From a virus: 64,000 nt of DNA. Numbering within the stretch: position 1 is the stretch's first letter; the number at the start of each line of letters is the position of its first letter. The stretch covers positions 62,001 through 126,000 of the IMG/VR virus record IMGVR_UViG_3300024239_000014. The stretch is one strand, 5' to 3'. The notes under the pieces were generated by a model that saw only the letters and a list, made by a program, of their open reading frames with translations, made no database searches and was not told where the DNA came from. Below, piece after piece: positions 1 through 64,000 of the stretch. The translations under genes and the position numbers were made by a program.

Positions 1-1287
1 GTCCACTTCCAACGACCGAGTGGTCGGTAAGATATCTCCCTTGAGCCGGTATACCGGCTTCTTCTTTGACACGTCTTCTTCATAGACATGGTCACTAATG
101 TCGGTAACTACCAGCGTATTCATCGCTGTACCGACGTCACCGCGAGCGTATTCGAGATAGGTATCGCGCAGCGCGTTCATTCGCAACTCGGCGTTCCACG
201 CCATCATGGGCGGATTAACTTGTTCCGTCAGGCTAACACCGCCGACGTATTCCAAGCTTTCCGTTACCCCAGGGCGATGTACATAACGAGATCCATGTTC
301 ACAAAGATCAGAATAGTTCTTTGCTGACAAGGTCCCCGAGAGGTTGCCAACGAACGGCGAGCCGTAAAGGCCCTTAGCAATCGATTCCTGATACGCTCGA
401 ATGCAATCCAGTACAGGCTCAGGTTCCTTCAGGAACAAAACAGCGAAGCTGCCGCTAGATTGCACTTTACCGTGGTCTTCATCGTCCTTGCCGTGTTTAC
501 CGGTATAGTAGATGTGGCGACCATCGGGTGCCAAACGTGCTTGGTTCGACATAGTCGAGAAGTACCAAGCATTCTGGCAAAACAACCGGTTATAATCCGC
601 CTTGAAGTTCCAGTAACCTTTAGCCGGCTTATACGTTGTGACGGGCTCCAACAAACCCTTACTGGCCAAGATCAACCCACGAGTCGCTTGGTTATCGGCC
701 GTGTCGTTACCGAGATTGCCCGAATGCCCCATGACCCAATACATCTGAACCGGAACTTTCTTGTCATCGAGTTGTCCGACCAACCCGTAGATCTTTTTCC
801 AGTATTCGACATTCTGGACCGGGATACCACCACCCTTGCACCAGTTATTCTTCACCCACTTGTGCATGTGGTTCAGCGTACCTTCAAGGACGTACTTGCT
901 ATCGGCCGCAACGACCACCGAACGCACTTCATTTTCCAGTGCCACTGTCAGGGCTGAAATCATCCCTTCAAGTTCACCGATGTTATTCGTGCCGTTGGGT
1001 ACAGGTACATGGGAGTCTACCATGACCAACGGTTTGACCACCCTGGCACCCATGCTGATTAGTTCAGCCAGATTGTTTTCATCCACATAGCCGTGGGTGG
1101 TCGGCGTTTCTTTCTTGGCGGGTGGTTCTTTGACCAACACTTCCAATTCTTCGCCTGGACTTGTTGCGTAAATATACGCATGCAGACCACCGCCTGCCAT
1201 CGGCGGTGTCCACCGGCACCCGCCATCAGAATACGCCACCAAATGGAGCGTCTTCCCTGCTTCGAGTGCTTTTGTCAATTCGCTCAT
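1..1287 (-). CDS. RNase H-like protein with C-terminal extension (partial, runs off left edge)
   Basis: Open from an ATG at 1287 to the window edge (429 codons, no stop). The start is preceded by a GTGGAGC ribosome site. Residues ~15-205 look like an RNase HI fold: D21 in YSDGG, E105 in NNIGELEG, D129 in AADSKYV, and a final GHSGNLGNDTADNQ with H188 and D198, matching the D-E-D-D metal-binding set of the family. An insertion of about 45 residues (roughly 45-90) separates strand 1 from the E motif. About 225 further residues follow the nuclease domain and resemble nothing I recognise. Expected role: hydrolysis of RNA in RNA-DNA hybrids during phage replication. The family call is firm; the role of the extension is unknown. 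Confidence 0.8.
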   Translation of the reverse strand, partial: MSELTKALEAGKTLHLVAYSDGGCRWTPPMAGGGLHAYIYATSPGEELEVLVKEPPAKKETPTTHGYVDENNLAELISMGARVVKPLVMVDSHVPVPNGTNNIGELEGMISALTVALENEVRSVVVAADSKYVLEGTLNHMHKWVKNNWCKGGGIPVQNVEYWKKIYGLVGQLDDKKVPVQMYWVMGHSGNLGNDTADNQATRGLILASKGLLEPVTTYKPAKGYWNFKADYNRLFCQNAWYFSTMSNQARLAPDGRHIYYTGKHGKDDEDHGKVQSSGSFAVLFLKEPEPVLDCIRAYQESIAKGLYGSPFVGNLSGTLSAKNYSDLCEHGSRYVHRPGVTESLEYVGGVSLTEQVNPPMMAWNAELRMNALRDTYLEYARGDVGTAMNTLVVTDISDHVYEEDVSKKKPVYRLKGDILPTTRSLEVD

Positions 1288-1335
1288 GTAAAGCTCCACT
1301 GATTACGCCTACAGATTATCCGTCGACGTAAAGAC

Positions 1336-1818
1336 TTACCGGACACAAGTTTTCAACCAATCTTGATACGCCTTTGCCAGCGCAGCGTCGTAATCAATAA
1401 TGTGTTTCTTCAAGTCCAGTATGTAGTACTTCATGGCCAGGATAACTTCACGATCATCGCGAATATCTGACACCTTACCAATCACAGGCATCTGTGGCCG
1501 CTGTGGTGGTGTAAATTCCTTTGTACAGCTCATGCCGGCAGCTTGGGGTGGGGTGACAACCTTAGGAGTCGGCAAAGGTTCTATGGCCACGCGGTGGCGT
1601 TTCAGGTAATCGATGTAAGCATCCAGCTCAGCGACGTAAGCGGCGCTTTCATCGTGGTAATAAGTACCTTCAGGCAAACCTTCATTGGAAACTGGGACTG
1701 GGGGTGATAACAATTCGGCAGGATAAGCCGTATCAACTTGGCGATAATCAACGTGACTCTGAGGAGACAGTGTACAACCGGAGAGAAGAGCGATCGCAGC
1801 AAGAATAACAGCTTTCAT
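1336..1818 (-). CDS. Probable outer-membrane lipoprotein, candidate o-spanin
   Basis: 160 residues beginning MKAVILAAIALLSGC, a lipoprotein signal with lipobox LSGC, so the mature protein should start at C15 and be lipid-anchored. The ATG overlaps the stop of the upstream gene by 4 bases (ATGA), which couples translation. The mature part is Pro-rich in the middle (around residues 97-125), then helical, with Cys near residue 113 and near the C-terminus (KTCVR). Paired with an upstream TM-plus-coiled-coil protein, the arrangement resembles a separate-gene spanin pair (inner-membrane i-spanin, outer-membrane o-spanin). However, 160 residues is long for an o-spanin and a clearer spanin pair lies at 18745-19384. 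An alternative is a superinfection-exclusion or envelope lipoprotein. Confidence 0.5.
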   Translation of the reverse strand: MKAVILAAIALLSGCTLSPQSHVDYRQVDTAYPAELLSPPVPVSNEGLPEGTYYHDESAAYVAELDAYIDYLKRHRVAIEPLPTPKVVTPPQAAGMSCTKEFTPPQRPQMPVIGKVSDIRDDREVILAMKYYILDLKKHIIDYDAALAKAYQDWLKTCVR

Positions 1819-2360
1819 TTGGCACCTTCGGTCAATTCGTTGTACACGTCCGCACCGACCCCTTTCTTCTTAGGCGTCGAAGGAGTGGTTGTTGTGCAGA
1901 GCTTGCGCTTACGGAGTTCTGCTTCCATGCGAGCATTATCGCTCACCAGGATTGACAGATCCTGATTCATTTTGGCGTTTTCCAAAAGCGCCGTGCTCAA
2001 TTCACGTTCTTTATCTTCCAGCTCGAGTTCGAGCTCACGCGACTTAGTTTCATGCGCATCAGCTCTAAGTACCGTGGCTTCGAACTTTCCTCTCAACTCG
2101 GTGTACTTTTCGGTTTGTTCGTGAAGCTGCGTCTGTAGGCGTTCTTGCTGGAGCTTAGCCTCACTGCTTGCTTCCAACAGATTCACCTTTTCAAAGAAGT
2201 ACCAGGCGCCACTGGCGATGATGATGGCAATCAGGGTGGTGACTACCGGCATCAGTCTGTTCTTGGTGCGCCCGGCATTGGGGTACGCATCGGATGAATA
2301 AATCTCACTTACGTAAGCCTTAACCGCGGGCACCCACTTGAGAAACGCAAAAATATCCAT
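1815..2360 (-). CDS. Inner-membrane coiled-coil protein, candidate i-spanin
   Basis: 181 residues from the ATG at 2360 (MDIFAFLKW), chosen because a GAGG site lies about 10 bases upstream; a longer reading from 2429 has no such site and overlaps the divergent side. The first ~34 residues are cytoplasmic and basic-ended. A single hydrophobic segment (VVTTLIAIIIASGAWYFF, ~38-55) is followed by a ~95-residue coiled coil rich in E, L, Q and K, then a Thr/Pro/Lys tail. This N-in, C-out topology with a periplasmic coiled coil is what an i-spanin needs. The 4-base overlap with the lipoprotein gene supports a pair. No sequence homology is claimed. Confidence 0.5.
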   Translation of the reverse strand: MDIFAFLKWVPAVKAYVSEIYSSDAYPNAGRTKNRLMPVVTTLIAIIIASGAWYFFEKVNLLEASSEAKLQQERLQTQLHEQTEKYTELRGKFEATVLRADAHETKSRELELELEDKERELSTALLENAKMNQDLSILVSDNARMEAELRKRKLCTTTTPSTPKKKGVGADVYNELTEGAK

Positions 2361-2476
2361 AGGCGTGCCCTCATGGTATGGTTTTAAGTAGTTCAGCCCA
2401 TATAAAATCGAGCCATTTGTGCGAGTCATGGGTACAACTTACTGTTATCGATTCCGGGTGCATAAGCGAGGAACAC

Positions 2477-3877
2477 ATGATCACCGGCTTCATCCAATAT
2501 ACATCATTGCACGACCATGTTTCAGGTAACGTGGCCGTCTTGGGCGAACTGTCTGAATACAGCGCCACATACGCCATCGAGAACACCGTTCACGATATTC
2601 CCGCTACCTATCCGGGGATTCAGTTTGTCTCGTTCCGCAACCGTGGCCGGATCACCAATCCGGTACCCGCCGCGCCAACGTACGATCAGGTAAACCGCAT
2701 CCTTCAGATCGCTCACTGGATCTATGAAGAAGCGTCCGGCGGGTTCTTTACCGACGACCGTACAACCGCACTCCAGGCCTTCATGGCTGAATTTGATGCA
2801 GTGGGTACGGAATTCTCCATTGGTCAGATGGTGACCAACGGCAGCATTTATATGCCGGAATGGGTCTCCTGGAAAAACGTCGTCGACGATGGTAGCGGTA
2901 ACATGATTCCGAGTACACCGTTTAAGGTGTGGCTCTGTGATCAATCATTCCGTAACCAGTACAGCCAGTACGACATCGCGTTTGTCCCACCGGTCGCCAA
3001 CCTTGATGTACTCCACGGTTCCCGTACCCAGGTGCAAACCGCCCTGGGCGCCAAGACCATGGCACAGCTGATGCGTGACATCAAAGCCATCAAGAACAAG
3101 AACCCTGATACCGAGGTACAGACCCTCGAATACGAATGGGTCGATAAACTCGACCCTACCTTCAAGATCATGACCAATTGGTCGGTGATCATCTGGGGTG
3201 CAGCTGCGTTTAACGAAGACATCATCCGCGACGAGATGATGGAGTATATCCTGGATAACTCCACTTTCCCGCGGTCTGAATGGGAAGCAGTTCTTCCGGA
3301 CATGTTTGTGTCGACGGAGTTCCTCTTCGTTCCGAATTGGGACCAATACGCTATCCCAAACCAGACACTCCAGACAGGGATCTATTCGCCACTGGCTAAG
3401 CCGGGCGAGCTGGAGTTGCTTGGTGTTAAAGGGATGCCAGCGCTGTCGGAAGCACATCGTTCAGCGTACTTGCGTGCCGGGGTACACCCGTACCGCAGTA
3501 TTGGTTTTGTGGTTTGCGGCGGTGAACGCAATCTCAACGCTGTGTACGATTTTTCAGCCAAGTTCCCTGACTACTTCACCGTGCAGTCCACCACCCACGT
3601 CGACTTCAACCGCATGAGCCCTTCAACCCAGCAATGGTACATGAAGTTCAGCCAGGCGCTTAATGAAGCCGAGAAGATGGACGAGTCGTCAGAAGTCCCA
3701 CAAGGCTTTTCGCGTCTGACCCGTAACAACCTTTACTACATCAGCTTCAACTTCGAGCGCGTGCAGTATCTGGTGTTGCTCAAGAAGGGTCAGTCGGCCG
3801 ATACGCCCATCCCATCCGACTTCACCGGTTGGCTGCGCGTTGATGGGACGTGGGTACAGCATACCTCCGGGGGTTAA
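2477..3877 (+). CDS. Unknown protein, probable virion structural component
   Basis: 466 residues from the ATG at 2477 (MITGFIQYTSLHD), preceded by GCGAGGA; earlier in-frame starts lie inside the divergent promoter space. No signal peptide or membrane segment is seen. The protein is mixed alpha/beta, with acidic and aromatic patches and several FVPNWDQYAIP-type loops. It is followed after 3 bases by another plus-strand gene and the two share a unit ending at a terminator. The size and composition, together with the baseplate spike downstream on the same strand, suggest a virion or baseplate protein. I do not recognise the family. Confidence 0.5.
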   Translation: MITGFIQYTSLHDHVSGNVAVLGELSEYSATYAIENTVHDIPATYPGIQFVSFRNRGRITNPVPAAPTYDQVNRILQIAHWIYEEASGGFFTDDRTTALQAFMAEFDAVGTEFSIGQMVTNGSIYMPEWVSWKNVVDDGSGNMIPSTPFKVWLCDQSFRNQYSQYDIAFVPPVANLDVLHGSRTQVQTALGAKTMAQLMRDIKAIKNKNPDTEVQTLEYEWVDKLDPTFKIMTNWSVIIWGAAAFNEDIIRDEMMEYILDNSTFPRSEWEAVLPDMFVSTEFLFVPNWDQYAIPNQTLQTGIYSPLAKPGELELLGVKGMPALSEAHRSAYLRAGVHPYRSIGFVVCGGERNLNAVYDFSAKFPDYFTVQSTTHVDFNRMSPSTQQWYMKFSQALNEAEKMDESSEVPQGFSRLTRNNLYYISFNFERVQYLVLLKKGQSADTPIPSDFTGWLRVDGTWVQHTSGG

Positions 3878-3880
3878 TAG

Positions 3881-4492
3881 ATGCCAAGACGGACACCGCC
3901 ACTCAATACCGTTGGTCGGTATGAGCTTAATACACCCTGGCTGGCACAAACAACAAAGGTCTACACCTGTAAGGCCATTCGTACGTTTGACGACCTGCGG
4001 GCCCGTTCGATTGATCCGTTCAAATTTGCGTATCAACCTTACGGCGCCACTGACTCGGTTTACCAATCAGACCTGACTGAACGGGCAGCAATCGTTACCC
4101 TGATGTCGGCTGATGGCGAAATCATTTACGTACCAGATACACAGATTGTTAGTTACCCGAACATGGGTGATTATCATTATCGCCATCTGGTCTTGAGTGT
4201 TTCGCTCGGTGCCGTGCCTGATTCGTTGTCACTCGAGTGGTTGATGGAACAAATCAGTGAAACTACGCGATTGACCGTAGGGATCACTCCTGCGGTGAAC
4301 TTGCATGAAGCGCTGGTGCGTGATGCCATCGACCCAGTCGAACACGAGCAAATCCAAGCAGCCCGTGCTGCGGCGATTACCAACACCGTGACCTACAAGG
4401 CTCAGGTCGAAACCCTGACTCGAGTAGTGAACGAGCAAGCCGCTCGGTTGGCCGCATACGAGCAAAAGATGCGCGACGAAGGCCTACTGTAA
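3881..4492 (+). CDS. Unknown protein with C-terminal coiled coil
   Basis: 203 residues, starting 3 bases after the preceding stop, with a GGGGG stretch as ribosome site. Residues 1-140 look beta-rich (for example DGEIIYVPDTQIVSYP). Residues ~150-200 form a heptad-like Ala/Gln/Val helix (AAITNTVTYKAQVETLTRVV), suggesting oligomerisation through a C-terminal coiled coil. It is co-transcribed with the 466-residue gene upstream, so the two products probably act together, plausibly in the virion. No enzymatic motif is seen. Confidence 0.5.
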   Translation: MPRRTPPLNTVGRYELNTPWLAQTTKVYTCKAIRTFDDLRARSIDPFKFAYQPYGATDSVYQSDLTERAAIVTLMSADGEIIYVPDTQIVSYPNMGDYHYRHLVLSVSLGAVPDSLSLEWLMEQISETTRLTVGITPAVNLHEALVRDAIDPVEHEQIQAARAAAITNTVTYKAQVETLTRVVNEQAARLAAYEQKMRDEGLL

Positions 4493-4504
4493 CCAAAAAA
4501 AAAA

Positions 4505-4530
4505 GAGCCCAGGGATTTACCCCTGGGCTC
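4505..4530 (-). terminator. Rho-independent terminator between convergent genes
   Basis: Perfect 10-bp stem GAGCCCAGGG/CCCTGGGCTC around a 6-base loop. A run of ten A lies on its left (4495-4504), so transcripts from the right (minus strand) meet a hairpin followed by ten U. The plus-strand side lacks a U tract but may also stop here. Confidence 0.85.
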
Positions 4531-4538
4531 TATGCCGT

Positions 4539-5036
4539 TTACCAAGGGTCTTTGACGACCTGAACTTTCGGCTTCGGTGCCATGGGACGCAACACCGAAC
4601 AATGCATCGGCAAGTGGTTCAGGATGATCTTGCTGACACAGCTACCTTGCAGCGAATCGCACTCGCGTGTCCAACGGGCAGCGTAATCGTACGCTTCTTC
4701 GCGCTCGATGTCGCATTCGGCCAATTGCCGGTACGCTTGATCCACGTAGTCGTAAATCAAACGATCACTGGGATACTGGAGCACAAACCCTTGGTTACCG
4801 GCCACACACCACTTGAGGAAACTGATACAATCAATGTGGTATACCAGTTGTACGATTTTCCCACTGATCATCGCATCGTTGATCTCCTTGCGGAAATCAT
4901 GGTGGGAACGCGATGCATCGTAACGGATAATCGCCACTTCACGGTTTCCGATGCGAGTACGTTCCATGCCAGGCCAAACTACCATCAGGTAGGGTTTCAG
5001 TGTGCTGGTGGTCTGTGTAATCTTAGTCGCTTTCAT
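4539..5036 (-). CDS. Unknown protein, Cys-containing
   Basis: 165 residues from the ATG at 5036, preceded by AAGGACC. The product has a beta-rich first half (YLMVVWPGMERTRIGNREV) and a helical middle with seven Cys residues spread through the chain, including CISFLKWC and ECD. The Cys spacing does not form an obvious zinc ribbon. The gene lies just downstream of the Rad50-like gene on the same strand but behind that gene's terminator. Function is not recognised. Confidence 0.55.
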   Translation of the reverse strand: MKATKITQTTSTLKPYLMVVWPGMERTRIGNREVAIIRYDASRSHHDFRKEINDAMISGKIVQLVYHIDCISFLKWCVAGNQGFVLQYPSDRLIYDYVDQAYRQLAECDIEREEAYDYAARWTRECDSLQGSCVSKIILNHLPMHCSVLRPMAPKPKVQVVKDPW

Positions 5037-5117
5037 GTGTCGGGGTCCTTTTTATTGTTGGCGGCGGAGATTCACAGAGAGGATATAGGTCTGAGAATCC
5101 GTCGATTCGGGAATAAA

Positions 5118-5137
5118 GAGAGCCCCGAAGGGCTCTC
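5118..5137 (-). terminator. Rho-independent terminator after the Rad50-like gene
   Basis: Hairpin GAGAGCCC-CGAA-GGGCTCTC (8-bp stem, stable tetraloop) followed on the minus strand by TTTATTCC. It overlaps the last bases of the upstream stop codon, so transcription ends immediately after the gene. Confidence 0.75.
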
Positions 5138-7607
5138 ATTCGATTTTCACGTGCTTGTTGTGCTGACGGGGTACGTGAATGTTCTCGCCGTCGATTACGC
5201 AGATTTCTGCATTCTCCATGGCAGCGTGTGTGGAGGCATAATGCGAAATGTAAAAGCACTGTGACGCTTTACCCATATCCACATAGTCCTTTACAAACGC
5301 CAGTACTGCTGAACGATGGGTCTCATCGAAAGAAGCACCGAGTTCATCCAAGTACAACGGCCAGTCGGTATGTTTCAAATACAGACCTACCGTCAGCTTA
5401 AATGCAAAGTCAATGACATCGCGTTGTGCTTCAGAGCCGCACGACACGTCAGGCGCCGTGTAACGTTCATCTGCCATTTCAATGGGGAAGTTGTAGTCCA
5501 ATTCACCGTCTTGTAAACCACACGGCAGTACCCGTAACGGGTACGTCCAAATGCGTTCCAAGATTTGGTTCATCTTTTCTACAAAGCAACCAATGAATCC
5601 GGAGATCTGTTCAGCAATCAACCCGTCTGTGGGAGAAAGCTCATCGAGCAGTTTCGCATATGCCACCTCCTGGGCCTTCAGTGATACCACAGAGGCATCG
5701 AGGTCTTTGACAATACCGATAGCTACCTTCTGTTGTCCCAAGCGGTTAACGAGCACACCAAGCTGGTTGTGGTGTCCTTCAATACAGCGCTCAATCGCCA
5801 GGTTTCGGAGTTCGCGTAACTTACCATCCAGGTAGTCGGCCACTTCTTTTTTGGTAACATTGACCGAGGTCTGGTTCTGTGACATTAACCGGAAGTTAGT
5901 GGCAATGTCTCCCCAGTAACGTTCCTCTTGCTGTAACTGTTCCAGAAGTTTAGTCTTCTCTTCAATCCCAGCATGTAGCGCATGTCCACGATCACTGACA
6001 TTATTCACGTCCTGATCATTGACCGCGTCGAGTCGAGCAATGGTTTCCTCGATTTCAGCAATGCGAGCCTTGAGTTGCTCACGGCGGTGTTCATTGATTA
6101 GCGCCACCTTCCATTGATGCACAACAGAAACCAATGACCGAGGAGAACAGAACGGGAATCCGCGTTCTGCCATGTAATCCCACAACCCACGATGGAGTGG
6201 GAAGCTGCGGCAGTAACCGCGCATTTCCGTTAACGCACCTTCAAATGCCACCTGAGCTTCAGCTAACCGCTTCTTCTCACCGAGTAGGGTTTCTAATTCA
6301 GTCACCTTTACCTTGGCGTTATCAAGAAACTCACCTAGTTGTTGGAGTTCGTTAGGTCGCATACCTACGATAAACCGGTGATTGCAGTTAGGACAAGTTT
6401 CGGCCTTTGCTGTTTCCAGCGTGTCAATGCGGATTGATGCTCGTCCCGACTGATCCCGTAACTTGATTAGTTGCATTTCCAACGATTCGATTTCCTGTCG
6501 AGTCGCTTCGATGCTACTGCGATCAAACCCGCCAGTACCGCTGGTGGGGTCTGGCATGTGCGTAAGAATATCGCACACTTTCATTGCCAGATTATCCAAC
6601 CCGTCTTCTTCGATGGCCATGCGGATTTGGTCGGGATACTTGAAGCGAGAATCCTGAGGAATTTGAGCCAACTCAGACGACAACTCGATTAAGCTCGCCT
6701 TTAATCCCTCCTTGTTCTCACCTTTGGTGCGGGCGATTTCAGCCATCTTCTTTTCGAGGTGGCCGTATTCTTCCAGCATCTGATCACGCAGTGCTGTCGT
6801 GGCTGCAATTCGCTTACCAACAGCGATGCGCTGTCCATCGATTTCTTCGTAACTGGCGCCGACCTTAGCGACAGTTTCACCGTTACCAAGCACACCCTTA
6901 GACTTTGTCGCAATGACATCAAGGAGATATGACAGGTAATCGTCACTCAGTTCCTGATTGGTCTGTGATAAATCACGGTTGGCCATCAAGACATTGAGTT
7001 CATCTTGCAGTAGGGTGACCTGTGTTTCCAGTGCCCGGTATTCTTCTTCCGGCATGAGTTTGGACGTTTCGCTTGCTAGCCGTCCTTCGGCGTGTTTGCG
7101 TGCACCAATCACATCGCGATACTGCGTCCGGAGTTTATTGTAGACACCTAGGGCGTAGCTTAAGTCAACCGGACAAAGTTCGGTGAATAGTTCGCGTCGC
7201 TTTGCCACTGACATGTGCTGAAACGTTACGGTACCGTTAAGCAAATCCAAGATGGTTGGTGTCAACCCGAAATAGCGCTTTACCAGTTCACGTTGGACAG
7301 TTGCTGTACCACCTTGGTTGAGCTGAACACCGTCGCACCAGAACTCGTGTTTCATCGTTGACTTGTTGATGCTCTTGATGATGTATTCTTGGCCGTTGTG
7401 TTCAATGACAACTTCCTTACCACCCATTGGGGCATAAGCGTTACTGTCAGCTGGCATCGGACTGAGTTCTTTGAGTACACTGGATTTGCCGCAACCATTT
7501 CTTCCTAGGATAACCTGGAGTGGCGAGGTGAAGGTAGCCGACAAATTACGGATGTTAGCCAATGCCAAGCGTCTGAATCCCTTGACCTGAAAAGACTTAA
7601 TGCGCAT
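5136..7607 (-). CDS. Rad50/SbcC-like recombination ATPase (T4 gp46-type)
   Basis: 823 residues. An N-terminal ATPase half carries Walker A GRNGCGKS (35-42). A long coiled coil (~170-690) is interrupted near residue 404 by CPNC, the zinc-hook CxxC that dimerises Rad50-type proteins. The C-terminal half holds an ABC signature-like SCGSEAQRD (~722) and Walker B LYLDELGASFDETHR (~750). This architecture is that of SbcC/Rad50/gp46, the ATPase subunit of the Mre11-type DNA-end-processing nuclease. The expected role is recombination-dependent replication and end resection. The nuclease partner (SbcD/gp47) is not seen in this window. The start at 7607 follows directly from a divergent intergenic region of about 100 bases. 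Confidence 0.9.
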   Translation of the reverse strand: MRIKSFQVKGFRRLALANIRNLSATFTSPLQVILGRNGCGKSSVLKELSPMPADSNAYAPMGGKEVVIEHNGQEYIIKSINKSTMKHEFWCDGVQLNQGGTATVQRELVKRYFGLTPTILDLLNGTVTFQHMSVAKRRELFTELCPVDLSYALGVYNKLRTQYRDVIGARKHAEGRLASETSKLMPEEEYRALETQVTLLQDELNVLMANRDLSQTNQELSDDYLSYLLDVIATKSKGVLGNGETVAKVGASYEEIDGQRIAVGKRIAATTALRDQMLEEYGHLEKKMAEIARTKGENKEGLKASLIELSSELAQIPQDSRFKYPDQIRMAIEEDGLDNLAMKVCDILTHMPDPTSGTGGFDRSSIEATRQEIESLEMQLIKLRDQSGRASIRIDTLETAKAETCPNCNHRFIVGMRPNELQQLGEFLDNAKVKVTELETLLGEKKRLAEAQVAFEGALTEMRGYCRSFPLHRGLWDYMAERGFPFCSPRSLVSVVHQWKVALINEHRREQLKARIAEIEETIARLDAVNDQDVNNVSDRGHALHAGIEEKTKLLEQLQQEERYWGDIATNFRLMSQNQTSVNVTKKEVADYLDGKLRELRNLAIERCIEGHHNQLGVLVNRLGQQKVAIGIVKDLDASVVSLKAQEVAYAKLLDELSPTDGLIAEQISGFIGCFVEKMNQILERIWTYPLRVLPCGLQDGELDYNFPIEMADERYTAPDVSCGSEAQRDVIDFAFKLTVGLYLKHTDWPLYLDELGASFDETHRSAVLAFVKDYVDMGKASQCFYISHYASTHAAMENAEICVIDGENIHVPRQHNKHVKIE

Positions 7608-7711
7608 GGAATTTACCCAAAACTGCCGTGTTATACATAGAGTAGTTTACCGTGTATTAGTTTACAGAGATCTTATCCGTATAGTGCAGCCTACTCATTT
7701 TGGAGTTATAC

Positions 7712-8296
7712 ATGGGTACTTTTTCTACTGTTTCGGTTGGAAATGACTTGGAGTTACCGCACTACACCCATGCCAATAACCCCATTGTGACGGCTTTGGC
7801 AGAAGACCCGCTTGCCGCGGCACTTTTCACGTCCTGCATTAACAACGATGATCCAGCCGGATCGTTCGTCGAGGCAATCAACACCCTCTTTGCTGAAGGA
7901 CTACTGAAGTACCGTTGGTTCGGTTGTAATGTCGACCTCGTGCGCGCTGCCGTGCTTTCTTTGCTGTATCGTCCGGAACACCCACTTTACCGGTCCCGGT
8001 ACATGATGCTTGAGGTATATCCGCCCACACCACTCAAGTGGCTCTTGGGTCAACGCTTGCAGGTTAGTGAGTTTTGCCATATCAATCTTCCACTGCCGCC
8101 CAGCGCTGACATCCGATACGTCCTAAGGACTTTCTGGAGTCAAAATAGCAAGCACATTGAATCCCTGTACGATGTTGGTATTCCCAAGGCTATCGTCGGT
8201 GATCTGGTGCGGGTAATGGCTTACCTATCTACCGGTTACGTACCTGATGTGTACGTGGCTGTAGCGGACAACGAACTTGTTGTCACGCTGAAATAA
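7712..8296 (+). CDS. Unknown protein upstream of the baseplate spike
   Basis: 194 residues from the ATG at 7712, with TGGAG 7 bases upstream; a TTG at 7700 is in frame but overlaps this ribosome site and is unlikely. The chain is mostly helical with aromatic and Leu-rich stretches (MMLEVYPPTPLKWLLGQRLQ). No signal peptide. It ends 17 bases before the spike gene and is probably co-transcribed with it, suggesting a tail or baseplate role such as an assembly factor. This is inference from position only. Confidence 0.5.
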   Translation: MGTFSTVSVGNDLELPHYTHANNPIVTALAEDPLAAALFTSCINNDDPAGSFVEAINTLFAEGLLKYRWFGCNVDLVRAAVLSLLYRPEHPLYRSRYMMLEVYPPTPLKWLLGQRLQVSEFCHINLPLPPSADIRYVLRTFWSQNSKHIESLYDVGIPKAIVGDLVRVMAYLSTGYVPDVYVAVADNELVVTLK

Positions 8297-8313
8297 CCTT
8301 CCTCGAGGTCTGT

Positions 8314-9210
8314 ATGAAAGTCAGTGTCTTCCGTCCGATCTCCATCGGCATCGTGACTGAAAACAAAGCATTGATGGCACACGACATCAAGGTAACCATT
8401 CCTGAAATCACTCCTTTCTTGGACGGTGAGTTGAAATCAGAGCCCACGAAGCATGAAGCCGAAGGCATTGATGCTGACGGGAACGCCTATCGTGAAGAAA
8501 TCGTGTCTGACAATTGCATCATAGCGACTTGGTTGCCGCGTGGTGGTAATCGCCAGACCCCACCGAATGTCCGTCGTGGTCAGCGGGTTCATGTGTACCA
8601 AGTAGGTGACACCGATAAGTATTATTGGGAGTACTTTGGTGCTGATGATGGGATGTTTCGTCTAGAAACAATCGTCCTTGCAATCAACAACAACCCAGAA
8701 GTTGAAAGCGAAGATACCGTTGATTTGACCAATTGCTATTATCTGGAAATTTCGACACACGCCCAGCACGTGACGTTCCAGACATGTAAGTCAAACAACG
8801 AACCCTTCGCCTACACCTTCCAGTTGAACACCAAAGACGGGTCGTTCACCATTACTGACGACATCGATAACTTTATCACCTTAAATAGCCCAGACCACAT
8901 CATCCGTATTCAAAACACAGATGGAACTTGGGCAGAGGTGAACCGTAAGAACATCAATGCGTACGCTCCTGATTCCATCACGATGGTGGCTGAGAAGAAC
9001 ATCACGTTCCAGTGTCAGGTGTTCACGGTCGAAGCAAAAAACAAGGTTGAAATCAGTACACCGATCACCCTGGTGTCTGACAAGATGTCTGTCGGCAGTG
9101 ATTTGTCAGTAGGCGGTAGCTTCACTCTAAGTGGTGGTGCCACCGTTGGTGGTGTCATTAATTGCCTGAAGCTTAATTCTACGCTGCCTATCACAGCGCC
9201 GAACGTGTAA
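8314..9210 (+). CDS. Baseplate central spike protein (gpV/gp5-like)
   Basis: 298 residues. Residues ~55-115 look like the OB-fold of membrane-piercing spikes (TPPNVRRGQRVHVYQVGD, then YYWEYFGADDG). From ~150 the chain becomes short, regularly repeated beta segments (FTITDDIDNFITLNSPDHI, ITMVAEKNITFQ, VEISTPITLVS) typical of the three-stranded intertwined beta-helix of P2 gpV, Mu gp45, T4 gp5 and phiKZ-type spikes. It ends with a Gly-rich GGSFTLSGGATVGGVI tip. There is no lysozyme domain, unlike T4 gp5. The protein should trimerise at the tail tip and puncture the outer membrane. A GAGG site precedes the start and a strong terminator follows. Confidence 0.8.
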   Translation: MKVSVFRPISIGIVTENKALMAHDIKVTIPEITPFLDGELKSEPTKHEAEGIDADGNAYREEIVSDNCIIATWLPRGGNRQTPPNVRRGQRVHVYQVGDTDKYYWEYFGADDGMFRLETIVLAINNNPEVESEDTVDLTNCYYLEISTHAQHVTFQTCKSNNEPFAYTFQLNTKDGSFTITDDIDNFITLNSPDHIIRIQNTDGTWAEVNRKNINAYAPDSITMVAEKNITFQCQVFTVEAKNKVEISTPITLVSDKMSVGSDLSVGGSFTLSGGATVGGVINCLKLNSTLPITAPNV

Positions 9211-9218
9211 GCGGTCAT

Positions 9219-9244
9219 ACGGGAGGGCCAGAAGGCCCTCCCGT
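9219..9244. terminator. Bidirectional terminator hairpin
   Basis: Perfect 11-bp stem ACGGGAGGGCC/GGCCCTCCCGT with AGAA loop between the converging spike gene and the minus-strand structural gene. The U tract is poor on both sides. The stem matches those at 29719 and 37687. Confidence 0.75.
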
Positions 9245-9251
9245 TATGCCG

Positions 9252-10508
9252 TTAATCAACCCGGTAGGTGATCTCAACGCTGTCGATATCGATGACCCTT
9301 GCGTTAACAAACCATCTGGGTAACCCAGTGGCTTCATAGTCAACAATCACGCCGGTTTTCTCGTACCGGTAAGTATCGATAACCTTTCTCGGTTCGCGGT
9401 AGTGTTCCATCGCAACCACGTACTTGCCGTGCTCAGGAAACACCAGATACTCTGGCAATATCCCATGCGCACCCTGCACCATCCCAACGATGTGGTGATC
9501 TGCTAGATACCGACCGGGTAGTCCTGTGTGCTCCAGTGTTCTGTAAGAAATCTGAAGATTAGGCGCATCAAGCAGTACCAAGAAGCTTTGTGACAATTGC
9601 AGCATGGCACGAACAGTGTCGTCGCTGGTCAGTTCAGCATAACTACGTCGACTGTCAGTCGGGTCATCATCGATCGTGTCGATTGGTAACGAAGATAAGT
9701 CGATCAACGCATTGCTTTGGTAATACCGTTCTACCCACGGCAACCGGTTGATCTTCACCATCACTGTGTCTTCAGACACCTTTACCAGCGTGTCGTTCAT
9801 CACATGCAAATAGCCGCCTAACACCACCATTGGTGTTTTCCCTTCAAAGGGGGTTGGGAATTTGATGTAGACGTTATCTTTCATCTGGTGACGTGTCGTT
9901 GGCTTCAGAATCTGGTTTGCTGCGATACTGAAGGTTTCAAGCTTGCCGATGTCCTGAAAGTCCAGAATACCAACCTGGTTGCTTTTAGCCACCCGAACAC
10001 TCTTCATTCCATCCACAATGTACAATCCGTGAATAGACGGGATTGCACGGTGAATCAGTCCGTTCACGGTAACGAGACAGTAATCGTGAATATCGACTGG
10101 GTCGGTACCTTCGCGTGACATCAACACATCAGTTTGTTCATATTCCGACAATTCAGTATCGGGATGTACCGTGTGTTTGGTTGGCTTGAAGTGGTAGTTA
10201 GCGGCAAAGGCGTCACCGCAGCGCAACGATTTCTTGGTCAACACCGGCACGCCATCATGGTGCGGTAGAGCACCGGAACCATTGATCAATAACCAATTGG
10301 TGAATGAAACAGATTCATTGACCAGTGCGTCGCGGATATCTTCGAGATGAACCGTCACACGTGTCGGTAACGATACATGGAATAAAACGAACATCACATC
10401 GCGATAGAGTCGGCAGATTTCACTGCAGGTCATTGCTGCAACGTCGACCTCTACCCAAGGTGATCCGGGGTTAACAGATTTCCCCAATGCATATCGATAC
10501 TGATACAT
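9252..10508 (-). CDS. Probable virion structural protein
   Basis: 418 residues, ATG at 10508 with GAGGAA upstream. The chain is beta-rich with no signal or membrane segment. The middle contains repeated short strands with Val/Ile alternation (YLHVMNDTLVKVSEDTVMVK), and the C-terminus also looks beta-structured (GVIVDYEATGLPRWFVN). It is a single-gene minus-strand unit between the spike and fibre loci, which in this kind of phage are virion genes. I do not recognise a named family, and a baseplate or tail role is inference. Confidence 0.5.
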   Translation of the reverse strand: MYQYRYALGKSVNPGSPWVEVDVAAMTCSEICRLYRDVMFVLFHVSLPTRVTVHLEDIRDALVNESVSFTNWLLINGSGALPHHDGVPVLTKKSLRCGDAFAANYHFKPTKHTVHPDTELSEYEQTDVLMSREGTDPVDIHDYCLVTVNGLIHRAIPSIHGLYIVDGMKSVRVAKSNQVGILDFQDIGKLETFSIAANQILKPTTRHQMKDNVYIKFPTPFEGKTPMVVLGGYLHVMNDTLVKVSEDTVMVKINRLPWVERYYQSNALIDLSSLPIDTIDDDPTDSRRSYAELTSDDTVRAMLQLSQSFLVLLDAPNLQISYRTLEHTGLPGRYLADHHIVGMVQGAHGILPEYLVFPEHGKYVVAMEHYREPRKVIDTYRYEKTGVIVDYEATGLPRWFVNARVIDIDSVEITYRVD

Positions 10509-10653
10509 GGCAGTTCCTCAAACTAAGGATAAAGGGTAGGGCGGTTTATCGTATGGTACCTACCCTCTGACGGTAACATTCAGCCATAGATTGAGAGGGT
10601 GAAATACGCTTTTTATTCCCCCATTCAGTCCGATGGTCCACACGGAGTCGCCC

Positions 10654-12576
10654 ATGATCGTAAAGAATTTTGCATGGCCCCTTGACCCTCACGCGTCAAG
10701 CGTAGACAACTACATCAAGGGCGAACGTCATGTTATCACTGCTGCCAACGGCAGCTCGTACCGCGTTATCATGCCTCGCGGTGCCCCTTTCTTTGTTAAA
10801 GACCTGAAGGTCACCTTTGTTCCCATGAATCGCGTTCTTCAAGAGAACGTCGATTATGCACTTGGTTACCAGTTTGAATTGATTAGTCGCCGTACCTACA
10901 TGCCGGTGTTCTGCGGTATTGTGATCCTCGACCACACCCTTTCCGGTACCTTTGAAATCGAGTACCGCACCCTAGGTGGTGAATTTACTCTGGATCAGCA
11001 GTCACTGGCCACGCTGCTGTCCAATGCCATTACCGATCCGCGCACCACCAGCTGGGAAGCGTTGACCGAAGTGCCGTGGTACTTCACGCCTATTGAGCAC
11101 CGCTTTGACGTGCAGGATATGGTCGGGATGTCCGGCGTGGTGGCTGCGGTTGACCGTATTTCTGCTGCACTGGCCGCACGTGAAACCGAAAATGAACTCT
11201 TGATTGAGCACATTCAGGAAACCAATAATCCGCACGGGACGGATAAAGAGCAGATTGGCTTGGGTCTTGTCCCGAACTGTCGCATGGCCACCGAGGCCGA
11301 AGCGTTGGCCATGCTTCGTACAGACCTCTTCTTGTCTCCGGCACACATGGCGATCGTACTGGCCCGGTTGAACAGCGAGACAGTGGCTGGTCATGCGGCC
11401 GACCGCAATAACCCACACTTCGTGACCAAGGCGCAGGTGGGTCTGCCGAATGTCGATAACTTCCCGACAGCAAACGACACCCAAGCGATCGACGTCAATA
11501 ATGACAACACTTTCGTGACACCACGTAAAGTGTGGCTCATGATTTCGACACGGGTGTTGGCGGCCATCAACGGTCACATCGCTGCTACCGGGAACGTCCA
11601 CGGATTGAATAAAGGCGATATCGGTTTGGACAAGGTGTCCAACATCGGTAAGGCCTCAGCTGTGGAGCTGGATAACCCGGCCAACCTGGATACTCATTAT
11701 CCGACCATTGCAGGTGTGGTGCGCATCTTTAACCGCATCTTCGGCGATGCCTTTACGTCTCACGCAGGCGCCAGTAACCCGCACAGGACAAGTAAAGGAG
11801 ACATCGGTCTCGGCGAAGTCCCGAACTACGCGGTTGCCGGTGCGGCAGAAGCGTTGTCCAACAGCGGTTCTCACTTTTCGACACCTCTGACAACTTACCT
11901 CCAGATCCAAGCGTTTGGCGGCGGCGTCGCTGAGGTCGAGAATAAGGTTGACGTTACCGGTACCTTTACGACCGATGACTTGAACAAGTACCTGCGCATT
12001 GCTCAGCCGTCGGATGGTACGTACTACGTTGGTCCCGATGCTACGGCTAACTGGCCAGACCATGCCACCTTGAACTTGCGTGCAGCTGGCCCTGGGATCT
12101 TGACCTTGGCCGGTAGTGGTGGGGTAACCCTCCATGCGCCAGCTGGTGGTAGCCTTCGTTTGGCGCCGGGTATGGCTGTATCGCTTAAACGCATCGCAGT
12201 CGATTCCTGGGATGTAATCGGCCAGACGATCAGTACTACGCCGGTGGGTACAGGTAATTCACGCATTGTCGTTAAGACACTCACTGACGTGGCTTACACG
12301 TTTGGTTTGGACGATGATGGGTCCTACCTGCGCCCAGATACCGACGTAGTATCTGAATACACCGTCCCGTCTCAAGCGGTTGTAGCTTGGGAGAATGATA
12401 CCGAAATCCATCTCCATAAGGCGGGTGTGAGTACGCTTATTCTAGCGGCTATGCCAGGAGTGACGCTCAATCCACCGGCTGATGGCACACTCCAGGTTGG
12501 ACCGTCGATGACGGTGGTTCTCAAACGTGTCGGTGTCAACATCTGGGATGTCGTCGGCCAGACCATCAGTCTGTGA
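10654..12576 (+). CDS. Tail fibre protein with NPH-type repeats
   Basis: 640 residues from the ATG at 10654 (GGAG 7 bases upstream; the ATG at 10633 lacks a site). Residues 1-170 form a virion-anchor domain that is recognisably shared with the fibre at 29844: a PLD-containing start, a xxFxxKxxxV strand, then G-T/E-FEIEYRTLGGEFT. Four copies of the fibre repeat NPHxxxKxxIGLxxVPN follow at ~191, 252, 314 and 375. The C-terminal third contains two copies of a ~100-residue beta domain, each ending W-D-V-(I/V)-G-Q-T-I-S. The pattern is that of a trimeric side or long tail fibre for receptor binding. It is the first gene of the long plus-strand adhesin unit. Confidence 0.85.
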   Translation: MIVKNFAWPLDPHASSVDNYIKGERHVITAANGSSYRVIMPRGAPFFVKDLKVTFVPMNRVLQENVDYALGYQFELISRRTYMPVFCGIVILDHTLSGTFEIEYRTLGGEFTLDQQSLATLLSNAITDPRTTSWEALTEVPWYFTPIEHRFDVQDMVGMSGVVAAVDRISAALAARETENELLIEHIQETNNPHGTDKEQIGLGLVPNCRMATEAEALAMLRTDLFLSPAHMAIVLARLNSETVAGHAADRNNPHFVTKAQVGLPNVDNFPTANDTQAIDVNNDNTFVTPRKVWLMISTRVLAAINGHIAATGNVHGLNKGDIGLDKVSNIGKASAVELDNPANLDTHYPTIAGVVRIFNRIFGDAFTSHAGASNPHRTSKGDIGLGEVPNYAVAGAAEALSNSGSHFSTPLTTYLQIQAFGGGVAEVENKVDVTGTFTTDDLNKYLRIAQPSDGTYYVGPDATANWPDHATLNLRAAGPGILTLAGSGGVTLHAPAGGSLRLAPGMAVSLKRIAVDSWDVIGQTISTTPVGTGNSRIVVKTLTDVAYTFGLDDDGSYLRPDTDVVSEYTVPSQAVVAWENDTEIHLHKAGVSTLILAAMPGVTLNPPADGTLQVGPSMTVVLKRVGVNIWDVVGQTISL

Positions 12577-12584
12577 GGTGAACC

Positions 12585-13055
12585 ATGATACCTGGAGTCA
12601 TTGCTTGGCGCGGTGGTAAGAAGGATACGAGCAGCTATGCGCTATCGTGGACTTACCCGGTCTTAGTGTCAGATGGTTTCGCCTCTCAAGTCGCGCCAGG
12701 TAACGGCTACGCCTTATCGTTCGGTAATGAAATACCTTCTTACCAGGTAGGGTTGGGGATCGCTCCTGGTGCCATACTGCTTGACGCAGAAGAAGTGGTA
12801 ATGAAAAGAACGACCGTCGATGACGGTGGTGGTTATGTATCGTCAATTGGTTTAGCTGCCACCGCCGTACTTAAAAACGTGCTGGTTAGCAGACATCTGC
12901 CAATGGACGACAATAGCCAGTGCTACTCGTCATCGATGAGCATTGTCGCTGGAGCCGTGCTAAAAGAAACGTTGGTTGGCTACACAGTCGACTACGAAGC
13001 CGGTACAGGTCTTATCGCCCAGCTCGGTTTTGCCGGCACGGCATCGCTTTATTAG
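12585..13055 (+). CDS. Small repeat-containing fibre-associated protein
   Basis: 156 residues, 8 bases after the fibre stop with a GAGGTG site. After a short N-terminus (MIPGVIAWRGGKKD) the chain seems to consist of three or four ~38-residue beta repeats, each with a Gly/Ser-rich Y-x-S-S-(I/M)-G/S-type turn followed by AxxAVLKxxLV. It has no signal peptide. The N-terminal MIPxxxxWxx resembles the starts of the fibre proteins at 14029 and 16930, hinting at a common docking peptide. It is probably a fibre tip, adaptor or chaperone; function is not proven. Confidence 0.5.
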   Translation: MIPGVIAWRGGKKDTSSYALSWTYPVLVSDGFASQVAPGNGYALSFGNEIPSYQVGLGIAPGAILLDAEEVVMKRTTVDDGGGYVSSIGLAATAVLKNVLVSRHLPMDDNSQCYSSSMSIVAGAVLKETLVGYTVDYEAGTGLIAQLGFAGTASLY

Positions 13056-13065
13056 GAGACGAAGA

Positions 13066-13974
13066 ATGTTTACAGTAGACATGCGAATGCAGGGTATCGT
13101 CGGTGTCGGCAAAATGGTCAATGGCAAATACGTTCATGCCAATACGACCGAAAACATGATTGTTGATAGCGGTCTCGAGTTAATCGGTAACGTGGATGCC
13201 GACGTTGCCAGCAAATACTGTCTGGTCGGCAGCGATGGAACACCGACCAATGCTGCGATGACAACGCTCTTATCGCGAATCGGTACCGCCTCCGCTTACG
13301 CGTCGGGTTCGTCGGATGTTTTTGGCGGAACCCCGGGTGTTGATGCCTATGTGTCACTTATCCGAACTTACACCTTTGCTCTGGGTGCGGTTACTGGTAA
13401 CGTTGCCGAGATTGGGTTCTTTGATACGTCGGGGACGAGTAGAAAAATGTTCTCCCGTATGATTCCCAAGGACGCAGAACAAACCCCGGTCACGATCCCC
13501 ATTTCAAACGAAGAACAACTCGTCGTCACCTACGAACTACGCGCGTATCTGCCACCGGTTGTTGATACCACCATGACCATCGACCTCAAAGGAGTACCTA
13601 CCGTTATTCCGGTAAAAATCACCCCATTGACTGCAAACTCCACCGTCTGGTCGCCGGGTACAAATGTTGTGACCACGACAAACACTTACGTTCAAGACAG
13701 TTTGATTACGCCCGTTCCTGGTGTATCGTCGGGGTATCTCTTAGGTAACAGAGAATACGTCACTAATTGGAGCAACCCTGCCTATGTTCCAGGTAGCTAC
13801 GAACGGGTGAAGGCTTTGACGATCCCGATCAACCTCGCTGCTTGGCCGGGTGGTATTCAGTCGATGGTTATCCATTCTAAGTACTACATCGGTTTCTCGA
13901 TCCCGATCCCAAAACAAGCGGGCGACACTCTAACGATTCCCTTTAAGTGGTCGTGGGGGCGCTACGGCGAATAA
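13066..13974 (+). CDS. Tail fibre or adhesin subunit
   Basis: 302 residues from the ATG at 13066, preceded by AGGAGA; a longer reading from 12976 overlaps the previous gene and has no site. The product is beta-rich with Thr, Ser and Val-rich sheets. Residues ~20-160 (TENMIVDSGLELIGN..., FALGAVTGNVAEIGFFD) resemble the Phage-tail-collar-adjacent 'GNVAEIGF' segment seen in many phage fibre or adhesin proteins. The C-terminal half has one long proline-bounded beta domain. Likely a receptor-binding subunit of the adhesin cluster. Confidence in the exact role is low. Confidence 0.6.
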   Translation: MFTVDMRMQGIVGVGKMVNGKYVHANTTENMIVDSGLELIGNVDADVASKYCLVGSDGTPTNAAMTTLLSRIGTASAYASGSSDVFGGTPGVDAYVSLIRTYTFALGAVTGNVAEIGFFDTSGTSRKMFSRMIPKDAEQTPVTIPISNEEQLVVTYELRAYLPPVVDTTMTIDLKGVPTVIPVKITPLTANSTVWSPGTNVVTTTNTYVQDSLITPVPGVSSGYLLGNREYVTNWSNPAYVPGSYERVKALTIPINLAAWPGGIQSMVIHSKYYIGFSIPIPKQAGDTLTIPFKWSWGRYGE

Positions 13975-13987
13975 CACATGGTCTAAT

Positions 13988-14011
13988 AGGGCGGGGCAGA
14001 AGCCCCGCCCT
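13988..14011 (+). terminator. Rho-independent terminator between fibre genes
   Basis: Stem AGGGCGGGGC/GCCCCGCCCT, loop AGAA, then TTTTATCC. It lies between two same-strand genes, so it probably attenuates transcription; the downstream ribosome site (GGAGG) starts just after the U tract. Confidence 0.8.
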
Positions 14012-14028
14012 TTTATCCGGAGGTTGTA

Positions 14029-16920
14029 ATGATACCGAGTAACAGCTGGTCAAACGCACCATACCCGACAAAGGTAAAGCGCTATCAAACGAGTACGTTT
14101 GCCACCCAACAAACAAGTAGTTCACTTGGACCTGTGGCGGTCGGCGATATTAGTAAAGGTCTTCAACATCGCCAATGGTTCTGCAAGTGGGATGAAACTA
14201 CAGGCAACGTTCTTCTTGACGGTAGCACGGTGTTGTTCAATGCACCTAACCTCGAAACATTGAGTCTGGCATTTGATCAAGTCGGTCGGGCTGTGGTGGC
14301 CTACATGGCCAATAATATTGTTAGTATTTGGCATTACGATGCCAATGCTGACGGTTTCGTGTCGACACAGCTCTGTTTCGGCGACCAGCCGTTGTTGGCC
14401 ATGGACCTGCACGAACAGATCTATGTTGCCATGTCCGACGTACTTCTTTTCTACCGGCGCGGCGAGTTCATCTATTACCGCACTCAGCGTGATAAATACC
14501 GAATTGAACGAAAACCGCCCGTGAATAACGACGGTTGGATTTCTTTGCTTGGAATCGGGATGGGCGATAATCGCCGGTTTGTTGTCAAATATCGCAGTAA
14601 CCATCCGTTGGCCGCCGAACCTGTTTCGCTGTCGGTTGTGCGTGAATTTAATGCGCACGTTGTTCGTGATCCGCATCTTGACTTTGTAAAAGCAACACAG
14701 TCGGAATTAGATCCAGCCACCGGCTGGAGCACGGTTAACGTTGCAGGCACAGCAAACGTTACAACGCTTGACCACGAACTTCAGGTTACGGCCAGTACGA
14801 GCGCGTACCGTATTCTACATCACGCAACCCCTATCGGCGTTGTCCCCAATATTTTTGTTGAGGGTATTTGCACCGATATCGGAAATGGTTACGCTGGCGT
14901 CGGCGTGTACAACACAGCCGGTGGCCGCCACATTTCCGCGGTCTTTAACAGTAACACAAACGAAGTATACATCGCATCCGGCTCAGGCGGTGTTGATGTC
15001 GCCATTTCAGCAAGAGTTGCGCTTACCGTCCAATCGGGGGACCGCATTGGTCTTGGTTTCGTAGCTGGTGTTTACCACCTGTGGTACTATTCACCAACCA
15101 CCACTACCGGATGGTTCAAGGTTCTGGAGTTTAACGCAGCTTCCACAATTTACGACCTAGCCACCGCCGACCTTTCGACCTACAGACCTTCAATCGTGGT
15201 TAACGCTCTTGCAGCCAGCACTTGGGGTGTATCTGAATTTGTGGCTTCTCGCTTCGGTTTTACCGGAGTGAAGGATTTGACGCTGGTTACCAAATCAGAT
15301 GGTCAGCCGTACCTTTTCGAAGGCAAATATTATTTTGCCACGACACTGGAAGTACCAGGTAATCGTACCCAGTTTGCAATCTGTACGGTTGACGTCGATA
15401 CCGGAACATTGCGGATAAAGTCACTGTTTCAGTTCAACCGTGGTGGTCCGTCGCCGGATGCTTACGGGTCGGTGTGTTTGGTTAACGGAGTGTGGAACTT
15501 CTTTACTATACAGTCATCCGGCGCTAACGCCGGTCAACCGCAGTTGTCGCTATTTTACGGCGATCTTTCAGCGGGTGCCCATCTGCTTGAGAGACAAAAT
15601 CTTGTTTTGCCACAAACTGCAGGCAAACAGGTGTTTTCAGTTGCGGCTGTTAGACCAGGTCAGTCTGTTTGGACCATTCAATACAGTACTTCAGCCACTG
15701 AAAGGTTTGGTTCGGATACTGTTCTTCATTTGGCTTCAACGTCTAACTTCGTTACTTTTAATTCGGTGTACAATGGGACGGCCGAGCCAGGTGTAGGTGG
15801 TGGGAAGTTTTCGTACTTAAACAACCGCCTTCTGATTCTTGCAGGTGATGATCAAGGTAACCTGGTCGTTAAGGATATCTTCGGTTTAACGCGCGAAGTA
15901 GTGAATGGCTTCATCGCTCCAGTTGGTGGTGTGTCAGTTGGTGCCAACTTGGTCCAGTACGGATCATTTATTTACCTGGTGTCGACATCGCCTGCCGATG
16001 GCTTGCGGATTCACGACAACATCCCAGCTGAATTTGACGACCGTTATCGGTTTGTTGTTGGTTGCGATGATCCTGAATTTGCACGCTTTTTCGACAGTGC
16101 ACTCGGGACGCCGGCGACCACGGACTTGTCCTTTAACCAGAAACCAACGGTATCTGCCATTACGTCAGATGGGCAACGTCTAGCGGTTTATGACTCCAGA
16201 ATCATTCTGTACAAAATTGTTTTGGGGGTCGGTGAAACATCACCGCTGGTGATTGTCGCTGACCATGTCACCGCGTTGGCGTTTAGCCAAGATGGTCGGT
16301 TCTTGTATATTGGGCGAAGTGTTGCACCGTACATCAGGGTGTATGATGTAATCAGAGAAATCGAAGTACCTGCACCCATTGTGTCGGCAGCAGTAACATC
16401 ATTCGATATCTCGTCTACGGGGTTGATTCTTGCAGTAGGGATTAATTCGGTAGCAGGTGTCGCGCTGTTTTCAACGGCCGACTTGTCAGTAATTTCTTTC
16501 CCACTGCATGGGGCGGCTGGAACATTCGTTAAGTTTGTTCTTGATGATCAACTCCTGGTCGTTGGCGATGGCATTCTGTCTACGGTATACCGAACTGCTG
16601 ACTGGACTACTGTTAAGAAAGCAGTACTTCCACCAGGGCCGGTGACCGCCATCACTGAGACTCCTGACCAAGAGTACCTCATTGTAGCAACCGATACAGA
16701 AACCAAAGCGATCCGCATGCTGGATTGGTCTGTCGATACTACCATGCCTTCGTTTTCTGGAGTGACTTCTGCTCAACTGGTTAACAGTGGCCGTTGGTTA
16801 TTCCTGACAGGCTCTTTTGCTGAAGGGTATATTGTACTCAACACGTCTAATTTCGGTGTCGAACAAAGCGGGTCTGCTATCACCGGTGTGACAACGGGCT
16901 TTGCTTATCGCATTGAATAA
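14029..16920 (+). CDS. Large adhesin with beta-propeller-like C-terminal half
   Basis: 963 residues, GGAGG site upstream. The first ~230 residues are WD/propeller-like strands (LDLAFDQVGRAVVAYMANN). The middle (~230-430) looks like a concanavalin/LamG-type sandwich (VGVYNTAGGRHISAVFN). From ~560 onward there are repeated ~40-residue units with a YVTN/WD40-like rhythm, for example VTALAFSQDGRFLYIGRS then IRVYDV, and VTAITETPDQEYLIVATD. A propeller in a phage adhesin could bind a protein or glycan receptor. It sits in the fibre operon directly before the 586-residue adhesin. No catalytic motif is seen. The propeller call is from repeat pattern only. Confidence 0.6.
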   Translation: MIPSNSWSNAPYPTKVKRYQTSTFATQQTSSSLGPVAVGDISKGLQHRQWFCKWDETTGNVLLDGSTVLFNAPNLETLSLAFDQVGRAVVAYMANNIVSIWHYDANADGFVSTQLCFGDQPLLAMDLHEQIYVAMSDVLLFYRRGEFIYYRTQRDKYRIERKPPVNNDGWISLLGIGMGDNRRFVVKYRSNHPLAAEPVSLSVVREFNAHVVRDPHLDFVKATQSELDPATGWSTVNVAGTANVTTLDHELQVTASTSAYRILHHATPIGVVPNIFVEGICTDIGNGYAGVGVYNTAGGRHISAVFNSNTNEVYIASGSGGVDVAISARVALTVQSGDRIGLGFVAGVYHLWYYSPTTTTGWFKVLEFNAASTIYDLATADLSTYRPSIVVNALAASTWGVSEFVASRFGFTGVKDLTLVTKSDGQPYLFEGKYYFATTLEVPGNRTQFAICTVDVDTGTLRIKSLFQFNRGGPSPDAYGSVCLVNGVWNFFTIQSSGANAGQPQLSLFYGDLSAGAHLLERQNLVLPQTAGKQVFSVAAVRPGQSVWTIQYSTSATERFGSDTVLHLASTSNFVTFNSVYNGTAEPGVGGGKFSYLNNRLLILAGDDQGNLVVKDIFGLTREVVNGFIAPVGGVSVGANLVQYGSFIYLVSTSPADGLRIHDNIPAEFDDRYRFVVGCDDPEFARFFDSALGTPATTDLSFNQKPTVSAITSDGQRLAVYDSRIILYKIVLGVGETSPLVIVADHVTALAFSQDGRFLYIGRSVAPYIRVYDVIREIEVPAPIVSAAVTSFDISSTGLILAVGINSVAGVALFSTADLSVISFPLHGAAGTFVKFVLDDQLLVVGDGILSTVYRTADWTTVKKAVLPPGPVTAITETPDQEYLIVATDTETKAIRMLDWSVDTTMPSFSGVTSAQLVNSGRWLFLTGSFAEGYIVLNTSNFGVEQSGSAITGVTTGFAYRIE

Positions 16921-16929
16921 GGAGTTTTC

Positions 16930-18690
16930 ATGATCATGGGAATTTGGGCAGGTATTCCTAGCCCATACGCTATCCCCGAAGTTGGTTTCTGGCATCAGAA
17001 TAACTTCGTCCACGTGCACGATCCGGACGCACGGACGACCGCGTGGACGGCGCCGACGGTTCTGTATTCGTCCGAAGGCGGTTGGGATATATTACAGGTT
17101 ACCGGAACTAAGTTCGCCGGCCTAAGGCCCACCGCCATCGAGTTTGACGTATCATTCAGTAACCCCACCTCCACGACCGAGTTGGGCATTATGATCTACG
17201 ATTCTACCGTGGTCGACATCTATGGCGTGGCAACTGCCGGTAAGTATATCTACAGCCCAGGTACCGTGAGGATACCGATAGTTCTTAATGGCGATATCGA
17301 GCACATCGGGTTGACTCAGAACATGGAATGGTTCCCGTTCTCGATCACGGATATGCGCCTGATCTTCGAACCGCCTATCACCTGGTACGATGTCCCACTG
17401 GGCGGTGTTGACAACGCCTTTATTGCTGGCCAGTTCAACAACGACAGCATTAATCTACCCGGTACCATTACTGGGGCTACGAAGATTCGCCTAGTAGGTA
17501 CCTGGCAAGGCACATATTCGAACGGGGACTTAACCATCCGCGGTTACAGCGGGGAAGGAAATCACGACCTGTCCATGCGGTATCAAGAAACTTTCGGTAC
17601 CGAGAACTGGTCAGGCAGTATTGACGTCATCATCCCACTGCAACCTGAACTTGGTGTGGTTGATGGTCAGACTGGGCTGACAGGTTTCTTCCTTGGCGGT
17701 ACTGATATTGGATACCTAGAAATCTTCGATGGCGTTGGCACCGGGATTACGGGAATTAACATTAAACTCCAGATTGACGTACCATTCACTGAACCAACAG
17801 GTGGCGGCGGTGGCGGTCCTGGTCCAAGTGTTAACCTCTGGAGCACCACTAACTTTACAGTCACCGGGACGAACACTGTCACCAACGAATCATTCGCCTT
17901 CAATACTTCAGACGACCAATGGAGTACCGCAACGACGTCTAAACACCGGTTTTCGTGTACGGCGACACCCAAGGATGAAAACCTCTACCTCAGAGACAAA
18001 CAGCCGGATTGGATTGATATCGAAGTGGCTAACTTCGAGAAGCTACCCGGGTATGAGTCTGACCCAACTGCCTTTGGTCAGTTTGTGGTAGTCGGTGTGG
18101 ATAACCAAATCATCGGTGAAGTCAACATTACCGGTAACGGCGTATTCCGTGTGTCGCCCGACTTTGTCACCTTCAGTAACATGGGTATTGAGTTCTTCGT
18201 CGTCGACACGACAGGTCTCTTGCACCTGTATCTGGATCTGTGGGATTACTCACGACCGCCGAAAGTCAAGTTCGACATCGTCGCTATGCAAATTGAAGGG
18301 GTGGCTGAAAACCCAATCTTCTGGCACCAGGATAACTTCTCGTCCAACGCCGGTAGCTGGACGAGTCCGACAACCCTTGAACTACCGTTCCCTGATACCG
18401 CGAGCTTTAAGGCAACGGTCATCAGCACAGTATTCCAAGGCCTCCGTCCAGAATACATTTACCTCGACATCGACCGTAACGGCGAATCCGATGAACTTGA
18501 AATCCGTGTCATGGAAGTAGGTAAGAACTATCCGGATGTGATAGGGCTTAACTATTCTTGGGGTAGCGGAGTCGTTGAAATCTACATCGATGGTCAGGTA
18601 GACGACATCGGCTCGATTGGGTTCTTCCAGAACCAAGGGGTGTCTAATTCCTACGTCATTAAACGGATGTGGTTCGCCTTTCCGCTTTAA
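16930..18690 (+). CDS. Fibre protein with duplicated FWHQ beta domain
   Basis: 586 residues; AAGGAG lies 6 bases before the ATG at 16930. The N-terminal domain (~15-165) and the C-terminal domain (~460-586) are clear duplicates: each starts FWHQ(N/D)NF, continues W(T/S)xPT, then F(A/Q)GLRPxxIxxD, and ends in IxxIGxxQN. Between them are a carbohydrate-binding-like beta region and a Gly-rich hinge (TGGGGGGPGPS, ~288) followed by a third related module (NLWSTTNFTV). Such modular beta domains are typical of glycan-binding phage adhesins. A terminator follows the gene, before the lysis cassette. Confidence 0.7.
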   Translation: MIMGIWAGIPSPYAIPEVGFWHQNNFVHVHDPDARTTAWTAPTVLYSSEGGWDILQVTGTKFAGLRPTAIEFDVSFSNPTSTTELGIMIYDSTVVDIYGVATAGKYIYSPGTVRIPIVLNGDIEHIGLTQNMEWFPFSITDMRLIFEPPITWYDVPLGGVDNAFIAGQFNNDSINLPGTITGATKIRLVGTWQGTYSNGDLTIRGYSGEGNHDLSMRYQETFGTENWSGSIDVIIPLQPELGVVDGQTGLTGFFLGGTDIGYLEIFDGVGTGITGINIKLQIDVPFTEPTGGGGGGPGPSVNLWSTTNFTVTGTNTVTNESFAFNTSDDQWSTATTSKHRFSCTATPKDENLYLRDKQPDWIDIEVANFEKLPGYESDPTAFGQFVVVGVDNQIIGEVNITGNGVFRVSPDFVTFSNMGIEFFVVDTTGLLHLYLDLWDYSRPPKVKFDIVAMQIEGVAENPIFWHQDNFSSNAGSWTSPTTLELPFPDTASFKATVISTVFQGLRPEYIYLDIDRNGESDELEIRVMEVGKNYPDVIGLNYSWGSGVVEIYIDGQVDDIGSIGFFQNQGVSNSYVIKRMWFAFPL

Positions 18691-18705
18691 CGTTGCAGCA
18701 TAGGT

Positions 18706-18726
18706 GGCGGGAGGAAACCTCCCGCC
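18706..18726 (+). terminator. Rho-independent terminator before the lysis cassette
   Basis: Perfect 9-bp stem GGCGGGAGG/CCTCCCGCC with an AAA loop, followed by TTTA. It separates the fibre gene from the spanin genes on the same strand. Confidence 0.75.
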
Positions 18727-18744
18727 TTTACTTAAGGAACCGCT

Positions 18745-19158
18745 ATGTTCAATCTTGCAAGTCTCAAGGTCTGGGGCGTTGTCGGTCTTGTCTTTGTCGC
18801 AATGGCAGGGTTTGGTGTTTATCAGTATCAGCAGATTGCGCTGCTAAAGAGCCAAGCAGAAACCCATGCTCAGGTCCTTGAGACCAAGGCACAGGAAATG
18901 AAGAATGTGCAGGACCAACTCCGAGGTGCTCAAGAGGCATACCGGACGGCCATCGCTGAAAAGCACGCGCTGGTGAGCGACCTGTACGATAACCGATTGC
19001 GGCTGGAGCAACGCACCAAGGAACTCCAGACCCTGCAAACCCAACACAAAACCAAAGTGGACGTTGTCCGTAGGAGTACCGATGCAAAAGGTAATCTTGA
19101 TGCTTGTTTGCCTGCTGACGTGCTCAGCTTGTATCCCAACGCCACCCCCTGCCACTGA
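18745..19158 (+). CDS. i-spanin (Rz-like)
   Basis: 137 residues. One N-terminal transmembrane segment (VWGVVGLVFVAMAGFGVYQY, ~9-28) is followed by a ~75-residue coiled coil (LKSQAETHAQVLETKAQEM and following) and a short C-terminal domain with two Cys (DACLP, ATPCH). This is the classical type II inner-membrane spanin. It is the first gene of the lysis cassette. The o-spanin start lies inside its 3' end in another frame, the classical Rz/Rz1 arrangement. In the family, the periplasmic coiled coil pairs with the lipoprotein o-spanin to fuse inner and outer membranes after peptidoglycan loss. Confidence 0.85.
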   Translation: MFNLASLKVWGVVGLVFVAMAGFGVYQYQQIALLKSQAETHAQVLETKAQEMKNVQDQLRGAQEAYRTAIAEKHALVSDLYDNRLRLEQRTKELQTLQTQHKTKVDVVRRSTDAKGNLDACLPADVLSLYPNATPCH

Positions 19159-19384
19159 GGTTATCTACAAAGACGTTATCGTCTACGTAGGTCCAGACCC
19201 TCTGTATTTCCAACCCACGTTTGCTCCGACCTTTACAGGCAATAGCTGTCGCAACTACATCGAATACGGTCTCGAACTCGAGCTCGCTCTCGGTAGCTGC
19301 AACCTCGATAAAGCCATGATTCAGGAATGGGCAGACAAACACCTGACCCCGATTCAATACAACAACCCCATGAAGGAGGAGTGA
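19082..19384 (+). CDS. o-spanin lipoprotein (Rz1-like)
   Basis: 100 residues from the ATG at 19082, with GGAG 7 bases upstream; an in-frame start at 19064 lacks a site. The signal MQKVILMLVCLLTCSAC ends in a lipobox (CSAC), so the mature protein would start with C17 followed by IPTPPPA, the Pro-rich linker typical of Rz1. The gene starts inside the i-spanin in a different frame and overlaps it by 77 bases. At 100 residues it is somewhat longer than lambda Rz1 (60 residues). It ends at TGATG shared with the next gene. Confidence 0.85.
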   Translation: MQKVILMLVCLLTCSACIPTPPPATEVIYKDVIVYVGPDPLYFQPTFAPTFTGNSCRNYIEYGLELELALGSCNLDKAMIQEWADKHLTPIQYNNPMKEE

Positions 19385-19734
19385 TGGAAGTTCTGTTAAT
19401 CGTCCCGGCAATCCTAGCGCTGGCTGGGTTGCCTTGGTTTCTCGTTTGCCTGCTGCTGTGTTTCATCTTCAAGCCAGGCACCAATATCTGGCTGTACTGT
19501 TACAATGTCTGCATCAGTTATGATCAATGGGTGAATTCTGCTCTAGGTGGCGATCACGACCAGACGATTTCGGCACGTGCTGGTATCGCCAGGAACGAAG
19601 GATCGAAGTGGGGTACTCGCTTTGCTAACTTCATTGATTGGCTCTTTAGCCCCCTGGAAAAGAACCATTGCGAGAAGGCCATCCTTTTCGATCAAAAGAG
19701 ACCTAAAAGTTATGAGACCGTGAGATGGGATTAA
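19384..19734 (+). CDS. Membrane protein of the lysis cassette, unknown
   Basis: 116 residues from the ATG at 19384, whose A overlaps the o-spanin TGA; AAGGAGG is just upstream. Residues 1-33 hold one or two hydrophobic segments (LLIVPAILALAGLPWFLVCL, then LLCFIF). The remaining ~75 residues are hydrophilic with conserved-looking ARAGIARNEGSKWGTRFANF. It sits between the spanin and the holin-like gene, so a membrane role in lysis or lysis control (for example an antiholin) is reasonable but not shown. Confidence 0.55.
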   Translation: MEVLLIVPAILALAGLPWFLVCLLLCFIFKPGTNIWLYCYNVCISYDQWVNSALGGDHDQTISARAGIARNEGSKWGTRFANFIDWLFSPLEKNHCEKAILFDQKRPKSYETVRWD

Positions 19735-19742
19735 CCCGTCTC
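19722..19742 (+). terminator. Weak terminator-like hairpin
   Basis: GAGATGGG/CCCGTCTC with ATTAA loop (one G-U pair) overlaps the stop at 19734. It is followed by ATTCAACC rather than U's, so it probably only attenuates or stabilises RNA. Confidence 0.4.
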
Positions 19743-19767
19743 ATTCAACCACACCGCAGGAGTCGTT

Positions 19768-20004
19768 ATGGAAGGATTGTTGACTGGTCAAGAATTTGGC
19801 GTACTACTGATCAGCGCCCTGTACAAAATCGTGCTGGGGTTGATCGCAATGTGCCTCGGCTTTGGCTGCATGCTCGGCATGCTTAAGATGCTGGGTATCA
19901 GTATTCGTGAGTGGGGTGTCAATGCTGAAAAACAAGACCTGGGCGTCTTTTTTGGCCTGCTGTCTATTGGTGTCTGTCTCCTGTACGGCCTTATCCTCTC
20001 CTAA
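19768..20004 (+). CDS. Putative holin (two transmembrane segments)
   Basis: 78 residues, GCAGGAG site upstream. Two long hydrophobic stretches, ~14-42 (LLISALYKIVLGLIAMCLGF and on) and ~60-77 (FFGLLSIGVCLLYGLIL), are separated by a charged loop (REWGVNAEKQD). This size and topology fits a class II holin that permeabilises the inner membrane. Its 3' third overlaps the start of the transglycosylase gene, and it sits in a spanin-holin-endolysin cluster. The call rests on topology and position; sequence families of holins cannot be read by eye. Confidence 0.65.
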   Translation: MEGLLTGQEFGVLLISALYKIVLGLIAMCLGFGCMLGMLKMLGISIREWGVNAEKQDLGVFFGLLSIGVCLLYGLILS

Positions 20005-20524
20005 GTTCACGAATAAGTACGATGTGTCCATCCAGCATGCGACGGATCTATTTACTCCGGGAGTGGACTGGCTGTATTACAAGGCGCAGTTCTATCAAGA
20101 GTCCAGGTTAAATCCTGATGCCATCAGTCCGGTAGGTGCACGCGGTATCGCACAATTCATGCCGGGTACGTGGAAGGACATGTCAGTACTGATGAACGTC
20201 AACGGGACACCACATGACCCGGAGCTGTCCATCTTGCTGGGTGTTCGGTATATGGCGCAGCTACGTCGCACGTGGCGTGCTAATCCCAAACCCAACGTAA
20301 CGCGGTCTGATTACGACCGGCACAGTCTTGCACTGTGTAGTTACAACGCTGGTGCTGGTAACTGCTTGAAGGCTCAGAAGCTGTGTAACAACGCGGTGAC
20401 TTGGGCTGACATCAAAGCGTGTCTACCGCAAGTCACCGGTAAACACCACAAGGAAACGTGGGACTACCAGAACAAGATCATGCATGTCTGGTATCCTGCA
20501 ATGAAACGTGCAACATTGTTCTGA
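19922..20524 (+). CDS. Secreted lytic transglycosylase (endolysin)
   Basis: 200 residues from the ATG at 19922, inside the holin-like gene in another frame. The upstream ribosome site is weak (GTGGGGTG). The N-terminus has a hydrophobic signal segment (KTWASFLACCLLVSVSC, ~5-21), so it is exported by Sec or held as a signal-anchor form. Residues ~45-190 match the SLT lysozyme-like fold: catalytic E60 in YQESRLNP, then GARGIAQFMPGTW (72-84), Y-type SYNAGAGNCLKA near 140. The enzyme cleaves the MurNAc-GlcNAc bond with anhydro product. An exported endolysin may not need a large-pore holin. Confidence 0.85.
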   Translation: MLKNKTWASFLACCLLVSVSCTALSSPKFTNKYDVSIQHATDLFTPGVDWLYYKAQFYQESRLNPDAISPVGARGIAQFMPGTWKDMSVLMNVNGTPHDPELSILLGVRYMAQLRRTWRANPKPNVTRSDYDRHSLALCSYNAGAGNCLKAQKLCNNAVTWADIKACLPQVTGKHHKETWDYQNKIMHVWYPAMKRATLF

Positions 20525-20548
20525 TGGTGCAATCTTTTATCCGTCAGA

Positions 20549-20570
20549 GGCGAGGGGAATTCCCCTCGCC
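20549..20570 (+). terminator. Rho-independent terminator ending the lysis cassette
   Basis: 22-base perfect palindrome GGCGAGGGGAA/TTCCCCTCGCC followed by TTTATT. Confidence 0.8.
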
Positions 20571-20590
20571 TTTATTCAAGGAGTGCTAAT

Positions 20591-23038
20591 GTGAGCGCTG
20601 CACAGAAACTACTGGATATGATCAACCGGGATAACCCCGGTGCCAATCTGGTGCTCAACGACGTTGTGATTGCTCAGGCTGAAGACAACACCAACACGCT
20701 GGTTCAACGCGATACCACAGTGCTGGTTTACTCCGGTCCTAGTCGGCGGATGAAAGGTTCAATCCGCATTTGGTATAACCGATTGGACCTCAATGCGCTG
20801 TTCTTGAACATCGATGCCAGCATCAACTACGAAATCCCGGTCGATACGGGTATCGTCTACACCACTCACCACATCCTGCCTATCTTTAACGAGAAGTACG
20901 GTCTGGATCTTCAGTTAGCCGATGTTCTCCCGCAACCACTGACAGTGGTCAACGGCGTAGGTCGTGCCACCATCATGGCAACCCCCGGCAATCCCGCCTG
21001 GAAAGGCTTCGTGGAGTTTACCTTCGGTACCAGTATCCCGTCGTTGTCCCAGGTAATTCTGACTACGACCCTGACTTCCTTTAACCTCATTGGTGATGAT
21101 CCAACCAAAGGTCAGGCGGCGGTGTACTCGTACAACCTCAACGGCACCGACGACCCCGATTTCTTCTGGCAGCAGCTCAATGAAGGTCAGGTCACCGAAG
21201 AACTGGTCGAGCACTTCAACCTGCTTCAGGGTCTGGGTGCTACCTGGGTACATACACCCACTCCGAGTCCGTATAACCTGTACGGCGCTACGGTGGATTA
21301 CAGCGGTGACAATGAAGTTGGTTCCGTACCGTCAAACATCATCCAACCACTGAACCCCGTGTTCGACAACGTGGCCATCATCACTCTTTCAGCCACCTAT
21401 TGCGTGAACTTCGCCGGTAAGCTGACGGTGTATTCCAATGACGTGGTGATTGTTGAACCAACTCCAGATTGGCACACCAGCCATTACACATTGGAAGGAA
21501 TGGTCGGTAATAATGCATGGTTGACTGATACCCAGCTGTTCGTCGACTCGTCCATTAAGCTGGTGCCGCAGGCATCTCTGGTGGCTGGCAAACGACCACT
21601 GGAAGTTCACTTCGACATTATCAACTTCGGTATCGATGCGGGTGCTGAAGGTGGTAGCGGTTGGACGTTGCGGATCACGGCCCATAATGCAGCTGATGTT
21701 ATTTTGGGTAGCGCTGATGTCACATCCGATGGCGTGACCGTCCTTGAAATCGACAACCATGACCACGATATTGCGTATTTTCTATTCAACGACCAGGTGG
21801 GTAATGGCGGCTGTCATGCTACTATTATCAGCGTTGCACTGAGCGGTGTTTACGTTCCCCCGGTCGACCCTGAGGAGCCTGTCGATCCGGAAGAACCTGG
21901 TACTGAAGTCGGTGCCTTTGTGTTCCGCATGGTGCCGACCGTTGCCGGCACACTGGATAGCGAACTGCGACTTGGTGGTCACGATCCGGATTATGCAGTC
22001 ACCATGACCGATGCTCAGGGTACCGAACTCGTCATAGACATCGGCACCAGCCTGACATTGACTGGTGGTATGCCAACACAGCGCCAGATCTTCGAAGACT
22101 TCTCGACTGCTGAAATCGGTGTCAAGATCGATGCGCGCGCCGAACTCGGTACCTGGGATACAGCAGACTCACTGCAGATGACCAACGGGGTTTACCAGCC
22201 AGGTGGTCGTAACGGCCGTCCATGTATCTACTTCTACGACCATCGCTACGACACGAAAGCTCGCCGTGACTTCATGATTCCTGAAGGGTTTGATGAAGTG
22301 TTCTTCGGTGCGGCATTCCGTGTTCCTGCTGGTAAAGCCTTCACGGGCGCTAACCAGTACTGGCCCAATAGTACACCGATCCCTGAGACGTTCGTAAACC
22401 GTTCGTCCTGGAAGGTGCTCTGGTGTGATTACGGTGATGATGGCGGTTTGAATGGTTCTGACTTCATCCTACCGTCCTATGCGCAAGATGACGCCATGAT
22501 GCTCTTTGGTGGTAACTCCCACACTGTGGGTGCGACTGCTTCGTCGCTGAAGCCGTCGTCGTTCTGGCACTTTGGTGAAGGTTGGAACTGTGGCCGCTTC
22601 TGGGTGAAGCACAACGCCGCCACACCACTGCTCGGCATCATCCACCAGGAATGGTTTACACCCAAAGCCACTACCCGGTCTGAAGGTCAAGGCAGCATCC
22701 TCGATGATGTCGCCAATCCAACCAAGTTCACTCAGGGTGCGCTCTGTAAGTGGATCGAAGGGAACGACCTGTGTCAAGTAATCGGTGGTGAGTCCTACGT
22801 GGCTATCGGCGAGAATGCACCCTGCCGTGTAGAGATCGGGGACCATCCCGATTACTACAAGAACCGTCAACTTGCACTGTGCCCACCTCTGCTATGGGAT
22901 AAAGTGAACAAGCGTATTCGCGCCCGCCGCAACAACGGCGACTTTGTGCCCGGCAAACCGCAGTTTGTGTTTGTCATCCTCGAAAACAACCTACCACTGA
23001 GCCGTTATGGGCTTCTGTGGCGTCCGGAGGACGTGTAA
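20591..23038 (+). CDS. Large virion adhesin, C-terminal glycan-active-like domain
   Basis: 815 residues with a GTG start at 20591, preceded by AAGGAG; the ATG at 20589 is out of frame. Residues 1-280 resemble an N-terminal virion-anchor and beta domain (IRIWYNRLDLNALFLNIDAS; 'GATWVHTPTPSPYNLYGATV'). A Pro/Glu linker (VDPEEPVDPEEPGTE, ~422-437) separates the middle beta domain from a ~350-residue C-terminal domain rich in W, G and aromatic residues with DDGGLNGSDF and HFGEGWNCGRFW. This domain resembles the fold of carbohydrate-binding or polysaccharide-lyase jelly rolls, but no active site can be assigned. The stop overlaps the next start (TAATG). Confidence 0.6.
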   Translation: MSAAQKLLDMINRDNPGANLVLNDVVIAQAEDNTNTLVQRDTTVLVYSGPSRRMKGSIRIWYNRLDLNALFLNIDASINYEIPVDTGIVYTTHHILPIFNEKYGLDLQLADVLPQPLTVVNGVGRATIMATPGNPAWKGFVEFTFGTSIPSLSQVILTTTLTSFNLIGDDPTKGQAAVYSYNLNGTDDPDFFWQQLNEGQVTEELVEHFNLLQGLGATWVHTPTPSPYNLYGATVDYSGDNEVGSVPSNIIQPLNPVFDNVAIITLSATYCVNFAGKLTVYSNDVVIVEPTPDWHTSHYTLEGMVGNNAWLTDTQLFVDSSIKLVPQASLVAGKRPLEVHFDIINFGIDAGAEGGSGWTLRITAHNAADVILGSADVTSDGVTVLEIDNHDHDIAYFLFNDQVGNGGCHATIISVALSGVYVPPVDPEEPVDPEEPGTEVGAFVFRMVPTVAGTLDSELRLGGHDPDYAVTMTDAQGTELVIDIGTSLTLTGGMPTQRQIFEDFSTAEIGVKIDARAELGTWDTADSLQMTNGVYQPGGRNGRPCIYFYDHRYDTKARRDFMIPEGFDEVFFGAAFRVPAGKAFTGANQYWPNSTPIPETFVNRSSWKVLWCDYGDDGGLNGSDFILPSYAQDDAMMLFGGNSHTVGATASSLKPSSFWHFGEGWNCGRFWVKHNAATPLLGIIHQEWFTPKATTRSEGQGSILDDVANPTKFTQGALCKWIEGNDLCQVIGGESYVAIGENAPCRVEIGDHPDYYKNRQLALCPPLLWDKVNKRIRARRNNGDFVPGKPQFVFVILENNLPLSRYGLLWRPEDV

Positions 23039-26000
23039 TGCCGATTATCTATCTGGGTAACCAAGCACCCACAGCCGCAACACCAGTAAGGGTGTATGTC
23101 CGCAACACGAACCTGTTATTGGCGAGTACTGCGCCATATCGTGCCGCCGAAGGCGATGTCATCACTTCGATCTACATCACGCGCGGTGACAACATCAACG
23201 CCAGTGGCAGCTTTAAGGGTGTCATTTACGTTTCAGACGTCGACGATATCGCAACAGCCACTCTGTTGAAGGTTGTTGCGTTTCCGCTGGTAACGGCGCC
23301 GGCGTGGTCGATGCAAAAGACCACCATTGAACCGGTACCGCTGGTGTCTGGTAAGTACTACTGGTTCGCGTTCCGCAACTTCCCCGGTGCGTATGTGGCT
23401 AAACCAGGCACCATGACCCATCAGAGCGCACTTGCAACTATCCTCTCCACCGACCCGGATCACCCGAGTCTGGCTGGTCTGACGTTCACTAACGTCAGTG
23501 GTGGGTGTTTGGTCGGCTTTGAAGCCATGAACTTGTTTGGTCGCGATACCGTTATTCTCGGCAGTGCTCAGACATCTCCGAACAATCACATTGCTCGTGA
23601 TGCTGCTCAATACCGTGCCGAAAACGTTCGAGTACGTTTCGGCGAATTCACCAACCGCGGTATCCGTGTAGAAGTACGTACCAATGGATCGTTCATGATC
23701 CATGGGGAGGGTAACCACACCTTCCCGGTGCAGTTCTCAACCGATAGCGGCAATACCTGGTCGCCTGAACAAGCAGTCACCGTTCGCGATGCTACTGTGG
23801 CTGCACCGGTGACCACACCTAACCGTCCGCCGGTGGTGGCAGGTGCTGCTGTGTTGCCGGTAATGCAAATCAATGCAGATAACACCCTGACCGCCTCGTC
23901 ACTCCTGCAAGGGGCTACTGACGCCGACGGTAATGCAATGGTTATCGAAGATCTGGTATTGACCGCAGGTGTAGCCACGATCACTGGTACTGGCCCGTGG
24001 GTGGTGCGTCCGACCACGTCTGCTCAGCTCACGTTCGGTTATACCGTGTCTGACGGCAACGGTGGTACAGTGCAACAGACCGCTACGGCACTGGTCAACC
24101 GTCCGCCGGTATCGTCCGGTGTACTGTCTCTTGCCAACACAGATGTTGGTGTTGGTCTTGTGGTATCGACCAACGACCTTCTTGCCAACGTCAGCGACCC
24201 AGATGGTGATGCACTGACAATCACCAACGTTGTGGTAACCATGGGTACAGGTACCGTCACCGGCACTGGCCCGTATACCATCACCGGTACTGCAGCAGGG
24301 ACCCTACAGCTCGCTGTGACCGTGTCCGATGGGCGCGGCGGTACCGTGGTACAACAGGTAAGCATGCAGGCTGTAACCCCGATGGTGGTTGCTCAGAACC
24401 TCGCTGTCTTTAACGGTACCTCGGCCTATTCGACGATCGAGAATTGGGCGCCAACTGGGAAGTATGGTGTTTACGCTGTGTTCGATACCATCCCGACTGT
24501 TCAGGATGCGTACCTGCTAGTGGATTCGAACAACCGGTACATCTCGGTGCTCGGTAACCAAGGTAAAGCGCAGTTTGGGGCTCTGTTTCCAGCAGCTACG
24601 CTGCCACAGTTGCCGGTAACCAAGTACTTCAGCGCTATCGTTGAAAACGGCAAGGTAACGTTCAGCGACGGCGTGAACGATGTCTCCGTCACCGATCCCG
24701 AAATCACGCTTGGATCTACTTATAGCGTCATTGGTAAGCGCGGTAGCGTATTCTCCAACATGTCGCTGTCAACTCTGATCCTATTTGATTTCCAGACGGA
24801 GTCCAACAGCCGGGTGTACCGTGCCGATGCTTCTGGTCAGCTTCTGTCAATTGTGGCAGGCAAAGCAAACCCAGCCAACATCAACTTGACTGCAGCGGGT
24901 ACGCCCAATGCGATGTACGAACCGGCAGAACTAACCAACATCAACACCGCGGCAGCATGGTCAACGTGGTATGACTCCACCTTCACCGGTGGTCTGGTTC
25001 CATCGCGTATCACCAGTCCTACGCGTGTGTCTGATTTCGGTACGTTGTTCTCAGGCGCCGGCCAAGCCTGGCTTCAGACTTTTGTAGCCATGCACCGTCT
25101 GACTGGCAGCGACATCTACCTGACCCGCGCGAAGGATCTGGTAGACTACATGTTCAACTACACCGACGATAAGCGCCTGTCGCGCAGCGAGATTCATCTG
25201 ACAACCACTCCGGAAGATGACCGCTATGTGGAAGCGCCTAAACAGTACCTGTACACCGGCGATGGTGGTACCCGTGTTACTGGGCTGGCCGCTAAAGGCT
25301 GGCGCCGTCACAACGGCACTGGGTGGGTTGTGGATGTGCAGACTTCTGGTCTGATTGCTTCCGGGATCGCTCGTCTGGCCGATTACATGTTGTCACAAAC
25401 CAACCTGTCGTCGTACCACGTTTGGGCGGCTCAGGTGCTGACGGATCTCCGTCCAATCCTGAATGAACACGACACCAGCTGGTCGGATACCAAGAACACC
25501 GTCAGTGTGGGCGGTTTCTGGTATTACCTCAACGTGATTGATGGTGCCCAGAATGCTAATAGCTTCGGGGATACCGGGAAGCTGAGCAATCCGCTGCCAT
25601 TCAACCATGGGTTGCCGATGGGTGTGGCTATGGCCATTATCAATCGCTGGCAGACCGTACCGACCTACAACACCAAAGCTGCTGCTGTGGTTGATTTCTT
25701 CCGCCGTCATTGGTGGGCAGGTACCAACAGCGATCGTCTGTGGTGGGCAGGTTGGGATGTCACAGCCAACAACCGTAAAACGGTGGATGTGGCGACTGCT
25801 GCTAATGTTGACGTGCCGTCGGTCTACTGGCTCCACAAGCTGGGTTACAACTTCTCGCAAGCGGAAGTCGTGGCTATGGCTCGCGGTATCTTGGGCGCCG
25901 AATACGCAGGTACCGGTGTGCTCCATAACCGCATTGATCGCGTGGCGAAAGATGTTGGTGACGACTTCGCCAAAGATGATGCGGCGCAAGCAGTCGGCCA

Positions 26001-28239
26001 GTTCCTGTTGTCGGTCCAGCAACTCGACTCCTCGCTCTACAGGCTGGCTAAGCGCGCCATGCGCCGCTATCTGACCCGCCCGGTGTCTAACAGCACTGCT
26101 TGGGGCGTTTACGCTGTGGCTGCTTTTGATCTGCTGGTACAAGGCGCCAAAACCGATCTCTTTGGTGCTTACGATGTTAGTCCCACGGTTACGAACGCAG
26201 CACCGACTGGTACTGCAAGTATTAACTTGGGTCAAAGCAATGTTGGCGACATCATTGAAATCACCCCTGCCGTACTCTTGGCCGGTATTACGGATGCCGA
26301 CGGCGACCCGCTGACTGTGGTTGATTTGGAAATCATCTCCGGTACTGGTGTACTTGAGTCGGTTGCCAGCAACCCGCCCACTGTAACCGGCCCTGTCAGT
26401 CTGGCTGGCCCTATCGAGGGTCAGAGCATCGTTGTTGAAGTCGAAACGCTTCTCGAGGGTGCTGTAGACCCAGATGGCGATGTGTTGAGTGTGCGTAACG
26501 TATCGGTTGTTTCTGGCCCCATTACGATTTCTGGCACAGGTCCGTATACCGTCACCGCCACTGGCGTTGGCGCAGCGACACTGAGTTACGAAATCACTGA
26601 CGGTACAGGCAACACCCTTGCTCAGACTGCGACCATGACTACTCGCGCAGCGCCTGTGCTGAGCGGTACAGTACCTGTTGTTAGTGGGTTCACGGGTACG
26701 GTTGCAACTGGTCAGACGATCCGTGTCTCCGGTAGTAACCTGGCGTTGTCTCCGACCATTCTGGCAATCAAAGGTAACGAAGCAGCCGCCGGCACCAAGG
26801 TGGCCGACCACGCGCCATTTGGTCTGTTGGAGCATGGCCCTGTACCAGATACTTGGCGCTTTGCAGGCGACGGCACGATCGTGCTGACAGGTCAGGTATC
26901 TGATGTGGTGGAAGTGTACAAAGTCTTCCCGACGAAGAAGCACTCCGTCTTCGCGCATTACCATCTTCGTTACGAAAATGTGATGCCGAGAGCGAACTTC
27001 CCAGTTGGCGCACAGACTAAGGAACTCCGGTTCAGTCCGAATCAGAGCAACCTCCACAGCACCGGCCTCGTAATTGGTACTGGCTGGAATGCCATTGCCG
27101 ACCAGCTCTGGATCTACACCGGCGGCGGTAGCAATACCACCATCAGCGGTATGACCAAAGAAATGGCTGAGCAGTGGCACACACGCTCAACAGGTGCGAA
27201 GGTCACCAATGGTGTCGCCGTTCTGTCGAATATCGTATCAGGGCCCCTTACTGGTCAGCGGTATAACGAAAACGTTAGCGTCGCAGCCGATTACGACGGC
27301 TTTGGCAATGTGCTGATGCCGTTCTTCATTCGCGACGGTCTGACGCTCGATATGCGCATCCGCAACCTGATCGTACTTGACGGTTACGCTCGTGTCGAAT
27401 TGGGTAACCGCCCGAACCGTGCTGAGTGTACGATTCAGGATACGCAGTACGCTGCCATGGCTGGTAGCGACATTGACGTGAACCTGGATCTGAGCATGTT
27501 CTCTAGTAATGACGACATTTACTTGTTCGCCATTAACGAAGATAACGTGTATTCAAACGCCATCAAGATTCGTGACAAGCAGGTGGTGGCCTACAACCGT
27601 ATTGCCGATACGCTCGGCCTGTCTCGCGCCATGAATAACGGCGCGAGTTATCTCACCATGGATACTGCGTACGCAGCGTCTGTGCTTGAGAAGGCTTGGG
27701 TCGATTACCGGATTGGGTTCAAGGTCAATGGCTGGAATTCCACAACGTCGACCGAAACCGATCTTGGCTTCAGTGCCAGCTTGGCTTCGGCCAGCCGTGG
27801 TAACCTGGCCGTCAACCGGACCACAGGTGCAGTGACGCTCAAATCTCAAGTGAACAACGTTTCGGTAACTGTAGCAACTGTTAACCCAGCGACCTTCTTG
27901 GGTAACCGGTACGATTGGGTGCTGCGGATTCCGAAGAACACCGGTGAGATGATCCAGCTGTATAACGAAACAGTGGCTGATGGTCTGGTGCTCCTGGGTG
28001 AGGTGGCTCGTCCGGCAACGTTCGACAACTTTGCACCTGAGCGCTGGATGGCAGGTTACAGCAGCGCGCGCATGAATGGCGTGCTGTACTACCTGGGTTG
28101 TTTCGGTCACGATGGTCTGCCGATCTTCGATCTGCGTTTGAACGAAGGTTCTGGCCTGGTCGCTTACTCGGAAGGCGGGGTGGTCGCTCAGGCAACCATC
28201 AGTCAGAGTGGTGCGTCCATGACCTGGGTCACGGCGTAA
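23038..28239 (+). CDS. Giant tail fibre with Ig-like repeats and helical-toroid enzyme-like domain
   Basis: 1733 residues from the ATG at 23038, overlapping the preceding stop. Order: N-terminal beta domain (~1-255); two cadherin/VCBS-like repeats beginning NRPPV (~262, ~358), each with DADG or DPDGD and GTGPWxVxxT; LamG-like sandwich (~455-620); a ~400-residue helical domain (~638-1043); two or three more cadherin-like repeats (~1047-1215); two LamG-like modules to the end. The helical part (AWLQTFVAMHRLTGSDIYLT, RAKDLVDYMFNY, PFNHGLPMGVAMAI) has the pattern of six-hairpin (alpha/alpha)6 toroids found in glycoside hydrolases, lyases and epimerases. A host-polysaccharide depolymerase role is the best guess. 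Catalytic residues are not assigned. Confidence 0.75.
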   Translation: MPIIYLGNQAPTAATPVRVYVRNTNLLLASTAPYRAAEGDVITSIYITRGDNINASGSFKGVIYVSDVDDIATATLLKVVAFPLVTAPAWSMQKTTIEPVPLVSGKYYWFAFRNFPGAYVAKPGTMTHQSALATILSTDPDHPSLAGLTFTNVSGGCLVGFEAMNLFGRDTVILGSAQTSPNNHIARDAAQYRAENVRVRFGEFTNRGIRVEVRTNGSFMIHGEGNHTFPVQFSTDSGNTWSPEQAVTVRDATVAAPVTTPNRPPVVAGAAVLPVMQINADNTLTASSLLQGATDADGNAMVIEDLVLTAGVATITGTGPWVVRPTTSAQLTFGYTVSDGNGGTVQQTATALVNRPPVSSGVLSLANTDVGVGLVVSTNDLLANVSDPDGDALTITNVVVTMGTGTVTGTGPYTITGTAAGTLQLAVTVSDGRGGTVVQQVSMQAVTPMVVAQNLAVFNGTSAYSTIENWAPTGKYGVYAVFDTIPTVQDAYLLVDSNNRYISVLGNQGKAQFGALFPAATLPQLPVTKYFSAIVENGKVTFSDGVNDVSVTDPEITLGSTYSVIGKRGSVFSNMSLSTLILFDFQTESNSRVYRADASGQLLSIVAGKANPANINLTAAGTPNAMYEPAELTNINTAAAWSTWYDSTFTGGLVPSRITSPTRVSDFGTLFSGAGQAWLQTFVAMHRLTGSDIYLTRAKDLVDYMFNYTDDKRLSRSEIHLTTTPEDDRYVEAPKQYLYTGDGGTRVTGLAAKGWRRHNGTGWVVDVQTSGLIASGIARLADYMLSQTNLSSYHVWAAQVLTDLRPILNEHDTSWSDTKNTVSVGGFWYYLNVIDGAQNANSFGDTGKLSNPLPFNHGLPMGVAMAIINRWQTVPTYNTKAAAVVDFFRRHWWAGTNSDRLWWAGWDVTANNRKTVDVATAANVDVPSVYWLHKLGYNFSQAEVVAMARGILGAEYAGTGVLHNRIDRVAKDVGDDFAKDDAAQAVGQFLLSVQQLDSSLYRLAKRAMRRYLTRPVSNSTAWGVYAVAAFDLLVQGAKTDLFGAYDVSPTVTNAAPTGTASINLGQSNVGDIIEITPAVLLAGITDADGDPLTVVDLEIISGTGVLESVASNPPTVTGPVSLAGPIEGQSIVVEVETLLEGAVDPDGDVLSVRNVSVVSGPITISGTGPYTVTATGVGAATLSYEITDGTGNTLAQTATMTTRAAPVLSGTVPVVSGFTGTVATGQTIRVSGSNLALSPTILAIKGNEAAAGTKVADHAPFGLLEHGPVPDTWRFAGDGTIVLTGQVSDVVEVYKVFPTKKHSVFAHYHLRYENVMPRANFPVGAQTKELRFSPNQSNLHSTGLVIGTGWNAIADQLWIYTGGGSNTTISGMTKEMAEQWHTRSTGAKVTNGVAVLSNIVSGPLTGQRYNENVSVAADYDGFGNVLMPFFIRDGLTLDMRIRNLIVLDGYARVELGNRPNRAECTIQDTQYAAMAGSDIDVNLDLSMFSSNDDIYLFAINEDNVYSNAIKIRDKQVVAYNRIADTLGLSRAMNNGASYLTMDTAYAASVLEKAWVDYRIGFKVNGWNSTTSTETDLGFSASLASASRGNLAVNRTTGAVTLKSQVNNVSVTVATVNPATFLGNRYDWVLRIPKNTGEMIQLYNETVADGLVLLGEVARPATFDNFAPERWMAGYSSARMNGVLYYLGCFGHDGLPIFDLRLNEGSGLVAYSEGGVVAQATISQSGASMTWVTA

Positions 28240-28253
28240 CTCGATGTTTGGTC

Positions 28254-28290
28254 AGCTACGCTTGGGAAAAGGGTTTTCCTAGGCGTAGCT
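28254..28290 (+). terminator. Long terminator hairpin after the giant fibre
   Basis: About 17-bp stem with two G-U pairs: AGCTACGC at 28254-28261 pairs with GCGTAGCT at 28283-28290, and inner GGGAAAA pairs with TTTTCCT. Loop GGG. The downstream tract is only TTCCTC, so termination may be partial. Confidence 0.65.
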
Positions 28291-28326
28291 TTCCTCATCT
28301 AACGTATTTTAAAGGAGGGTTTAGAC

Positions 28327-29709
28327 ATGCCGGTTATTGCAACACCGCCAGGTCAGCATCCAGGTCCGTGGCAGCTCACGATCCCTGAAGCAGGGTCGGT
28401 AACACTGCGGTACCGCGTTTCAGACGGTAAAGGCGGGTTCTTCACTCGCACGGCCATCGCATCTGCCATCGTACCTGTGGTCGGGTATGACTACTACGCC
28501 AATAAGTTCGGCCTCTATCGCAAAACTGTGAACTCGCTGGCCGCGTTTTTGACAGTGCCATCTCACTCGGTCGTTGCGGGCACAGTGTCCGACGAATGGC
28601 GGTTCGGTATCAAACTTAAAACCTGGGAGCCTTACACAGCTGGTACCCAAGGCATTGCTTGTCTATGTCGAGGTACGACGTCGAACACAGAAGAGGTCTT
28701 CATCATCAGTAACCTGGGACCGATCTCGATCAAGTATGTCGGCGGTACCACGGTAACTTTGACTGGAAACCATGGGATTCAACTTGGTCAGCGCGTTGAT
28801 TTTCGTTTGATTGTACCGTCAGTTGTCGGTCAACCAATCGAACTTTACGCCAGGATTAACAACGGCGCTGAATTTCTGATGGGTAGTGCGCTGACGCCTG
28901 CATCGTCTGGATTCAATCCGAATCGTTGGCTCTCCGGTAACCAGGGCATCAACGGGATGCTGTTCTACGTAGAGCGGTATCGTGATGGCGTACCTCTTTA
29001 CCAGTTCACGTTTAATGACTTCTGGTCCACGACGTTCTTGTCGCGTCACGATCCTCAGGTAACCGCAGTCTTGACAAAAGTCAGCGGCCACATTGAGCCT
29101 CAGGTGGATGTCACTGAATGGACGCCAGCGACGCCGGCTGACGACTTAGTCGCTGTAACACGTGTCACGACGGCGTCGCTGTCGGTCGATCGACGGATGG
29201 TGCTGACGGGTATTAGCGCACGACCTGCTGGCGTTGCCAGGCGTTATCTGTCGTGGGTGCGCACTCACGACCTGACGTACGACCTGGGTCTTTGCAGTAT
29301 CGGCACCACCGAAACCGTTCGGTTCAATGCCGATGGATCGATCAGCGCGCGTGTTACTGGCATGAGCAGCACTGTCGTAATGCGACCTGCCGGTCCTCAT
29401 GTCTTGACGGGCACGAAGCAGTTGATCGAATTGGTCGTGACTGATGACCGTTTCCAGGTCAAGGTGGATGGTGTGTTGGTTGCTGAACACGTGGCCAATG
29501 GTCTGTCGTTCATTCCTGGCCAATACCTGGAAGGTGCGTCTGGTACCACCATCTGGCGCGGTCGCCTGTACAACCTCGCAGTGTACAACGACGACACCCT
29601 GATTGAGTACTGGCCATTGGATGTAGGCGAAGGAGTCGGTGTAATGACCAACACAGTTGGTACTGCTGTTGCGACATTGGGTTCTGCCAATACGTGGGTC
29701 CACGGATAA
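28327..29709 (+). CDS. Fibre protein related to the giant fibre C-terminus
   Basis: 460 residues, AAAGGAGG upstream. It begins with what looks like the end of a cadherin-like repeat (TLRYRVSDGKGGFFTRTA), followed by two LamG-like sandwiches. The first shares a clear pattern with the last module of the 1733-residue fibre: (R)xDxxxRIPxxxGxxIxLYxxxxxxxxxxGxxxxPAxxxFxPxRWxxGxxxxxGxLxY. The gene thus looks like a detached or duplicated C-terminal piece of that fibre with its own ribosome site. The likely role is a tip adhesin. It is followed by a strong terminator. Confidence 0.65.
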   Translation: MPVIATPPGQHPGPWQLTIPEAGSVTLRYRVSDGKGGFFTRTAIASAIVPVVGYDYYANKFGLYRKTVNSLAAFLTVPSHSVVAGTVSDEWRFGIKLKTWEPYTAGTQGIACLCRGTTSNTEEVFIISNLGPISIKYVGGTTVTLTGNHGIQLGQRVDFRLIVPSVVGQPIELYARINNGAEFLMGSALTPASSGFNPNRWLSGNQGINGMLFYVERYRDGVPLYQFTFNDFWSTTFLSRHDPQVTAVLTKVSGHIEPQVDVTEWTPATPADDLVAVTRVTTASLSVDRRMVLTGISARPAGVARRYLSWVRTHDLTYDLGLCSIGTTETVRFNADGSISARVTGMSSTVVMRPAGPHVLTGTKQLIELVVTDDRFQVKVDGVLVAEHVANGLSFIPGQYLEGASGTTIWRGRLYNLAVYNDDTLIEYWPLDVGEGVGVMTNTVGTAVATLGSANTWVHG

Positions 29710-29718
29710 GTGTCATAG

Positions 29719-29743
29719 CGGGAGGGTCGAAAAGACCCTCCCG
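29719..29743 (+). terminator. Strong rho-independent terminator
   Basis: CGGGAGGGTC/GACCCTCCCG, 10-bp stem with GAAAA loop, followed by TTTTTTCTTTTT. Confidence 0.9.
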
Positions 29744-29843
29744 TTTTTTCTTTTTGCTTATGTAAAAAATTACCGAATTTATATGAACGGCTTCGTTTTT
29801 CATACCGACCAGGCAGGTAACGTCCCCTTACAGGAGCAGAGAG

Positions 29844-31922
29844 ATGCCTCAGAATTTGGTGATTAAGTACCCTCTTGACCTGTCAGGGAATAACCCCACG
29901 AACCTGGTCAAGAATGAACCGCACACGATTGAGCCTACGGCCACGAATCGCGGTTTTGCATTGAACTACGGCCCTTTCTACACCAAGAGTGTAGTGGTCA
30001 AACACGTGGAATCAGGGAACTACCTGAGACCACGCCTGGATTACCTGTGCCTCCATCTGGATGAAATCGCTACGCGTGAATCTGGATACGAGGTCTGCAT
30101 CGCCATCCTCATTACCAACCAGACCTACAATGGTGAATTTGAAGTCACCTATCAGGTCGTGGGTGGCGAGTACAGTAGCTACGTGTCAGTGATTCAGCAG
30201 CTGGTAGAAGCACTCCAGCTCGATGACCGTCCTGTCAAGTGGGGCGATGTGATTGGTAAGCAGGATGAATACCCACCTGCGCCACACCTGCATACCCCGG
30301 ATGATCTGTACGGCTTTGAATTCCTTGTTGACGCATTGATGCGTCTGCACCAGGCGATTCTGCACGGCGATGCAACAGATCATGCGCAGATGAGACAAAA
30401 CATTCTCAATGCGCGCGCTTACGCCGAGCAATTGGCCGCCGGTGTACGCGAAGTCCTCGATCTTCACGTTACCAACCAGAACGATCCTCACAACGTCACT
30501 AAACTCCAGGTGGGTTTGGGGAATGTCGATAACTTTGCTACCGCCACGCCAGAAGAAGCGGCCAGTGCAACGGTGGCTAATAAGTTCCTGACGCCAGCGT
30601 TGTTGCATGGGGCAATACCGAACAGTTTGCCGATTACCCAGATCAATGGCGAAATTCAGCGTTTGTGGGACGCCATCAACGCCATCAACGCCATCCTCGC
30701 CCTCGGCAAGGGCACCACCACGATCTGGAACACCCTGACTGCGTGGTCGACACTGCGTCAGACGATGGCGGTGGCAAGTCGTAGCACGACTGTGCTTATC
30801 CCGGCTGGCCCGGATCGAACCAGTTCGTGGAATACTTCTTTCACAACTGCGTGGTCGTCTGATCGCCTGACAAACCGCATGACATCCATCGGTAGCAACT
30901 GGAACACGTCCTTCACTCAGAACACGACACGAACTACAAACGTGTCGGTGGTGACGGTATGGAACACCAATACGTCCCGCAACACCGGGTACAGTAAGGT
31001 GACCCAGACGTCTGAGAATATCGTGCAGAACACGTCAGTGTCATCAAGTAAGATCACGTCGTATCAGACCAGTTGGACGACGGAGATGGGGGTGGTAACC
31101 CGTACTTCTTCGTGGGTGACCGGTTTCTATTCGATCGCTTATATCGGACGTGAAACGTCGACTACAAACTACCAACAAGTATGGCAGGAACAGTCGAAGA
31201 ACACGAACACGTCGTGGTACAGTTACACTCCCATTGTGTCGTACCGTGCAGATGGGGCCGGCGGTAACGGGTGGCAAACGGTAGGTTTTACCCGTACGCT
31301 TAAATCACGTACGACGTCAACGACCGTAGGGCCGAGCAGCCGTGCCACGCAAACGACCTTTGCCACTGAATGGACCAGTGGTGGTTTCCGTCAGATGATC
31401 ATGACATGGAAAACCACGAGTACGCAGATTGGTGGCAACGTGTCGGCGTATGTCAGTACGACCTTCAACACTAACTTCTACACTGCGTTCCCGAAAGAAA
31501 GGTCCACATCGACCACAGTCTCGTCGCCGAACCTGGTACCTATGAGTCGCCAGACCAGCAAAACGACCAACACCACATTTAGTCGTGTGACATCGTTTAA
31601 CCAATCGCGCGACACCACCACGGCATGGACCATTGCTACGTCTTGGGCTACTCAGTATTCCAAGACAACCGCATGGGATCGTACCACGGACGTGATCACC
31701 AACATTGTTCAACAGACCAGTAATGCAGCAATGGTGCAAACCAACTTCAATACTGCTGTTGCAATGTCCAAAAGTACATCTGTGGTCACATCTGTGACAG
31801 TGGCTGGAGATAGCGAACGCCATAGTTCACGCCAGACCTCTTGGGATTCGACGTGGGGTACTGAGGCGAACACCAGCCAGATGACCCAGTTCATCCGCAA
31901 CACGCAGACGAGCTTTACGTAA
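29844..31922 (+). CDS. Tail fibre with Thr/Ser/Trp-rich repetitive shaft
   Basis: 692 residues, AGGAG site. Residues 1-190 are the same virion-anchor domain as in the fibre at 10654 (YPLDLSGNNP, FYTKSVVVKHVESG, GEFEVTYQVVGGEYS). One DPHNVTKLQVGLGNVDNF repeat (~213) follows, then a helical linker (WDAINAINAILALGKG). From ~295 to the end the chain is highly biased: Thr, Ser, Asn and Trp in irregular repeats such as TSSWNTSFTTAW, TVWNTNTS, TSYQTSWTTEMG, SRQTSWDSTWG, about 400 residues. Such composition suits a long beta-solenoid or coil and offers many hydroxyl acceptors. Six genes downstream encode sugar-transfer-like and radical SAM enzymes. Confidence 0.8.
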   Translation: MPQNLVIKYPLDLSGNNPTNLVKNEPHTIEPTATNRGFALNYGPFYTKSVVVKHVESGNYLRPRLDYLCLHLDEIATRESGYEVCIAILITNQTYNGEFEVTYQVVGGEYSSYVSVIQQLVEALQLDDRPVKWGDVIGKQDEYPPAPHLHTPDDLYGFEFLVDALMRLHQAILHGDATDHAQMRQNILNARAYAEQLAAGVREVLDLHVTNQNDPHNVTKLQVGLGNVDNFATATPEEAASATVANKFLTPALLHGAIPNSLPITQINGEIQRLWDAINAINAILALGKGTTTIWNTLTAWSTLRQTMAVASRSTTVLIPAGPDRTSSWNTSFTTAWSSDRLTNRMTSIGSNWNTSFTQNTTRTTNVSVVTVWNTNTSRNTGYSKVTQTSENIVQNTSVSSSKITSYQTSWTTEMGVVTRTSSWVTGFYSIAYIGRETSTTNYQQVWQEQSKNTNTSWYSYTPIVSYRADGAGGNGWQTVGFTRTLKSRTTSTTVGPSSRATQTTFATEWTSGGFRQMIMTWKTTSTQIGGNVSAYVSTTFNTNFYTAFPKERSTSTTVSSPNLVPMSRQTSKTTNTTFSRVTSFNQSRDTTTAWTIATSWATQYSKTTAWDRTTDVITNIVQQTSNAAMVQTNFNTAVAMSKSTSVVTSVTVAGDSERHSSRQTSWDSTWGTEANTSQMTQFIRNTQTSFT

Positions 31923-31937
31923 CAAACTCACCTATGT

Positions 31938-31955
31938 AGGGGGCTTCGGCCCCCT
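31938..31955 (+). terminator. Terminator after the repetitive fibre
   Basis: AGGGGGC/GCCCCCT, 7-bp stem with the very stable TTCG tetraloop, followed by CATTTATT. Partial readthrough would feed the modification genes. Confidence 0.7.
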
Positions 31956-31976
31956 CATTTATTCCGGAAGTTGAAA

Positions 31977-32225
31977 ATGGACAAATCCGTTGCTATCGAA
32001 TTTGAAAAGCTCAACACACGCGTTGCCGAGCTTGAAAAGCGCCTGGTTGCTGCTGAGGAACAGGCAAAGAACGCCGAGCAATTGGCACAAGAGTCGTTGC
32101 GCCTTGTTGAACGTGCGTCATCGCTCCTGGTGGAACATATCGCTACCTTCGATACCCGTGTGGCGGAAGCCTCGGATATTATCGTGGCTCGTGTGACCAA
32201 GCAGATCCCGCACTTGATGTTGTAA
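31977..32225 (+). CDS. Small coiled-coil protein
   Basis: 82 residues from the ATG at 31977 (GGAAG upstream); a TTG two codons earlier is less likely. Nearly the whole chain is a heptad-patterned helix (FEKLNTRVAELEKRLVAAEE and on) ending in ARVTKQIPHLML. It lies between the repetitive fibre and the modification block, so it may be a fibre chaperone, a trimerising cap or an adaptor that recruits the enzymes. No direct evidence distinguishes these. Confidence 0.6.
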   Translation: MDKSVAIEFEKLNTRVAELEKRLVAAEEQAKNAEQLAQESLRLVERASSLLVEHIATFDTRVAEASDIIVARVTKQIPHLML

Positions 32226-32240
32226 CGGAGTAGTTGACCC

Positions 32241-33104
32241 ATGAGTGATAGCAATAAAAAGAAAAAGGCTTCGTTGGACATTGTCCTGGCTAACACTTAT
32301 GCTTCTGAAGCCAATAAGGTAGCACACAGCGGGTACCTGACTCGCGCCGGTAAGATTCGTGAATCAAACCGCATTGCTGAGCTGCTGGTGGCCGGGGCCG
32401 CGAAGCGCAAGATCAAAATCCAGTACGATATTGCTTACGATGGCCATCCTCATGAGTTATCGTTCACGGAATGCTTTGGTGGCATGGGTGGTGTTTATAT
32501 CAGACCTGCGGACAGCAACCTGTCGCGGCAGATGCTGGCTTCACCGTTTAGAGCAACTCGTGATATCAACTTTCTCTTGAATGCTGAAGACAAATACGCG
32601 CAGCTACCCATCCACTGTCCGGTTGATCACGTGATCTTCCTGCCCGGTACGAACCTTCTGGATCGGTATAAGGCCGAAGTGTTCCGACCCTATTACAGAG
32701 AAGGCGTTAAGGTCAAACCACACCCCATCACGAGCGAGTATTTCCGTTTTCTGCTCCTGCGTGAATTTGGTTCAGACGTCCTTCCTCTTAAGGGTTCGGC
32801 ACAGTCGATCCTAAAGCAGGTGAAAGAAGTCACCGTGACGCAGCACACGGAGATGGGTCTTTACGCCCTATTGCAAGGCAAGAAGGTTAACGTCATCCCA
32901 GCAATGAAGGGACTGTTACCGGTGTACCGGTACTTCTACGAAACAGGTGAGCGCCTCAAGGAGGTGTTGTCGTCCCACCTGTCGGGTTTGTTCTTCATGA
33001 ACGATAACATCGAAGAACAGATCGAAGAATGGTTCGATTATTATCAATCCCAGTCCCAACTGCGTCAAACACGTTTCTTCGACGTGTTTGGAGGTAAACG
33101 ATGA
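32241..33104 (+). CDS. GT-B-like glycosyl- or glycerophosphotransferase (KPHP motif)
   Basis: 287 residues, ACGGAG site. The C-terminal half carries KVKPHPITSEY (157-167) and then VTVTQHTEMGLYALLQGKKV (~200-219). This KPHP followed by a S/T-x-x-x-E/S-A-L-x-x-GK-x-V segment is the nucleotide-sugar-side signature of capsule/teichoic-acid-type transferases and related surface-carbohydrate enzymes. The N-terminus is Lys-rich and soluble, with no membrane segment. The gene overlaps the next by 4 bases (ATGA), so the five downstream genes are translationally coupled to it. Donor and acceptor are unknown. The assignment rests on motif pattern, so it could be a divergent member. Confidence 0.6.
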   Translation: MSDSNKKKKASLDIVLANTYASEANKVAHSGYLTRAGKIRESNRIAELLVAGAAKRKIKIQYDIAYDGHPHELSFTECFGGMGGVYIRPADSNLSRQMLASPFRATRDINFLLNAEDKYAQLPIHCPVDHVIFLPGTNLLDRYKAEVFRPYYREGVKVKPHPITSEYFRFLLLREFGSDVLPLKGSAQSILKQVKEVTVTQHTEMGLYALLQGKKVNVIPAMKGLLPVYRYFYETGERLKEVLSSHLSGLFFMNDNIEEQIEEWFDYYQSQSQLRQTRFFDVFGGKR

Positions 33105-34054
33105 TTCTGTTCTCCTGCACTAACCGCGCTTATCAGGACGTGTCCTTGGTTTGGGCTCATTCGTTCAAGAACAGCTGCGAGAAGTTCGAAAACAATAAGA
33201 AGTTCACACCAATTCTTTTTTGCACGACCGATGTCGATACCGAACTCTTTGCTGATACAGGCATTGAAATTCGGTACTTGCCCACCATTGGTGGGGTGGA
33301 AGAAGGATTGTTCAATCAGACGACCACCGAAGGGATGGTGATGCGACTGAAAGCCATGGATCTCTTGCACGCTGAAGGCGTGGAAAAGGTCGCGTACATG
33401 GACACAGACACTTTGATCCGTGGTGACATCAGTGAATTGTTGTTGGCACCACTGACGCCCGAGAAACCAATAGCAGCGGCTTCCGACTTCGTGTACATCG
33501 ATGACGACCGCCTGGGATCGACGTACCAACAAATCGTCCCCGATTATCCGCGCAGAACATCGATCAACAAGAAGTACTTCAACTCCGGTGTGATGGTTCT
33601 GCTTCTAAGGCCGTTGGTGGAAGAAACCAAACGCTACGGCTGTACGTCGTTGGAATCCTTTTATCTGAAGCACAAGGAAATGTGCCGGTTCCCTGATCAA
33701 GACGCACTCAATAAGCTGGCAAGGGAATATGTCGGCCTACCGCGTCGGTACAACTTCTTCCCTGAGCTGCACATCTTCGCGATCATGTCCAGTGATGAAC
33801 TAATGCACCACCGTGCACGTATCTTCCGTGAAGGGGTGATCGTGCACTTCTTGTCATTGTTCAAACCCTGGGTCAAACATGATTATGTTAACACGGCAAC
33901 AATGCAAGTCCCATTTGAAATGTACTGGGAAGCATTGAAGCCCATCCGACACAAGCTGTCGCCTTCGTTCGTTGAAAATGTGCGTTATAACGTGGAAACG
34001 CATCGCATCATCATCGAGCAGGCCAGACACGGTCATTACAACGCCGAGGATTAA
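33101..34054 (+). CDS. Glycosyltransferase family 8-like enzyme, copy 1
   Basis: 317 residues; GGAGG upstream and a 4-base overlap with the preceding gene. GT-A fold features: short beta strand MILFSCTNRAY, then EGMVMRLKAMDLL, the metal-binding DxD in VAYMDTDTLIRGD (D101, D103), INKKYFNSGVMVLLLRP, FPDQDALN, and HFLSLFKPW near residue 253. These are the hallmarks of glycogenin/LgtC-type retaining transferases. Two more genes in the block (34781 and 35748) share the same start, DxD, FN(S/A)GVM and QDPLN/QDALN landmarks. The substrate is unknown; location suggests a virion protein or a surface glycan. Confidence 0.8.
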   Translation: MILFSCTNRAYQDVSLVWAHSFKNSCEKFENNKKFTPILFCTTDVDTELFADTGIEIRYLPTIGGVEEGLFNQTTTEGMVMRLKAMDLLHAEGVEKVAYMDTDTLIRGDISELLLAPLTPEKPIAAASDFVYIDDDRLGSTYQQIVPDYPRRTSINKKYFNSGVMVLLLRPLVEETKRYGCTSLESFYLKHKEMCRFPDQDALNKLAREYVGLPRRYNFFPELHIFAIMSSDELMHHRARIFREGVIVHFLSLFKPWVKHDYVNTATMQVPFEMYWEALKPIRHKLSPSFVENVRYNVETHRIIIEQARHGHYNAED

Positions 34055-34055
34055 C

Positions 34056-34883
34056 ATGGCCGACGTTACAGTGATCATTCCAGCTTCTCGAGCTTTTACC
34101 TTAGAAGAGTGTTTGGTACACCTTAAGAGAAGCGTCGGGGTAACCTATCGCCTGATTGTAGTGCTGGCAAATCGTGATCCAGCATTGCGTAAACTGGCTC
34201 AGGGCGCCGGGGCTGAGATCATTGAACATTATGCCAAAGGTGACCAGCATAAGGCCAGGGCAATTGCCCTGGCCTCTGTAACCACCGAATTTGTTCATTT
34301 CTTAGATGACGACGATTTCATCTGCCCTGAATTCTTAAGAGACGGTGTTGCACTACTAAGAGATGATTCTACATGTGGCGTTGCGTTCAGTCTGCCATTT
34401 AAATCGGTGGGTGTTAGGAACGTACTCATTGGTCCGCATTTTCAAGCAGGGTTTGTTAATCCAAGCTGCACGATTTATCGCACCAAGATGATCCGTGAAG
34501 TCTTTGCGATGCTACCTGAGCCGGTGCTTTCCTCTTCTGAGGACAAGTTGTACACGCTTGTGTTAGCTTCGATCTTCCGTGCGAAATTCCGGTGTTTCAG
34601 AGCACCTGTAGTCCGCGGTTCCTTCGTAGAGAACCGGAAGGTCTGGGACACCCTAATGTCGAAATCTCTCTACGACTTTTGGTACCGGATCTTGCTACTT
34701 TTACCGGAATATCAAGACGATGCCGTTGCTGATCATTACGTCAGAACGGTATTGGCAGAAACCCGACAATGGTACACCCGATGCGTCACCTACTCTTTAC
34801 CTGTATCAATCGACATTATGAAAATCAGGGGATCGTTTGGTTATCAGCACTTAGAACCTTGGCCCAATCAGCACCAGTGTTGA
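34056..34883 (+). CDS. Glycosyltransferase family 2-like enzyme
   Basis: 275 residues from the ATG at 34056 (GAGG upstream), one base after the preceding stop. An inverting GT-A fold is suggested by VTVIIPASRAFTLEECLVHL (4-23), KARAIALASVTTEFVHFLDD, with the acidic DDDD cluster at 84-87 as donor-metal site, and a later SCTIYRTKMIREV. Its last 34 codons overlap the next gene in another frame. The C-terminal tail from residue ~242 (WYTRCVTYSLPVS) shows no family resemblance, so it may be an overprinted extension. Fits a sugar-addition series with the three GT8-like genes. Confidence 0.75.
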   Translation: MADVTVIIPASRAFTLEECLVHLKRSVGVTYRLIVVLANRDPALRKLAQGAGAEIIEHYAKGDQHKARAIALASVTTEFVHFLDDDDFICPEFLRDGVALLRDDSTCGVAFSLPFKSVGVRNVLIGPHFQAGFVNPSCTIYRTKMIREVFAMLPEPVLSSSEDKLYTLVLASIFRAKFRCFRAPVVRGSFVENRKVWDTLMSKSLYDFWYRILLLLPEYQDDAVADHYVRTVLAETRQWYTRCVTYSLPVSIDIMKIRGSFGYQHLEPWPNQHQC

Positions 34884-35779
34884 AGGATTGTCGGATCATT
34901 CTTTTCCACGCCCACGATGTAAATCTTCAGCGATTTAAAGACGCCTTCCCTGACATCGAGTACCGTCTCGTCAAAAGTCCGATCGAAGGTAAGACCAAGC
35001 TGTTCAGCGCTCCGGTTAGCGAAGGAATGTGCTTGCGCATTGACGCTATGGATCAACTAATCCAAGAAGGAGTTGACAAGGTAGTCTACTCTGATGCCGA
35101 TGCGGTGTGGTTCAAGGATCCTGCCAAATTGTTCGACACACCGGTTGACGCGGTTCATCGTTTTGCAGCGGTACGCGACATGGTGTATCAAAAGCACCCT
35201 GAGTTTAAAGAAGCCTACCCCATTGCATGTCGCGATTGGGGTCACCGACAGGCTATCAGTGACAACTACTTCAACTCAGGTGTGATGGTTGTTTCGCTCA
35301 AGGGGTTATCGGATTACCTAACACTATTGGGTAATGCGTCACTGACAGAATACGTACAGCAGAACCAACACCGGTACCTCTTTCCGGACCAAGATCCGCT
35401 GAACGAACTAGGCCACAATCGCATCGAGCTTCCACGCGAATTCAATGCCTACATTGATCACGTGGTCGGTCATTCGATGACTGCCTGTGAAGTAATGGAA
35501 AACCGTTACAAGATTTCGCAGTCTGCTATCATTCATTGGATCACCATGACCAAACCCTGGTTACATGAACGTGAACCGAGTTTGACTAGCGCTGCCATGC
35601 CCCACGAGAAGTACTGGGAAGCTATGCAACCCGTACTGGAGTTTCTTGATGGGGGTTTTATTAAAGCTGTCTCGATCAAGCTTCGGCAGTATGCCCACCT
35701 CGTGGAGCATGCCAAGCGCGATTTCAAGGAAGTCGGAGGCTACCACCATGACACGTACCGTTGTTTCGTGCGTAAATAA
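34781..35779 (+). CDS. Glycosyltransferase family 8-like enzyme, copy 2
   Basis: 332 residues from the ATG at 34781, chosen because MRHLLFTCINRHYENQG aligns with the starts of the other two copies; an in-frame ATG at 34769 is possible. Ribosome sites are weak for both, consistent with coupling to the gene it overlaps by 103 bases. Landmarks: EGMCLRIDAMDQL, DxD in VVYSDADAVWFKD (D105, D107), DNYFNSGVMVVSLKG, FPDQDPLNELG, HWITMTKPW. It also carries a long C-terminal helix (KLRQYAHLVEHAKRDF). Same presumed chemistry as copy 1 with a different donor or acceptor. Confidence 0.78.
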   Translation: MRHLLFTCINRHYENQGIVWLSALRTLAQSAPVLKDCRIILFHAHDVNLQRFKDAFPDIEYRLVKSPIEGKTKLFSAPVSEGMCLRIDAMDQLIQEGVDKVVYSDADAVWFKDPAKLFDTPVDAVHRFAAVRDMVYQKHPEFKEAYPIACRDWGHRQAISDNYFNSGVMVVSLKGLSDYLTLLGNASLTEYVQQNQHRYLFPDQDPLNELGHNRIELPREFNAYIDHVVGHSMTACEVMENRYKISQSAIIHWITMTKPWLHEREPSLTSAAMPHEKYWEAMQPVLEFLDGGFIKAVSIKLRQYAHLVEHAKRDFKEVGGYHHDTYRCFVRK

Positions 35780-36653
35780 GGCGTACAGTGATCCATTAAA
35801 AGTCTGGCTCAGTGTAATGGCTGAGCAACCCTCGCACCCTCACGTGATCCTGTATCACGCCAGCGACATTGATCCCAATGATTTCCCCACCTCAGTGGAG
35901 GTCACGTGGCGGTTGCTGGATGTGCCTACTCAGAAGTCCACCAGACCTCATCGCCGTCAAGGTATCCTGATGCGGTTTCTGGCGTTCGATGATCTCCATG
36001 CGCGCAAGATGACCCACATCGTGTACATGGATCTCGATGCGTTACCTTTTGGTAACCTGTCACCACTTCTGAATGTGCCGGTGCGTGCATCCTCACCCAT
36101 TGCCGCTGTACCTGATTTGGTGTTCCTGGGGTCTAAGCAGTACGACGCGTACTACGACCGGAGTCGTCCTGAAATCGTACATCGTTTGAACTTCAATCCG
36201 CGGTATTTCAATGCTGGGGTGATGGCGATTTATTTGCCAGGACTCTATGCGCGGTTAAACGGCAAGACGTTGTACGAGTATTGGGAAGAAAACAAACACC
36301 GGTACTTGTTTCATGGTCAGGACCCATTGAATGAACTGGTACCTGATTATACGCCTTTACCGGCGACCTTTAACGCCTTTGCCGATCTGTACATTGCACC
36401 GAAGATGACTGAACATCAACGTGAGTTGCACACCTCGGTGATTAGCAATGCCGCTATCGTGCATTGGCTATCCAATACAAAGCCGTGGGAGGCGCTTAGC
36501 AACATTCCAGTTGCTTGGGCTATGATGCCTCACCAGTTGTACTGGGATGCAGCACAACGCGTTTTAGACCGCTTAAGCGAGGGGTTTGTAACGGCACTTA
36601 CTGAAAACCTCCGACGATACGAGGAACTGACGCATGACGAAGCCGTTGTGTAG
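35748..36653 (+). CDS. Glycosyltransferase family 8-like enzyme, copy 3
   Basis: 301 residues from the ATG at 35748 with CGGAGG upstream; it overlaps copy 2 by 32 bases. Landmarks: TVVSCVNKAYSDPLKVW, GILMRFLAFDDL, DxD in VYMDLDALPFGN (D95, D97), NPRYFNAGVMAIYLPG, HGQDPLNELVP, HWLSNTKPW. The metal-binding acids are intact, so it is probably active. The acceptor side (middle loop) differs most among the three copies, as expected for sequential sugar additions. It overlaps the radical SAM gene by 20 bases. Confidence 0.78.
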   Translation: MTRTVVSCVNKAYSDPLKVWLSVMAEQPSHPHVILYHASDIDPNDFPTSVEVTWRLLDVPTQKSTRPHRRQGILMRFLAFDDLHARKMTHIVYMDLDALPFGNLSPLLNVPVRASSPIAAVPDLVFLGSKQYDAYYDRSRPEIVHRLNFNPRYFNAGVMAIYLPGLYARLNGKTLYEYWEENKHRYLFHGQDPLNELVPDYTPLPATFNAFADLYIAPKMTEHQRELHTSVISNAAIVHWLSNTKPWEALSNIPVAWAMMPHQLYWDAAQRVLDRLSEGFVTALTENLRRYEELTHDEAVV

Positions 36654-37677
36654 GGCACCGTTCACGACCTTTAACCACAAACCCGAAGGGTATCGGCCGT
36701 GTTGTCAACGTCAGAACCCGGCAGTAGTGCACACCGATGGTAACTGGTGGAATTCTGAATACCTGCGTGAATTCAGGAAATCCATGTTTTCCTACGACAC
36801 CCTATCAGACGTGTGTAAGCGGTGTTACGACCGCAAAACTGCCGATGATCCGGGATACAGTTTACCATTCGATCTCAAGGACTATAACCCCAAGACGGGC
36901 GAAGTATACGCACCGCCGAAACAAGTGCTGGTTTTTACAGGCACAAAGTGTGATCTGGCTTGCGATATGTGTGATTCGACTTTTTCGGATACGCATGCGA
37001 AGGTTTATCCTGACCGCATCATCGATATCGATGTGGTTACAGAAGACTCAGCCAGGCACATCATCGGCCGGTACAACCCAGAACAGGTGGTGATCTACGG
37101 TGGCGAACCTTTTGTTAGCCGTGAACTGTACCCGTTGGTACAGCTTGCTTTAATGAAACGGTCATCCATCACGTTCTTGACGAACGGTAACCGCGATCTG
37201 GCTAAACACCCGGTGTTTAAAGAGCTCGTACTGCCGAACGCTACTCGTTTCTCATTTATCTTTTCGATAGATGGGACTGCCGATGTCAACGAACAGATCC
37301 GCAAAGGAGTACGCACTGAACAGATCCTCAGCAATGTTGAATTGTGCAGAAGTGAAAAGATTTGGCACGAACTCCATTTTACGTGTTCGAAGCTTAATGC
37401 GCATAACCTGACTGCTTTCGTCCGTTGGGTTTTATCGCTCGAGTGTTACATGGTCCCGTTCTTTTCGCTCTCAGTAGGGATTGTCGATTTTCCGGATGAT
37501 TATCGTGCAAGTACCTTGCCGATGGGCGAACGGTTATCAATCTCCCGCGACCTTTGTGCGTTAAAGGAAGAAATCAACTCGGCAGTAGACGCTGGAACCA
37601 TGGTGTTTACACCCAAACAGTTTTCTGACTTGATGACGGGACTGGATGGCACACTTGCTTCGTTGGATTTAGAATAG
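36634..37677 (+). CDS. Radical SAM enzyme with extra N-terminal Cys cluster
   Basis: 347 residues, GAGGAA site, last gene of the modification block. Core motif CDLACDMC (C106, C110, C113) matches CxxxCxxC, which binds the 4Fe-4S cluster that cleaves S-adenosylmethionine. VVIYGGEPF (~163-171) is the GGE SAM-binding motif, and FSFIFSIDGT (~207) fits a later barrel strand. The first 65 residues hold CRAPFTTF, YRPCCQR and CKRC (C6, C23, C24, C61, C64), a SPASM/twitch-like set that may hold an auxiliary cluster but is unusually N-terminal. Such enzymes modify peptides, sugars or nucleotides. Coupled to four glycosyltransferase genes, it may modify the sugar or the acceptor residue. Confidence 0.85.
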   Translation: MTKPLCRAPFTTFNHKPEGYRPCCQRQNPAVVHTDGNWWNSEYLREFRKSMFSYDTLSDVCKRCYDRKTADDPGYSLPFDLKDYNPKTGEVYAPPKQVLVFTGTKCDLACDMCDSTFSDTHAKVYPDRIIDIDVVTEDSARHIIGRYNPEQVVIYGGEPFVSRELYPLVQLALMKRSSITFLTNGNRDLAKHPVFKELVLPNATRFSFIFSIDGTADVNEQIRKGVRTEQILSNVELCRSEKIWHELHFTCSKLNAHNLTAFVRWVLSLECYMVPFFSLSVGIVDFPDDYRASTLPMGERLSISRDLCALKEEINSAVDAGTMVFTPKQFSDLMTGLDGTLASLDLE

Positions 37678-37686
37678 GGACATAAG

Positions 37687-37710
37687 CGGGAGGGCCTTTT
37701 GGCCCTCCCG
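37687..37710. terminator. Bidirectional terminator hairpin
   Basis: CGGGAGGGCC/GGCCCTCCCG, 10-bp stem with TTTT loop, between convergent genes. CATA on the left pairs with TATG on the right, extending the stem. No clear U tract. Confidence 0.75.
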
Positions 37711-37719
37711 TATGCCGCA

Positions 37720-37875
37720 TTACGCGTTCTCAGTTAACACCACTTTGGCCAATGAAACCCCAACGCACATGCAAGCGCTATACGGTGTTTCCAGGTCATC
37801 TGCTTTACAGTCGTTGAGTAACGAACGGTATTGCCGATCAATCTGCCGGCGGAGCCACTGCTGTAGTGTTTTCAT
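37720..37875 (-). CDS. Small basic protein, unknown
   Basis: 51 residues from the ATG at 37875, overlapping the end of the upstream gene by 38 bases. A GGGATGACATCA context gives a weak ribosome site; an in-frame ATG at 37884 is an alternative. The first half is basic and amphipathic (KTLQQWLRRQIDRQYRSLL), the second Cys-containing (YSACMCVGVSLAKV). It fills the space up to the terminator, as expected for a last-in-operon gene, but the coding call is not certain. Confidence 0.5.
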   Translation of the reverse strand: MKTLQQWLRRQIDRQYRSLLNDCKADDLETPYSACMCVGVSLAKVVLTENA

Positions 37876-38530
37876 TGATGTCATCCCACGTAAGGTTAAT
37901 CTTCTCGTTGAATAACTCGTCAATGAGTGCTTGATCCTCAGCAGTACGTTTCCCGTACGGCTCAGTGATCGCCCGTTTCACCTGAAGCGGGAAAGCCGGT
38001 AACGTATCCAGCAGTGCAGGGACTTCCAAATCGGCCTTTACCCATGGACAGAACTGACCGTTCTTATCCTTGAAGAGATCGATCTCCCAACACAACGCTC
38101 CGTTGAACTTCGCATCGGGTTCCTTAAAAGTCCCCTCGGTGCCTGGAATAGGGAAGATGCAGCGGAGTTTCTGCCAGCCATTATCGGCAATTCGACGGAA
38201 GTGATCAAAGAGATCTTCGTTGACCTCCACAGTCACTTCAGGACGTCCTACAACGCCCTTGAGATTGAGTTTGCTGGTCAGCCAGTACGACGGTACACCT
38301 TCAACTGGTGTATTGTCTCTAAGGCCGCTTTCCGTGGCTTTGCGCACACGCACAGTTCCGGCCGGTTTACGAAGATGCCACTGTTCTTGCTCGATGAATT
38401 TGGCAGCACCTTTGACTGCCGCAATGTCTTCGAGTTCGTAGAAGTGGATGTATTCGATTTCATGTACCGTACCGGCACTATCGGATTCCTGCGACAGCGT
38501 CGCTAAGAGTGAGGTAATTGCACCTGTCAT
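37838..38530 (-). CDS. CYTH / triphosphate tunnel-like protein
   Basis: 230 residues. The pattern fits the CYTH (triphosphate tunnel metalloenzyme) fold: paired acidics at the N-terminus in HEIEYIHFYELED (E24, E26), RVRK at 61-64, LTSKLNLKG (84-92), VTVEVNEDL, QKLRCIFPIP (120-129), WEIDLFKDK (148-156) and WVKADLEVP (163-171). In the family these line an 8-stranded tunnel that binds metal and a triphosphate (thiamine-, inorganic or RNA triphosphatases, adenylate cyclases). What it acts on here is unknown, and the motif match was made by eye. ATG at 38530 within a TATCACC-rich leader; the ribosome site is weak. Confidence 0.55.
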   Translation of the reverse strand: MTGAITSLLATLSQESDSAGTVHEIEYIHFYELEDIAAVKGAAKFIEQEQWHLRKPAGTVRVRKATESGLRDNTPVEGVPSYWLTSKLNLKGVVGRPEVTVEVNEDLFDHFRRIADNGWQKLRCIFPIPGTEGTFKEPDAKFNGALCWEIDLFKDKNGQFCPWVKADLEVPALLDTLPAFPLQVKRAITEPYGKRTAEDQALIDELFNEKINLTWDDINENTTAVAPPAD

Positions 38531-38594
38531 GGTATCACCTATAACACAAAACGGTTAGTCATACACAACATTAGAAGATTTGCGGCAAAAAAAA

Positions 38595-38617
38595 ACAGAG
38601 GGTGGCAGTCCCTCTGT
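38595..38617 (-). terminator. Rho-independent terminator
   Basis: ACAGAGGG/CCCTCTGT with a 7-base loop. The A9 tract to its left gives a minus-strand U tract, so it ends the transcript of the gene at 38624. TTTTCG on the right also allows plus-strand stopping. Confidence 0.85.
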
Positions 38618-38623
38618 TTTCGT

Positions 38624-39511
38624 TTATGGTGTTGTGATTGCAACTTCGACCGTGTTGGCTAAAGTCTTGAATGCTTGTTCCAATACGCTTTGGATAGCAC
38701 GAATTGACTGTTCATCAACACCGCGACACCAAACCGGTAACTGGTACGTCCAACCAGCCAGTCGAATCTCAAAGACCACTGACGGGTCTCCGACTTCTTC
38801 CACTGTGGATGTCCGCATTTCCACCAAGGTCTTGAGGCTGTACACCCGTAAAGCATTGGCAACACTTTTAATGACATTTTCCGACATCAGTAAATGTTGA
38901 AATGCGTTGACCGACGCGAACTGGCGTTCCCGATTACTGTACTCGGGATTCGTTACAGTCATCTCAGCACCACCAGACCGATAATCCAACTGAATGGGAA
39001 CGTCAAAGATACGGGTCAAGTAGCCACTGAGGTTAGCCAAATAGGGCCCACGATGGGAACTTTTCATTGGCGGATCGTACCAGACTGGCATGGTGAGGAA
39101 TTCGCTCTGGTGGCACCAAAGGGAAATCTTCTTCCAATCTTGCTTGGGTGTAGCACTGACTCGACCTGATAAATATTCCAACACCTGGGTGACGCGTTGC
39201 TGATCCACCACTGCCAATGAATCACACAAGAAGTTATAGCCGAGTATTTTCACAACCACGGTATCGGCACCGAGGTCGAGGAGTTCCCAGCCATAACTCA
39301 CTGCGTTGGCAATTCCAGCTGCCCGCCCGACATCAGTCAGTGCGAGTCTATCACCCTTACCGAACGTTACGACCACTTCACGAACGGGATCGTAAATTTC
39401 GTAAACAACCGTGGTGCGTGTGATATCGGCCAGGTTCTTAAAGGTGGCTTCATCCGTGATGATGCCGTTACTCGGAGAATCCATCCGCCGCTTGAGGTAC
39501 TGTTCGTACAT
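38624..39511 (-). CDS. Unknown conserved-type phage protein
   Basis: 295 residues from the ATG at 39511 (a GTG one codon earlier is possible; AAGGAAAG upstream). The chain is alpha/beta with YEIYDPVREVVVTFGKGD and VVVKILGYNFLCD in the first half, and a Cys/Trp-containing LWCHQSEFLTMPVWYD. It has no membrane segment. The gene follows the CYTH-like gene's promoter side in a minus-strand series of unknown genes; function not recognised. Confidence 0.5.
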   Translation of the reverse strand: MYEQYLKRRMDSPSNGIITDEATFKNLADITRTTVVYEIYDPVREVVVTFGKGDRLALTDVGRAAGIANAVSYGWELLDLGADTVVVKILGYNFLCDSLAVVDQQRVTQVLEYLSGRVSATPKQDWKKISLWCHQSEFLTMPVWYDPPMKSSHRGPYLANLSGYLTRIFDVPIQLDYRSGGAEMTVTNPEYSNRERQFASVNAFQHLLMSENVIKSVANALRVYSLKTLVEMRTSTVEEVGDPSVVFEIRLAGWTYQLPVWCRGVDEQSIRAIQSVLEQAFKTLANTVEVAITTP

Positions 39512-39600
39512 CACTCGCTTTCCTTATTCCAGCAGTCATTGAGTTGTCTGCTCATAGGTTAAAACGAACGGACAAAAAGAAAGGAAAGATGGTAAAAGTA

Positions 39601-39624
39601 GGTAGGAGAGAAGTCTCTCCTACC
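39601..39624 (-). terminator. Rho-independent terminator
   Basis: GGTAGGAGAGA/TCTCTCCTACC stem closing over AG (so the real loop is larger), with the minus-strand continuation TACTTTTACC. It ends the 39636 gene's unit. Confidence 0.75.
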
Positions 39625-39635
39625 CAGGGTGGTAG

Positions 39636-40016
39636 TTACTCGCCTTCGGTTTCGTCTTCCGCTGCTTCGAGCAGTTCCTCGTCGGTATACTCGAAGAAGT
39701 CGTACTCGGACGGTACCTGTTCAAATACCACCTTGATGACGCTCGAGTCAAACGAGTAGCGCCGGTCTTGTTCGATATCAAGGTCATCCACTACCTGGAA
39801 AGCCTTGTCGATCAGGGCGTCAGCGATCTTCTTGCAGCGCTCACTGTAGGCCGAACCGGACACCGACTTGACAGTGAGGTCTTCCAGAGCAACTGCCAGA
39901 TCGCCGTAGGTCGGCAATTGCACTTGGAGTTCTTGATGTTCCATCGCACCGTCCTCGCTGAGCAGCAGTACGATCTCAGGAGCCTTAAGCGTTACAGACA
40001 AACGAAATGTAGCCAT
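39636..40016 (-). CDS. Unknown acidic protein
   Basis: 126 residues, AAGGAAG upstream. Beta-rich first half (RLSVTLKAPEIVLLLSEDG), then helices, ending in a strongly acidic tail (EELLEAAEDETEGE). The acidic C-terminus resembles those of phage DNA-mimic or single-stranded-DNA-binding-type proteins, but nothing else supports such a role. It lies 30 bases from the next gene and shares its unit. Confidence 0.5.
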   Translation of the reverse strand: MATFRLSVTLKAPEIVLLLSEDGAMEHQELQVQLPTYGDLAVALEDLTVKSVSGSAYSERCKKIADALIDKAFQVVDDLDIEQDRRYSFDSSVIKVVFEQVPSEYDFFEYTDEELLEAAEDETEGE

Positions 40017-40046
40017 GGTCTTCTTCCTTCTTTTAACAACGGTTTA

Positions 40047-40382
40047 TTAACGTTCGAGGTAATCGGCTTCGATGGTCAGGAAACAATGTGTTCCGTACCA
40101 ACTGTGGATTTCACCCACAGGTTTTCCGTGTCGCCATTCTGCCAGCGCACTACGCAAAGCAGACTCTTGGTTACCAATCTCGCGCAACGTTTTCGTTTGC
40201 GCATTATCGGCCAGATTGGGACTGTCGACCACTGTTTTGGTCAGTAGTTCAATCACCTGTTTGGTTAGTGTTGGCATTGTTTGCCCTTGGATCGGAATCT
40301 TAATCCGTTCGGCGGCAAAGGTGAACGGACCTTCGGTACCATGCCTCACACCGAGGTCGACAACAAACACTAACTCTCTCAT
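40047..40382 (-). CDS. Unknown small protein
   Basis: 111 residues from the ATG at 40382, preceded by TTAGGAGGC, a near-perfect ribosome site. Beta strand start (RELVFVVDLGVRHG), helical middle (TLTKQVIELLTKTVVDS). It starts 8 bases after the stop of the preceding gene (40391) and belongs to the same minus-strand unit. Confidence 0.5.
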   Translation of the reverse strand: MRELVFVVDLGVRHGTEGPFTFAAERIKIPIQGQTMPTLTKQVIELLTKTVVDSPNLADNAQTKTLREIGNQESALRSALAEWRHGKPVGEIHSWYGTHCFLTIEADYLER

Positions 40383-40390
40383 GTCGCCTC

Positions 40391-40798
40391 CTAAGGCAAA
40401 ATAGTGTAAGCCACTCGCTGGAATCGGGAGTGGTGTTCTGGTGCGTTACCTACGCCAAACAATGCGTTGTGTGACGTATAGGCCGCTTGCCAGGTGCCTT
40501 CCGGCTCCAGTTGCAGGAAAATTCCCTGCTTAACACTCATCCGCCGCGGATTAAACCACTGGCGGTTGTAGATGGTGTTAAACACCGGCTTGTATATTTC
40601 CAAGCATGTTCGCCCCTGCCGCTCGGCGAACTCAACACGTAGGTGGAAGACACCATCTCCAGCCAACCCACGTAACCGTTGGTTGACGAGTTTGGCCACT
40701 GCCTCGCAGACCTCGATGGTCAATGCGAGGCGTTCTGTTTGATCGGCTGCATGGTCGTCCTCCAGCGCGATCAGTCTTTTGTACTTCTCGTACAGCAT
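40391..40798 (-). CDS. Unknown small protein
   Basis: 135 residues from the ATG at 40798 (AGAGGCC upstream); a longer frame from 40846 would run through the terminator at 40823 and is rejected. Helical N-terminus (YEKYKRLIALEDDHAADQ), then a beta-like C-terminal half rich in aromatic residues (FNTIYNRQWFNPRRMSVK). No motif recognised. Confidence 0.5.
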   Translation of the reverse strand: MLYEKYKRLIALEDDHAADQTERLALTIEVCEAVAKLVNQRLRGLAGDGVFHLRVEFAERQGRTCLEIYKPVFNTIYNRQWFNPRRMSVKQGIFLQLEPEGTWQAAYTSHNALFGVGNAPEHHSRFQRVAYTILP

Positions 40799-40822
40799 AG
40801 AGGGCCTCTTAGCCGCATAAGC

Positions 40823-40844
40823 GGGCGACCCAAACAGGTCGCCC
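40823..40844 (-). terminator. Terminator-like hairpin
   Basis: GGGCGACC/GGTCGCCC with loop CAAACA, placed after the stop at 40855 of the upstream gene. The minus-strand side continues CGCTTATGCGG, not a U tract. Confidence 0.6.
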
Positions 40845-40854
40845 AAATAGGTTG

Positions 40855-41427
40855 TTACAGTCGCCAGGTCTTGATGTTGACCTCTGGCGGTTCTTTCTTT
40901 TCAATCTCAGTGGCCCTGACTTCGGCCGTGAGCTTGAAGGTGATGTCGCGTTTACCGTCCACGTGCAGCCAATCGCGAGAAGCCAACAGGCGATCTTTGT
41001 ACGTCTCGATGAAGCGTTCACGGTCGTAACCGTCGTCTTTGGCGGTATACGTGAACACGTCCTTGCGGAACGTATTGCAATCCCGCAGCATGATGGCGAG
41101 TTCCTGCTTCAACTCGTTCATAGCGAGACTGGCTGACTGACCACAGGTCTTGGTGCACAGTCGTTGCAGAGCCGCCTGCACCGAGGTCTGCATATCCAGC
41201 AATAGGAACAGCTTCTCGGTAAAGACGGCTTGCGGGTCCTTGATTTCGTCGTTCCAGCAGATGACGAAACGGCCGATGCTTTGCTCATCGAGCACCTTAC
41301 CACCTTTGTCCACCATCGACAGTTTCACAGACAGTGCCGTATTAGGCGTCTGTGCAGCGAAACGGGGACCAAAGTTCTTACCTGCACCCAAACCGGTATT
41401 GGTTTCGACCATCACCACATACGACAT
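40855..41427 (-). CDS. Unknown protein
   Basis: 190 residues from the ATG at 41427 (AAGGAAC site); an in-frame start at 41505 sits inside the dcd coding region and lacks a site. N-terminal beta hairpin (YVVMVETNTGLGAGKNF), a helical middle (LKQELAIMLRDCNTFRKD) and a charged C-terminal domain ending VNIKTWRL. It follows dcd by 10 bases in the same unit, but has no nucleotide-metabolism motif. Confidence 0.5.
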   Translation of the reverse strand: MSYVVMVETNTGLGAGKNFGPRFAAQTPNTALSVKLSMVDKGGKVLDEQSIGRFVICWNDEIKDPQAVFTEKLFLLLDMQTSVQAALQRLCTKTCGQSASLAMNELKQELAIMLRDCNTFRKDVFTYTAKDDGYDRERFIETYKDRLLASRDWLHVDGKRDITFKLTAEVRATEIEKKEPPEVNIKTWRL

Positions 41428-41437
41428 AACTGTTCCT

Positions 41438-42019
41438 TTATTCCTTGTTGAGACGAGAAGCGATAGCGCTGTTCTGACCGCGATACTTCGCGTCAGCACG
41501 TGCACTATAGGGTTTATCAGCAGGTGACGACATCATCTCAAAGGACAATGCCCCGATTTTCATGCCAGGTTGCAATGCCAGCGGTAGCTTACCGGCATTG
41601 ACAAATTCAAGGACGATACGACCACTCCAACCCGGATCGATCCGGTGGGCCGTGACGTGTACCATGAGGCCCAAGCGTGCCAGAGAGGAACGACCGTCCA
41701 ACCAACCAACCAGGTCATCAGGGATCGTTACCGATTCATCAGTGACACCCAGAGCCAGTTGACCAGGATGTAGGTAGAAGTACTCAGACCCAGTGATGAA
41801 GATTTCATCTGACATCACATGGGAAATGGTCGAGGCAATTTCACGGCTGTCGCAGGAACAGTCGATATAAGGTGCTGTGTGGTCACGGAACACCCGGAAG
41901 AAGTTCCCCAACCGCAGATCTACCGTGCAACCACTAATGGCATCGGACTTCGGTTGAGGGTCGATAACAATCTTGCCGCTATCGAGATGTTCGATGATGT
42001 GTTTATCTGAAAGACGCAT
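41438..42019 (-). CDS. dcd: dCTP deaminase
   Basis: 193 residues, the same length as the E. coli enzyme, from the ATG at 42019 (GAGGAC 8 bases upstream). The conserved centre is present: [10 protein letters not shown] with R110, S111 and R115, then [18 protein letters not shown] with catalytic E138 at the same number as in E. coli, and the trimer-forming [11 protein letters not shown]. The reaction is dCTP + H2O to dUTP + NH3, feeding the dUTPase encoded two genes upstream and so dTMP supply. It acts in the cytoplasm as a homotrimer. Confidence 0.93.
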
Positions 42020-42029
42020 GGGGTTGTCC

Positions 42030-42548
42030 TCACTGAGGGTAATCGTACAGCCCGTGGACGTGATCGCGTCCTTCCAAAGCTCGTTTACGGAGCGCTTCAT
42101 TCGCCAGACGATTATCGCCCACCACAATCATGTAGCTGGCTTTTTCGTCCGTATCTGTCAGGTACAGAGTCACTTCGCCATTATGCGGCATGGACCCATT
42201 ATGGTTTGGCATGATGTACTGAGGAGCCATCCCAAAGACGTAAGGTGAAGCAGCAAGAGCTTCCATGATCTCACGGTAGCTCTCATATGGAATCGGGCCA
42301 CGCTGAAGCATCTGGATCAAATCGACCCCCTTGTACTTCTTGGAGATACGATCATCCACGATAGGTTTAGCAGTCACCTGGACGCGATAACCGCGGTCTG
42401 TCAGGTAACCAATGGTGTATTCCTTGATTCCAGGCACTGCAAAGAAGCGTGCCTTGTGGTGGTTACCGGTGACCTTTTTGACGATCACATCGGCAACGAC
42501 TTTTAACCAAGCCGGTACCACCTTGTACATTGCCGATAAGATACTCAT
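42030..42548 (-). CDS. Unknown protein between dcd and dut
   Basis: 172 residues, AAGGAAA site, 10 bases upstream of dcd. N-terminal amphipathic helix ([20 protein letters not shown]), then beta-rich ([19 protein letters not shown]), ending in a helical [19 protein letters not shown]. The middle '[20 protein letters not shown]' is a beta hairpin. It probably belongs to the nucleotide-metabolism unit by position only; no catalytic motif is seen. Confidence 0.5.
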
Positions 42549-42577
42549 TTTCGTTTCCTTAACTAAAGAGAATAAAA

Positions 42578-42599
42578 GGGAGTCCTATAGCGGACTCCC
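42578..42599 (-). terminator. Rho-independent terminator after dut
   Basis: GGGAGTCC/GGACTCCC, 8-bp stem, loop TATAGC, followed on the minus strand by TTTTATTCTC. Confidence 0.8.
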
Positions 42600-42609
42600 A
42601 TGGTAATGG

Positions 42610-43092
42610 TTAGCTGCCGACACCGCTGCTGCCGAAACCGGCTTCACCACGTTCACTTTCGACGAATTCAGTGACTTCTTCGTAGATCGGATGGATGACC
42701 GGCACAACGATGTACTGTGCCAGGCGGTCCATCGGTTTGACTTCGAACGGAACCGAACTGGAGTTCCAGGCTGACATTTTCAGGTCACCCTGATAATCGG
42801 AGTCGATGAGGCCGACCAGGTTACCCAGGACGATGCCGTTCTTGTGGCCGAGGCCAGAGCGCGGCAGAATCATCCCAGCGTAACGAGCCTGGTCCAGGTG
42901 GATGCGTAGGCCAGTACTGATCAGAACACGCTGACCAGGAGCGATAATTACTGGCTCGTCGATGCAAGCGCGAAGATCAAAACCGGCACTACCTGCAGTG
43001 GCAGGCTTAGTGGGTTCGAGTTCACGCAAACGCTCATCAAGAATGATGAACTGAACGCGAGGGTGAAGGAACTGAGACAGACAGCCAGACAT
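42610..43092 (-). CDS. dut: dUTPase
   Basis: 160 residues, AGGAG site. All five dUTPase motifs are present: AGFDLRA (36-42), [16 protein letters not shown] (76-91), [17 protein letters not shown] (94-110), RLAQYIVVP (~122), and the C-terminal P-loop-like [10 protein letters not shown] (148-157). It is a trimeric, all-beta enzyme that hydrolyses dUTP to dUMP and pyrophosphate, keeping uracil out of DNA and supplying dUMP for dTMP synthesis. With dcd nearby and DHFR at 56907 the phage controls dTMP precursors; thymidylate synthase is not in this window. Confidence 0.96.
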
Positions 43093-43144
43093 AGCGAACT
43101 CCTAGTTGATAAAACCAAAAACAAAACCCCGTCGGGTGGAAGTA

Positions 43145-43170
43145 GGAGAGTAGCCGAAAGGCTACTCTCC
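43145..43170 (-). terminator. Terminator hairpin
   Basis: Perfect 11-bp stem GGAGAGTAGCC/GGCTACTCTCC with GAAA loop. It ends the transcript of the gene at 43181. Confidence 0.75.
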
Positions 43171-43180
43171 CGTGGGTTGG

Positions 43181-43483
43181 TTAACGCTTAATCCACTGCT
43201 TGACGACCTCCCAGCCGTCCTGCTCCCAGCCTCGAACGACGAACTCGATCGCAGCTACGGCACGCTCCTGCAACGTGAACGGCAGGCCGTCACTGAAGCT
43301 CCAAGCGACTTTCCCCGACTTATCGTCGAAGAAGCCTTCTACTGTGAAGTAGACCTGGAGCTTTTTGTGATAACGGAGCTCCATGTACTTCAGTCTTTTC
43401 CGTCGCAAGACGGAATACGAACGAATACAGGAGCTGCCCTTCTTGGGGTCGGGTATCGACACAGATTTCTGGATGTTATCCAT
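43181..43483 (-). CDS. Unknown small basic protein
   Basis: 100 residues, AAAAGGA site. Basic N-terminal half (RSYSVLRRKRLKYMELRYHK), then beta strands and a C-terminal helix (AVAAIEFVVRGWEQDGWEVV) ending KQWIKR. It is a single-gene unit between a ~100-base intergenic stretch and a terminator. Nucleic-acid binding is possible from charge only. Confidence 0.5.
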   Translation of the reverse strand: MDNIQKSVSIPDPKKGSSCIRSYSVLRRKRLKYMELRYHKKLQVYFTVEGFFDDKSGKVAWSFSDGLPFTLQERAVAAIEFVVRGWEQDGWEVVKQWIKR

Positions 43484-43584
43484 TAAGCTTAGTCCTTTTA
43501 ACCATGGTCCGATTACGAGCAGGCGTCCCTACTCATTTTAACCATATAGGTCTGAAATCCATTTGTTTTCGATTCGAAGCATTA

Positions 43585-44181
43585 TTAGTTACCTGACAGC
43601 ATCTTCTGGATAATCGCCCAATTGCTTTCTAGCGACGAGTAGCGCTTGGTAGCACTCTCGTGGATGCTGGTAACCACAGCATCAAAGACGTCCTGCATCA
43701 AATGGAAGGTGAAGATCTTCACAGGTGATGACGAGGTCTTGTCATTGAACAGTATAGTCATCTGTGCCAGCACACCGACGTGTTCAGCCGATACGTGGGG
43801 GTCGTCAATGATGATCGGGAGTAGTTCCCGTATCTTTGAAATCGCAGTTTCAAGGACGTCCCAGTTAATTGGCTTACCGCTACGGTGCCGCCGCGCCCAG
43901 TATTCCGTTTCGGATTCCAGCAACAGTTTCAGTGCTGAGATGTCCTTAAAGGTCTGTGGGGTATAACGTTCCGAACACTTGATTTCCGGGGCCTGTACTC
44001 GGTATTCTTCAGCTACCGGGTTGAAGTAACACGCCACTGGACCGTAGACGGTTTTGAGGTGGATGTTCGTACCGCCGAAGGCAATGTCTTCTTTGAGCGA
44101 TATGAACGGCAATGGCGCTAACTTCTGTCGCCGTTCAAGTCCGGCGCAAAGGTTACGCCACTGCTCGAGTTTCGTGGTCAT
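43585..44181 (-). CDS. Unknown protein
   Basis: 198 residues from the ATG at 44181 (GAGGAG upstream); the much longer frame from 44538 overlaps the previous gene and codes an atypical Arg/Cys-rich stretch, so it is rejected. The chain is alpha/beta: GGTNIHLKTVYGPVACYFNP early, helical repeats later (ALKLLLESETEYWARRHRSG), and a C-terminal helical region with TFHLMQDVFDAVVTSIHES. It overlaps the upstream 145-residue gene by 29 bases. Confidence 0.5.
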   Translation of the reverse strand: MTTKLEQWRNLCAGLERRQKLAPLPFISLKEDIAFGGTNIHLKTVYGPVACYFNPVAEEYRVQAPEIKCSERYTPQTFKDISALKLLLESETEYWARRHRSGKPINWDVLETAISKIRELLPIIIDDPHVSAEHVGVLAQMTILFNDKTSSSPVKIFTFHLMQDVFDAVVTSIHESATKRYSSLESNWAIIQKMLSGN

Positions 44182-44590
44182 GGCGGCGCTCCTCGCGCAG
44201 ATAGTTGTAGTACCAAGTAGCAAAGTCAGTGTCGGTTTTAAAGCGTCGATTAGAACGCTTTTCTTCCTTCGCCTTGAGCTTTGCCAGTCGGTAAGCAAAA
44301 CGACGTTCACGCCGCTGCTCCGTTGCCCAGTGAGTGTAGATATCGGTCGTCGTGTGGCGCACCGCCTTAGAACGTACCTGATATACTTCTTCCAACACGC
44401 GATCTGGCCGAACACTTGTATGGTGTTGACATGCACAAAAGCCAAGTGATTCAACAGACACCTGCGGTGCACGGAAGGCATGTCGCGGTGAGACATGAAA
44501 GTTCTTAATGCAGCATACTGGATACCCGTAACGCACACCCCGAAAAAACCAAGCAGATTTGAACGGTTTTTTGAAATTCTTGGACACCAT
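44153..44590 (-). CDS. Cys/His-containing basic protein, unknown
   Basis: 145 residues from the ATG at 44590 (AGGAAC upstream). Residues ~25-60 carry YGYPVCCIKNFHVSPRH and GFCACQHH, a C-C-x5-H...C-x-C-x-H-H arrangement that could bind zinc and resembles a recurring GYPxCCIxxF/GFxPCxxH family of small phage and bacterial proteins I cannot name. The C-terminal half is strongly basic (RRERRFAYRLAKLKAKEEKR), suggesting nucleic-acid contact. Its end overlaps the following gene by 29 bases. Confidence 0.5.
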   Translation of the reverse strand: MVSKNFKKPFKSAWFFRGVRYGYPVCCIKNFHVSPRHAFRAPQVSVESLGFCACQHHTSVRPDRVLEEVYQVRSKAVRHTTTDIYTHWATEQRRERRFAYRLAKLKAKEEKRSNRRFKTDTDFATWYYNYLREERRHDHETRAVA

Positions 44591-44635
44591 GGTCGTAGTT
44601 CCTAGGTAGGGATTCAACCGAGTGATGTAGGTTTA

Positions 44636-45121
44636 TTATTCTTTTACCTTCGGTACCCAAGGCAGTGCATTACCCGGATCGACTTCTACACCAGCCTGTT
44701 CCAAGATCTTACCCATCCGTACATAAGCCGACTTCAGATCTTGCTTGTACTGCTCGAGGTTCTTTTCTTGATCCAAGTAAATGGACAGCCCGTTGGATTC
44801 GATGACCTTGACCAGGTCAATGAACCGATCGGTGAACCACGTGCTCAGAGGCGGTACATCCATCGTTTTACCCAGCAGCGCTTCAACATCTACACCTTGC
44901 GGTAACTTCTGTGATATGAATGAAAGCACGTAGTCCTTTACCGCTACAGCTTCAGCGTGACATTCTTCGTAGTCAACGTAATCGCAGTTATCCACCATGG
45001 TCCACAGGAAGCTACGGATGTTTGCCAGAACCGCGGGGTCGGTGCCAAGGGCTTCCAATTGAGCAATACACGCTTTGGCGCGTTCTTCTCTGGTGAAATT
45101 AGCGGGGATATAAAAGCTCAT
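44636..45121 (-). CDS. Unknown mostly helical protein
   Basis: 161 residues from the ATG at 45121 (GAAGGTG upstream). Helical throughout (RAKACIAQLEALGTDPAVLA; LSTWFTDRFIDLVKVIES) with DNCDYVDYEECHAEA in the middle. First gene of a minus-strand unit that begins after the promoter-like sequence at 45146. Confidence 0.5.
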   Translation of the reverse strand: MSFYIPANFTREERAKACIAQLEALGTDPAVLANIRSFLWTMVDNCDYVDYEECHAEAVAVKDYVLSFISQKLPQGVDVEALLGKTMDVPPLSTWFTDRFIDLVKVIESNGLSIYLDQEKNLEQYKQDLKSAYVRMGKILEQAGVEVDPGNALPWVPKVKE

Positions 45122-45145
45122 AGCACACCTTCGAACGGTAGCGGG

Positions 45146-45174
45146 ATTATAGATGTTTGAAATGCGTATAACTT
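45146..45174 (-). promoter_or_regulatory. Promoter-like sequence upstream of the 44636 gene
   Basis: Minus strand: AAGTTA, 17-base spacer, TATAAT (perfect -10) 25 bases before the start at 45121. The -35 match is poor. It follows directly after the upstream helicase gene's terminator, so it would start a new unit. Confidence 0.4.
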
Positions 45175-45184
45175 AACGGCATAA

Positions 45185-45205
45185 GAGGAGGGGTTACCCC
45201 TCCTC
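45185..45205 (-). terminator. Rho-independent terminator after the helicase gene
   Basis: GAGGAGGGG/CCCCTCCTC, 9-bp stem with TTA loop, flanked by GCATAA and TTATGC, which extend the pairing. Confidence 0.85.
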
Positions 45206-45216
45206 GCTTTATGCAC

Positions 45217-47241
45217 TTACCAGAATACCGACGCTGGCTTATCAGTACCCGTTAACACGGTAACCGTGGACGGTAGTTCGTTATGCGGGCTAATCCCCAT
45301 GGATTCCAATACCACATCATCCAATGCAGAACTGTTACCCATGATGACGTCTACCTGCTGACGACTCCATTCCACCAGATCCATCGACCGTGTGGAAATG
45401 TTCGGTTGACCCTTGGTATCTAACAGGACGTTGACGATATGTACTGGTGAATCCTGATCCAACCGAGCTACACGAGCGGTAGCCTGCTCCACCACGTACT
45501 GGCGGAACGGTTGGTTAAACAAGATACAGGTATTGGCCATCACCAACGGCACTGCGGTACTCAGGGAATCGTACGTCGCAATCAACGGATTGGTTTCAAA
45601 GTCCTGATCGAACTGTTTGACGATCGCAGGGAGATTCTTCACCGTGTCACCGTAGACGACGATCGGTTTATACCCACGATCTTCAAAGTACTTCTTGAGG
45701 TTATCCACCACATCCACGTAGCTCGTAAAAATCACGGTTTTCTTTTCAGACCGGTCTACGAACGTTTCAATCCCCGAATGCTCCACCATGGCTGCAAAGC
45801 AATCGATTCTACGGCGCCCCAGTATGCGTCCTAGCGCTTCGCCGCGGATCTTCAGGTCTACGTACTTCACGACGCTGCGCGCGTCCATAAAGGGCTTACG
45901 GAGCCTGTCAGGCAGACTCGGCAATACCTTCTCCTTCTCGTACTTCGTACAGTACCGCGCAATCTCCTTGTGCAGTACCGGATCAAAACCTTTACGGATA
46001 GTCCTGACGTATTCGTTGTAGCGTTGATAGTCCTGCAACTGTGATCCGTGTAACGTACCTTCATGAATCTTCAGGCACGTGAAGTACAGATCTTCGAATT
46101 CCTTGAAGTGTTTTTTGTAGTACTCAGTACGTTCCACCACAAAGGCCGAGATTTCTATCCGAATCGCATCCAAGGTAAACCGGTCAGCACCGGGGAAACT
46201 GAACTTGTGGTCAATGGTGTCGACCGTCAGGGTCACGACCTCGGCCTTCTCCACTTTAAAGCTAGTCAACCCAATCCGGTTGGCCAGGATGTCGTTAGCA
46301 CGGCTGGCCGACTTGCCAAAGACTTTCATCATGGCCTGTGCGGCTTGGTCGTTAAACAGCGGATCGATGGTGCGCAGGAATGGAATGGCTTCAGAGCCAA
46401 TGGCTTTGATCGGCGTCCCTGACATCCAGGTAATACCGTCAGACTTTGACAGCTTACACAAGTCAATAAACTGCTGGGTGCGCAAGGATTCCGACGTATT
46501 CATGTTGTGGCATTCATCGAGGATGATGCTAAAAGACCGGTCCTGATGCTCACGTACAAACTGCAAAGCAGACGCCAACGATTCGTAATGGAACACTAAG
46601 AACTCATGTTCCTTGGTGGGTTTACCGGGCTTGATGGAGGTCCAGTATCGCGGAACCTCGTGGAACCACACTTCAAAGGTCTTGGACCAAACATCATGTA
46701 CTGCCACTTTAGGGCAAATTACAATGGTGTGGTCTTTCTTGGCTCCCAGTGCCACTGCCAGAGATGAAATGGTTTTACCAGTACCAGCGGCAGATGCGAG
46801 CATGTAGCCCAGCAGACCCATCTTCGGTCGAACACGACTAAAGATACGGAAGTATTCTTCCTGAGCCGGCTTCAAGTTAGCCTTCATGCGCTTGACTTGA
46901 GAAAAATCCAAGGTGTCGTGTTCCACGTCCTGGATCTTACTCAGCCAGGTGTGCTCATCCATCAGTTCGATGATGTGGCGGATGGCACGGACCTTGGTGT
47001 AACGACCAGGATTTTCCATGATCGTCTGCAATGCGTAACGCACTTCAATGGCAAAGAAGGATAAGAAGGTAAAGGAGTTCTTACCCAGGCTCAGGAACAT
47101 GTTGTTCCCAATACGGCTGGTTGACCAGATACGCATCAAATCGGATGAGATGTCATCGGCTGGAATCCCTTCGATGCGGATGATCCCTTTTTCTTCTACA
47201 ACCGTGGGGTTGCCAATCAACCGTTTCAACCCAGAAAACAT
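45217..47241 (-). CDS. SNF2/UvsW-like superfamily 2 helicase
   Basis: 674 residues from the ATG at 47241 (AGAGGAA upstream). Helicase domain 1 (~125-300): Walker A AAGTGKT (151-157), CPKVAVHDVW (motif Ia region), DECH box LDECHNMNTS (241-250), and motif III WMSGTPIK (~270). Domain 2 follows (~440-620) with FTSYVDVVDNLKKYF (motif IV), then YDSLSTAVPLVMANTCILF and QATARVARLDQ with the motif VI Arg. It resembles the SNF2/UvsW type used in phage recombination and replication-fork remodelling. The N-terminal ~115 residues are an unknown domain. Confidence 0.85.
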   Translation of the reverse strand: MFSGLKRLIGNPTVVEEKGIIRIEGIPADDISSDLMRIWSTSRIGNNMFLSLGKNSFTFLSFFAIEVRYALQTIMENPGRYTKVRAIRHIIELMDEHTWLSKIQDVEHDTLDFSQVKRMKANLKPAQEEYFRIFSRVRPKMGLLGYMLASAAGTGKTISSLAVALGAKKDHTIVICPKVAVHDVWSKTFEVWFHEVPRYWTSIKPGKPTKEHEFLVFHYESLASALQFVREHQDRSFSIILDECHNMNTSESLRTQQFIDLCKLSKSDGITWMSGTPIKAIGSEAIPFLRTIDPLFNDQAAQAMMKVFGKSASRANDILANRIGLTSFKVEKAEVVTLTVDTIDHKFSFPGADRFTLDAIRIEISAFVVERTEYYKKHFKEFEDLYFTCLKIHEGTLHGSQLQDYQRYNEYVRTIRKGFDPVLHKEIARYCTKYEKEKVLPSLPDRLRKPFMDARSVVKYVDLKIRGEALGRILGRRRIDCFAAMVEHSGIETFVDRSEKKTVIFTSYVDVVDNLKKYFEDRGYKPIVVYGDTVKNLPAIVKQFDQDFETNPLIATYDSLSTAVPLVMANTCILFNQPFRQYVVEQATARVARLDQDSPVHIVNVLLDTKGQPNISTRSMDLVEWSRQQVDVIMGNSSALDDVVLESMGISPHNELPSTVTVLTGTDKPASVFW

Positions 47242-47317
47242 AAAGATTCCTCTACCTAAAAATACCTCGACTATAACATGGAACAAGCAAAGATTTAAAA
47301 CTGATTTTGCGACATAA

Positions 47318-47341
47318 TGGGAGGGTCTTTCGACCCTCCCA
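47318..47341 (-). terminator. Terminator hairpin
   Basis: TGGGAGGGTC/GACCCTCCCA with loop TTTC. It lies between the small fibre-linked gene's stop (47354) and the helicase gene start, and ends the fibre unit. Confidence 0.8.
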
Positions 47342-47353
47342 CCTATTCCGTGA

Positions 47354-47647
47354 TCACACTTCTTTGATGTTGATTAAAGCGTCTACCAGGTAAGGTCTAA
47401 CCCAGAAACCTCCGGGTTCGTTTGCCCCACAAGCCATGCCGCCATAATCACGTACCAGCTCATACCCGTAATCTTCATCATCAGGCTGGCTTACTGAAAT
47501 GCAGCAATGAATCTCTCCTTCGGATAATTGGACAAACGAAATCGCTTTATCCAACGCCACCGTAGACCCTTTGATTTCAGAAATGACTTGATGAAGTTCG
47601 TACCAGGTGTTGGCCTTGAGCTTTGCGTTCTTCAGCGTCAATGGCAT
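47354..47647 (-). CDS. Small fibre-locus protein, copy 2
   Basis: 97 residues from the ATG at 47647 (AGAGGTAG upstream), 11 bases after the 548-residue fibre. It is a paralogue of the 96-residue protein at 53110: both have WY(E/N)xxxxxS...KGSTV, then AISF.QLSEGE(I/L).CI...P..D.Y.L(V/I)R.YGG, and end INIKEV/INLREV. One copy lies just upstream and one just downstream of the fibre pair, so a chaperone, capping or tail-fibre-assembly function for the neighbouring fibres is likely. Confidence 0.65.
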   Translation of the reverse strand: MPLTLKNAKLKANTWYELHQVISEIKGSTVALDKAISFVQLSEGEIHCCISVSQPDDEDYGYELVRDYGGMACGANEPGGFWVRPYLVDALINIKEV

Positions 47648-47658
47648 AACTACCTCTG

Positions 47659-49305
47659 TTAAATAATCGCACCAAAGGCAGTATGCCTTACGGGACCGAC
47701 ACCAATCCAATCCAGCGCCATGACGTCAGCGACTGCCAGGTGTGACCCGACGACCACGACACCGGCTCCAAGGGCCCGTGTTGCGTTAGCGGCTGGAATG
47801 TTGCTGGTCAAAGTTTCAGCGAACACCAATGTGTTATCGGTATCATTGTACACGGAAAACCGTACTTCAGATGACGAAATCACATCAATGTGCAGGACGT
47901 ACCACTTCAACTGTACGATTGAAAATGCAGCACCTATAGTCCTTACGGAGTTACTGGATGCCACGAAGTTACAGTTCAATCCATCTAACTTGATGTAAAC
48001 GCCGTCGACTGGATCGGCTTTGGCTGATGCATCATGCAATCCATTAATCATCCACGCCGTGGTCATCCCTGCGATGGGAATCATAAACCGCGATGTGTAG
48101 TGTGTACCCGGCATCAAATGCAGCTGCGTAGCGCTGTTGGTGATCCTGTAACCAGTGTTTGCAGTTGCCGTGCATCGTAACAACACTACCCCGTAGAAAT
48201 CGGGGTCGGCCGTCACCATTGCTGCCGAGAAGGTATTGGTGACCGTCCCGGAACTAATGGCCGCACCAGTCCACGGAGCTGCCGATGCGTCGAAATCCAT
48301 CCACGAGTACCGCAGGTCGCCGATGGTTTGCCCACCAAGGCCGGCGGGTTTGTTCAGGATGTGTCCAGGCTGACCTGCGGCAGCATTCCAATCTGCCTGT
48401 GCCAATCCTGCTAGTTTGGTCTTTTCTTCATTGGTGTAGTCGTTCGTAGAAAGACCTTTACCGGCAACTACATCAACCTTGCTATCTGGATCAAACGGTT
48501 CTCCAGAGCCGGCTGCCTCTAGTGTATCCAGCCGGCTTTCGTGTTCACCGATAGTTGTGCTGTGAGCGGACAGCTGCCCTTGCTGACCTGACAAGGTATC
48601 GTTGAGCCCACTGACCTGTCCCTGAAGATTACCTTGGCCAGTTTCAACAGCGCTTACCCGACCGACCAGCGCATTGTGGGCGTCTATCTGGTTACCTGCC
48701 GCAGTGGTTAAGTTCCCGACCGTTGTCGATAAATCGCTCAACGAGCTATTGACGCCGCCTGCCCATGTGCTCATACTGCCCAGCGTATTTTCGATACCCT
48801 CGAAGCGTACGTTGTACGCAGATAGCGTGCCCGCAACCGAGGTGTTCGTCAGTCCTTGCGTAGTTTGCTGGCTCTCAAGTACCTCGATTCGTCCAGTGTG
48901 GTTACTGGAAGCGCTACCGAGACCACCTACCGTCGATGCTAACGAAGCTAAGTCACTAAGCGCATCCTCGGCATCGTCAAGACGAGTAGACAGTTCGTTG
49001 AGCGTTGTACTGTGGTCATTGACCGTTTGTGTCAGACCGTTAACTGCAATCGAGATATTGCCGATTAGAGCAACAGTGGCGCTCGACATAAAGCCGTGGC
49101 GTTCGGTGGTTGCCAAGTCGTGTGCCAGCGCTCCTTTAGCCTCGTGCTCACCGGCAGTCATACCTGGCGTAGTACCAGCACCTGATCCACCGTCACCGCC
49201 TCCACCGGTGTTTCCGCCGGTACCGCTACCTGTACCGGGATCAACTGGCTCTACAGGCTCGGTCAGCCCACGCAAACGAGTAAAACGAAAATTGTACAAT
49301 GGCAT
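47659..49305 (-). CDS. Tail fibre with coiled-coil shaft and lectin-like tip
   Basis: 548 residues from the ATG at 49305 (TGGAGTA upstream). N-terminal docking peptide MPLYNFRFTRLRG, Gly/Thr-rich linker (VDPGTGSGTGGNTGGGGDGG), then ~200 residues of heptad repeats (LNELSTRLDDAEDALSDLAS). A KVDVVAGKGLSTNDYTNEEK module (~282), common before receptor-binding domains, leads to a C-terminal beta domain (~350-548) with TGYRITNSATQLHLM, probably lectin-like. Transcribed after the 1227-residue spike with a terminator between them. Confidence 0.8.
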   Translation of the reverse strand: MPLYNFRFTRLRGLTEPVEPVDPGTGSGTGGNTGGGGDGGSGAGTTPGMTAGEHEAKGALAHDLATTERHGFMSSATVALIGNISIAVNGLTQTVNDHSTTLNELSTRLDDAEDALSDLASLASTVGGLGSASSNHTGRIEVLESQQTTQGLTNTSVAGTLSAYNVRFEGIENTLGSMSTWAGGVNSSLSDLSTTVGNLTTAAGNQIDAHNALVGRVSAVETGQGNLQGQVSGLNDTLSGQQGQLSAHSTTIGEHESRLDTLEAAGSGEPFDPDSKVDVVAGKGLSTNDYTNEEKTKLAGLAQADWNAAAGQPGHILNKPAGLGGQTIGDLRYSWMDFDASAAPWTGAAISSGTVTNTFSAAMVTADPDFYGVVLLRCTATANTGYRITNSATQLHLMPGTHYTSRFMIPIAGMTTAWMINGLHDASAKADPVDGVYIKLDGLNCNFVASSNSVRTIGAAFSIVQLKWYVLHIDVISSSEVRFSVYNDTDNTLVFAETLTSNIPAANATRALGAGVVVVGSHLAVADVMALDWIGVGPVRHTAFGAII

Positions 49306-49374
49306 GACGGTACTCCAGGTCAATAACCCGTTACTTTAGAATACTTGAAGATCATAAAATTTCGAATAAGAAAG

Positions 49375-49402
49375 GAGAGGAGGGGCGCTTACCCCTCCTC
49401 TC
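49375..49402 (-). terminator. Terminator between the two fibre genes
   Basis: GAGAGGAGGGG/CCCCTCCTCTC, 11-bp stem, loop CGCTTA, followed on the minus strand by CTTTCTTATTC. Confidence 0.85.
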
Positions 49403-49416
49403 AGTCTACGCCTAGC

Positions 49417-52400
49417 TTAGCTGTGACGTTCCGTCACCGTAATGCCAACCCCTTTACCTGAGGCCGCATTACGCAGATCGCCTGCGTAAATAAGCGCCCC
49501 GAGATTAACTGACCCTGCTTCATTGGGGTGAGTAGAATCAATCAACCAGGAATTGTTGCTGTACACGGAATAATCACCCACAGCAGCAACAGTCGACATG
49601 AACCGGCAATTGTACTTAAGCGCAGTGGTCTCCCAGATACCGCACAATGCGTTAACACCGCCAGTACCTGTGGTACCCTGGGTACCGCCGTCGTTGTTCG
49701 GACGAAGCAGCAGAACGTTAGCGGCACCGACCTTCGATACAAAGACCCCAGTCAACGCATCAAGCGCAGCCAGGACCGTTGCATACGGGTCAGACTTATC
49801 GTTCATACCGCCGTTCAGGATGACGCGTTCGGCGCCGATGGCGTCGCACCATTCGGACCACTTCGAGTCATCGAACCCAGTGATCTTCTGGCTAGCCCGT
49901 GCAAAGTTGGCCAACTGGAAGGCATTGGGCTGCCCGTAGTTCTCAGTGCGACACATTGCGCCGTAAACCGCAACATCGCCGGTGAACTGATCGAACCGTA
50001 GGATGGTGAACCCGCCTGGTACATCTACATCCACGTACGCCAACCCAAGTGTAGCTGCGTAGCAGTTCACGACCAACGGTGAGCCTGGTTGCTGTATCCG
50101 GAAGGTGCCTTGTGAAGGCCCTGCGAGATAAAACACCCTTGCATGATAGTAGGTCGTGTAGCTATTGATCTGGAACCATTCGGTTCCAGCCAACGACGCA
50201 GGTACTGTAGCGATACCGCGCGCATGGGGTGACCAATCTCGACTGGCGTTACCGGCCGCAATGGAGTCCACCGTCTTGATCCCCGTGCCGAGCCCGGAGT
50301 TTGACGTGAAGATGTTCTGGTTCTCACGACCGATAGTGTCCGCACAAAGGAAACGCCCGCCGAGGCGGTTATCAGCCCTCGCACTTTCAGCCAGGTAGTG
50401 CGGCCAAGACCGCAAGTTAGCTACACCAGCAGTCAGTGAATCCAGCCCGACCAGAACTGTTCCAGAGAGCGTGAACGGTTGAGTGATCGTTCGTTCACCT
50501 ACCTGTACGAAGGTTCCTGTATCGTCAGCGATGTATTCAAAGCTGTTCGCAGCATTGGCCAGGTCGGTAAACGTTACCCCACCGATTTCGCCGATGTAGT
50601 TTGTCGCACCGCCAGACACACCACCAATCGAGCCATTAAAATGCAACCTCAACCCAGACACCGCGGCAATCGTCGAACTGCCAATCAACTGTCCGTTGAT
50701 GTAGCAACTCATGGTACCACCACGGCGTGTGAAGGTCAGTTCCGCCAGGGTGTCTGGAGTGATAACCCCCTGACCACCGAAGATGAACCGATGCAGAGTG
50801 TTGCTACCGTTGATCCCGATTAAGAACTCCCAGCCATCTGGTACGTCGTAGTAAATACGCACTGAGTTGGGTTCAAATGGCCCTGTGTTGGCAATCAGCT
50901 GACGGTCTATCGTCGTGGTCCCAAGCGTTACCGGGAACGTTAGGTCAAAGTCACCCGTCGACACCCACGACGGCATGATGACACGATTGGTGGTTGAACC
51001 AGAGAATGCCGCAGCATATACCGGCACATCGACAGTACCTGCCACACCGCTGGCAGTCTGGGTGATACTGCGACCACGACGCGTGGAGATGGTATACGAC
51101 AAAGTCACCGTCCCACCAGCAGTCGGTGTCACCGTCCAAGGACCAAAACCATCGCCGACCACCGTTGCATTTGTAGCCGACACGTCAATGGCGAACAGTG
51201 TTCGACCATCTTCTTCCACAGCACCGGCAAGCAACATTTCTTGGGTTACGACAAACGGCTCACCTACGACCAGGTCTGTCAGTGCAACAGGGCCGATGAC
51301 AGTCGGTACTCTGGGTGCTTTGGCCTGCTTACCGATACCGCTGTACAAGGTAACCGGAGTCAATACGGCGTTAATGCTTGGCAGCGTGAAGTTGTTGTTC
51401 TGCACGTACTTAGCACCATTACCTTCGAAGGTGTAATCGGAGATACTTCCTTCGTTGGTACAATTCACCGCCCACAGTGGACCCAGGGTCGCACTGAAAT
51501 CACTGGCCGATACGCCAGGGCTGTCGCGCGATACCACCCCTACACAGAGCACACCGCCAGAGCTGACAGAGATCACCACATCGCCTGCAACGCTGTAGTA
51601 GTCACCGCCGATCAAAATAGCATTACCACTACCGTGCATGGTGTTAGCGTTATTACTCCCAGACATCGGGCAATCAAACCCGTAGGAGTTGACGTATACT
51701 GCATTCGCACTGGACTGAAGACTGAAAGCATCCAGTCGATGACCGAAGGATTCGCATTCCGTCAGGTATGACACAAACCCGGTGTTGGAACCGGGGTTAG
51801 CCAGAAATCCAGAGTCATCCTGCCCGTGCTGATAACCGAACTCACAACGGTACAGATGGTTGCGGATGCCCACACCGTTGACGTTCGGCATAACCGAACC
51901 ACCATACCAGCTGATGTTCTTCCAGTACAGGTCAATGTTCGACTTACCGATGTAACAACGACGCTGACGGAACACTTTCAATCGAGCATCAGGTACTCGA
52001 CCATTCTTAAGGTGAACGTACAGATTCACGCCATTGCTGTAATAGCTGTTGGGGTTTGCAGCAACATCAGCAAGCGACGTTTGCTTGGTCACCCAACCCC
52101 AGGTACCGAACCTGGTGGGCCATGCTTCATCGCGAACATCGAAGATGGTATTTGACCCCGCCCAAACATACACGTTCGGGTAGGTACCTTCAGGTACGAA
52201 GTTCGTAGATGAATTCAAGAGACCTGCAAAGAACCTGGCTTGGCCGTCGTCGCAAATGAGTCCGCGGAAGTTGTTCTGGAAAGAAACGTCTCCCCAGAAC
52301 CCGTTTTCGTAATCCCCGGCAGCGGCCATCACGATAACACAATCCGCCATACCAGCGGCCGCTGCAACGGTTTTCTTAGGTGAGGCAGGAGTCAGACCGT

Positions 52401-53100
52401 TGTTGGTGTCAACACCGTTAGGTGCGATGTAATACGTCTTCCCATTGGGACGGAACAAGTCAGGGTGATAGGTCGTGGTGTTATCGGCTTTGATCTGGTA
52501 CGGGAACCAGGAGAACTGAGACGGAAGTGCCAGGTTATTATAGACGATGTCGATTGCATTGAACGTCATCGTAGCCAGAATGTTGCCGCCGTGGCCATCG
52601 GAGACGCGATACTGAATAACAGATGACCCAGCAGATGGTGCACTAATCCCCCAGGGACCAGTACCCGTGATCACCGCGTTACCAGACAGAACCACGACAT
52701 CAGACACGGTCAGCGTGTCCCCGTCAGCATCGGTGATGACCGACGTCAGTTCAGCTGCAGAGAGATTCAAGACAGTATTGACGACTGTATTAGCTGGCGT
52801 ATAACTGCCAGACGCGACAGGTACGCGGTTCACCGCAGGGATGGTACCCATCGAGCGAATATACCGTACACTGTACTCGACGCTGATTTCTTTGTTGAAG
52901 TAGGCTTCACCGAGATCTGGAGAACGGGCCGAAGTTGCACCAGAAATATTGACACCGTCACTTTTCCACTGCACTGACAGGATTGTCCCATCAGTCGGCG
53001 GAACAATAGAGAACGCTTTATTGATCCCACTGGCTACCGCAGGCTTCACCTGAGGTCCGCTAATCGTAGGTCGTTCGCCGTGTGCAAACTTGCGTGCCAT
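49417..53100 (-). CDS. Tailspike: beta-helix plus SGNH esterase
   Basis: 1227 residues; AAGGAGG site. N-terminal docking region and one cadherin-like repeat (DADGDTLTVSDVVVLSG, ~122-190). Residues ~215-580 start GKTYYIAPNGVDTNNG, a known opening of right-handed beta-helix (pectate-lyase-like) proteins, and continue in short asparagine-rich turns. A second Ig-like repeat (~615-690), a LamG-like sandwich (~693-855), and a C-terminal SGNH-hydrolase domain (~885-1220): block I VGLDSLTAG with nucleophile Ser, SWPHYLA, LNGGMND (~1096, Asn of block III), and DSTHPNEAG (~1185, Asp-His). Hydrolase plus beta-helix suggests a polysaccharide depolymerase with deacetylase/esterase activity on the host surface glycan. 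Confidence 0.8.
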   Translation of the reverse strand: MARKFAHGERPTISGPQVKPAVASGINKAFSIVPPTDGTILSVQWKSDGVNISGATSARSPDLGEAYFNKEISVEYSVRYIRSMGTIPAVNRVPVASGSYTPANTVVNTVLNLSAAELTSVITDADGDTLTVSDVVVLSGNAVITGTGPWGISAPSAGSSVIQYRVSDGHGGNILATMTFNAIDIVYNNLALPSQFSWFPYQIKADNTTTYHPDLFRPNGKTYYIAPNGVDTNNGLTPASPKKTVAAAAGMADCVIVMAAAGDYENGFWGDVSFQNNFRGLICDDGQARFFAGLLNSSTNFVPEGTYPNVYVWAGSNTIFDVRDEAWPTRFGTWGWVTKQTSLADVAANPNSYYSNGVNLYVHLKNGRVPDARLKVFRQRRCYIGKSNIDLYWKNISWYGGSVMPNVNGVGIRNHLYRCEFGYQHGQDDSGFLANPGSNTGFVSYLTECESFGHRLDAFSLQSSANAVYVNSYGFDCPMSGSNNANTMHGSGNAILIGGDYYSVAGDVVISVSSGGVLCVGVVSRDSPGVSASDFSATLGPLWAVNCTNEGSISDYTFEGNGAKYVQNNNFTLPSINAVLTPVTLYSGIGKQAKAPRVPTVIGPVALTDLVVGEPFVVTQEMLLAGAVEEDGRTLFAIDVSATNATVVGDGFGPWTVTPTAGGTVTLSYTISTRRGRSITQTASGVAGTVDVPVYAAAFSGSTTNRVIMPSWVSTGDFDLTFPVTLGTTTIDRQLIANTGPFEPNSVRIYYDVPDGWEFLIGINGSNTLHRFIFGGQGVITPDTLAELTFTRRGGTMSCYINGQLIGSSTIAAVSGLRLHFNGSIGGVSGGATNYIGEIGGVTFTDLANAANSFEYIADDTGTFVQVGERTITQPFTLSGTVLVGLDSLTAGVANLRSWPHYLAESARADNRLGGRFLCADTIGRENQNIFTSNSGLGTGIKTVDSIAAGNASRDWSPHARGIATVPASLAGTEWFQINSYTTYYHARVFYLAGPSQGTFRIQQPGSPLVVNCYAATLGLAYVDVDVPGGFTILRFDQFTGDVAVYGAMCRTENYGQPNAFQLANFARASQKITGFDDSKWSEWCDAIGAERVILNGGMNDKSDPYATVLAALDALTGVFVSKVGAANVLLLRPNNDGGTQGTTGTGGVNALCGIWETTALKYNCRFMSTVAAVGDYSVYSNNSWLIDSTHPNEAGSVNLGALIYAGDLRNAASGKGVGITVTERHS

Positions 53101-53109
53101 ACGGCCTCC

Positions 53110-53400
53110 TTAGACCTCTCTGAGGTTGATCTTGATCTCACCGAACGGTGCCTTGAACCAGATGTTGCTTTCACCGGCATCGAATTCGACGCCACCGTAA
53201 CCACGGATCAGGTCGTAAGCATCATCGTTAATCGGTTCAACTGGCGCGATGCAGTAGTAAAGCTCGCCTTCAGAGAGCATGGAGAAGGAGATGGCTGCAC
53301 CGGGATTCACAGTAGATCCTTTCGCAGCGCTCAGCAAGGTAAAGGCATTATACCACTTACCGTCTCCCGGTACAGTGGTATTTTTGACTGTATCGACCAT
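53110..53400 (-). CDS. Small fibre-locus protein, copy 1
   Basis: 96 residues, AAAAGGA site, immediately upstream (9 bases) of the 1227-residue spike. Paralogue of the protein at 47354: KGSTVNPGAAISFSMLSEGE, LYYCIAPVEP, AYDLIRGYGG, and terminal INLREV. No signal or membrane segment. Likely a dedicated chaperone or cap for the spike that follows it in the operon. Confidence 0.65.
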   Translation of the reverse strand: MVDTVKNTTVPGDGKWYNAFTLLSAAKGSTVNPGAAISFSMLSEGELYYCIAPVEPINDDAYDLIRGYGGVEFDAGESNIWFKAPFGEIKINLREV

Positions 53401-53461
53401 GTTACATTCCTTTTGAAAATGAGGGGTGAGGGCGGGTTCATACTGTTAACGAGGCAAAAAA

Positions 53462-53488
53462 AGAGGGAGGGGTCTAACCCCTCCCTCT
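53462..53488 (-). terminator. Rho-independent terminator
   Basis: AGAGGGAGGGG/CCCCTCCCTCT, 11-bp stem, loop TCTAA, with A7 on the left giving a U tract on the minus strand. Confidence 0.9.
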
Positions 53489-53500
53489 ATGGCGCTTTGG

Positions 53501-54976
53501 TTACACGATCACAGTGAACTTTGATGTTTCACCGGTTTCGATGTTGTTGGCCACGACATCAAAGCGACACTTCGTGGTCAACGTAAACACCGTATGGAAG
53601 TCGTGATGACAAATGGCCAGTTTACTGACTAGGTCATCGATTTCTCTGCGATACGGAGCAAAGTCTTCCTTGACATCAAATGTGATGTCTTCTGAGGCGA
53701 TAAGTGGACAGCGACACACGAGTGTGTAATACGGTTCACTTATTTTTGCAATGGATCTAAGCTCAAACTGTCCTCGGTATACGTTTCTGTGCGGCCATCT
53801 GTACCCTTCCAGGATTTTCCCGTTATTCTCAGGGAACAACGGTACGACAATGGCTTGCCGATCGGCACGCACGTGCGACCCATCGTGCACCATGGTAACC
53901 ATCAGTGAGGAGCTGCCGTAACGACCGCGGACAGCGTTTTCGCTGAATTCAGCGAAAGTGATTGTTTCAGTACTTTCGCTGTCATCGTTCCCGCTTGCTC
54001 CTAACACCAGTTCCTTTAACAGGATATCGGGATTAGGCTTCGCGGTAAAGTGATGGACATCGTGCATCGCACCAAAGGCGATGTCATTCGCATCACCCAT
54101 GCGCATCATCAGCGATCTAGCACCGCCGTGTTTCATGATCAGCGCATGCAGCTCTTTACGGTACTCCTCGTAGACGGCCGTTCGCACGGCCGGGTCAACG
54201 TCGGGCATATGTGCCCGTTCATCCAATTCAAAGAACGTTCGTTTGATCGGTTCCTTTTTCGGGTTAGCACGACACAGTGCCTTGAAGAAGGTACTCCCTT
54301 CCACGGCGAGACAGTACCAGCGCAGATACCGACCCGGACCTTTCCCGAGACGCTTTTCATTGAGTGCCTTGCGAAACATGGCTACCTGGCGTTCGTCAAA
54401 ATCTGGGTAGAGGCGAACATAGGTGTCGATTACCAGCTGCATCTCGTCGCAGGAAAGTCTGTTAAGCGTCATCGCCGGCGTAGTGTCATAGACGCCAACG
54501 CACTCGCCTAGCATTACATTGGCCAGTCCGATCAGCTTCACGTGACCCAGCGACAGTTTGAATTGATCGGGGTCAACAAAGAACCCGAAACTGCTCGGCA
54601 CTTCGTAATTCGAGTGTTTACTGAGACTGTGGTCGGGTAGTGTCAGTTTGCGAGCAGCGATCACCGCGCTGGCGAACGGTTCTTCCAGTTCACTCGGGTC
54701 AGGCCAAGCCACCGGGGTGATGTGAAACAGTTCGCCTTCACCGAGATTGGCTTTAACGACCGACATGTTGCCAAACACATGAAAGTTGTTACGAAAGAGT
54801 TCCCAGTCGTAACGATCACGTACATCCACGGGCAGGCTGGCCAGGAATGCACCATAAACCTTCTTGCCCGGTATCTTGGACTTGACGACATGATCACCGT
54901 CTTTGGGTGAAAAGGTAGCGATCACCTTCTCAAAGTGCGCCTTGAAGATTCGATTCAGATCCAAAAGCGATTGCAT
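53501..54976 (-). CDS. Large unknown protein, paralogue of its neighbour
   Basis: 491 residues from the second ATG (54976), since the GAGG ribosome site sits 7 bases from it but only one base from the ATG at 54982. It shares a pattern with the 505-residue protein at 55010: SKIPGKKVYGAFLASLP against SKVSGAELFDVFIDALP, then a W/N/GN-spaced segment and a P-D/N-rich strand at the same position, and a later FFKALCRA against LLKSFCRA. The chain has a His-rich central part (HDVHHFTAKPNP) and no membrane segment. Function is unknown; the duplication hints at a paired role. Confidence 0.6.
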   Translation of the reverse strand: MQSLLDLNRIFKAHFEKVIATFSPKDGDHVVKSKIPGKKVYGAFLASLPVDVRDRYDWELFRNNFHVFGNMSVVKANLGEGELFHITPVAWPDPSELEEPFASAVIAARKLTLPDHSLSKHSNYEVPSSFGFFVDPDQFKLSLGHVKLIGLANVMLGECVGVYDTTPAMTLNRLSCDEMQLVIDTYVRLYPDFDERQVAMFRKALNEKRLGKGPGRYLRWYCLAVEGSTFFKALCRANPKKEPIKRTFFELDERAHMPDVDPAVRTAVYEEYRKELHALIMKHGGARSLMMRMGDANDIAFGAMHDVHHFTAKPNPDILLKELVLGASGNDDSESTETITFAEFSENAVRGRYGSSSLMVTMVHDGSHVRADRQAIVVPLFPENNGKILEGYRWPHRNVYRGQFELRSIAKISEPYYTLVCRCPLIASEDITFDVKEDFAPYRREIDDLVSKLAICHHDFHTVFTLTTKCRFDVVANNIETGETSKFTVIV

Positions 54977-55009
54977 AGTCATTCCTCTATGTGTTGTTTC
55001 AGCAGGCGA

Positions 55010-56527
55010 TCACGGCTGAACCAGAAAACCACTCCGATTGTTAGCGCTGTCCTGAATGTTGACGCTGATGGGATTGGAACCATTTTTAATGGTTTTGATG
55101 CGCGATATTTCGCCACGGTAGCGCAGTAGCCCAACCATTAACCGTGTCAGCTTGTCGCAGTAGTTGGCAAATTCCATGGTTGTCGTCACCCTAACGGTGT
55201 AGTCGGTCGTTTCAGCGTTCTCGATGATAAGTACGAGGTCGTCCGATGGAGATACACCAACGTAAGCAACATCAGCGCATATGCCGCGGTGACGGTCTGT
55301 CGGTACCACTTCGAGACGATGAATCGCCGGGTGCTTCGACGTACCAGCAATAACATCACTACCTTCGTAGACTTCGGGTCCGACCATCAACCGGTATCCC
55401 CGGTATTCGCCGTTCTTGATGTTATCAAGAAATTGCCGTTTAGTGATGATGCCTTGTTCTTTTCCAGCTACTGGTTCAGCCAGACCTAGTAACAGATTCA
55501 CTGCTTCTTCGGTGTTGTACGGCGATACGGCTGTTTGAGCGGTTGAATAGTGCTCCTTCAGTCCCGCAAGAACATCAGTTACCGTGTAGTCCGGTGCACA
55601 CATGAGGTCGTCGAGACTACCGCGTTGTTTGAGGAGTTCCAACAGTTCCCGGCTATGGTTCTTCTCGATGGGAATAGCACCCTTGGAACCAACAATCATC
55701 CCGTCGGCACGGAGTGCCTGCAAGGTCCCGTATTCCAACGAAAACGGGCCTCTAAGGACTCGCATAGCAACCTTGAAGAACTTGGGTCCATGAGTTACAT
55801 GTAACGCCATGGCGAATTTGTCGAGCGGTGTCAGGCCAGTACGTCTTGCCCGGCAGAAGCTTTTTAACAACAGCGTTGCTTTGGCGATATTTTCGAAACT
55901 GTCCACGCCCAGACTATTGTAAGTTCTCAGGATTTCTTCCAGAGCTTCGTCCGACGCATTCAACAGTGGGCCGATGTCGTCAAACATTTTGGTGTTGGAT
56001 AGAAAGTTACCGATGTGGAAATAGTAGTTGTAAACATCGGTACTGTAACCACTCCAGTGACCCAAGTGCTTACGAGTCGTGTCCTTGGCAGCGCTATAAA
56101 GCACTTTTCGTTGATTATTCACCGCTTTTGCAAAGACCATACCCAGTTGCAGTTCAAAGTCATTCGCATTGATGACATCAATCACGGCACTGACGGCATC
56201 GCAATATGGTTGTGGGAGTGCCTTGGCGTTGGGCCACATGAGACAATGCAGCTTGAACATGTTTGGTTCTGCTTCAGGGGTATGTACCGCAGTGCAGATG
56301 TTTCCAATCAGTTCCATTACGCTTCGACATGCCTTGCAACGCCACACCTGCCGGTATTCTTCCGGCAACGCGTCGATGAACACATCAAAGAGTTCGGCAC
56401 CGCTAACCTTTGAACGGATCAGCGGTATCGCAGTCTTCTTTTCCCTTAACAGCATCAGCGTATTCAGCGACTGATTGTTGAACGCCTCGATGATAGCCGA
56501 TGCAGTAGAGATAATTTCTGTATTCAT
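55010..56527 (-). CDS. Large unknown protein, paralogue of its neighbour
   Basis: 505 residues, GGGG-type site upstream. N-terminal ~200 residues align with the gene at 53501 at matching landmarks (SKVSGAELFDVFIDALP; LCLMWPNAKALPQPYCDA). It carries WRCKACRS (CxxC, ~63-70) and a HC later, a possible metal site absent from its partner. The C-terminal third is beta-rich (AETTDYTVRVTTTMEFANY). The two genes are adjacent in the same orientation, so tandem duplication followed by divergence is the simplest reading. No enzymatic motif is recognised. Confidence 0.6.
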   Translation of the reverse strand: MNTEIISTASAIIEAFNNQSLNTLMLLREKKTAIPLIRSKVSGAELFDVFIDALPEEYRQVWRCKACRSVMELIGNICTAVHTPEAEPNMFKLHCLMWPNAKALPQPYCDAVSAVIDVINANDFELQLGMVFAKAVNNQRKVLYSAAKDTTRKHLGHWSGYSTDVYNYYFHIGNFLSNTKMFDDIGPLLNASDEALEEILRTYNSLGVDSFENIAKATLLLKSFCRARRTGLTPLDKFAMALHVTHGPKFFKVAMRVLRGPFSLEYGTLQALRADGMIVGSKGAIPIEKNHSRELLELLKQRGSLDDLMCAPDYTVTDVLAGLKEHYSTAQTAVSPYNTEEAVNLLLGLAEPVAGKEQGIITKRQFLDNIKNGEYRGYRLMVGPEVYEGSDVIAGTSKHPAIHRLEVVPTDRHRGICADVAYVGVSPSDDLVLIIENAETTDYTVRVTTTMEFANYCDKLTRLMVGLLRYRGEISRIKTIKNGSNPISVNIQDSANNRSGFLVQP

Positions 56528-56541
56528 GTCCCAGACCCCAG

Positions 56542-56889
56542 TTAATTCACGTTGACGTTAAACCAACCGAAGTCGGTTGTGACTTTATACACGCGTTCTT
56601 TGAACGCATTTTCGGCTTCCGTAAGGTCACAGACTCCGTCATCACGCAGTCGTTCTACAGTGGCCGACAATACACCCGGACCGTCTACCTCGTACAGTGC
56701 AAATCCGACGGTAGTCCTGACCGAGTCAAAGGTTGTATAGCCGCGTTTCTTCTTTGACAGGAACGCAGCCAGGTCGGTCTCCTTTGAAAACCGAGTCTTG
56801 CGGAAATGGCGGTGCAGGACTTCCTTCAGGTAATCCAAATCGCGTTTGATTACCGCCATTGCATTGAGGTTCGGCTTGTGCTCGGTCAT
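56542..56889 (-). CDS. Unknown small protein
   Basis: 115 residues, AAGGAGGG site. Basic helical start (AVIKRDLDYLKEVLHRHFRK) with K-rich SKKKRGYTTFD, then a beta-like end (FALYEVDGPGVLSATVERL). Same unit as the two paralogues; the charged N-terminal helix suggests nucleic-acid or protein binding. No motif seen. Confidence 0.5.
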   Translation of the reverse strand: MTEHKPNLNAMAVIKRDLDYLKEVLHRHFRKTRFSKETDLAAFLSKKKRGYTTFDSVRTTVGFALYEVDGPGVLSATVERLRDDGVCDLTEAENAFKERVYKVTTDFGWFNVNVN

Positions 56890-56906
56890 AGACCCTCCTT
56901 AACACG

Positions 56907-57572
56907 TTATTCGGCTTTCGGACGATACCGCATCCACTTCAAGGTGGTGAGTTTGGGACGAGGCGGCTCAGCATCACCGTAGCGCTGGCTCTTCACTGCA
57001 CTATTGAACTGCTGAAAGACCTTGACTTTGATCGGTTTACCGTCTTTGTAGTTTTCAACCAGGACTTTGTCCTCGACATCCGTGTGCACGAACGTGCCTT
57101 TGATCACGCTGTCATCGTTGCTGTCGAAGTAGGTATCAGCTTCCCAAGTACCAGGTACCTGCGTGATAATCAGCTTCTCCACCATGTTACAGACGGAGTT
57201 ATACAGCTTCGCACCACCGATGAAGAAGATCGTCTTCCCTGGATACTCGGCATACGCCTTACCAAGCGCAGCGGGGATAGAATGCACGAAATGCAGCGGG
57301 CTATTTTCATACACGCCATTGAGCTCAATGGCAGGCAGGGTGGTCGATACGACGATGTTCACACGGTTCTTGAGCGGGGTCTCGTTCAACGATTCCCAGG
57401 TGTTGCGCCCCATGACCACGATGTGGTCGGTTGTCGTTTCACGGAAGTGCTTCATGTCTTCCTTGATCCGCGGCCAGGGAAGATCGTTATTCAGGCCGAT
57501 CTCACCGTTGTCACCGTGGGCAACAATCAATGCGGTATTCGGCCAGTAGTTCTTCTGAGAAGTCTTAGTCAT
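56907..57572 (-). CDS. folA: Dihydrofolate reductase
   Basis: 221 residues from the ATG at 57572 (AAGGA 8 bases upstream); the ATG at 57581 lies on the ribosome site. Conserved DHFR features: ALIVAHGDNGEIGLNNDLPW (residues 14-33) with the flexible LPW, catalytic D39 in KEDMKHF, VVMGRNTWESL (52-62), and IFFIGGAKLYN (~127-137), the NADPH-binding GG. It reduces 7,8-dihydrofolate to tetrahydrofolate with NADPH, regenerating cofactor for dTMP synthesis, matching the dut and dcd genes. A C-terminal ~30-residue basic extension (YGDAEPPRPKLTTLKWMRY) is extra to the bacterial enzyme. Confidence 0.92.
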   Translation of the reverse strand: MTKTSQKNYWPNTALIVAHGDNGEIGLNNDLPWPRIKEDMKHFRETTTDHIVVMGRNTWESLNETPLKNRVNIVVSTTLPAIELNGVYENSPLHFVHSIPAALGKAYAEYPGKTIFFIGGAKLYNSVCNMVEKLIITQVPGTWEADTYFDSNDDSVIKGTFVHTDVEDKVLVENYKDGKPIKVKVFQQFNSAVKSQRYGDAEPPRPKLTTLKWMRYRPKAE

Positions 57573-58041
57573 CTGAGCCATCCTTCAATGAAATCGGTGT
57601 GAATGTGGAGGGCGTGGTTACCGCAACAGTAGCAGCTTCAGTCGGTCTATTCCGTGCTCGATGGTCGACGGTCACGATGTACACGTGCGAGTCTTTGTTG
57701 CGCAAAGACCGTATCGAAAAATCAAGCAGGCCAACCATCTCAGCAGTATAAAGCTCGGTGTACCGAACCTTAATGAACAGCTTTTCTACGATACCTTCGG
57801 CATCGTACATAGGCAATGCATCGACAATCGCGAGATCGCTGGTGTCACCTTTTAATTCAACCACAGAAAGTCGTTGATTGAGTTTAGGGAAGTAATCACT
57901 CTGCGAGGTATCGACCTGCGACATTATTACATCAATGTCTTCAGAAACGGTAGGAAGACGATGTAGGAAATCTTCCATTGTCATCTTCCGAAGCACACCG
58001 GTGTCGATGTGCACAGGTAACCAATCGGATACCGTATTCAT
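57565..58041 (-). CDS. Unknown protein
   Basis: 158 residues, AAGGAATG site. Alpha/beta: MTMEDFLHRLPTVSEDIDVIM, then beta strands (LSVVELKGDTSDLAIVDALP) and a C-terminal strand (SHVYIVTVDHRARN). Its stop lies 7 bases beyond the DHFR start (8-base overlap), so the two are translationally coupled. Might be an accessory of the nucleotide-metabolism unit; function not recognised. Confidence 0.5.
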   Translation of the reverse strand: MNTVSDWLPVHIDTGVLRKMTMEDFLHRLPTVSEDIDVIMSQVDTSQSDYFPKLNQRLSVVELKGDTSDLAIVDALPMYDAEGIVEKLFIKVRYTELYTAEMVGLLDFSIRSLRNKDSHVYIVTVDHRARNRPTEAATVAVTTPSTFTPISLKDGSDD

Positions 58042-58044
58042 GAT

Positions 58045-58218
58045 TCATTCCTTGGTAAGGGATTTAACACGCGAATCGAGGTAGCGAGCACCGGAGACCA
58101 ACTCCTGCGCCAACTTCGCTTCCTCAACGGGTAAGGTATCGTCCTTTTCAATCTGATTGGCTACATAACGCATGCGGCCTGTCAGATTGCGCAGTCTTGA
58201 CAGATGTTTCTTGTTCAT
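58045..58218 (-). CDS. Small helical protein (57 residues)
   Basis: 57 residues between two coupled genes: the start is 3 bases after the upstream stop (TGA-CAC-ATG) and it ends 3 bases before the next start. A basic first half (NKKHLSRLRNLTGRMRYVANQ) and a heptad-like second (EEAKLAQELVSGARYLDSRV) suggest a short coiled coil. The ribosome site is weak, as expected for coupled translation. Confidence 0.55.
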   Translation of the reverse strand: MNKKHLSRLRNLTGRMRYVANQIEKDDTLPVEEAKLAQELVSGARYLDSRVKSLTKE

Positions 58219-58221
58219 GTG

Positions 58222-58701
58222 TCAATGCATCGCTGTTGATCTAACCGGCGAGAGCGATAATTCCGTGATGAAGTACTCGTCCGTCCACGAGTGACTGCGT
58301 GTCATCGAGTTTTCTTTATCGAGACCAAGCTCGTTGTTGATCGCATTTAGATACAGAGTTACCGCGTGGTGCTCAGGATAATCGAACAGTGTCGCTGACA
58401 TCGTGTACAAGTCATTGACGTCGGCAATCTCAAGGGACTCCATCGCAGCGGTAACATATTCGCGTGGGATGGCGTAAAGATGACCAGACACTTCGTCGGT
58501 ATCCAGAGACGACATCCCTGCCCGTCCTACACCGTGGTTATTGCCTATACAGATGGCAGCGGTGCCCAGCTCATTAACGACCCCTGCACCGAAGACATTT
58601 TCGAATAAGGCGTTGACGTGGTGACCGGAGAATAACCCCGATTCTGTAGAACACGCCGAATCAAGCGCATCAGCGTCCATAAAGACGTTGTACTGTTTCA
58701 T
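58222..58701 (-). CDS. Unknown protein
   Basis: 159 residues, GGGGTGAAG upstream. Alternating helix and Gly/His-rich loops (GTAAICIGNNHGVGRAGMSS), ending LSLSPVRSTAMH. No membrane segment or catalytic motif recognised. First of a small coupled set with the 57-residue gene. Confidence 0.5.
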   Translation of the reverse strand: MKQYNVFMDADALDSACSTESGLFSGHHVNALFENVFGAGVVNELGTAAICIGNNHGVGRAGMSSLDTDEVSGHLYAIPREYVTAAMESLEIADVNDLYTMSATLFDYPEHHAVTLYLNAINNELGLDKENSMTRSHSWTDEYFITELSLSPVRSTAMH

Positions 58702-58715
58702 GATATCTTCACCCC

Positions 58716-58901
58716 TTAACCTTGTTTGATGACACTGATGTCAATGACTTCGGCATCAGTGCTGTTTTGTAGCCGACATTCAATCCGACCATCGGGTAAC
58801 CGTTTGAAGCTGACTTCATCCCAACTACCGTCAGGACAGTCAAGCAATAAGTCACGGATCTTGTAGATTACGAGCCAGCGAAGCGATTGCAGAAATGCCA
58901 T
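58716..58901 (-). CDS. Small protein with hydrophobic N-terminus
   Basis: 61 residues from the ATG at 58901. A longer frame to 59003 would overlap the 42-residue gene and is rejected. Weak GAG-type site in the 3' end of that gene. Residues 3-20 (FLQSLRWLVIYKIRDLLL) are hydrophobic but charged, compatible with an amphipathic membrane-binding helix. The rest is polar with RLPDGRIECRLQN. Coupled after the 42-residue membrane gene. Confidence 0.55.
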   Translation of the reverse strand: MAFLQSLRWLVIYKIRDLLLDCPDGSWDEVSFKRLPDGRIECRLQNSTDAEVIDISVIKQG

Positions 58902-58906
58902 GGGAA

Positions 58907-59035
58907 TTACTCGCGATAGTAGAACCGGTAAATCAGGTACAGAAGCGGGATGACAATGAAACACAGGTACACCCCAACTGACCAGATAAGACCGATTAAC
59001 CACCGGTAAAACCAGCGAATATGCCAGGGTTCCAT
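58907..59035 (-). CDS. Single-pass membrane microprotein (42 residues)
   Basis: 42 residues (MEPWHIRWFYRW, then LIGLIWSVGVYLCFIVIPLL, ending YLIYRFYYRE) from the ATG at 59035 with GGGAGG exactly placed upstream. One clear transmembrane helix at ~14-36 flanked by aromatic and charged residues. It ends 5 bases before the next gene's start. Likely a phage envelope microprotein (for example antiholin, superinfection exclusion or membrane remodelling). Too short for confident function, but the coding signal is good. Confidence 0.7.
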   Translation of the reverse strand: MEPWHIRWFYRWLIGLIWSVGVYLCFIVIPLLYLIYRFYYRE

Positions 59036-59048
59036 GTCATCCTCCCGG

Positions 59049-59633
59049 TTACGAAAATAGGTTAACGAACCAGCGACTTAGACGCGTAAGCGGATTGGCC
59101 ACGCGGTCGTATTGCTCGATGATCGGTCGTCCTTGGACGTGAACCAGGTCATCGCGCTCCACTAGCTCGTACAGAAGCGGTTGCTCCGCAGCGTCAAAAA
59201 CAAAGAACAGAAATTCGTATTCTTTGCCTTCAAAAGCAATTACGGTACAACCTACCGAATTAGGAGATAAACGATCCAGTAGTTTGGTGTATCGCGCGGC
59301 TTCTCCGGCGCAGAAGGTCATGTTAGTCATCAATTCCGCATCGTCGTACGGAATGACCGACTGTGCGAAAAGCTTGCAGGTCTCCTTAGCTCGGCTACAC
59401 GCAACAAGTACCAGTGCCTGTTTTGTATCAGGATACTTATCGGTTTTAGCGTGTAGGATAAAATGGTCCACCGTTTCAGGTGCGGGTCCCGTGGTGTAGA
59501 TGTGTAGCTCCAGTCCATCAAGCATTTGCTCCACAGGCTGCCCGAGCTCTTTCAAAACAGCGTGGTGAAATTCAGCCTGTCGGAGAACTGCCTCACACCC
59601 AGCATGCCCTGGGTTGGCGTAGATAAAAAGCAT
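59049..59633 (-). CDS. Unknown protein
   Basis: 194 residues, AAGGAAC site. Alpha/beta with MLFIYANPGHAGCEAVLRQ at the start, PDTKQALVLVACSRAKETCK in the middle and a basic C-terminus ending LSRWFVNLFS. No recognised family. It precedes the microprotein gene by 13 bases. Confidence 0.5.
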   Translation of the reverse strand: MLFIYANPGHAGCEAVLRQAEFHHAVLKELGQPVEQMLDGLELHIYTTGPAPETVDHFILHAKTDKYPDTKQALVLVACSRAKETCKLFAQSVIPYDDAELMTNMTFCAGEAARYTKLLDRLSPNSVGCTVIAFEGKEYEFLFFVFDAAEQPLLYELVERDDLVHVQGRPIIEQYDRVANPLTRLSRWFVNLFS

Positions 59634-59672
59634 ACTGGGGGTTCCTTGTGATGTTGTCTTAGCTGCATAAAG

Positions 59673-59696
59673 GACGGAGAGGAAGTCCTCTCCGTC
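59673..59696 (-). terminator. Terminator hairpin
   Basis: GACGGAGAGGA/TCCTCTCCGTC, 11-bp stem. The flanks GCATAAA and TATGC continue the pairing. It separates the 59709 gene from the 59049 unit. Confidence 0.75.
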
Positions 59697-59708
59697 TATG
59701 CCGCAGCA

Positions 59709-60323
59709 TTAGGCTTGTGGTGTGCCGTCGATGTTTTCGATGTCGACATCAACGTCTTCAGCAGGTACCTGAATCTCAGCGCCTGCTTGAAGGCCCATGA
59801 AGGTTTTGACTGACTCCAGAGCATCTTTGATGATCAGGAAAATCACATCTTCCTTGGTGTCTTTGTCACTCGGGTCAGCGAATTCAAAGACCTGGAAACC
59901 CACCTTGGCGGAAGTGCCAACCGGAACGCTGAGCAGGTCCAGCTGACGATTGATTTCATCAATCACAATACCCGCATAACCGCTCACCGTTACTTCTTCA
60001 CCTTCTTCGCGGTCGGCGGTGTAGAAACGGTAGACTTCCTCGGCGCTCGGACACACGAAGCCAACGATGACATCGTTACAAGGAGCGCCTTCTTGATCGA
60101 CCACGGCCATAGCGTAGCGTTGTTCCGGGCTGATGCTGCCGGGGGCCATACAGGCCACCGTTACATTAGCCTCAGGGTTTTCGGCATAAAAGGCTTTGAT
60201 GGCTTCATCGTCACAATTGAACATCAACGCCCAGACCAGTGCGCTGGCAATCGTCCCTTCAGGATCGTTGAAGACATAGTTACCTACGGTAGCAGACGGC
60301 ATGAAGTGAATGGTAATGGCCAT
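59709..60323 (-). CDS. Unknown acidic protein
   Basis: 204 residues, AAAGGAAAAG upstream. Beta strands and helices with long acidic stretches (ADREEGEEVTVSGYAG; VPAEDVDVDIENIDG at the end). FMPSATVGNYVFNDP start is reminiscent of phage proteins of unknown role. The three genes 59709, 60338 and 60879 are consecutive, similarly sized and share an acidic composition; whether they are paralogues cannot be shown by eye. Confidence 0.5.
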   Translation of the reverse strand: MAITIHFMPSATVGNYVFNDPEGTIASALVWALMFNCDDEAIKAFYAENPEANVTVACMAPGSISPEQRYAMAVVDQEGAPCNDVIVGFVCPSAEEVYRFYTADREEGEEVTVSGYAGIVIDEINRQLDLLSVPVGTSAKVGFQVFEFADPSDKDTKEDVIFLIIKDALESVKTFMGLQAGAEIQVPAEDVDVDIENIDGTPQA

Positions 60324-60337
60324 GGGTTGCTTTTCCT

Positions 60338-60871
60338 TTATTGAAGAACTTGAGGGGCGGTTGCTGTTTCCAGTGCCGGGAACAGCGACTTGAGAACACT
60401 GACGCCATTGGGAATCTTGGCGAGGTAGGCCCGTTCGATCAGATTGTGGTCGTCGTCGACAAGATCGATGACAATGGTGCCCATGGCGACATCGAAACTA
60501 CCGGTTAAACGTGACAGTGACTCTGTCGCTGAAGCAGAGCGTTCACCGACCACGTGGGCTTCTTTCGACGGCATCGGGATGGCGTCCTGGTTACCACCTA
60601 CTTTTTCCAGAGCAGTCATGTACTCGTCGATTTCCTCGAAATGGCGAGACAGAACGAACAACGTGATGCTGTCGGTATTGACCACATCAGTCAGGATAAC
60701 GGTAAACCCGTTGGGCAGGTCTGTCATCACCAAAGACATGGTGGTGCCGTCTTTGATGTTCTCCTGAGCATACGCAATGCCCAGCAACCGGTCAACCAGT
60801 GCTCTGGAGTTTTCGTTGTGTACGTTATAACCTGCAAAGACGCTATCGGGTTCGATTTTCACAAGGATCAT
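60338..60871 (-). CDS. Unknown protein
   Basis: 177 residues from the ATG at 60871; the ribosome site is weak (GGTAACACC). Beta start (VKIEPDSVFAGYNVHNENSR), helical middle (VLSRHFEEIDEYMTALEKVG) and a Ser-rich segment (GERSASATESLSRLTGS). Overall topology resembles its two neighbours of the same size range. Confidence 0.5.
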   Translation of the reverse strand: MILVKIEPDSVFAGYNVHNENSRALVDRLLGIAYAQENIKDGTTMSLVMTDLPNGFTVILTDVVNTDSITLFVLSRHFEEIDEYMTALEKVGGNQDAIPMPSKEAHVVGERSASATESLSRLTGSFDVAMGTIVIDLVDDDHNLIERAYLAKIPNGVSVLKSLFPALETATAPQVLQ

Positions 60872-60878
60872 GGTGGTG

Positions 60879-61364
60879 TTACCGTTTTGTGGGTTGGGGT
60901 TTAATGAACTTCACCAAGATGAGGTTCGTCTTCTTATCGCCATGCTCGACTTCGACGAGCGAGATTTCGTAATCAGGCTTGTTAATCCGTTCACGATACG
61001 TGTGGAGTACCGTGCCGATCCGTTCATTGTGCTCCGCTAAATCGCCAAAGAATTCGTAGGGGTCGTAGATTCCCTCGTTACTGATCTTCTCGCGCGCTGC
61101 CAAGTAGAGTCGGTACCACTCATCCGCACGATCAAAGGCAAATGCCAAGATCAGTGGAATCTGTTTGCTGTTGGCAATCATGAAAGTGGACTTCAATTCA
61201 GACGTTGTCCACTGGGTGGTGTAGGTTTCCAGCTGATAAGACAGGGTCTTACTAAATGGAATCTTCTCTCCTACTTGACGCAGCATCCCGATGACTCGGG
61301 TATTCTGGCCGAAGAAGATAGGTTCAAACGCGCAGTCTTCAAACACAGTGATAATAACGGACAT
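60879..61364 (-). CDS. Unknown protein
   Basis: 161 residues, AGGAAG site. Helical and beta mix (VIGMLRQVGEKIPFSKTLSY; IPLILAFAFDRADEWYRLYL), with a basic end (FIKPQPTKR). First gene of its minus-strand unit, starting from the divergent intergenic region shared with the inner-head gene. Confidence 0.5.
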   Translation of the reverse strand: MSVIITVFEDCAFEPIFFGQNTRVIGMLRQVGEKIPFSKTLSYQLETYTTQWTTSELKSTFMIANSKQIPLILAFAFDRADEWYRLYLAAREKISNEGIYDPYEFFGDLAEHNERIGTVLHTYRERINKPDYEISLVEVEHGDKKTNLILVKFIKPQPTKR

Positions 61365-61402
61365 AGGTCTTCCTAACGACGGATGCGGATGTATGCGCTC
61401 CT

Positions 61403-61417
61403 ACAGATAATATCTGT
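61403..61417. promoter_or_regulatory. Palindrome in the divergent intergenic region
   Basis: Perfect inverted repeat ACAGATA-A-TATCTGT, 38 bases from the minus-strand start at 61364. The 182-base region (61365-61546) between the divergent genes also holds an AT-rich stretch (AAAAAAATTTACG, 61421) and TTATTA/TATTAT (61452) that could serve as promoters for the plus-strand inner-head gene. An operator or part of a promoter is plausible. Confidence 0.4.
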
Positions 61418-61546
61418 TTCAAAAAAATTTACGTAGATTGTCTTAGGGTTGTTATTATGACAGATCCTCGCGTAACTCTATCCGGTATACCGTTACGCAC
61501 TTTAGGGTCGTCGATTTCAAAATCACGTGATTAAGGAACTGAAACA

Positions 61547-62833
61547 ATGTCTAATCTGCTGAAAGATCTGCTGAAGAACCAAGGCCTGGCTCTGGAAAGC
61601 GAAGAAGTGGTCGGCGCCCCGGTGGAAGAAGTACCTGCCGAAGAAGCCCAGGAAGCTACTGACGAAGTCGTGGCTGATGCGGATGCCATCGGCGAAGCCG
61701 GTGCAGATGCCGACAAGGTTGAAGAAGCCGTCGCCTCCCTGGAATCGCTGTGCCTGGCCATGGAAAGCGCCCTGAAGACCACCCGTGGTATGTCTGCTCG
61801 TGAGCTCGCCATGACTCAGCGTGCCGCCGCCTACGCGGTTGCTTCACTGGGCGTCGCAGTACCTTCCCACGCGGTATCGCTGGAATCGATCGAAGAAGCC
61901 GAAGCCCTCCAGGCCGTTGAACCGCCGGTCGCCCCAGTGGCCGAACCGGTCGAAGGCGAAGAACTCGATCCGGCCGTCGTCGCCCGTCAGGAACGCACCG
62001 AAGTCGCTCTGGAAGGTTTCAAGGAAATGGCCAGCAAACTGGCCGAAACCCTGAAAGCTCTCTGGGCCAGAATGAAAAACATGCTGGTCGGCTTCTGGAA
62101 GAAACTGACTGACTGGTCTGGCATCCAGATCAAGCGTGTTGCTGCGCTGAAGAAGAAAGTTGAAGCCGCCAAGCCGGTGAACGGTAAGGTCGACTCCACC
62201 AAGCTGGCGGGTATTTCTTCGTTCGTTGGTGGTAACCTGTCTTCCAGCAACGCAGCGGGCGCTGCTGCCACGCTGGCTTCTGTTACTAACGAAATTCTGA
62301 ACGGTTACGGCAAGAACCTGGTACACGCGTTCCGCGCCGTGGTCACTGCTGAAGGTCAGCAGTCTGACCTCCCCACGCTGTCCGTAAATCTCGGCACTAT
62401 CACCGGTCTGAAGATTGTCGAAAAGGATGGTGCCTACGCCATCGAGACCGTTAAGACCGGCGAAGTCAAAGGTGCAGTACAGGTCGATAAAGCCGACCTG
62501 GAGAAGATCTGTACTTCCCTGGAAGCTGCACTGAAGGCCGTTCAGGCCTACCGCGCGATCTGGAAGGAAACCGAAGGCGCCGCTGAAGCCGCGATCAAGG
62601 CCGTTGAAAACTACGGCAAGAAGACCGAAGGCGAAGCTGCCGGTAGTGCTCTGGCCAAAAACATGGTTAGCGACACCAAGAAGGCAATGAGCGCTGCCAG
62701 CAAACTGCCCGTCTCCTGGGGTAAGGTAGTGACCAACGGCACCAACGGCTTTATTAAGTACGTTGAAAAGGCCCTGAAAGCTACCGGCAAATCTCTCGGT
62801 GAAACTGAAGGCAAAGAGCTCGCTACTGCCTAA
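61547..62833 (+). CDS. Inner-head / capsid-targeted structural protein, copy 1
   Basis: 428 residues, AAGGAAC site. Very Ala/Glu/Lys-rich. N-terminus LLKDLLKNQGLALESEE parallels the adjacent gene's MLKELFAQSGLTLEGD, a shared leading peptide like the capsid-targeting sequences of protease-processed internal virion proteins in phiKZ-like phages. Cleavage-like S/A-x-E sites include VASLES (~65) and AVSLES (~107). A shared EGFKEMASKLAETLKALW segment (~154) matches ESFRESARQIWEVVKKWW in the neighbour. It ends with helical Ala/Lys repeats, and a terminator follows. The strong bias and tandem paralogue support an abundant structural protein. Confidence 0.65.
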   Translation: MSNLLKDLLKNQGLALESEEVVGAPVEEVPAEEAQEATDEVVADADAIGEAGADADKVEEAVASLESLCLAMESALKTTRGMSARELAMTQRAAAYAVASLGVAVPSHAVSLESIEEAEALQAVEPPVAPVAEPVEGEELDPAVVARQERTEVALEGFKEMASKLAETLKALWARMKNMLVGFWKKLTDWSGIQIKRVAALKKKVEAAKPVNGKVDSTKLAGISSFVGGNLSSSNAAGAAATLASVTNEILNGYGKNLVHAFRAVVTAEGQQSDLPTLSVNLGTITGLKIVEKDGAYAIETVKTGEVKGAVQVDKADLEKICTSLEAALKAVQAYRAIWKETEGAAEAAIKAVENYGKKTEGEAAGSALAKNMVSDTKKAMSAASKLPVSWGKVVTNGTNGFIKYVEKALKATGKSLGETEGKELATA

Positions 62834-62858
62834 GGCGGACTGATACGTCAGTAACAGT

Positions 62859-62882
62859 ACAGGAGGCCGTTAGGCCTCCTGT
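62859..62882 (+). terminator. Rho-independent terminator between the inner-head genes
   Basis: ACAGGAGGCC/GGCCTCCTGT, 10-bp stem with GTTA loop, then ATTTCC. Confidence 0.75.
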
Positions 62883-62907
62883 ATTTCCGTCATCAAGGAG
62901 TTACGTT

Positions 62908-64000
62908 ATGTTGAAAGAATTATTCGCGCAATCTGGATTAACTCTGGAAGGCGATGTTCCTGACAGCGCCCCAATTGCCTTGGCGGTGCAAGAAGGCTCG
63001 AATGCGATTGATGCTGAATACGATGACGGTGAAAAGGTTATTGATAACCTCGTCGCGCTTGAATCATTGATTATCGATTTTACCGATCGTGGCCAGGCGA
63101 CGCCTGACCAGACTCAGCGTTTCCAGGTAGCCTGTGAAGGCTTCTTTAAAAACCTGACACCGGAAATGACACCGGTCGACCCCGTTGCTCTGGCGTCTGG
63201 TGGGTTGGTTAAAACCGGTTCTCTGGATCAAGGCTACGGTCTGTCCGTAGAAAGCTTCCGTGAATCCGCTCGTCAAATCTGGGAAGTGGTCAAGAAGTGG
63301 TGGGTCAGCTTTAAGACCATGATCAAAGACTGGTGGGTCAGATTGTGGGACGTCGAAGGGCGTACACGGGCTCGTCTGATCAAGGCTCACGAGAACGTTC
63401 ATCGAAGCGGCAAACACTTTCGCGACGGGATAACCATCCCGGAGTCTTTCTTCAAGTCCCATTGCCGGATTGGTTGGGGTGACATTACCGACGGCCGTAA
63501 GTTCACTGATAAAGTGTACGAAACCGGTAAGGCATCGCACTACATCTTCAATGACTACATGAAGGAAATGGAAGAATTCACCGATGGTTGGATACAGATC
63601 CTCAAAACCGGTAAAGACTTCTTGGGTCGTGATGTAATCAAGAATTATCGGGTACGACATCCTAGAGCTTTCGGCTTTGACGTCGAATTCGAACGTGTGC
63701 CGTACATGCCGAAGATTATGAATACTGTCCAGGAACATTGGAAACTGCCGAAATACAAACTTATCATGATGGATGCAGAGGAATCGAAGATTGCCGATGT
63801 AACCATCGATGAAGCGTTTGTGAAGCTGTGCTTTAATGCAACGGTTGCACTGCTCGATTGGGTATCGGGTTTCCGCAAAGATTGGCGCGCTAAGGAAGAG
63901 CGTTTGGATCGCATGTTTAAGGCCGCTGAAGCTGAATTCAATGAAGCCATGAAGGAATTTGGTGCCACGACCCGCACCATGACCTTCGAACAGACGGCTT
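62908..64000 (+). CDS. Inner-head-type protein, copy 2 (partial at right edge)
   Basis: Open from the ATG at 62908 (AAGGAG upstream) to the window end, 364 complete codons. N-terminal leading peptide KELFAQSGLTLEGD, then a processing-like VALES (~49), CEGFF (~76), and ESFRESARQIWEVVKKWW (~115), all aligning with landmarks of the 428-residue neighbour. Beyond ~130 it diverges into an aromatic, basic region (DWWVRLWDVEGRTRARLIKA), with EEFTDGWIQILKTGKDF and helical MFKAAEAEFNEAMKEF near the edge. As in phiKZ-like phages, such paralogues probably pack with DNA inside the capsid. The C-terminus is not in the window. Confidence 0.65.
   Translation, partial: MLKELFAQSGLTLEGDVPDSAPIALAVQEGSNAIDAEYDDGEKVIDNLVALESLIIDFTDRGQATPDQTQRFQVACEGFFKNLTPEMTPVDPVALASGGLVKTGSLDQGYGLSVESFRESARQIWEVVKKWWVSFKTMIKDWWVRLWDVEGRTRARLIKAHENVHRSGKHFRDGITIPESFFKSHCRIGWGDITDGRKFTDKVYETGKASHYIFNDYMKEMEEFTDGWIQILKTGKDFLGRDVIKNYRVRHPRAFGFDVEFERVPYMPKIMNTVQEHWKLPKYKLIMMDAEESKIADVTIDEAFVKLCFNATVALLDWVSGFRKDWRAKEERLDRMFKAAEAEFNEAMKEFGATTRTMTFEQTA

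Follow-up and report, generated by a model that had tools for sequence, protein, structure and literature searches.

Several phage systems described previously come close to the locus analysed here. In pelagimyophages, clusters reported in 2020 bring tail fibres, GT8-rich glycosyltransferases and radical SAM cassettes together in a single region (PMC7029224), and the sections of that paper covered here read this host-recognition cluster as modifying the host O-chain/LPS; the same sections hold no link to a Thr/Ser repeat or to the KPHP-motif protein described below. In mycobacteriophages, virion proteins bear glycans that are ascribed to phage glycosyltransferases (Freeman et al. 2023, Cell Host Microbe, as cited in PMC12619734). 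The Xanthomonas jumbo phage XacN1 has glycosyltransferases and at least two glycoproteins identified by proteomics, but acceptor and genes were not tied together (PMC5852040). Our literature search for radical SAM enzymes combined with glycosyltransferases in jumbo phages found no report. The original prediction for our locus had held that no system with such a set was described, a statement that has to give way to the pelagimyophage clusters.

The window (the whole stretch of 64,000 nucleotides that was analysed, positions 62,001 to 126,000 of the IMG/VR record IMGVR_UViG_3300024239_000014) belongs to a jumbo phage genome of 249,640 bp with 247 ORFs. Six consecutive ORFs are present at 32241-37677 as predicted, all on the plus strand, and encode a KPHP-motif protein (32241..33104), the glycosyltransferases GT8 a (33101..34054), GT2 (34056..34883), GT8 b (34781..35779, the start being 34781 or 34769) and GT8 c (35748..36653), and a radical SAM enzyme (36634..37677). 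Neighbours had been said to overlap or nearly touch, and the measured spacing is indeed tight, with a 4 bp overlap between KPHP and GT8 a, a 1 bp gap between GT8 a and GT2, a 103 bp overlap between GT2 and GT8 b when the start at 34781 is taken, 32 bp at the GT8 b/GT8 c junction and 20 bp at the GT8 c/radical SAM junction. The block follows a fibre gene (29844..31922, plus strand) as proposed, but the 0.3 kb between them holds a seventh gene that the original prediction overlooked, a module member found in the ORF list (31977..32225, plus strand) that encodes an 82-aa coiled-coil protein. A terminator-like hairpin with a 7-bp stem, a consensus match only, lies at the boundary of fibre and enzyme block (31938..31955, plus strand), and direct reading of the sequence finds a perfect hairpin with a 10-bp stem and no T-run at the block end, after the radical SAM gene (37687..37710, no strand assigned). 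Because these hairpins flank the block, 31977-37677 looks like an operon of its own, apart from the fibre.

Compared with the Pfam curated cut-offs (24.3 bits for GT8, 23.3 bits for GT2 and 29.5 bits for Radical_SAM), the three GT8 proteins belong to PF01501 with 63, 66.5 and 79 bits (4.3e-17, 3.7e-18 and 5.3e-22 for a, b and c) and the GT2 protein to PF00535 with 30.9 bits (3.2e-7; motif FLDDDD). The DxD motifs, said to be intact in all three GT8 proteins, are found as YMDTD, YSDAD and YMDLD. GT8 b is a paralogue of the two others (31-34% identity), and no further GT8 match occurs in the whole genome. A relative of GT8 a directly follows the KPHP gene in G001, a 206-kb phage that is the closest relative (30% identity), and also in locus L180. 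The genome therefore encodes what a virion glycosylation system calls for, glycosyltransferases with intact catalytic motifs.

GT8 enzymes are also typical of LPS biosynthesis, and two of the three here give weak matches to an LPS 3-alpha-galactosyltransferase model (6.7e-5 and 8.4e-7). The enzymes of the block might alter the host LPS O-chain or core during infection and exclude competing phages, in which case the adjacency to the fibre would reflect a host-recognition island only. A search of the genome with two nucleotidyltransferase families gave no match to a nucleotide-sugar pyrophosphorylase or CMP-sugar synthetase, which speaks against LPS alteration, although host sugars could fit either reading. 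Alteration of the host surface is the published reading for the pelagimyophages, where fibres, GT8-rich glycosyltransferases and radical SAM share a hypervariable cluster (PMC7029224, in the sections covered); it leaves unexplained why KPHP tracks Thr/Ser repeat proteins, and not fibres generally, across phage families, and we consider it unlikely here. As for action on phage DNA bases, glycosyltransferases that modify hydroxymethylated bases are established in phages (reviewed in PMC12619734), but the sole thymidylate-synthase-family gene of this genome matches ordinary thymidylate synthase PHROGs, a hydroxymethylase was not recognised, the block sits in the fibre region and KPHP follows repeat proteins, which makes this the least probable of the readings weighed. 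A split thymidylate synthase gave no Rfam match.

The radical SAM enzyme belongs to PF04055 (34.2 bits, 3.5e-8), and its C106-C110-C113 motif, predicted to be intact, was confirmed as CX3CX2C. It carries an N-terminal twitch-type four-Cys domain in which Cys 6, 23, 61 and 64 are invariant. Against NF033640 (N_Twi_rSAM) it scores 117.4 bits over residues 4-309, under the cut-off of 170; the enzyme resembles that subfamily and is not filed there. The structure model (pLDDT 56) was too poor for use, PADLOC returned a weak viperin-type match to this protein and nothing else, and most of its relatives on viral contigs sit away from repeat proteins. The radical SAM enzyme, perhaps with KPHP, might itself modify the shaft peptide in a RiPP-like manner (Ser/Thr oxidation, epimerisation or cross-linking), with the glycosyltransferases acting later or elsewhere. 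Phage DT01 has a radical SAM cassette directly 3' of the same fibre family, as do 15 of 36 jumbo records, and such cassettes are frequently accompanied by 2OG oxygenases and a small protein with terminal CHTS/CHSS repeats. In one locus (L248) KPHP occurs together with radical SAM genes and a Thr/Ser-repeat protein. The DT01-type radical SAMs have no BLASTP match to ours, however, and glycosyltransferases dominate this cassette, and we regard peptide modification as improbable.

The KPHP protein matches PHROG_26179 (2.1e-28), which is annotated as function unknown, and has no Pfam match. Its family keeps an invariant pattern of K-x-H-P and E204, and its homologues give weak Capsule_synth and GT52 matches, all under the Pfam cut-off. 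The AlphaFold2 model (pLDDT 88.9) has Foldseek neighbours that are mostly GT-B enzymes or capsule-synthesis proteins; in the PDB, where the neighbours are again mostly GT-B, the best E is 0.012 and none is <=0.001, and in BFVD a capsule synthesis protein is matched at 3e-4. KPHP is on this modelling a probable GT-B-like glycosyltransferase, an identity that we infer because no family is matched above its curated cut-off and no PDB match reaches E<=0.001. Small genes behind fibres are often assembly chaperones, and KPHP, with no confident enzyme family, could together with the coiled coil be an assembly or trimerisation factor for repeat shafts, the glycosyltransferases being unrelated neighbours. 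The invariant K-x-H-P and E204, the GT-B-like structural neighbours, the weak Capsule_synth/GT52 matches in homologues and the glycosyltransferase and radical SAM companions in several lineages make this very improbable. Scans of viral contigs with the KPHP, GT8 c and radical SAM proteins singly found no close relatives, and none of 55 pattern matches in bacterial genomes encodes a KPHP relative.

Comparative evidence on the acceptor comes from the neighbourhoods of KPHP in other phages. A Thr/Ser-rich gene lies <=2 kb upstream of KPHP in 11 of the 19 independent clusters having upstream sequence, with 1.57 expected and a maximum of 7 in 20,000 draws; the control, ORFs in phage loci without KPHP, gave 0 of 1798. 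Linkage of the transferase to a putative acceptor gene is thus above chance. The upstream partner is usually a tetrapeptide repeat, [NST]-T-[ST]-x, and the association spans unrelated phages, namely KVP40 (Straboviridae), Lullwater (Autographiviridae), marine phages and jumbo phages. Conversely, KPHP is found <=1.6 kb away in five of six contigs retrieved via the tetrad repeat alone (>=10 tetrads per 100 aa), and the sixth contig stops 610 bp downstream; the hits were not filtered by KPHP, but the scan is tuned to known KPHP loci because several DNA patterns were first compared on those loci before the final choice. An initial repeat search, for Thr at each fourth position, returned mostly TPTP and other repeats without KPHP and was retained as a control, and TPTP- and SGTS-type repeat proteins had no KPHP neighbours. 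The glycosyltransferase sets vary among relatives, with GT8 in the KPHP loci L180, L191, L223 and L238 and GT29 in L198, and radical SAM genes occur in the KPHP loci of the L027 group and of KVP40. The product of 31977, those of L180, L191 and L223 and KVP40.0255 have in common their position and a loose EH(I/L/V)xxxDxR motif, at 9-22% identity with no invariant columns, and the coiled-coil gene thus possibly has counterparts at the equivalent place in other KPHP loci. Judged by these neighbourhoods, the KPHP gene is the apparent hub of a recurring module that is new here.

The 692-aa fibre, our proposed acceptor, consists of a head (aa 1-254) and a Thr/Ser/Asn/Trp-rich shaft, and matches phrog_2163 (3.7e-78). 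The head is of a conserved jumbo-phage type, about 34-40% identical to its counterparts in phages such as DT01, SNUABM_54 and Goslar; in the named jumbo phages of this fibre family that were inspected a shaft of this kind is absent, and KPHP is absent from the family with few exceptions. The shaft (T 23%, S+T 38%) carries degenerate [NST]-T-[ST]-x tetrads: it has 14 tetrads of the form [NSTQ]T[STA][WYFRH], compared with 3.4+-1.7 after shuffling (maximum 11 among 2000 shuffles), and an aromatic lag-4 autocorrelation of z=3.9. The fibre tops the 247 ORFs of the genome in S/T richness, and the next seven have <=1 tetrad each; tblastn with the shaft alone and the low-complexity filter on gave no match. 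The original prediction was to fall if close relatives sharing the shaft had no such block, and it withstood this check in G001. There a tetrad protein, a second KPHP, a radical SAM gene and a fibre with a long tetrad shaft stand side by side. The head of that fibre is a homologue of ours (6e-26), and its shaft is a far stronger tetrad version. The KPHP and GT8 pair nearest ours is about 100 kb from the G001 fibre, and the KPHP adjacent to the fibre is a second, divergent copy.

Because of the association between KPHP and repeat proteins we favour the fibre as acceptor, and consider it likely that the block is a virion-modification cassette acting on the Thr/Ser-rich shaft of the upstream fibre. 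G001 and the intact motifs also favour this part of the original prediction; the sugar attachment that it foresaw stays a proposal. The decoration would probably be O-glycosylation. KPHP would recognise the tetrad shaft and add or prime a sugar on Ser/Thr, perhaps assisted by the 82-aa protein; the three GT8 enzymes and GT2 would lengthen the glycan, presumably from host nucleotide sugars, since both nucleotidyltransferase families searched are absent from the phage; and the twitch-type radical SAM enzyme would oxidise or otherwise remodel a sugar or a shaft residue. Gene content, intact motifs and the link between KPHP and repeat proteins are observed, whereas sugar attachment, the sequence in which the enzymes act and the reaction of the radical SAM enzyme are what we infer. 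Against the fibre reading, the 29844 shaft is a degenerate form of the repeat, the glycosyltransferase sets vary among relatives, most radical SAM relatives on viral contigs sit away from repeat proteins, the G001 pair of KPHP and GT8 nearest ours is distant from its fibre, and the neighbourhood of KPHP and repeat could stem from shared residence in a hypervariable host-recognition region. We suggest more tentatively, and with some doubt, that Thr/Ser tetrad-repeat fibres with a dedicated KPHP form a widespread, unrecognised mucin-like virion glycoprotein system in which swapped GT8, GT2, GT29 and radical SAM genes diversify the fibre surface, radical SAM remodelling glycan or shaft residues.

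The association yields a predictive rule, that a phage with an [NST]-T-[ST]-x repeat protein is expected to carry a KPHP transferase alongside, and it supplies a candidate function for PHROG_26179. For the fibre-linked glycosyltransferases of abundant marine phages it also provides an alternative to host-LPS modification. Sugar-coated fibres, if real, would have a bearing on receptor binding and immune recognition of phages. In the mycobacteriophages of Freeman et al. (2023), as far as related in that review, glycosylation is experimental and concerns the C-termini of capsid and tail tube proteins, whereas our proposal, made from genes alone, concerns a Thr/Ser fibre shaft, KPHP, three GT8 enzymes and a radical SAM enzyme. 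The Pseudomonas phage pPa_SNUABM_DT01 likewise has an enzyme cassette directly behind the same fibre family, but with six radical SAMs and 2OG oxygenases, GT8 and KPHP not being recognised in the stretch read; the substrate there may be the small CHTS-repeat protein. KVP40 combines, in genes 0254-0261 and 0272-0274, a tetrad-repeat protein, a small coiled coil, a KPHP homologue and twitch-type radical SAMs; it differs in that a GT8/GT2 run is not recognised, a QueC-like gene is present and the genes are annotated as hypothetical or queuosine-related. As a cultivable phage, KVP40 makes the glycosylation reading testable.

The window corresponds to nucleotides 62001-126000 of a virus record that is 249,640 bp long. 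The six genes described in the original prediction, encoding a protein with a KPHP motif (hereafter KPHP), a GT8, a GT2, two further GT8 enzymes and a radical SAM protein, were all found in place, and a seventh gene, encoding an 82-aa coiled coil, lies inside the 0.3-kb gap between this block and the fibre gene (29844-31922). Because terminator-like hairpins flank the gene set on both sides, the region 31977-37677 appears to form a single operon behind the fibre gene. We consider it likely that the products of this block modify the shaft of the fibre, probably by glycosylation.

The first 254 residues of the fibre form a head that belongs to a fibre family shared by jumbo phages, phiKZ-like ones among them, and the shaft that follows is absent from the named members of the family that we inspected. 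The shaft is rich in Thr, Ser and Trp and contains 14 tetrads of the type [NSTQ]T[STA][WYFRH], versus 3.4 in shuffled sequences. The fibre has the highest Ser/Thr content among the ORFs of the genome, and the next seven Ser/Thr-rich ORFs contain at most one tetrad each. Another member of this fibre family (phrog_2163), encoded at 10633-12576, carries no Thr/Ser-rich shaft.

The original prediction held that the block should be shared by relatives that have this shaft, and the closest relative, the 206-kb genome G001, agrees with this expectation. Its KPHP and GT8 are 39% and 30% identical to KPHP and the first GT8 of the present genome, and adjacent genes in G001 encode a 1025-aa tetrad protein, a second KPHP, a radical SAM protein and a 1464-aa fibre, the head of which is homologous to the present fibre head (32%, 6e-26) and is followed by a long tetrad shaft. 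The G001 coiled coil-KPHP-GT8 set that resembles ours is located about 100 kb from this tetrad-fibre group.

Homologues of KPHP occur in phages from different families, and in the neighbourhoods that we read the genes upstream of them encode Thr/Ser-rich proteins, mostly built of tetrapeptide repeats. To count this association, KPHP homologues were clustered at 60% identity, only clusters with at least 1 kb of upstream sequence were retained (n=19), and the 2 kb upstream of KPHP were examined for a Thr/Ser-rich gene, defined as one whose product reaches at least 45% Ser+Thr over 60 aa. Such a gene was present in 11 of the 19 clusters, with 1.57 expected and a maximum of 7 in 20,000 draws, and in phage loci that lack KPHP no ORF out of 1798 was Thr/Ser-rich by this definition; since the thresholds were chosen once the pattern had been seen, these numbers are descriptive and do not constitute a blind test. 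Among the clusters without such a gene, several encode upstream of KPHP a large structural protein that contains less Ser and Thr.

The association was also approached from the repeats, by fetching viral contigs with a T-S-x-x repeat DNA pattern that made no reference to KPHP but had been tuned on KPHP loci. In six contigs, ORFs reached a density of 10 or more tetrads per 100 aa; KPHP was found within 1.6 kb in five of them, and the sixth contig stops 610 bp downstream. Two of the five (L427 and L461) are near-identical and L427 was already within the KPHP set, so that about three of the five are fresh and independent. No KPHP accompanied the other simple repeats TPTP, SGTS and DTTS. Among 41 jumbo-type records searched whole, full-length KPHP was found only in the present genome and in five records picked for KPHP, with a fragment in G019; the pattern detected dense tetrads only in G001 and G005, both with KPHP, and in the remaining four KPHP-carrying records the repeats are weaker and escape the pattern. 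A separate observation concerns G000:C1:151913-153931 (L014), where the thymidylate synthase gene is in two parts with a 285-aa homing-endonuclease-like ORF between them; the site has no Rfam match, and the interruption may be an intron or other insertion.

KPHP has no family match above the cut-off. Its AlphaFold2 model is good (pLDDT 88.9), its structural neighbours in the PDB are mostly GT-B enzymes (all E>=0.012) and those among viral proteins comprise, with others, a capsule synthesis protein (3e-4); KPHP is best read as a putative GT-B-like transferase. The accessory enzymes differ among KPHP loci: a GT8 gene follows KPHP in four (L180, L191, L223 and L238), and a GT29 gene lies beside it in L198. 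In the L027 group a radical SAM gene stands immediately before KPHP, and KVP40 has radical SAM together with KPHP. In L191, L223 and L238, membrane proteins with HRVLTH-type motifs, similar to fatty acid desaturases, are encoded near the repeat-protein and KPHP genes.

Radical SAM relatives overall show no tie to repeat proteins, which makes KPHP, and not the radical SAM protein, the constant partner. That the radical SAM enzyme modifies a peptide appears rather improbable to us. Of 36 jumbo records that contain the fibre, 15 have PF04055 matches above the cut-off, which by contig ranges are no farther than about 12 kb from the fibre. Radical SAM cassettes directly 3' of the same fibre family were observed at L020:14126-24513 and in L110, L115, L118, L126, L131, L138 and L159, often with 2OG-oxygenase or cupin genes. 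Small proteins with CHTS/CHSS repeats and RGRR at the C-terminus are encoded in such cassettes (L020:15168-15704, L131:13049-13753 and L159:13499-14032) and are possible substrates of the cassette radical SAM enzymes. At L248:7447-10738, a radical SAM gene, a possible 2OG-type gene, a Thr/Ser-repeat protein gene and KPHP occur together, a possible link between the KPHP-type and the radical SAM/2OG-type cassettes.

Our full-text literature search, in which subscription papers were mostly outside coverage so that an earlier description is possible, returned nothing combining radical SAM, glycosyltransferase and jumbo phage and nothing relevant on Thr/Ser-rich fibres. The pelagimyophage study describes host-recognition clusters with fibres, GT8-rich glycosyltransferases and radical SAM cassettes, interpreted as modifying the host LPS (PMC7029224). 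Modification of the host surface is an unlikely role for the present block, and the remaining readings have a small probability. Modification of the fibre shaft is the reading that we prefer. For mycobacteriophages, glycosylation of the virion is known, as cited in PMC12619734, and the jumbo phage XacN1 has detected glycoproteins (PMC5852040).
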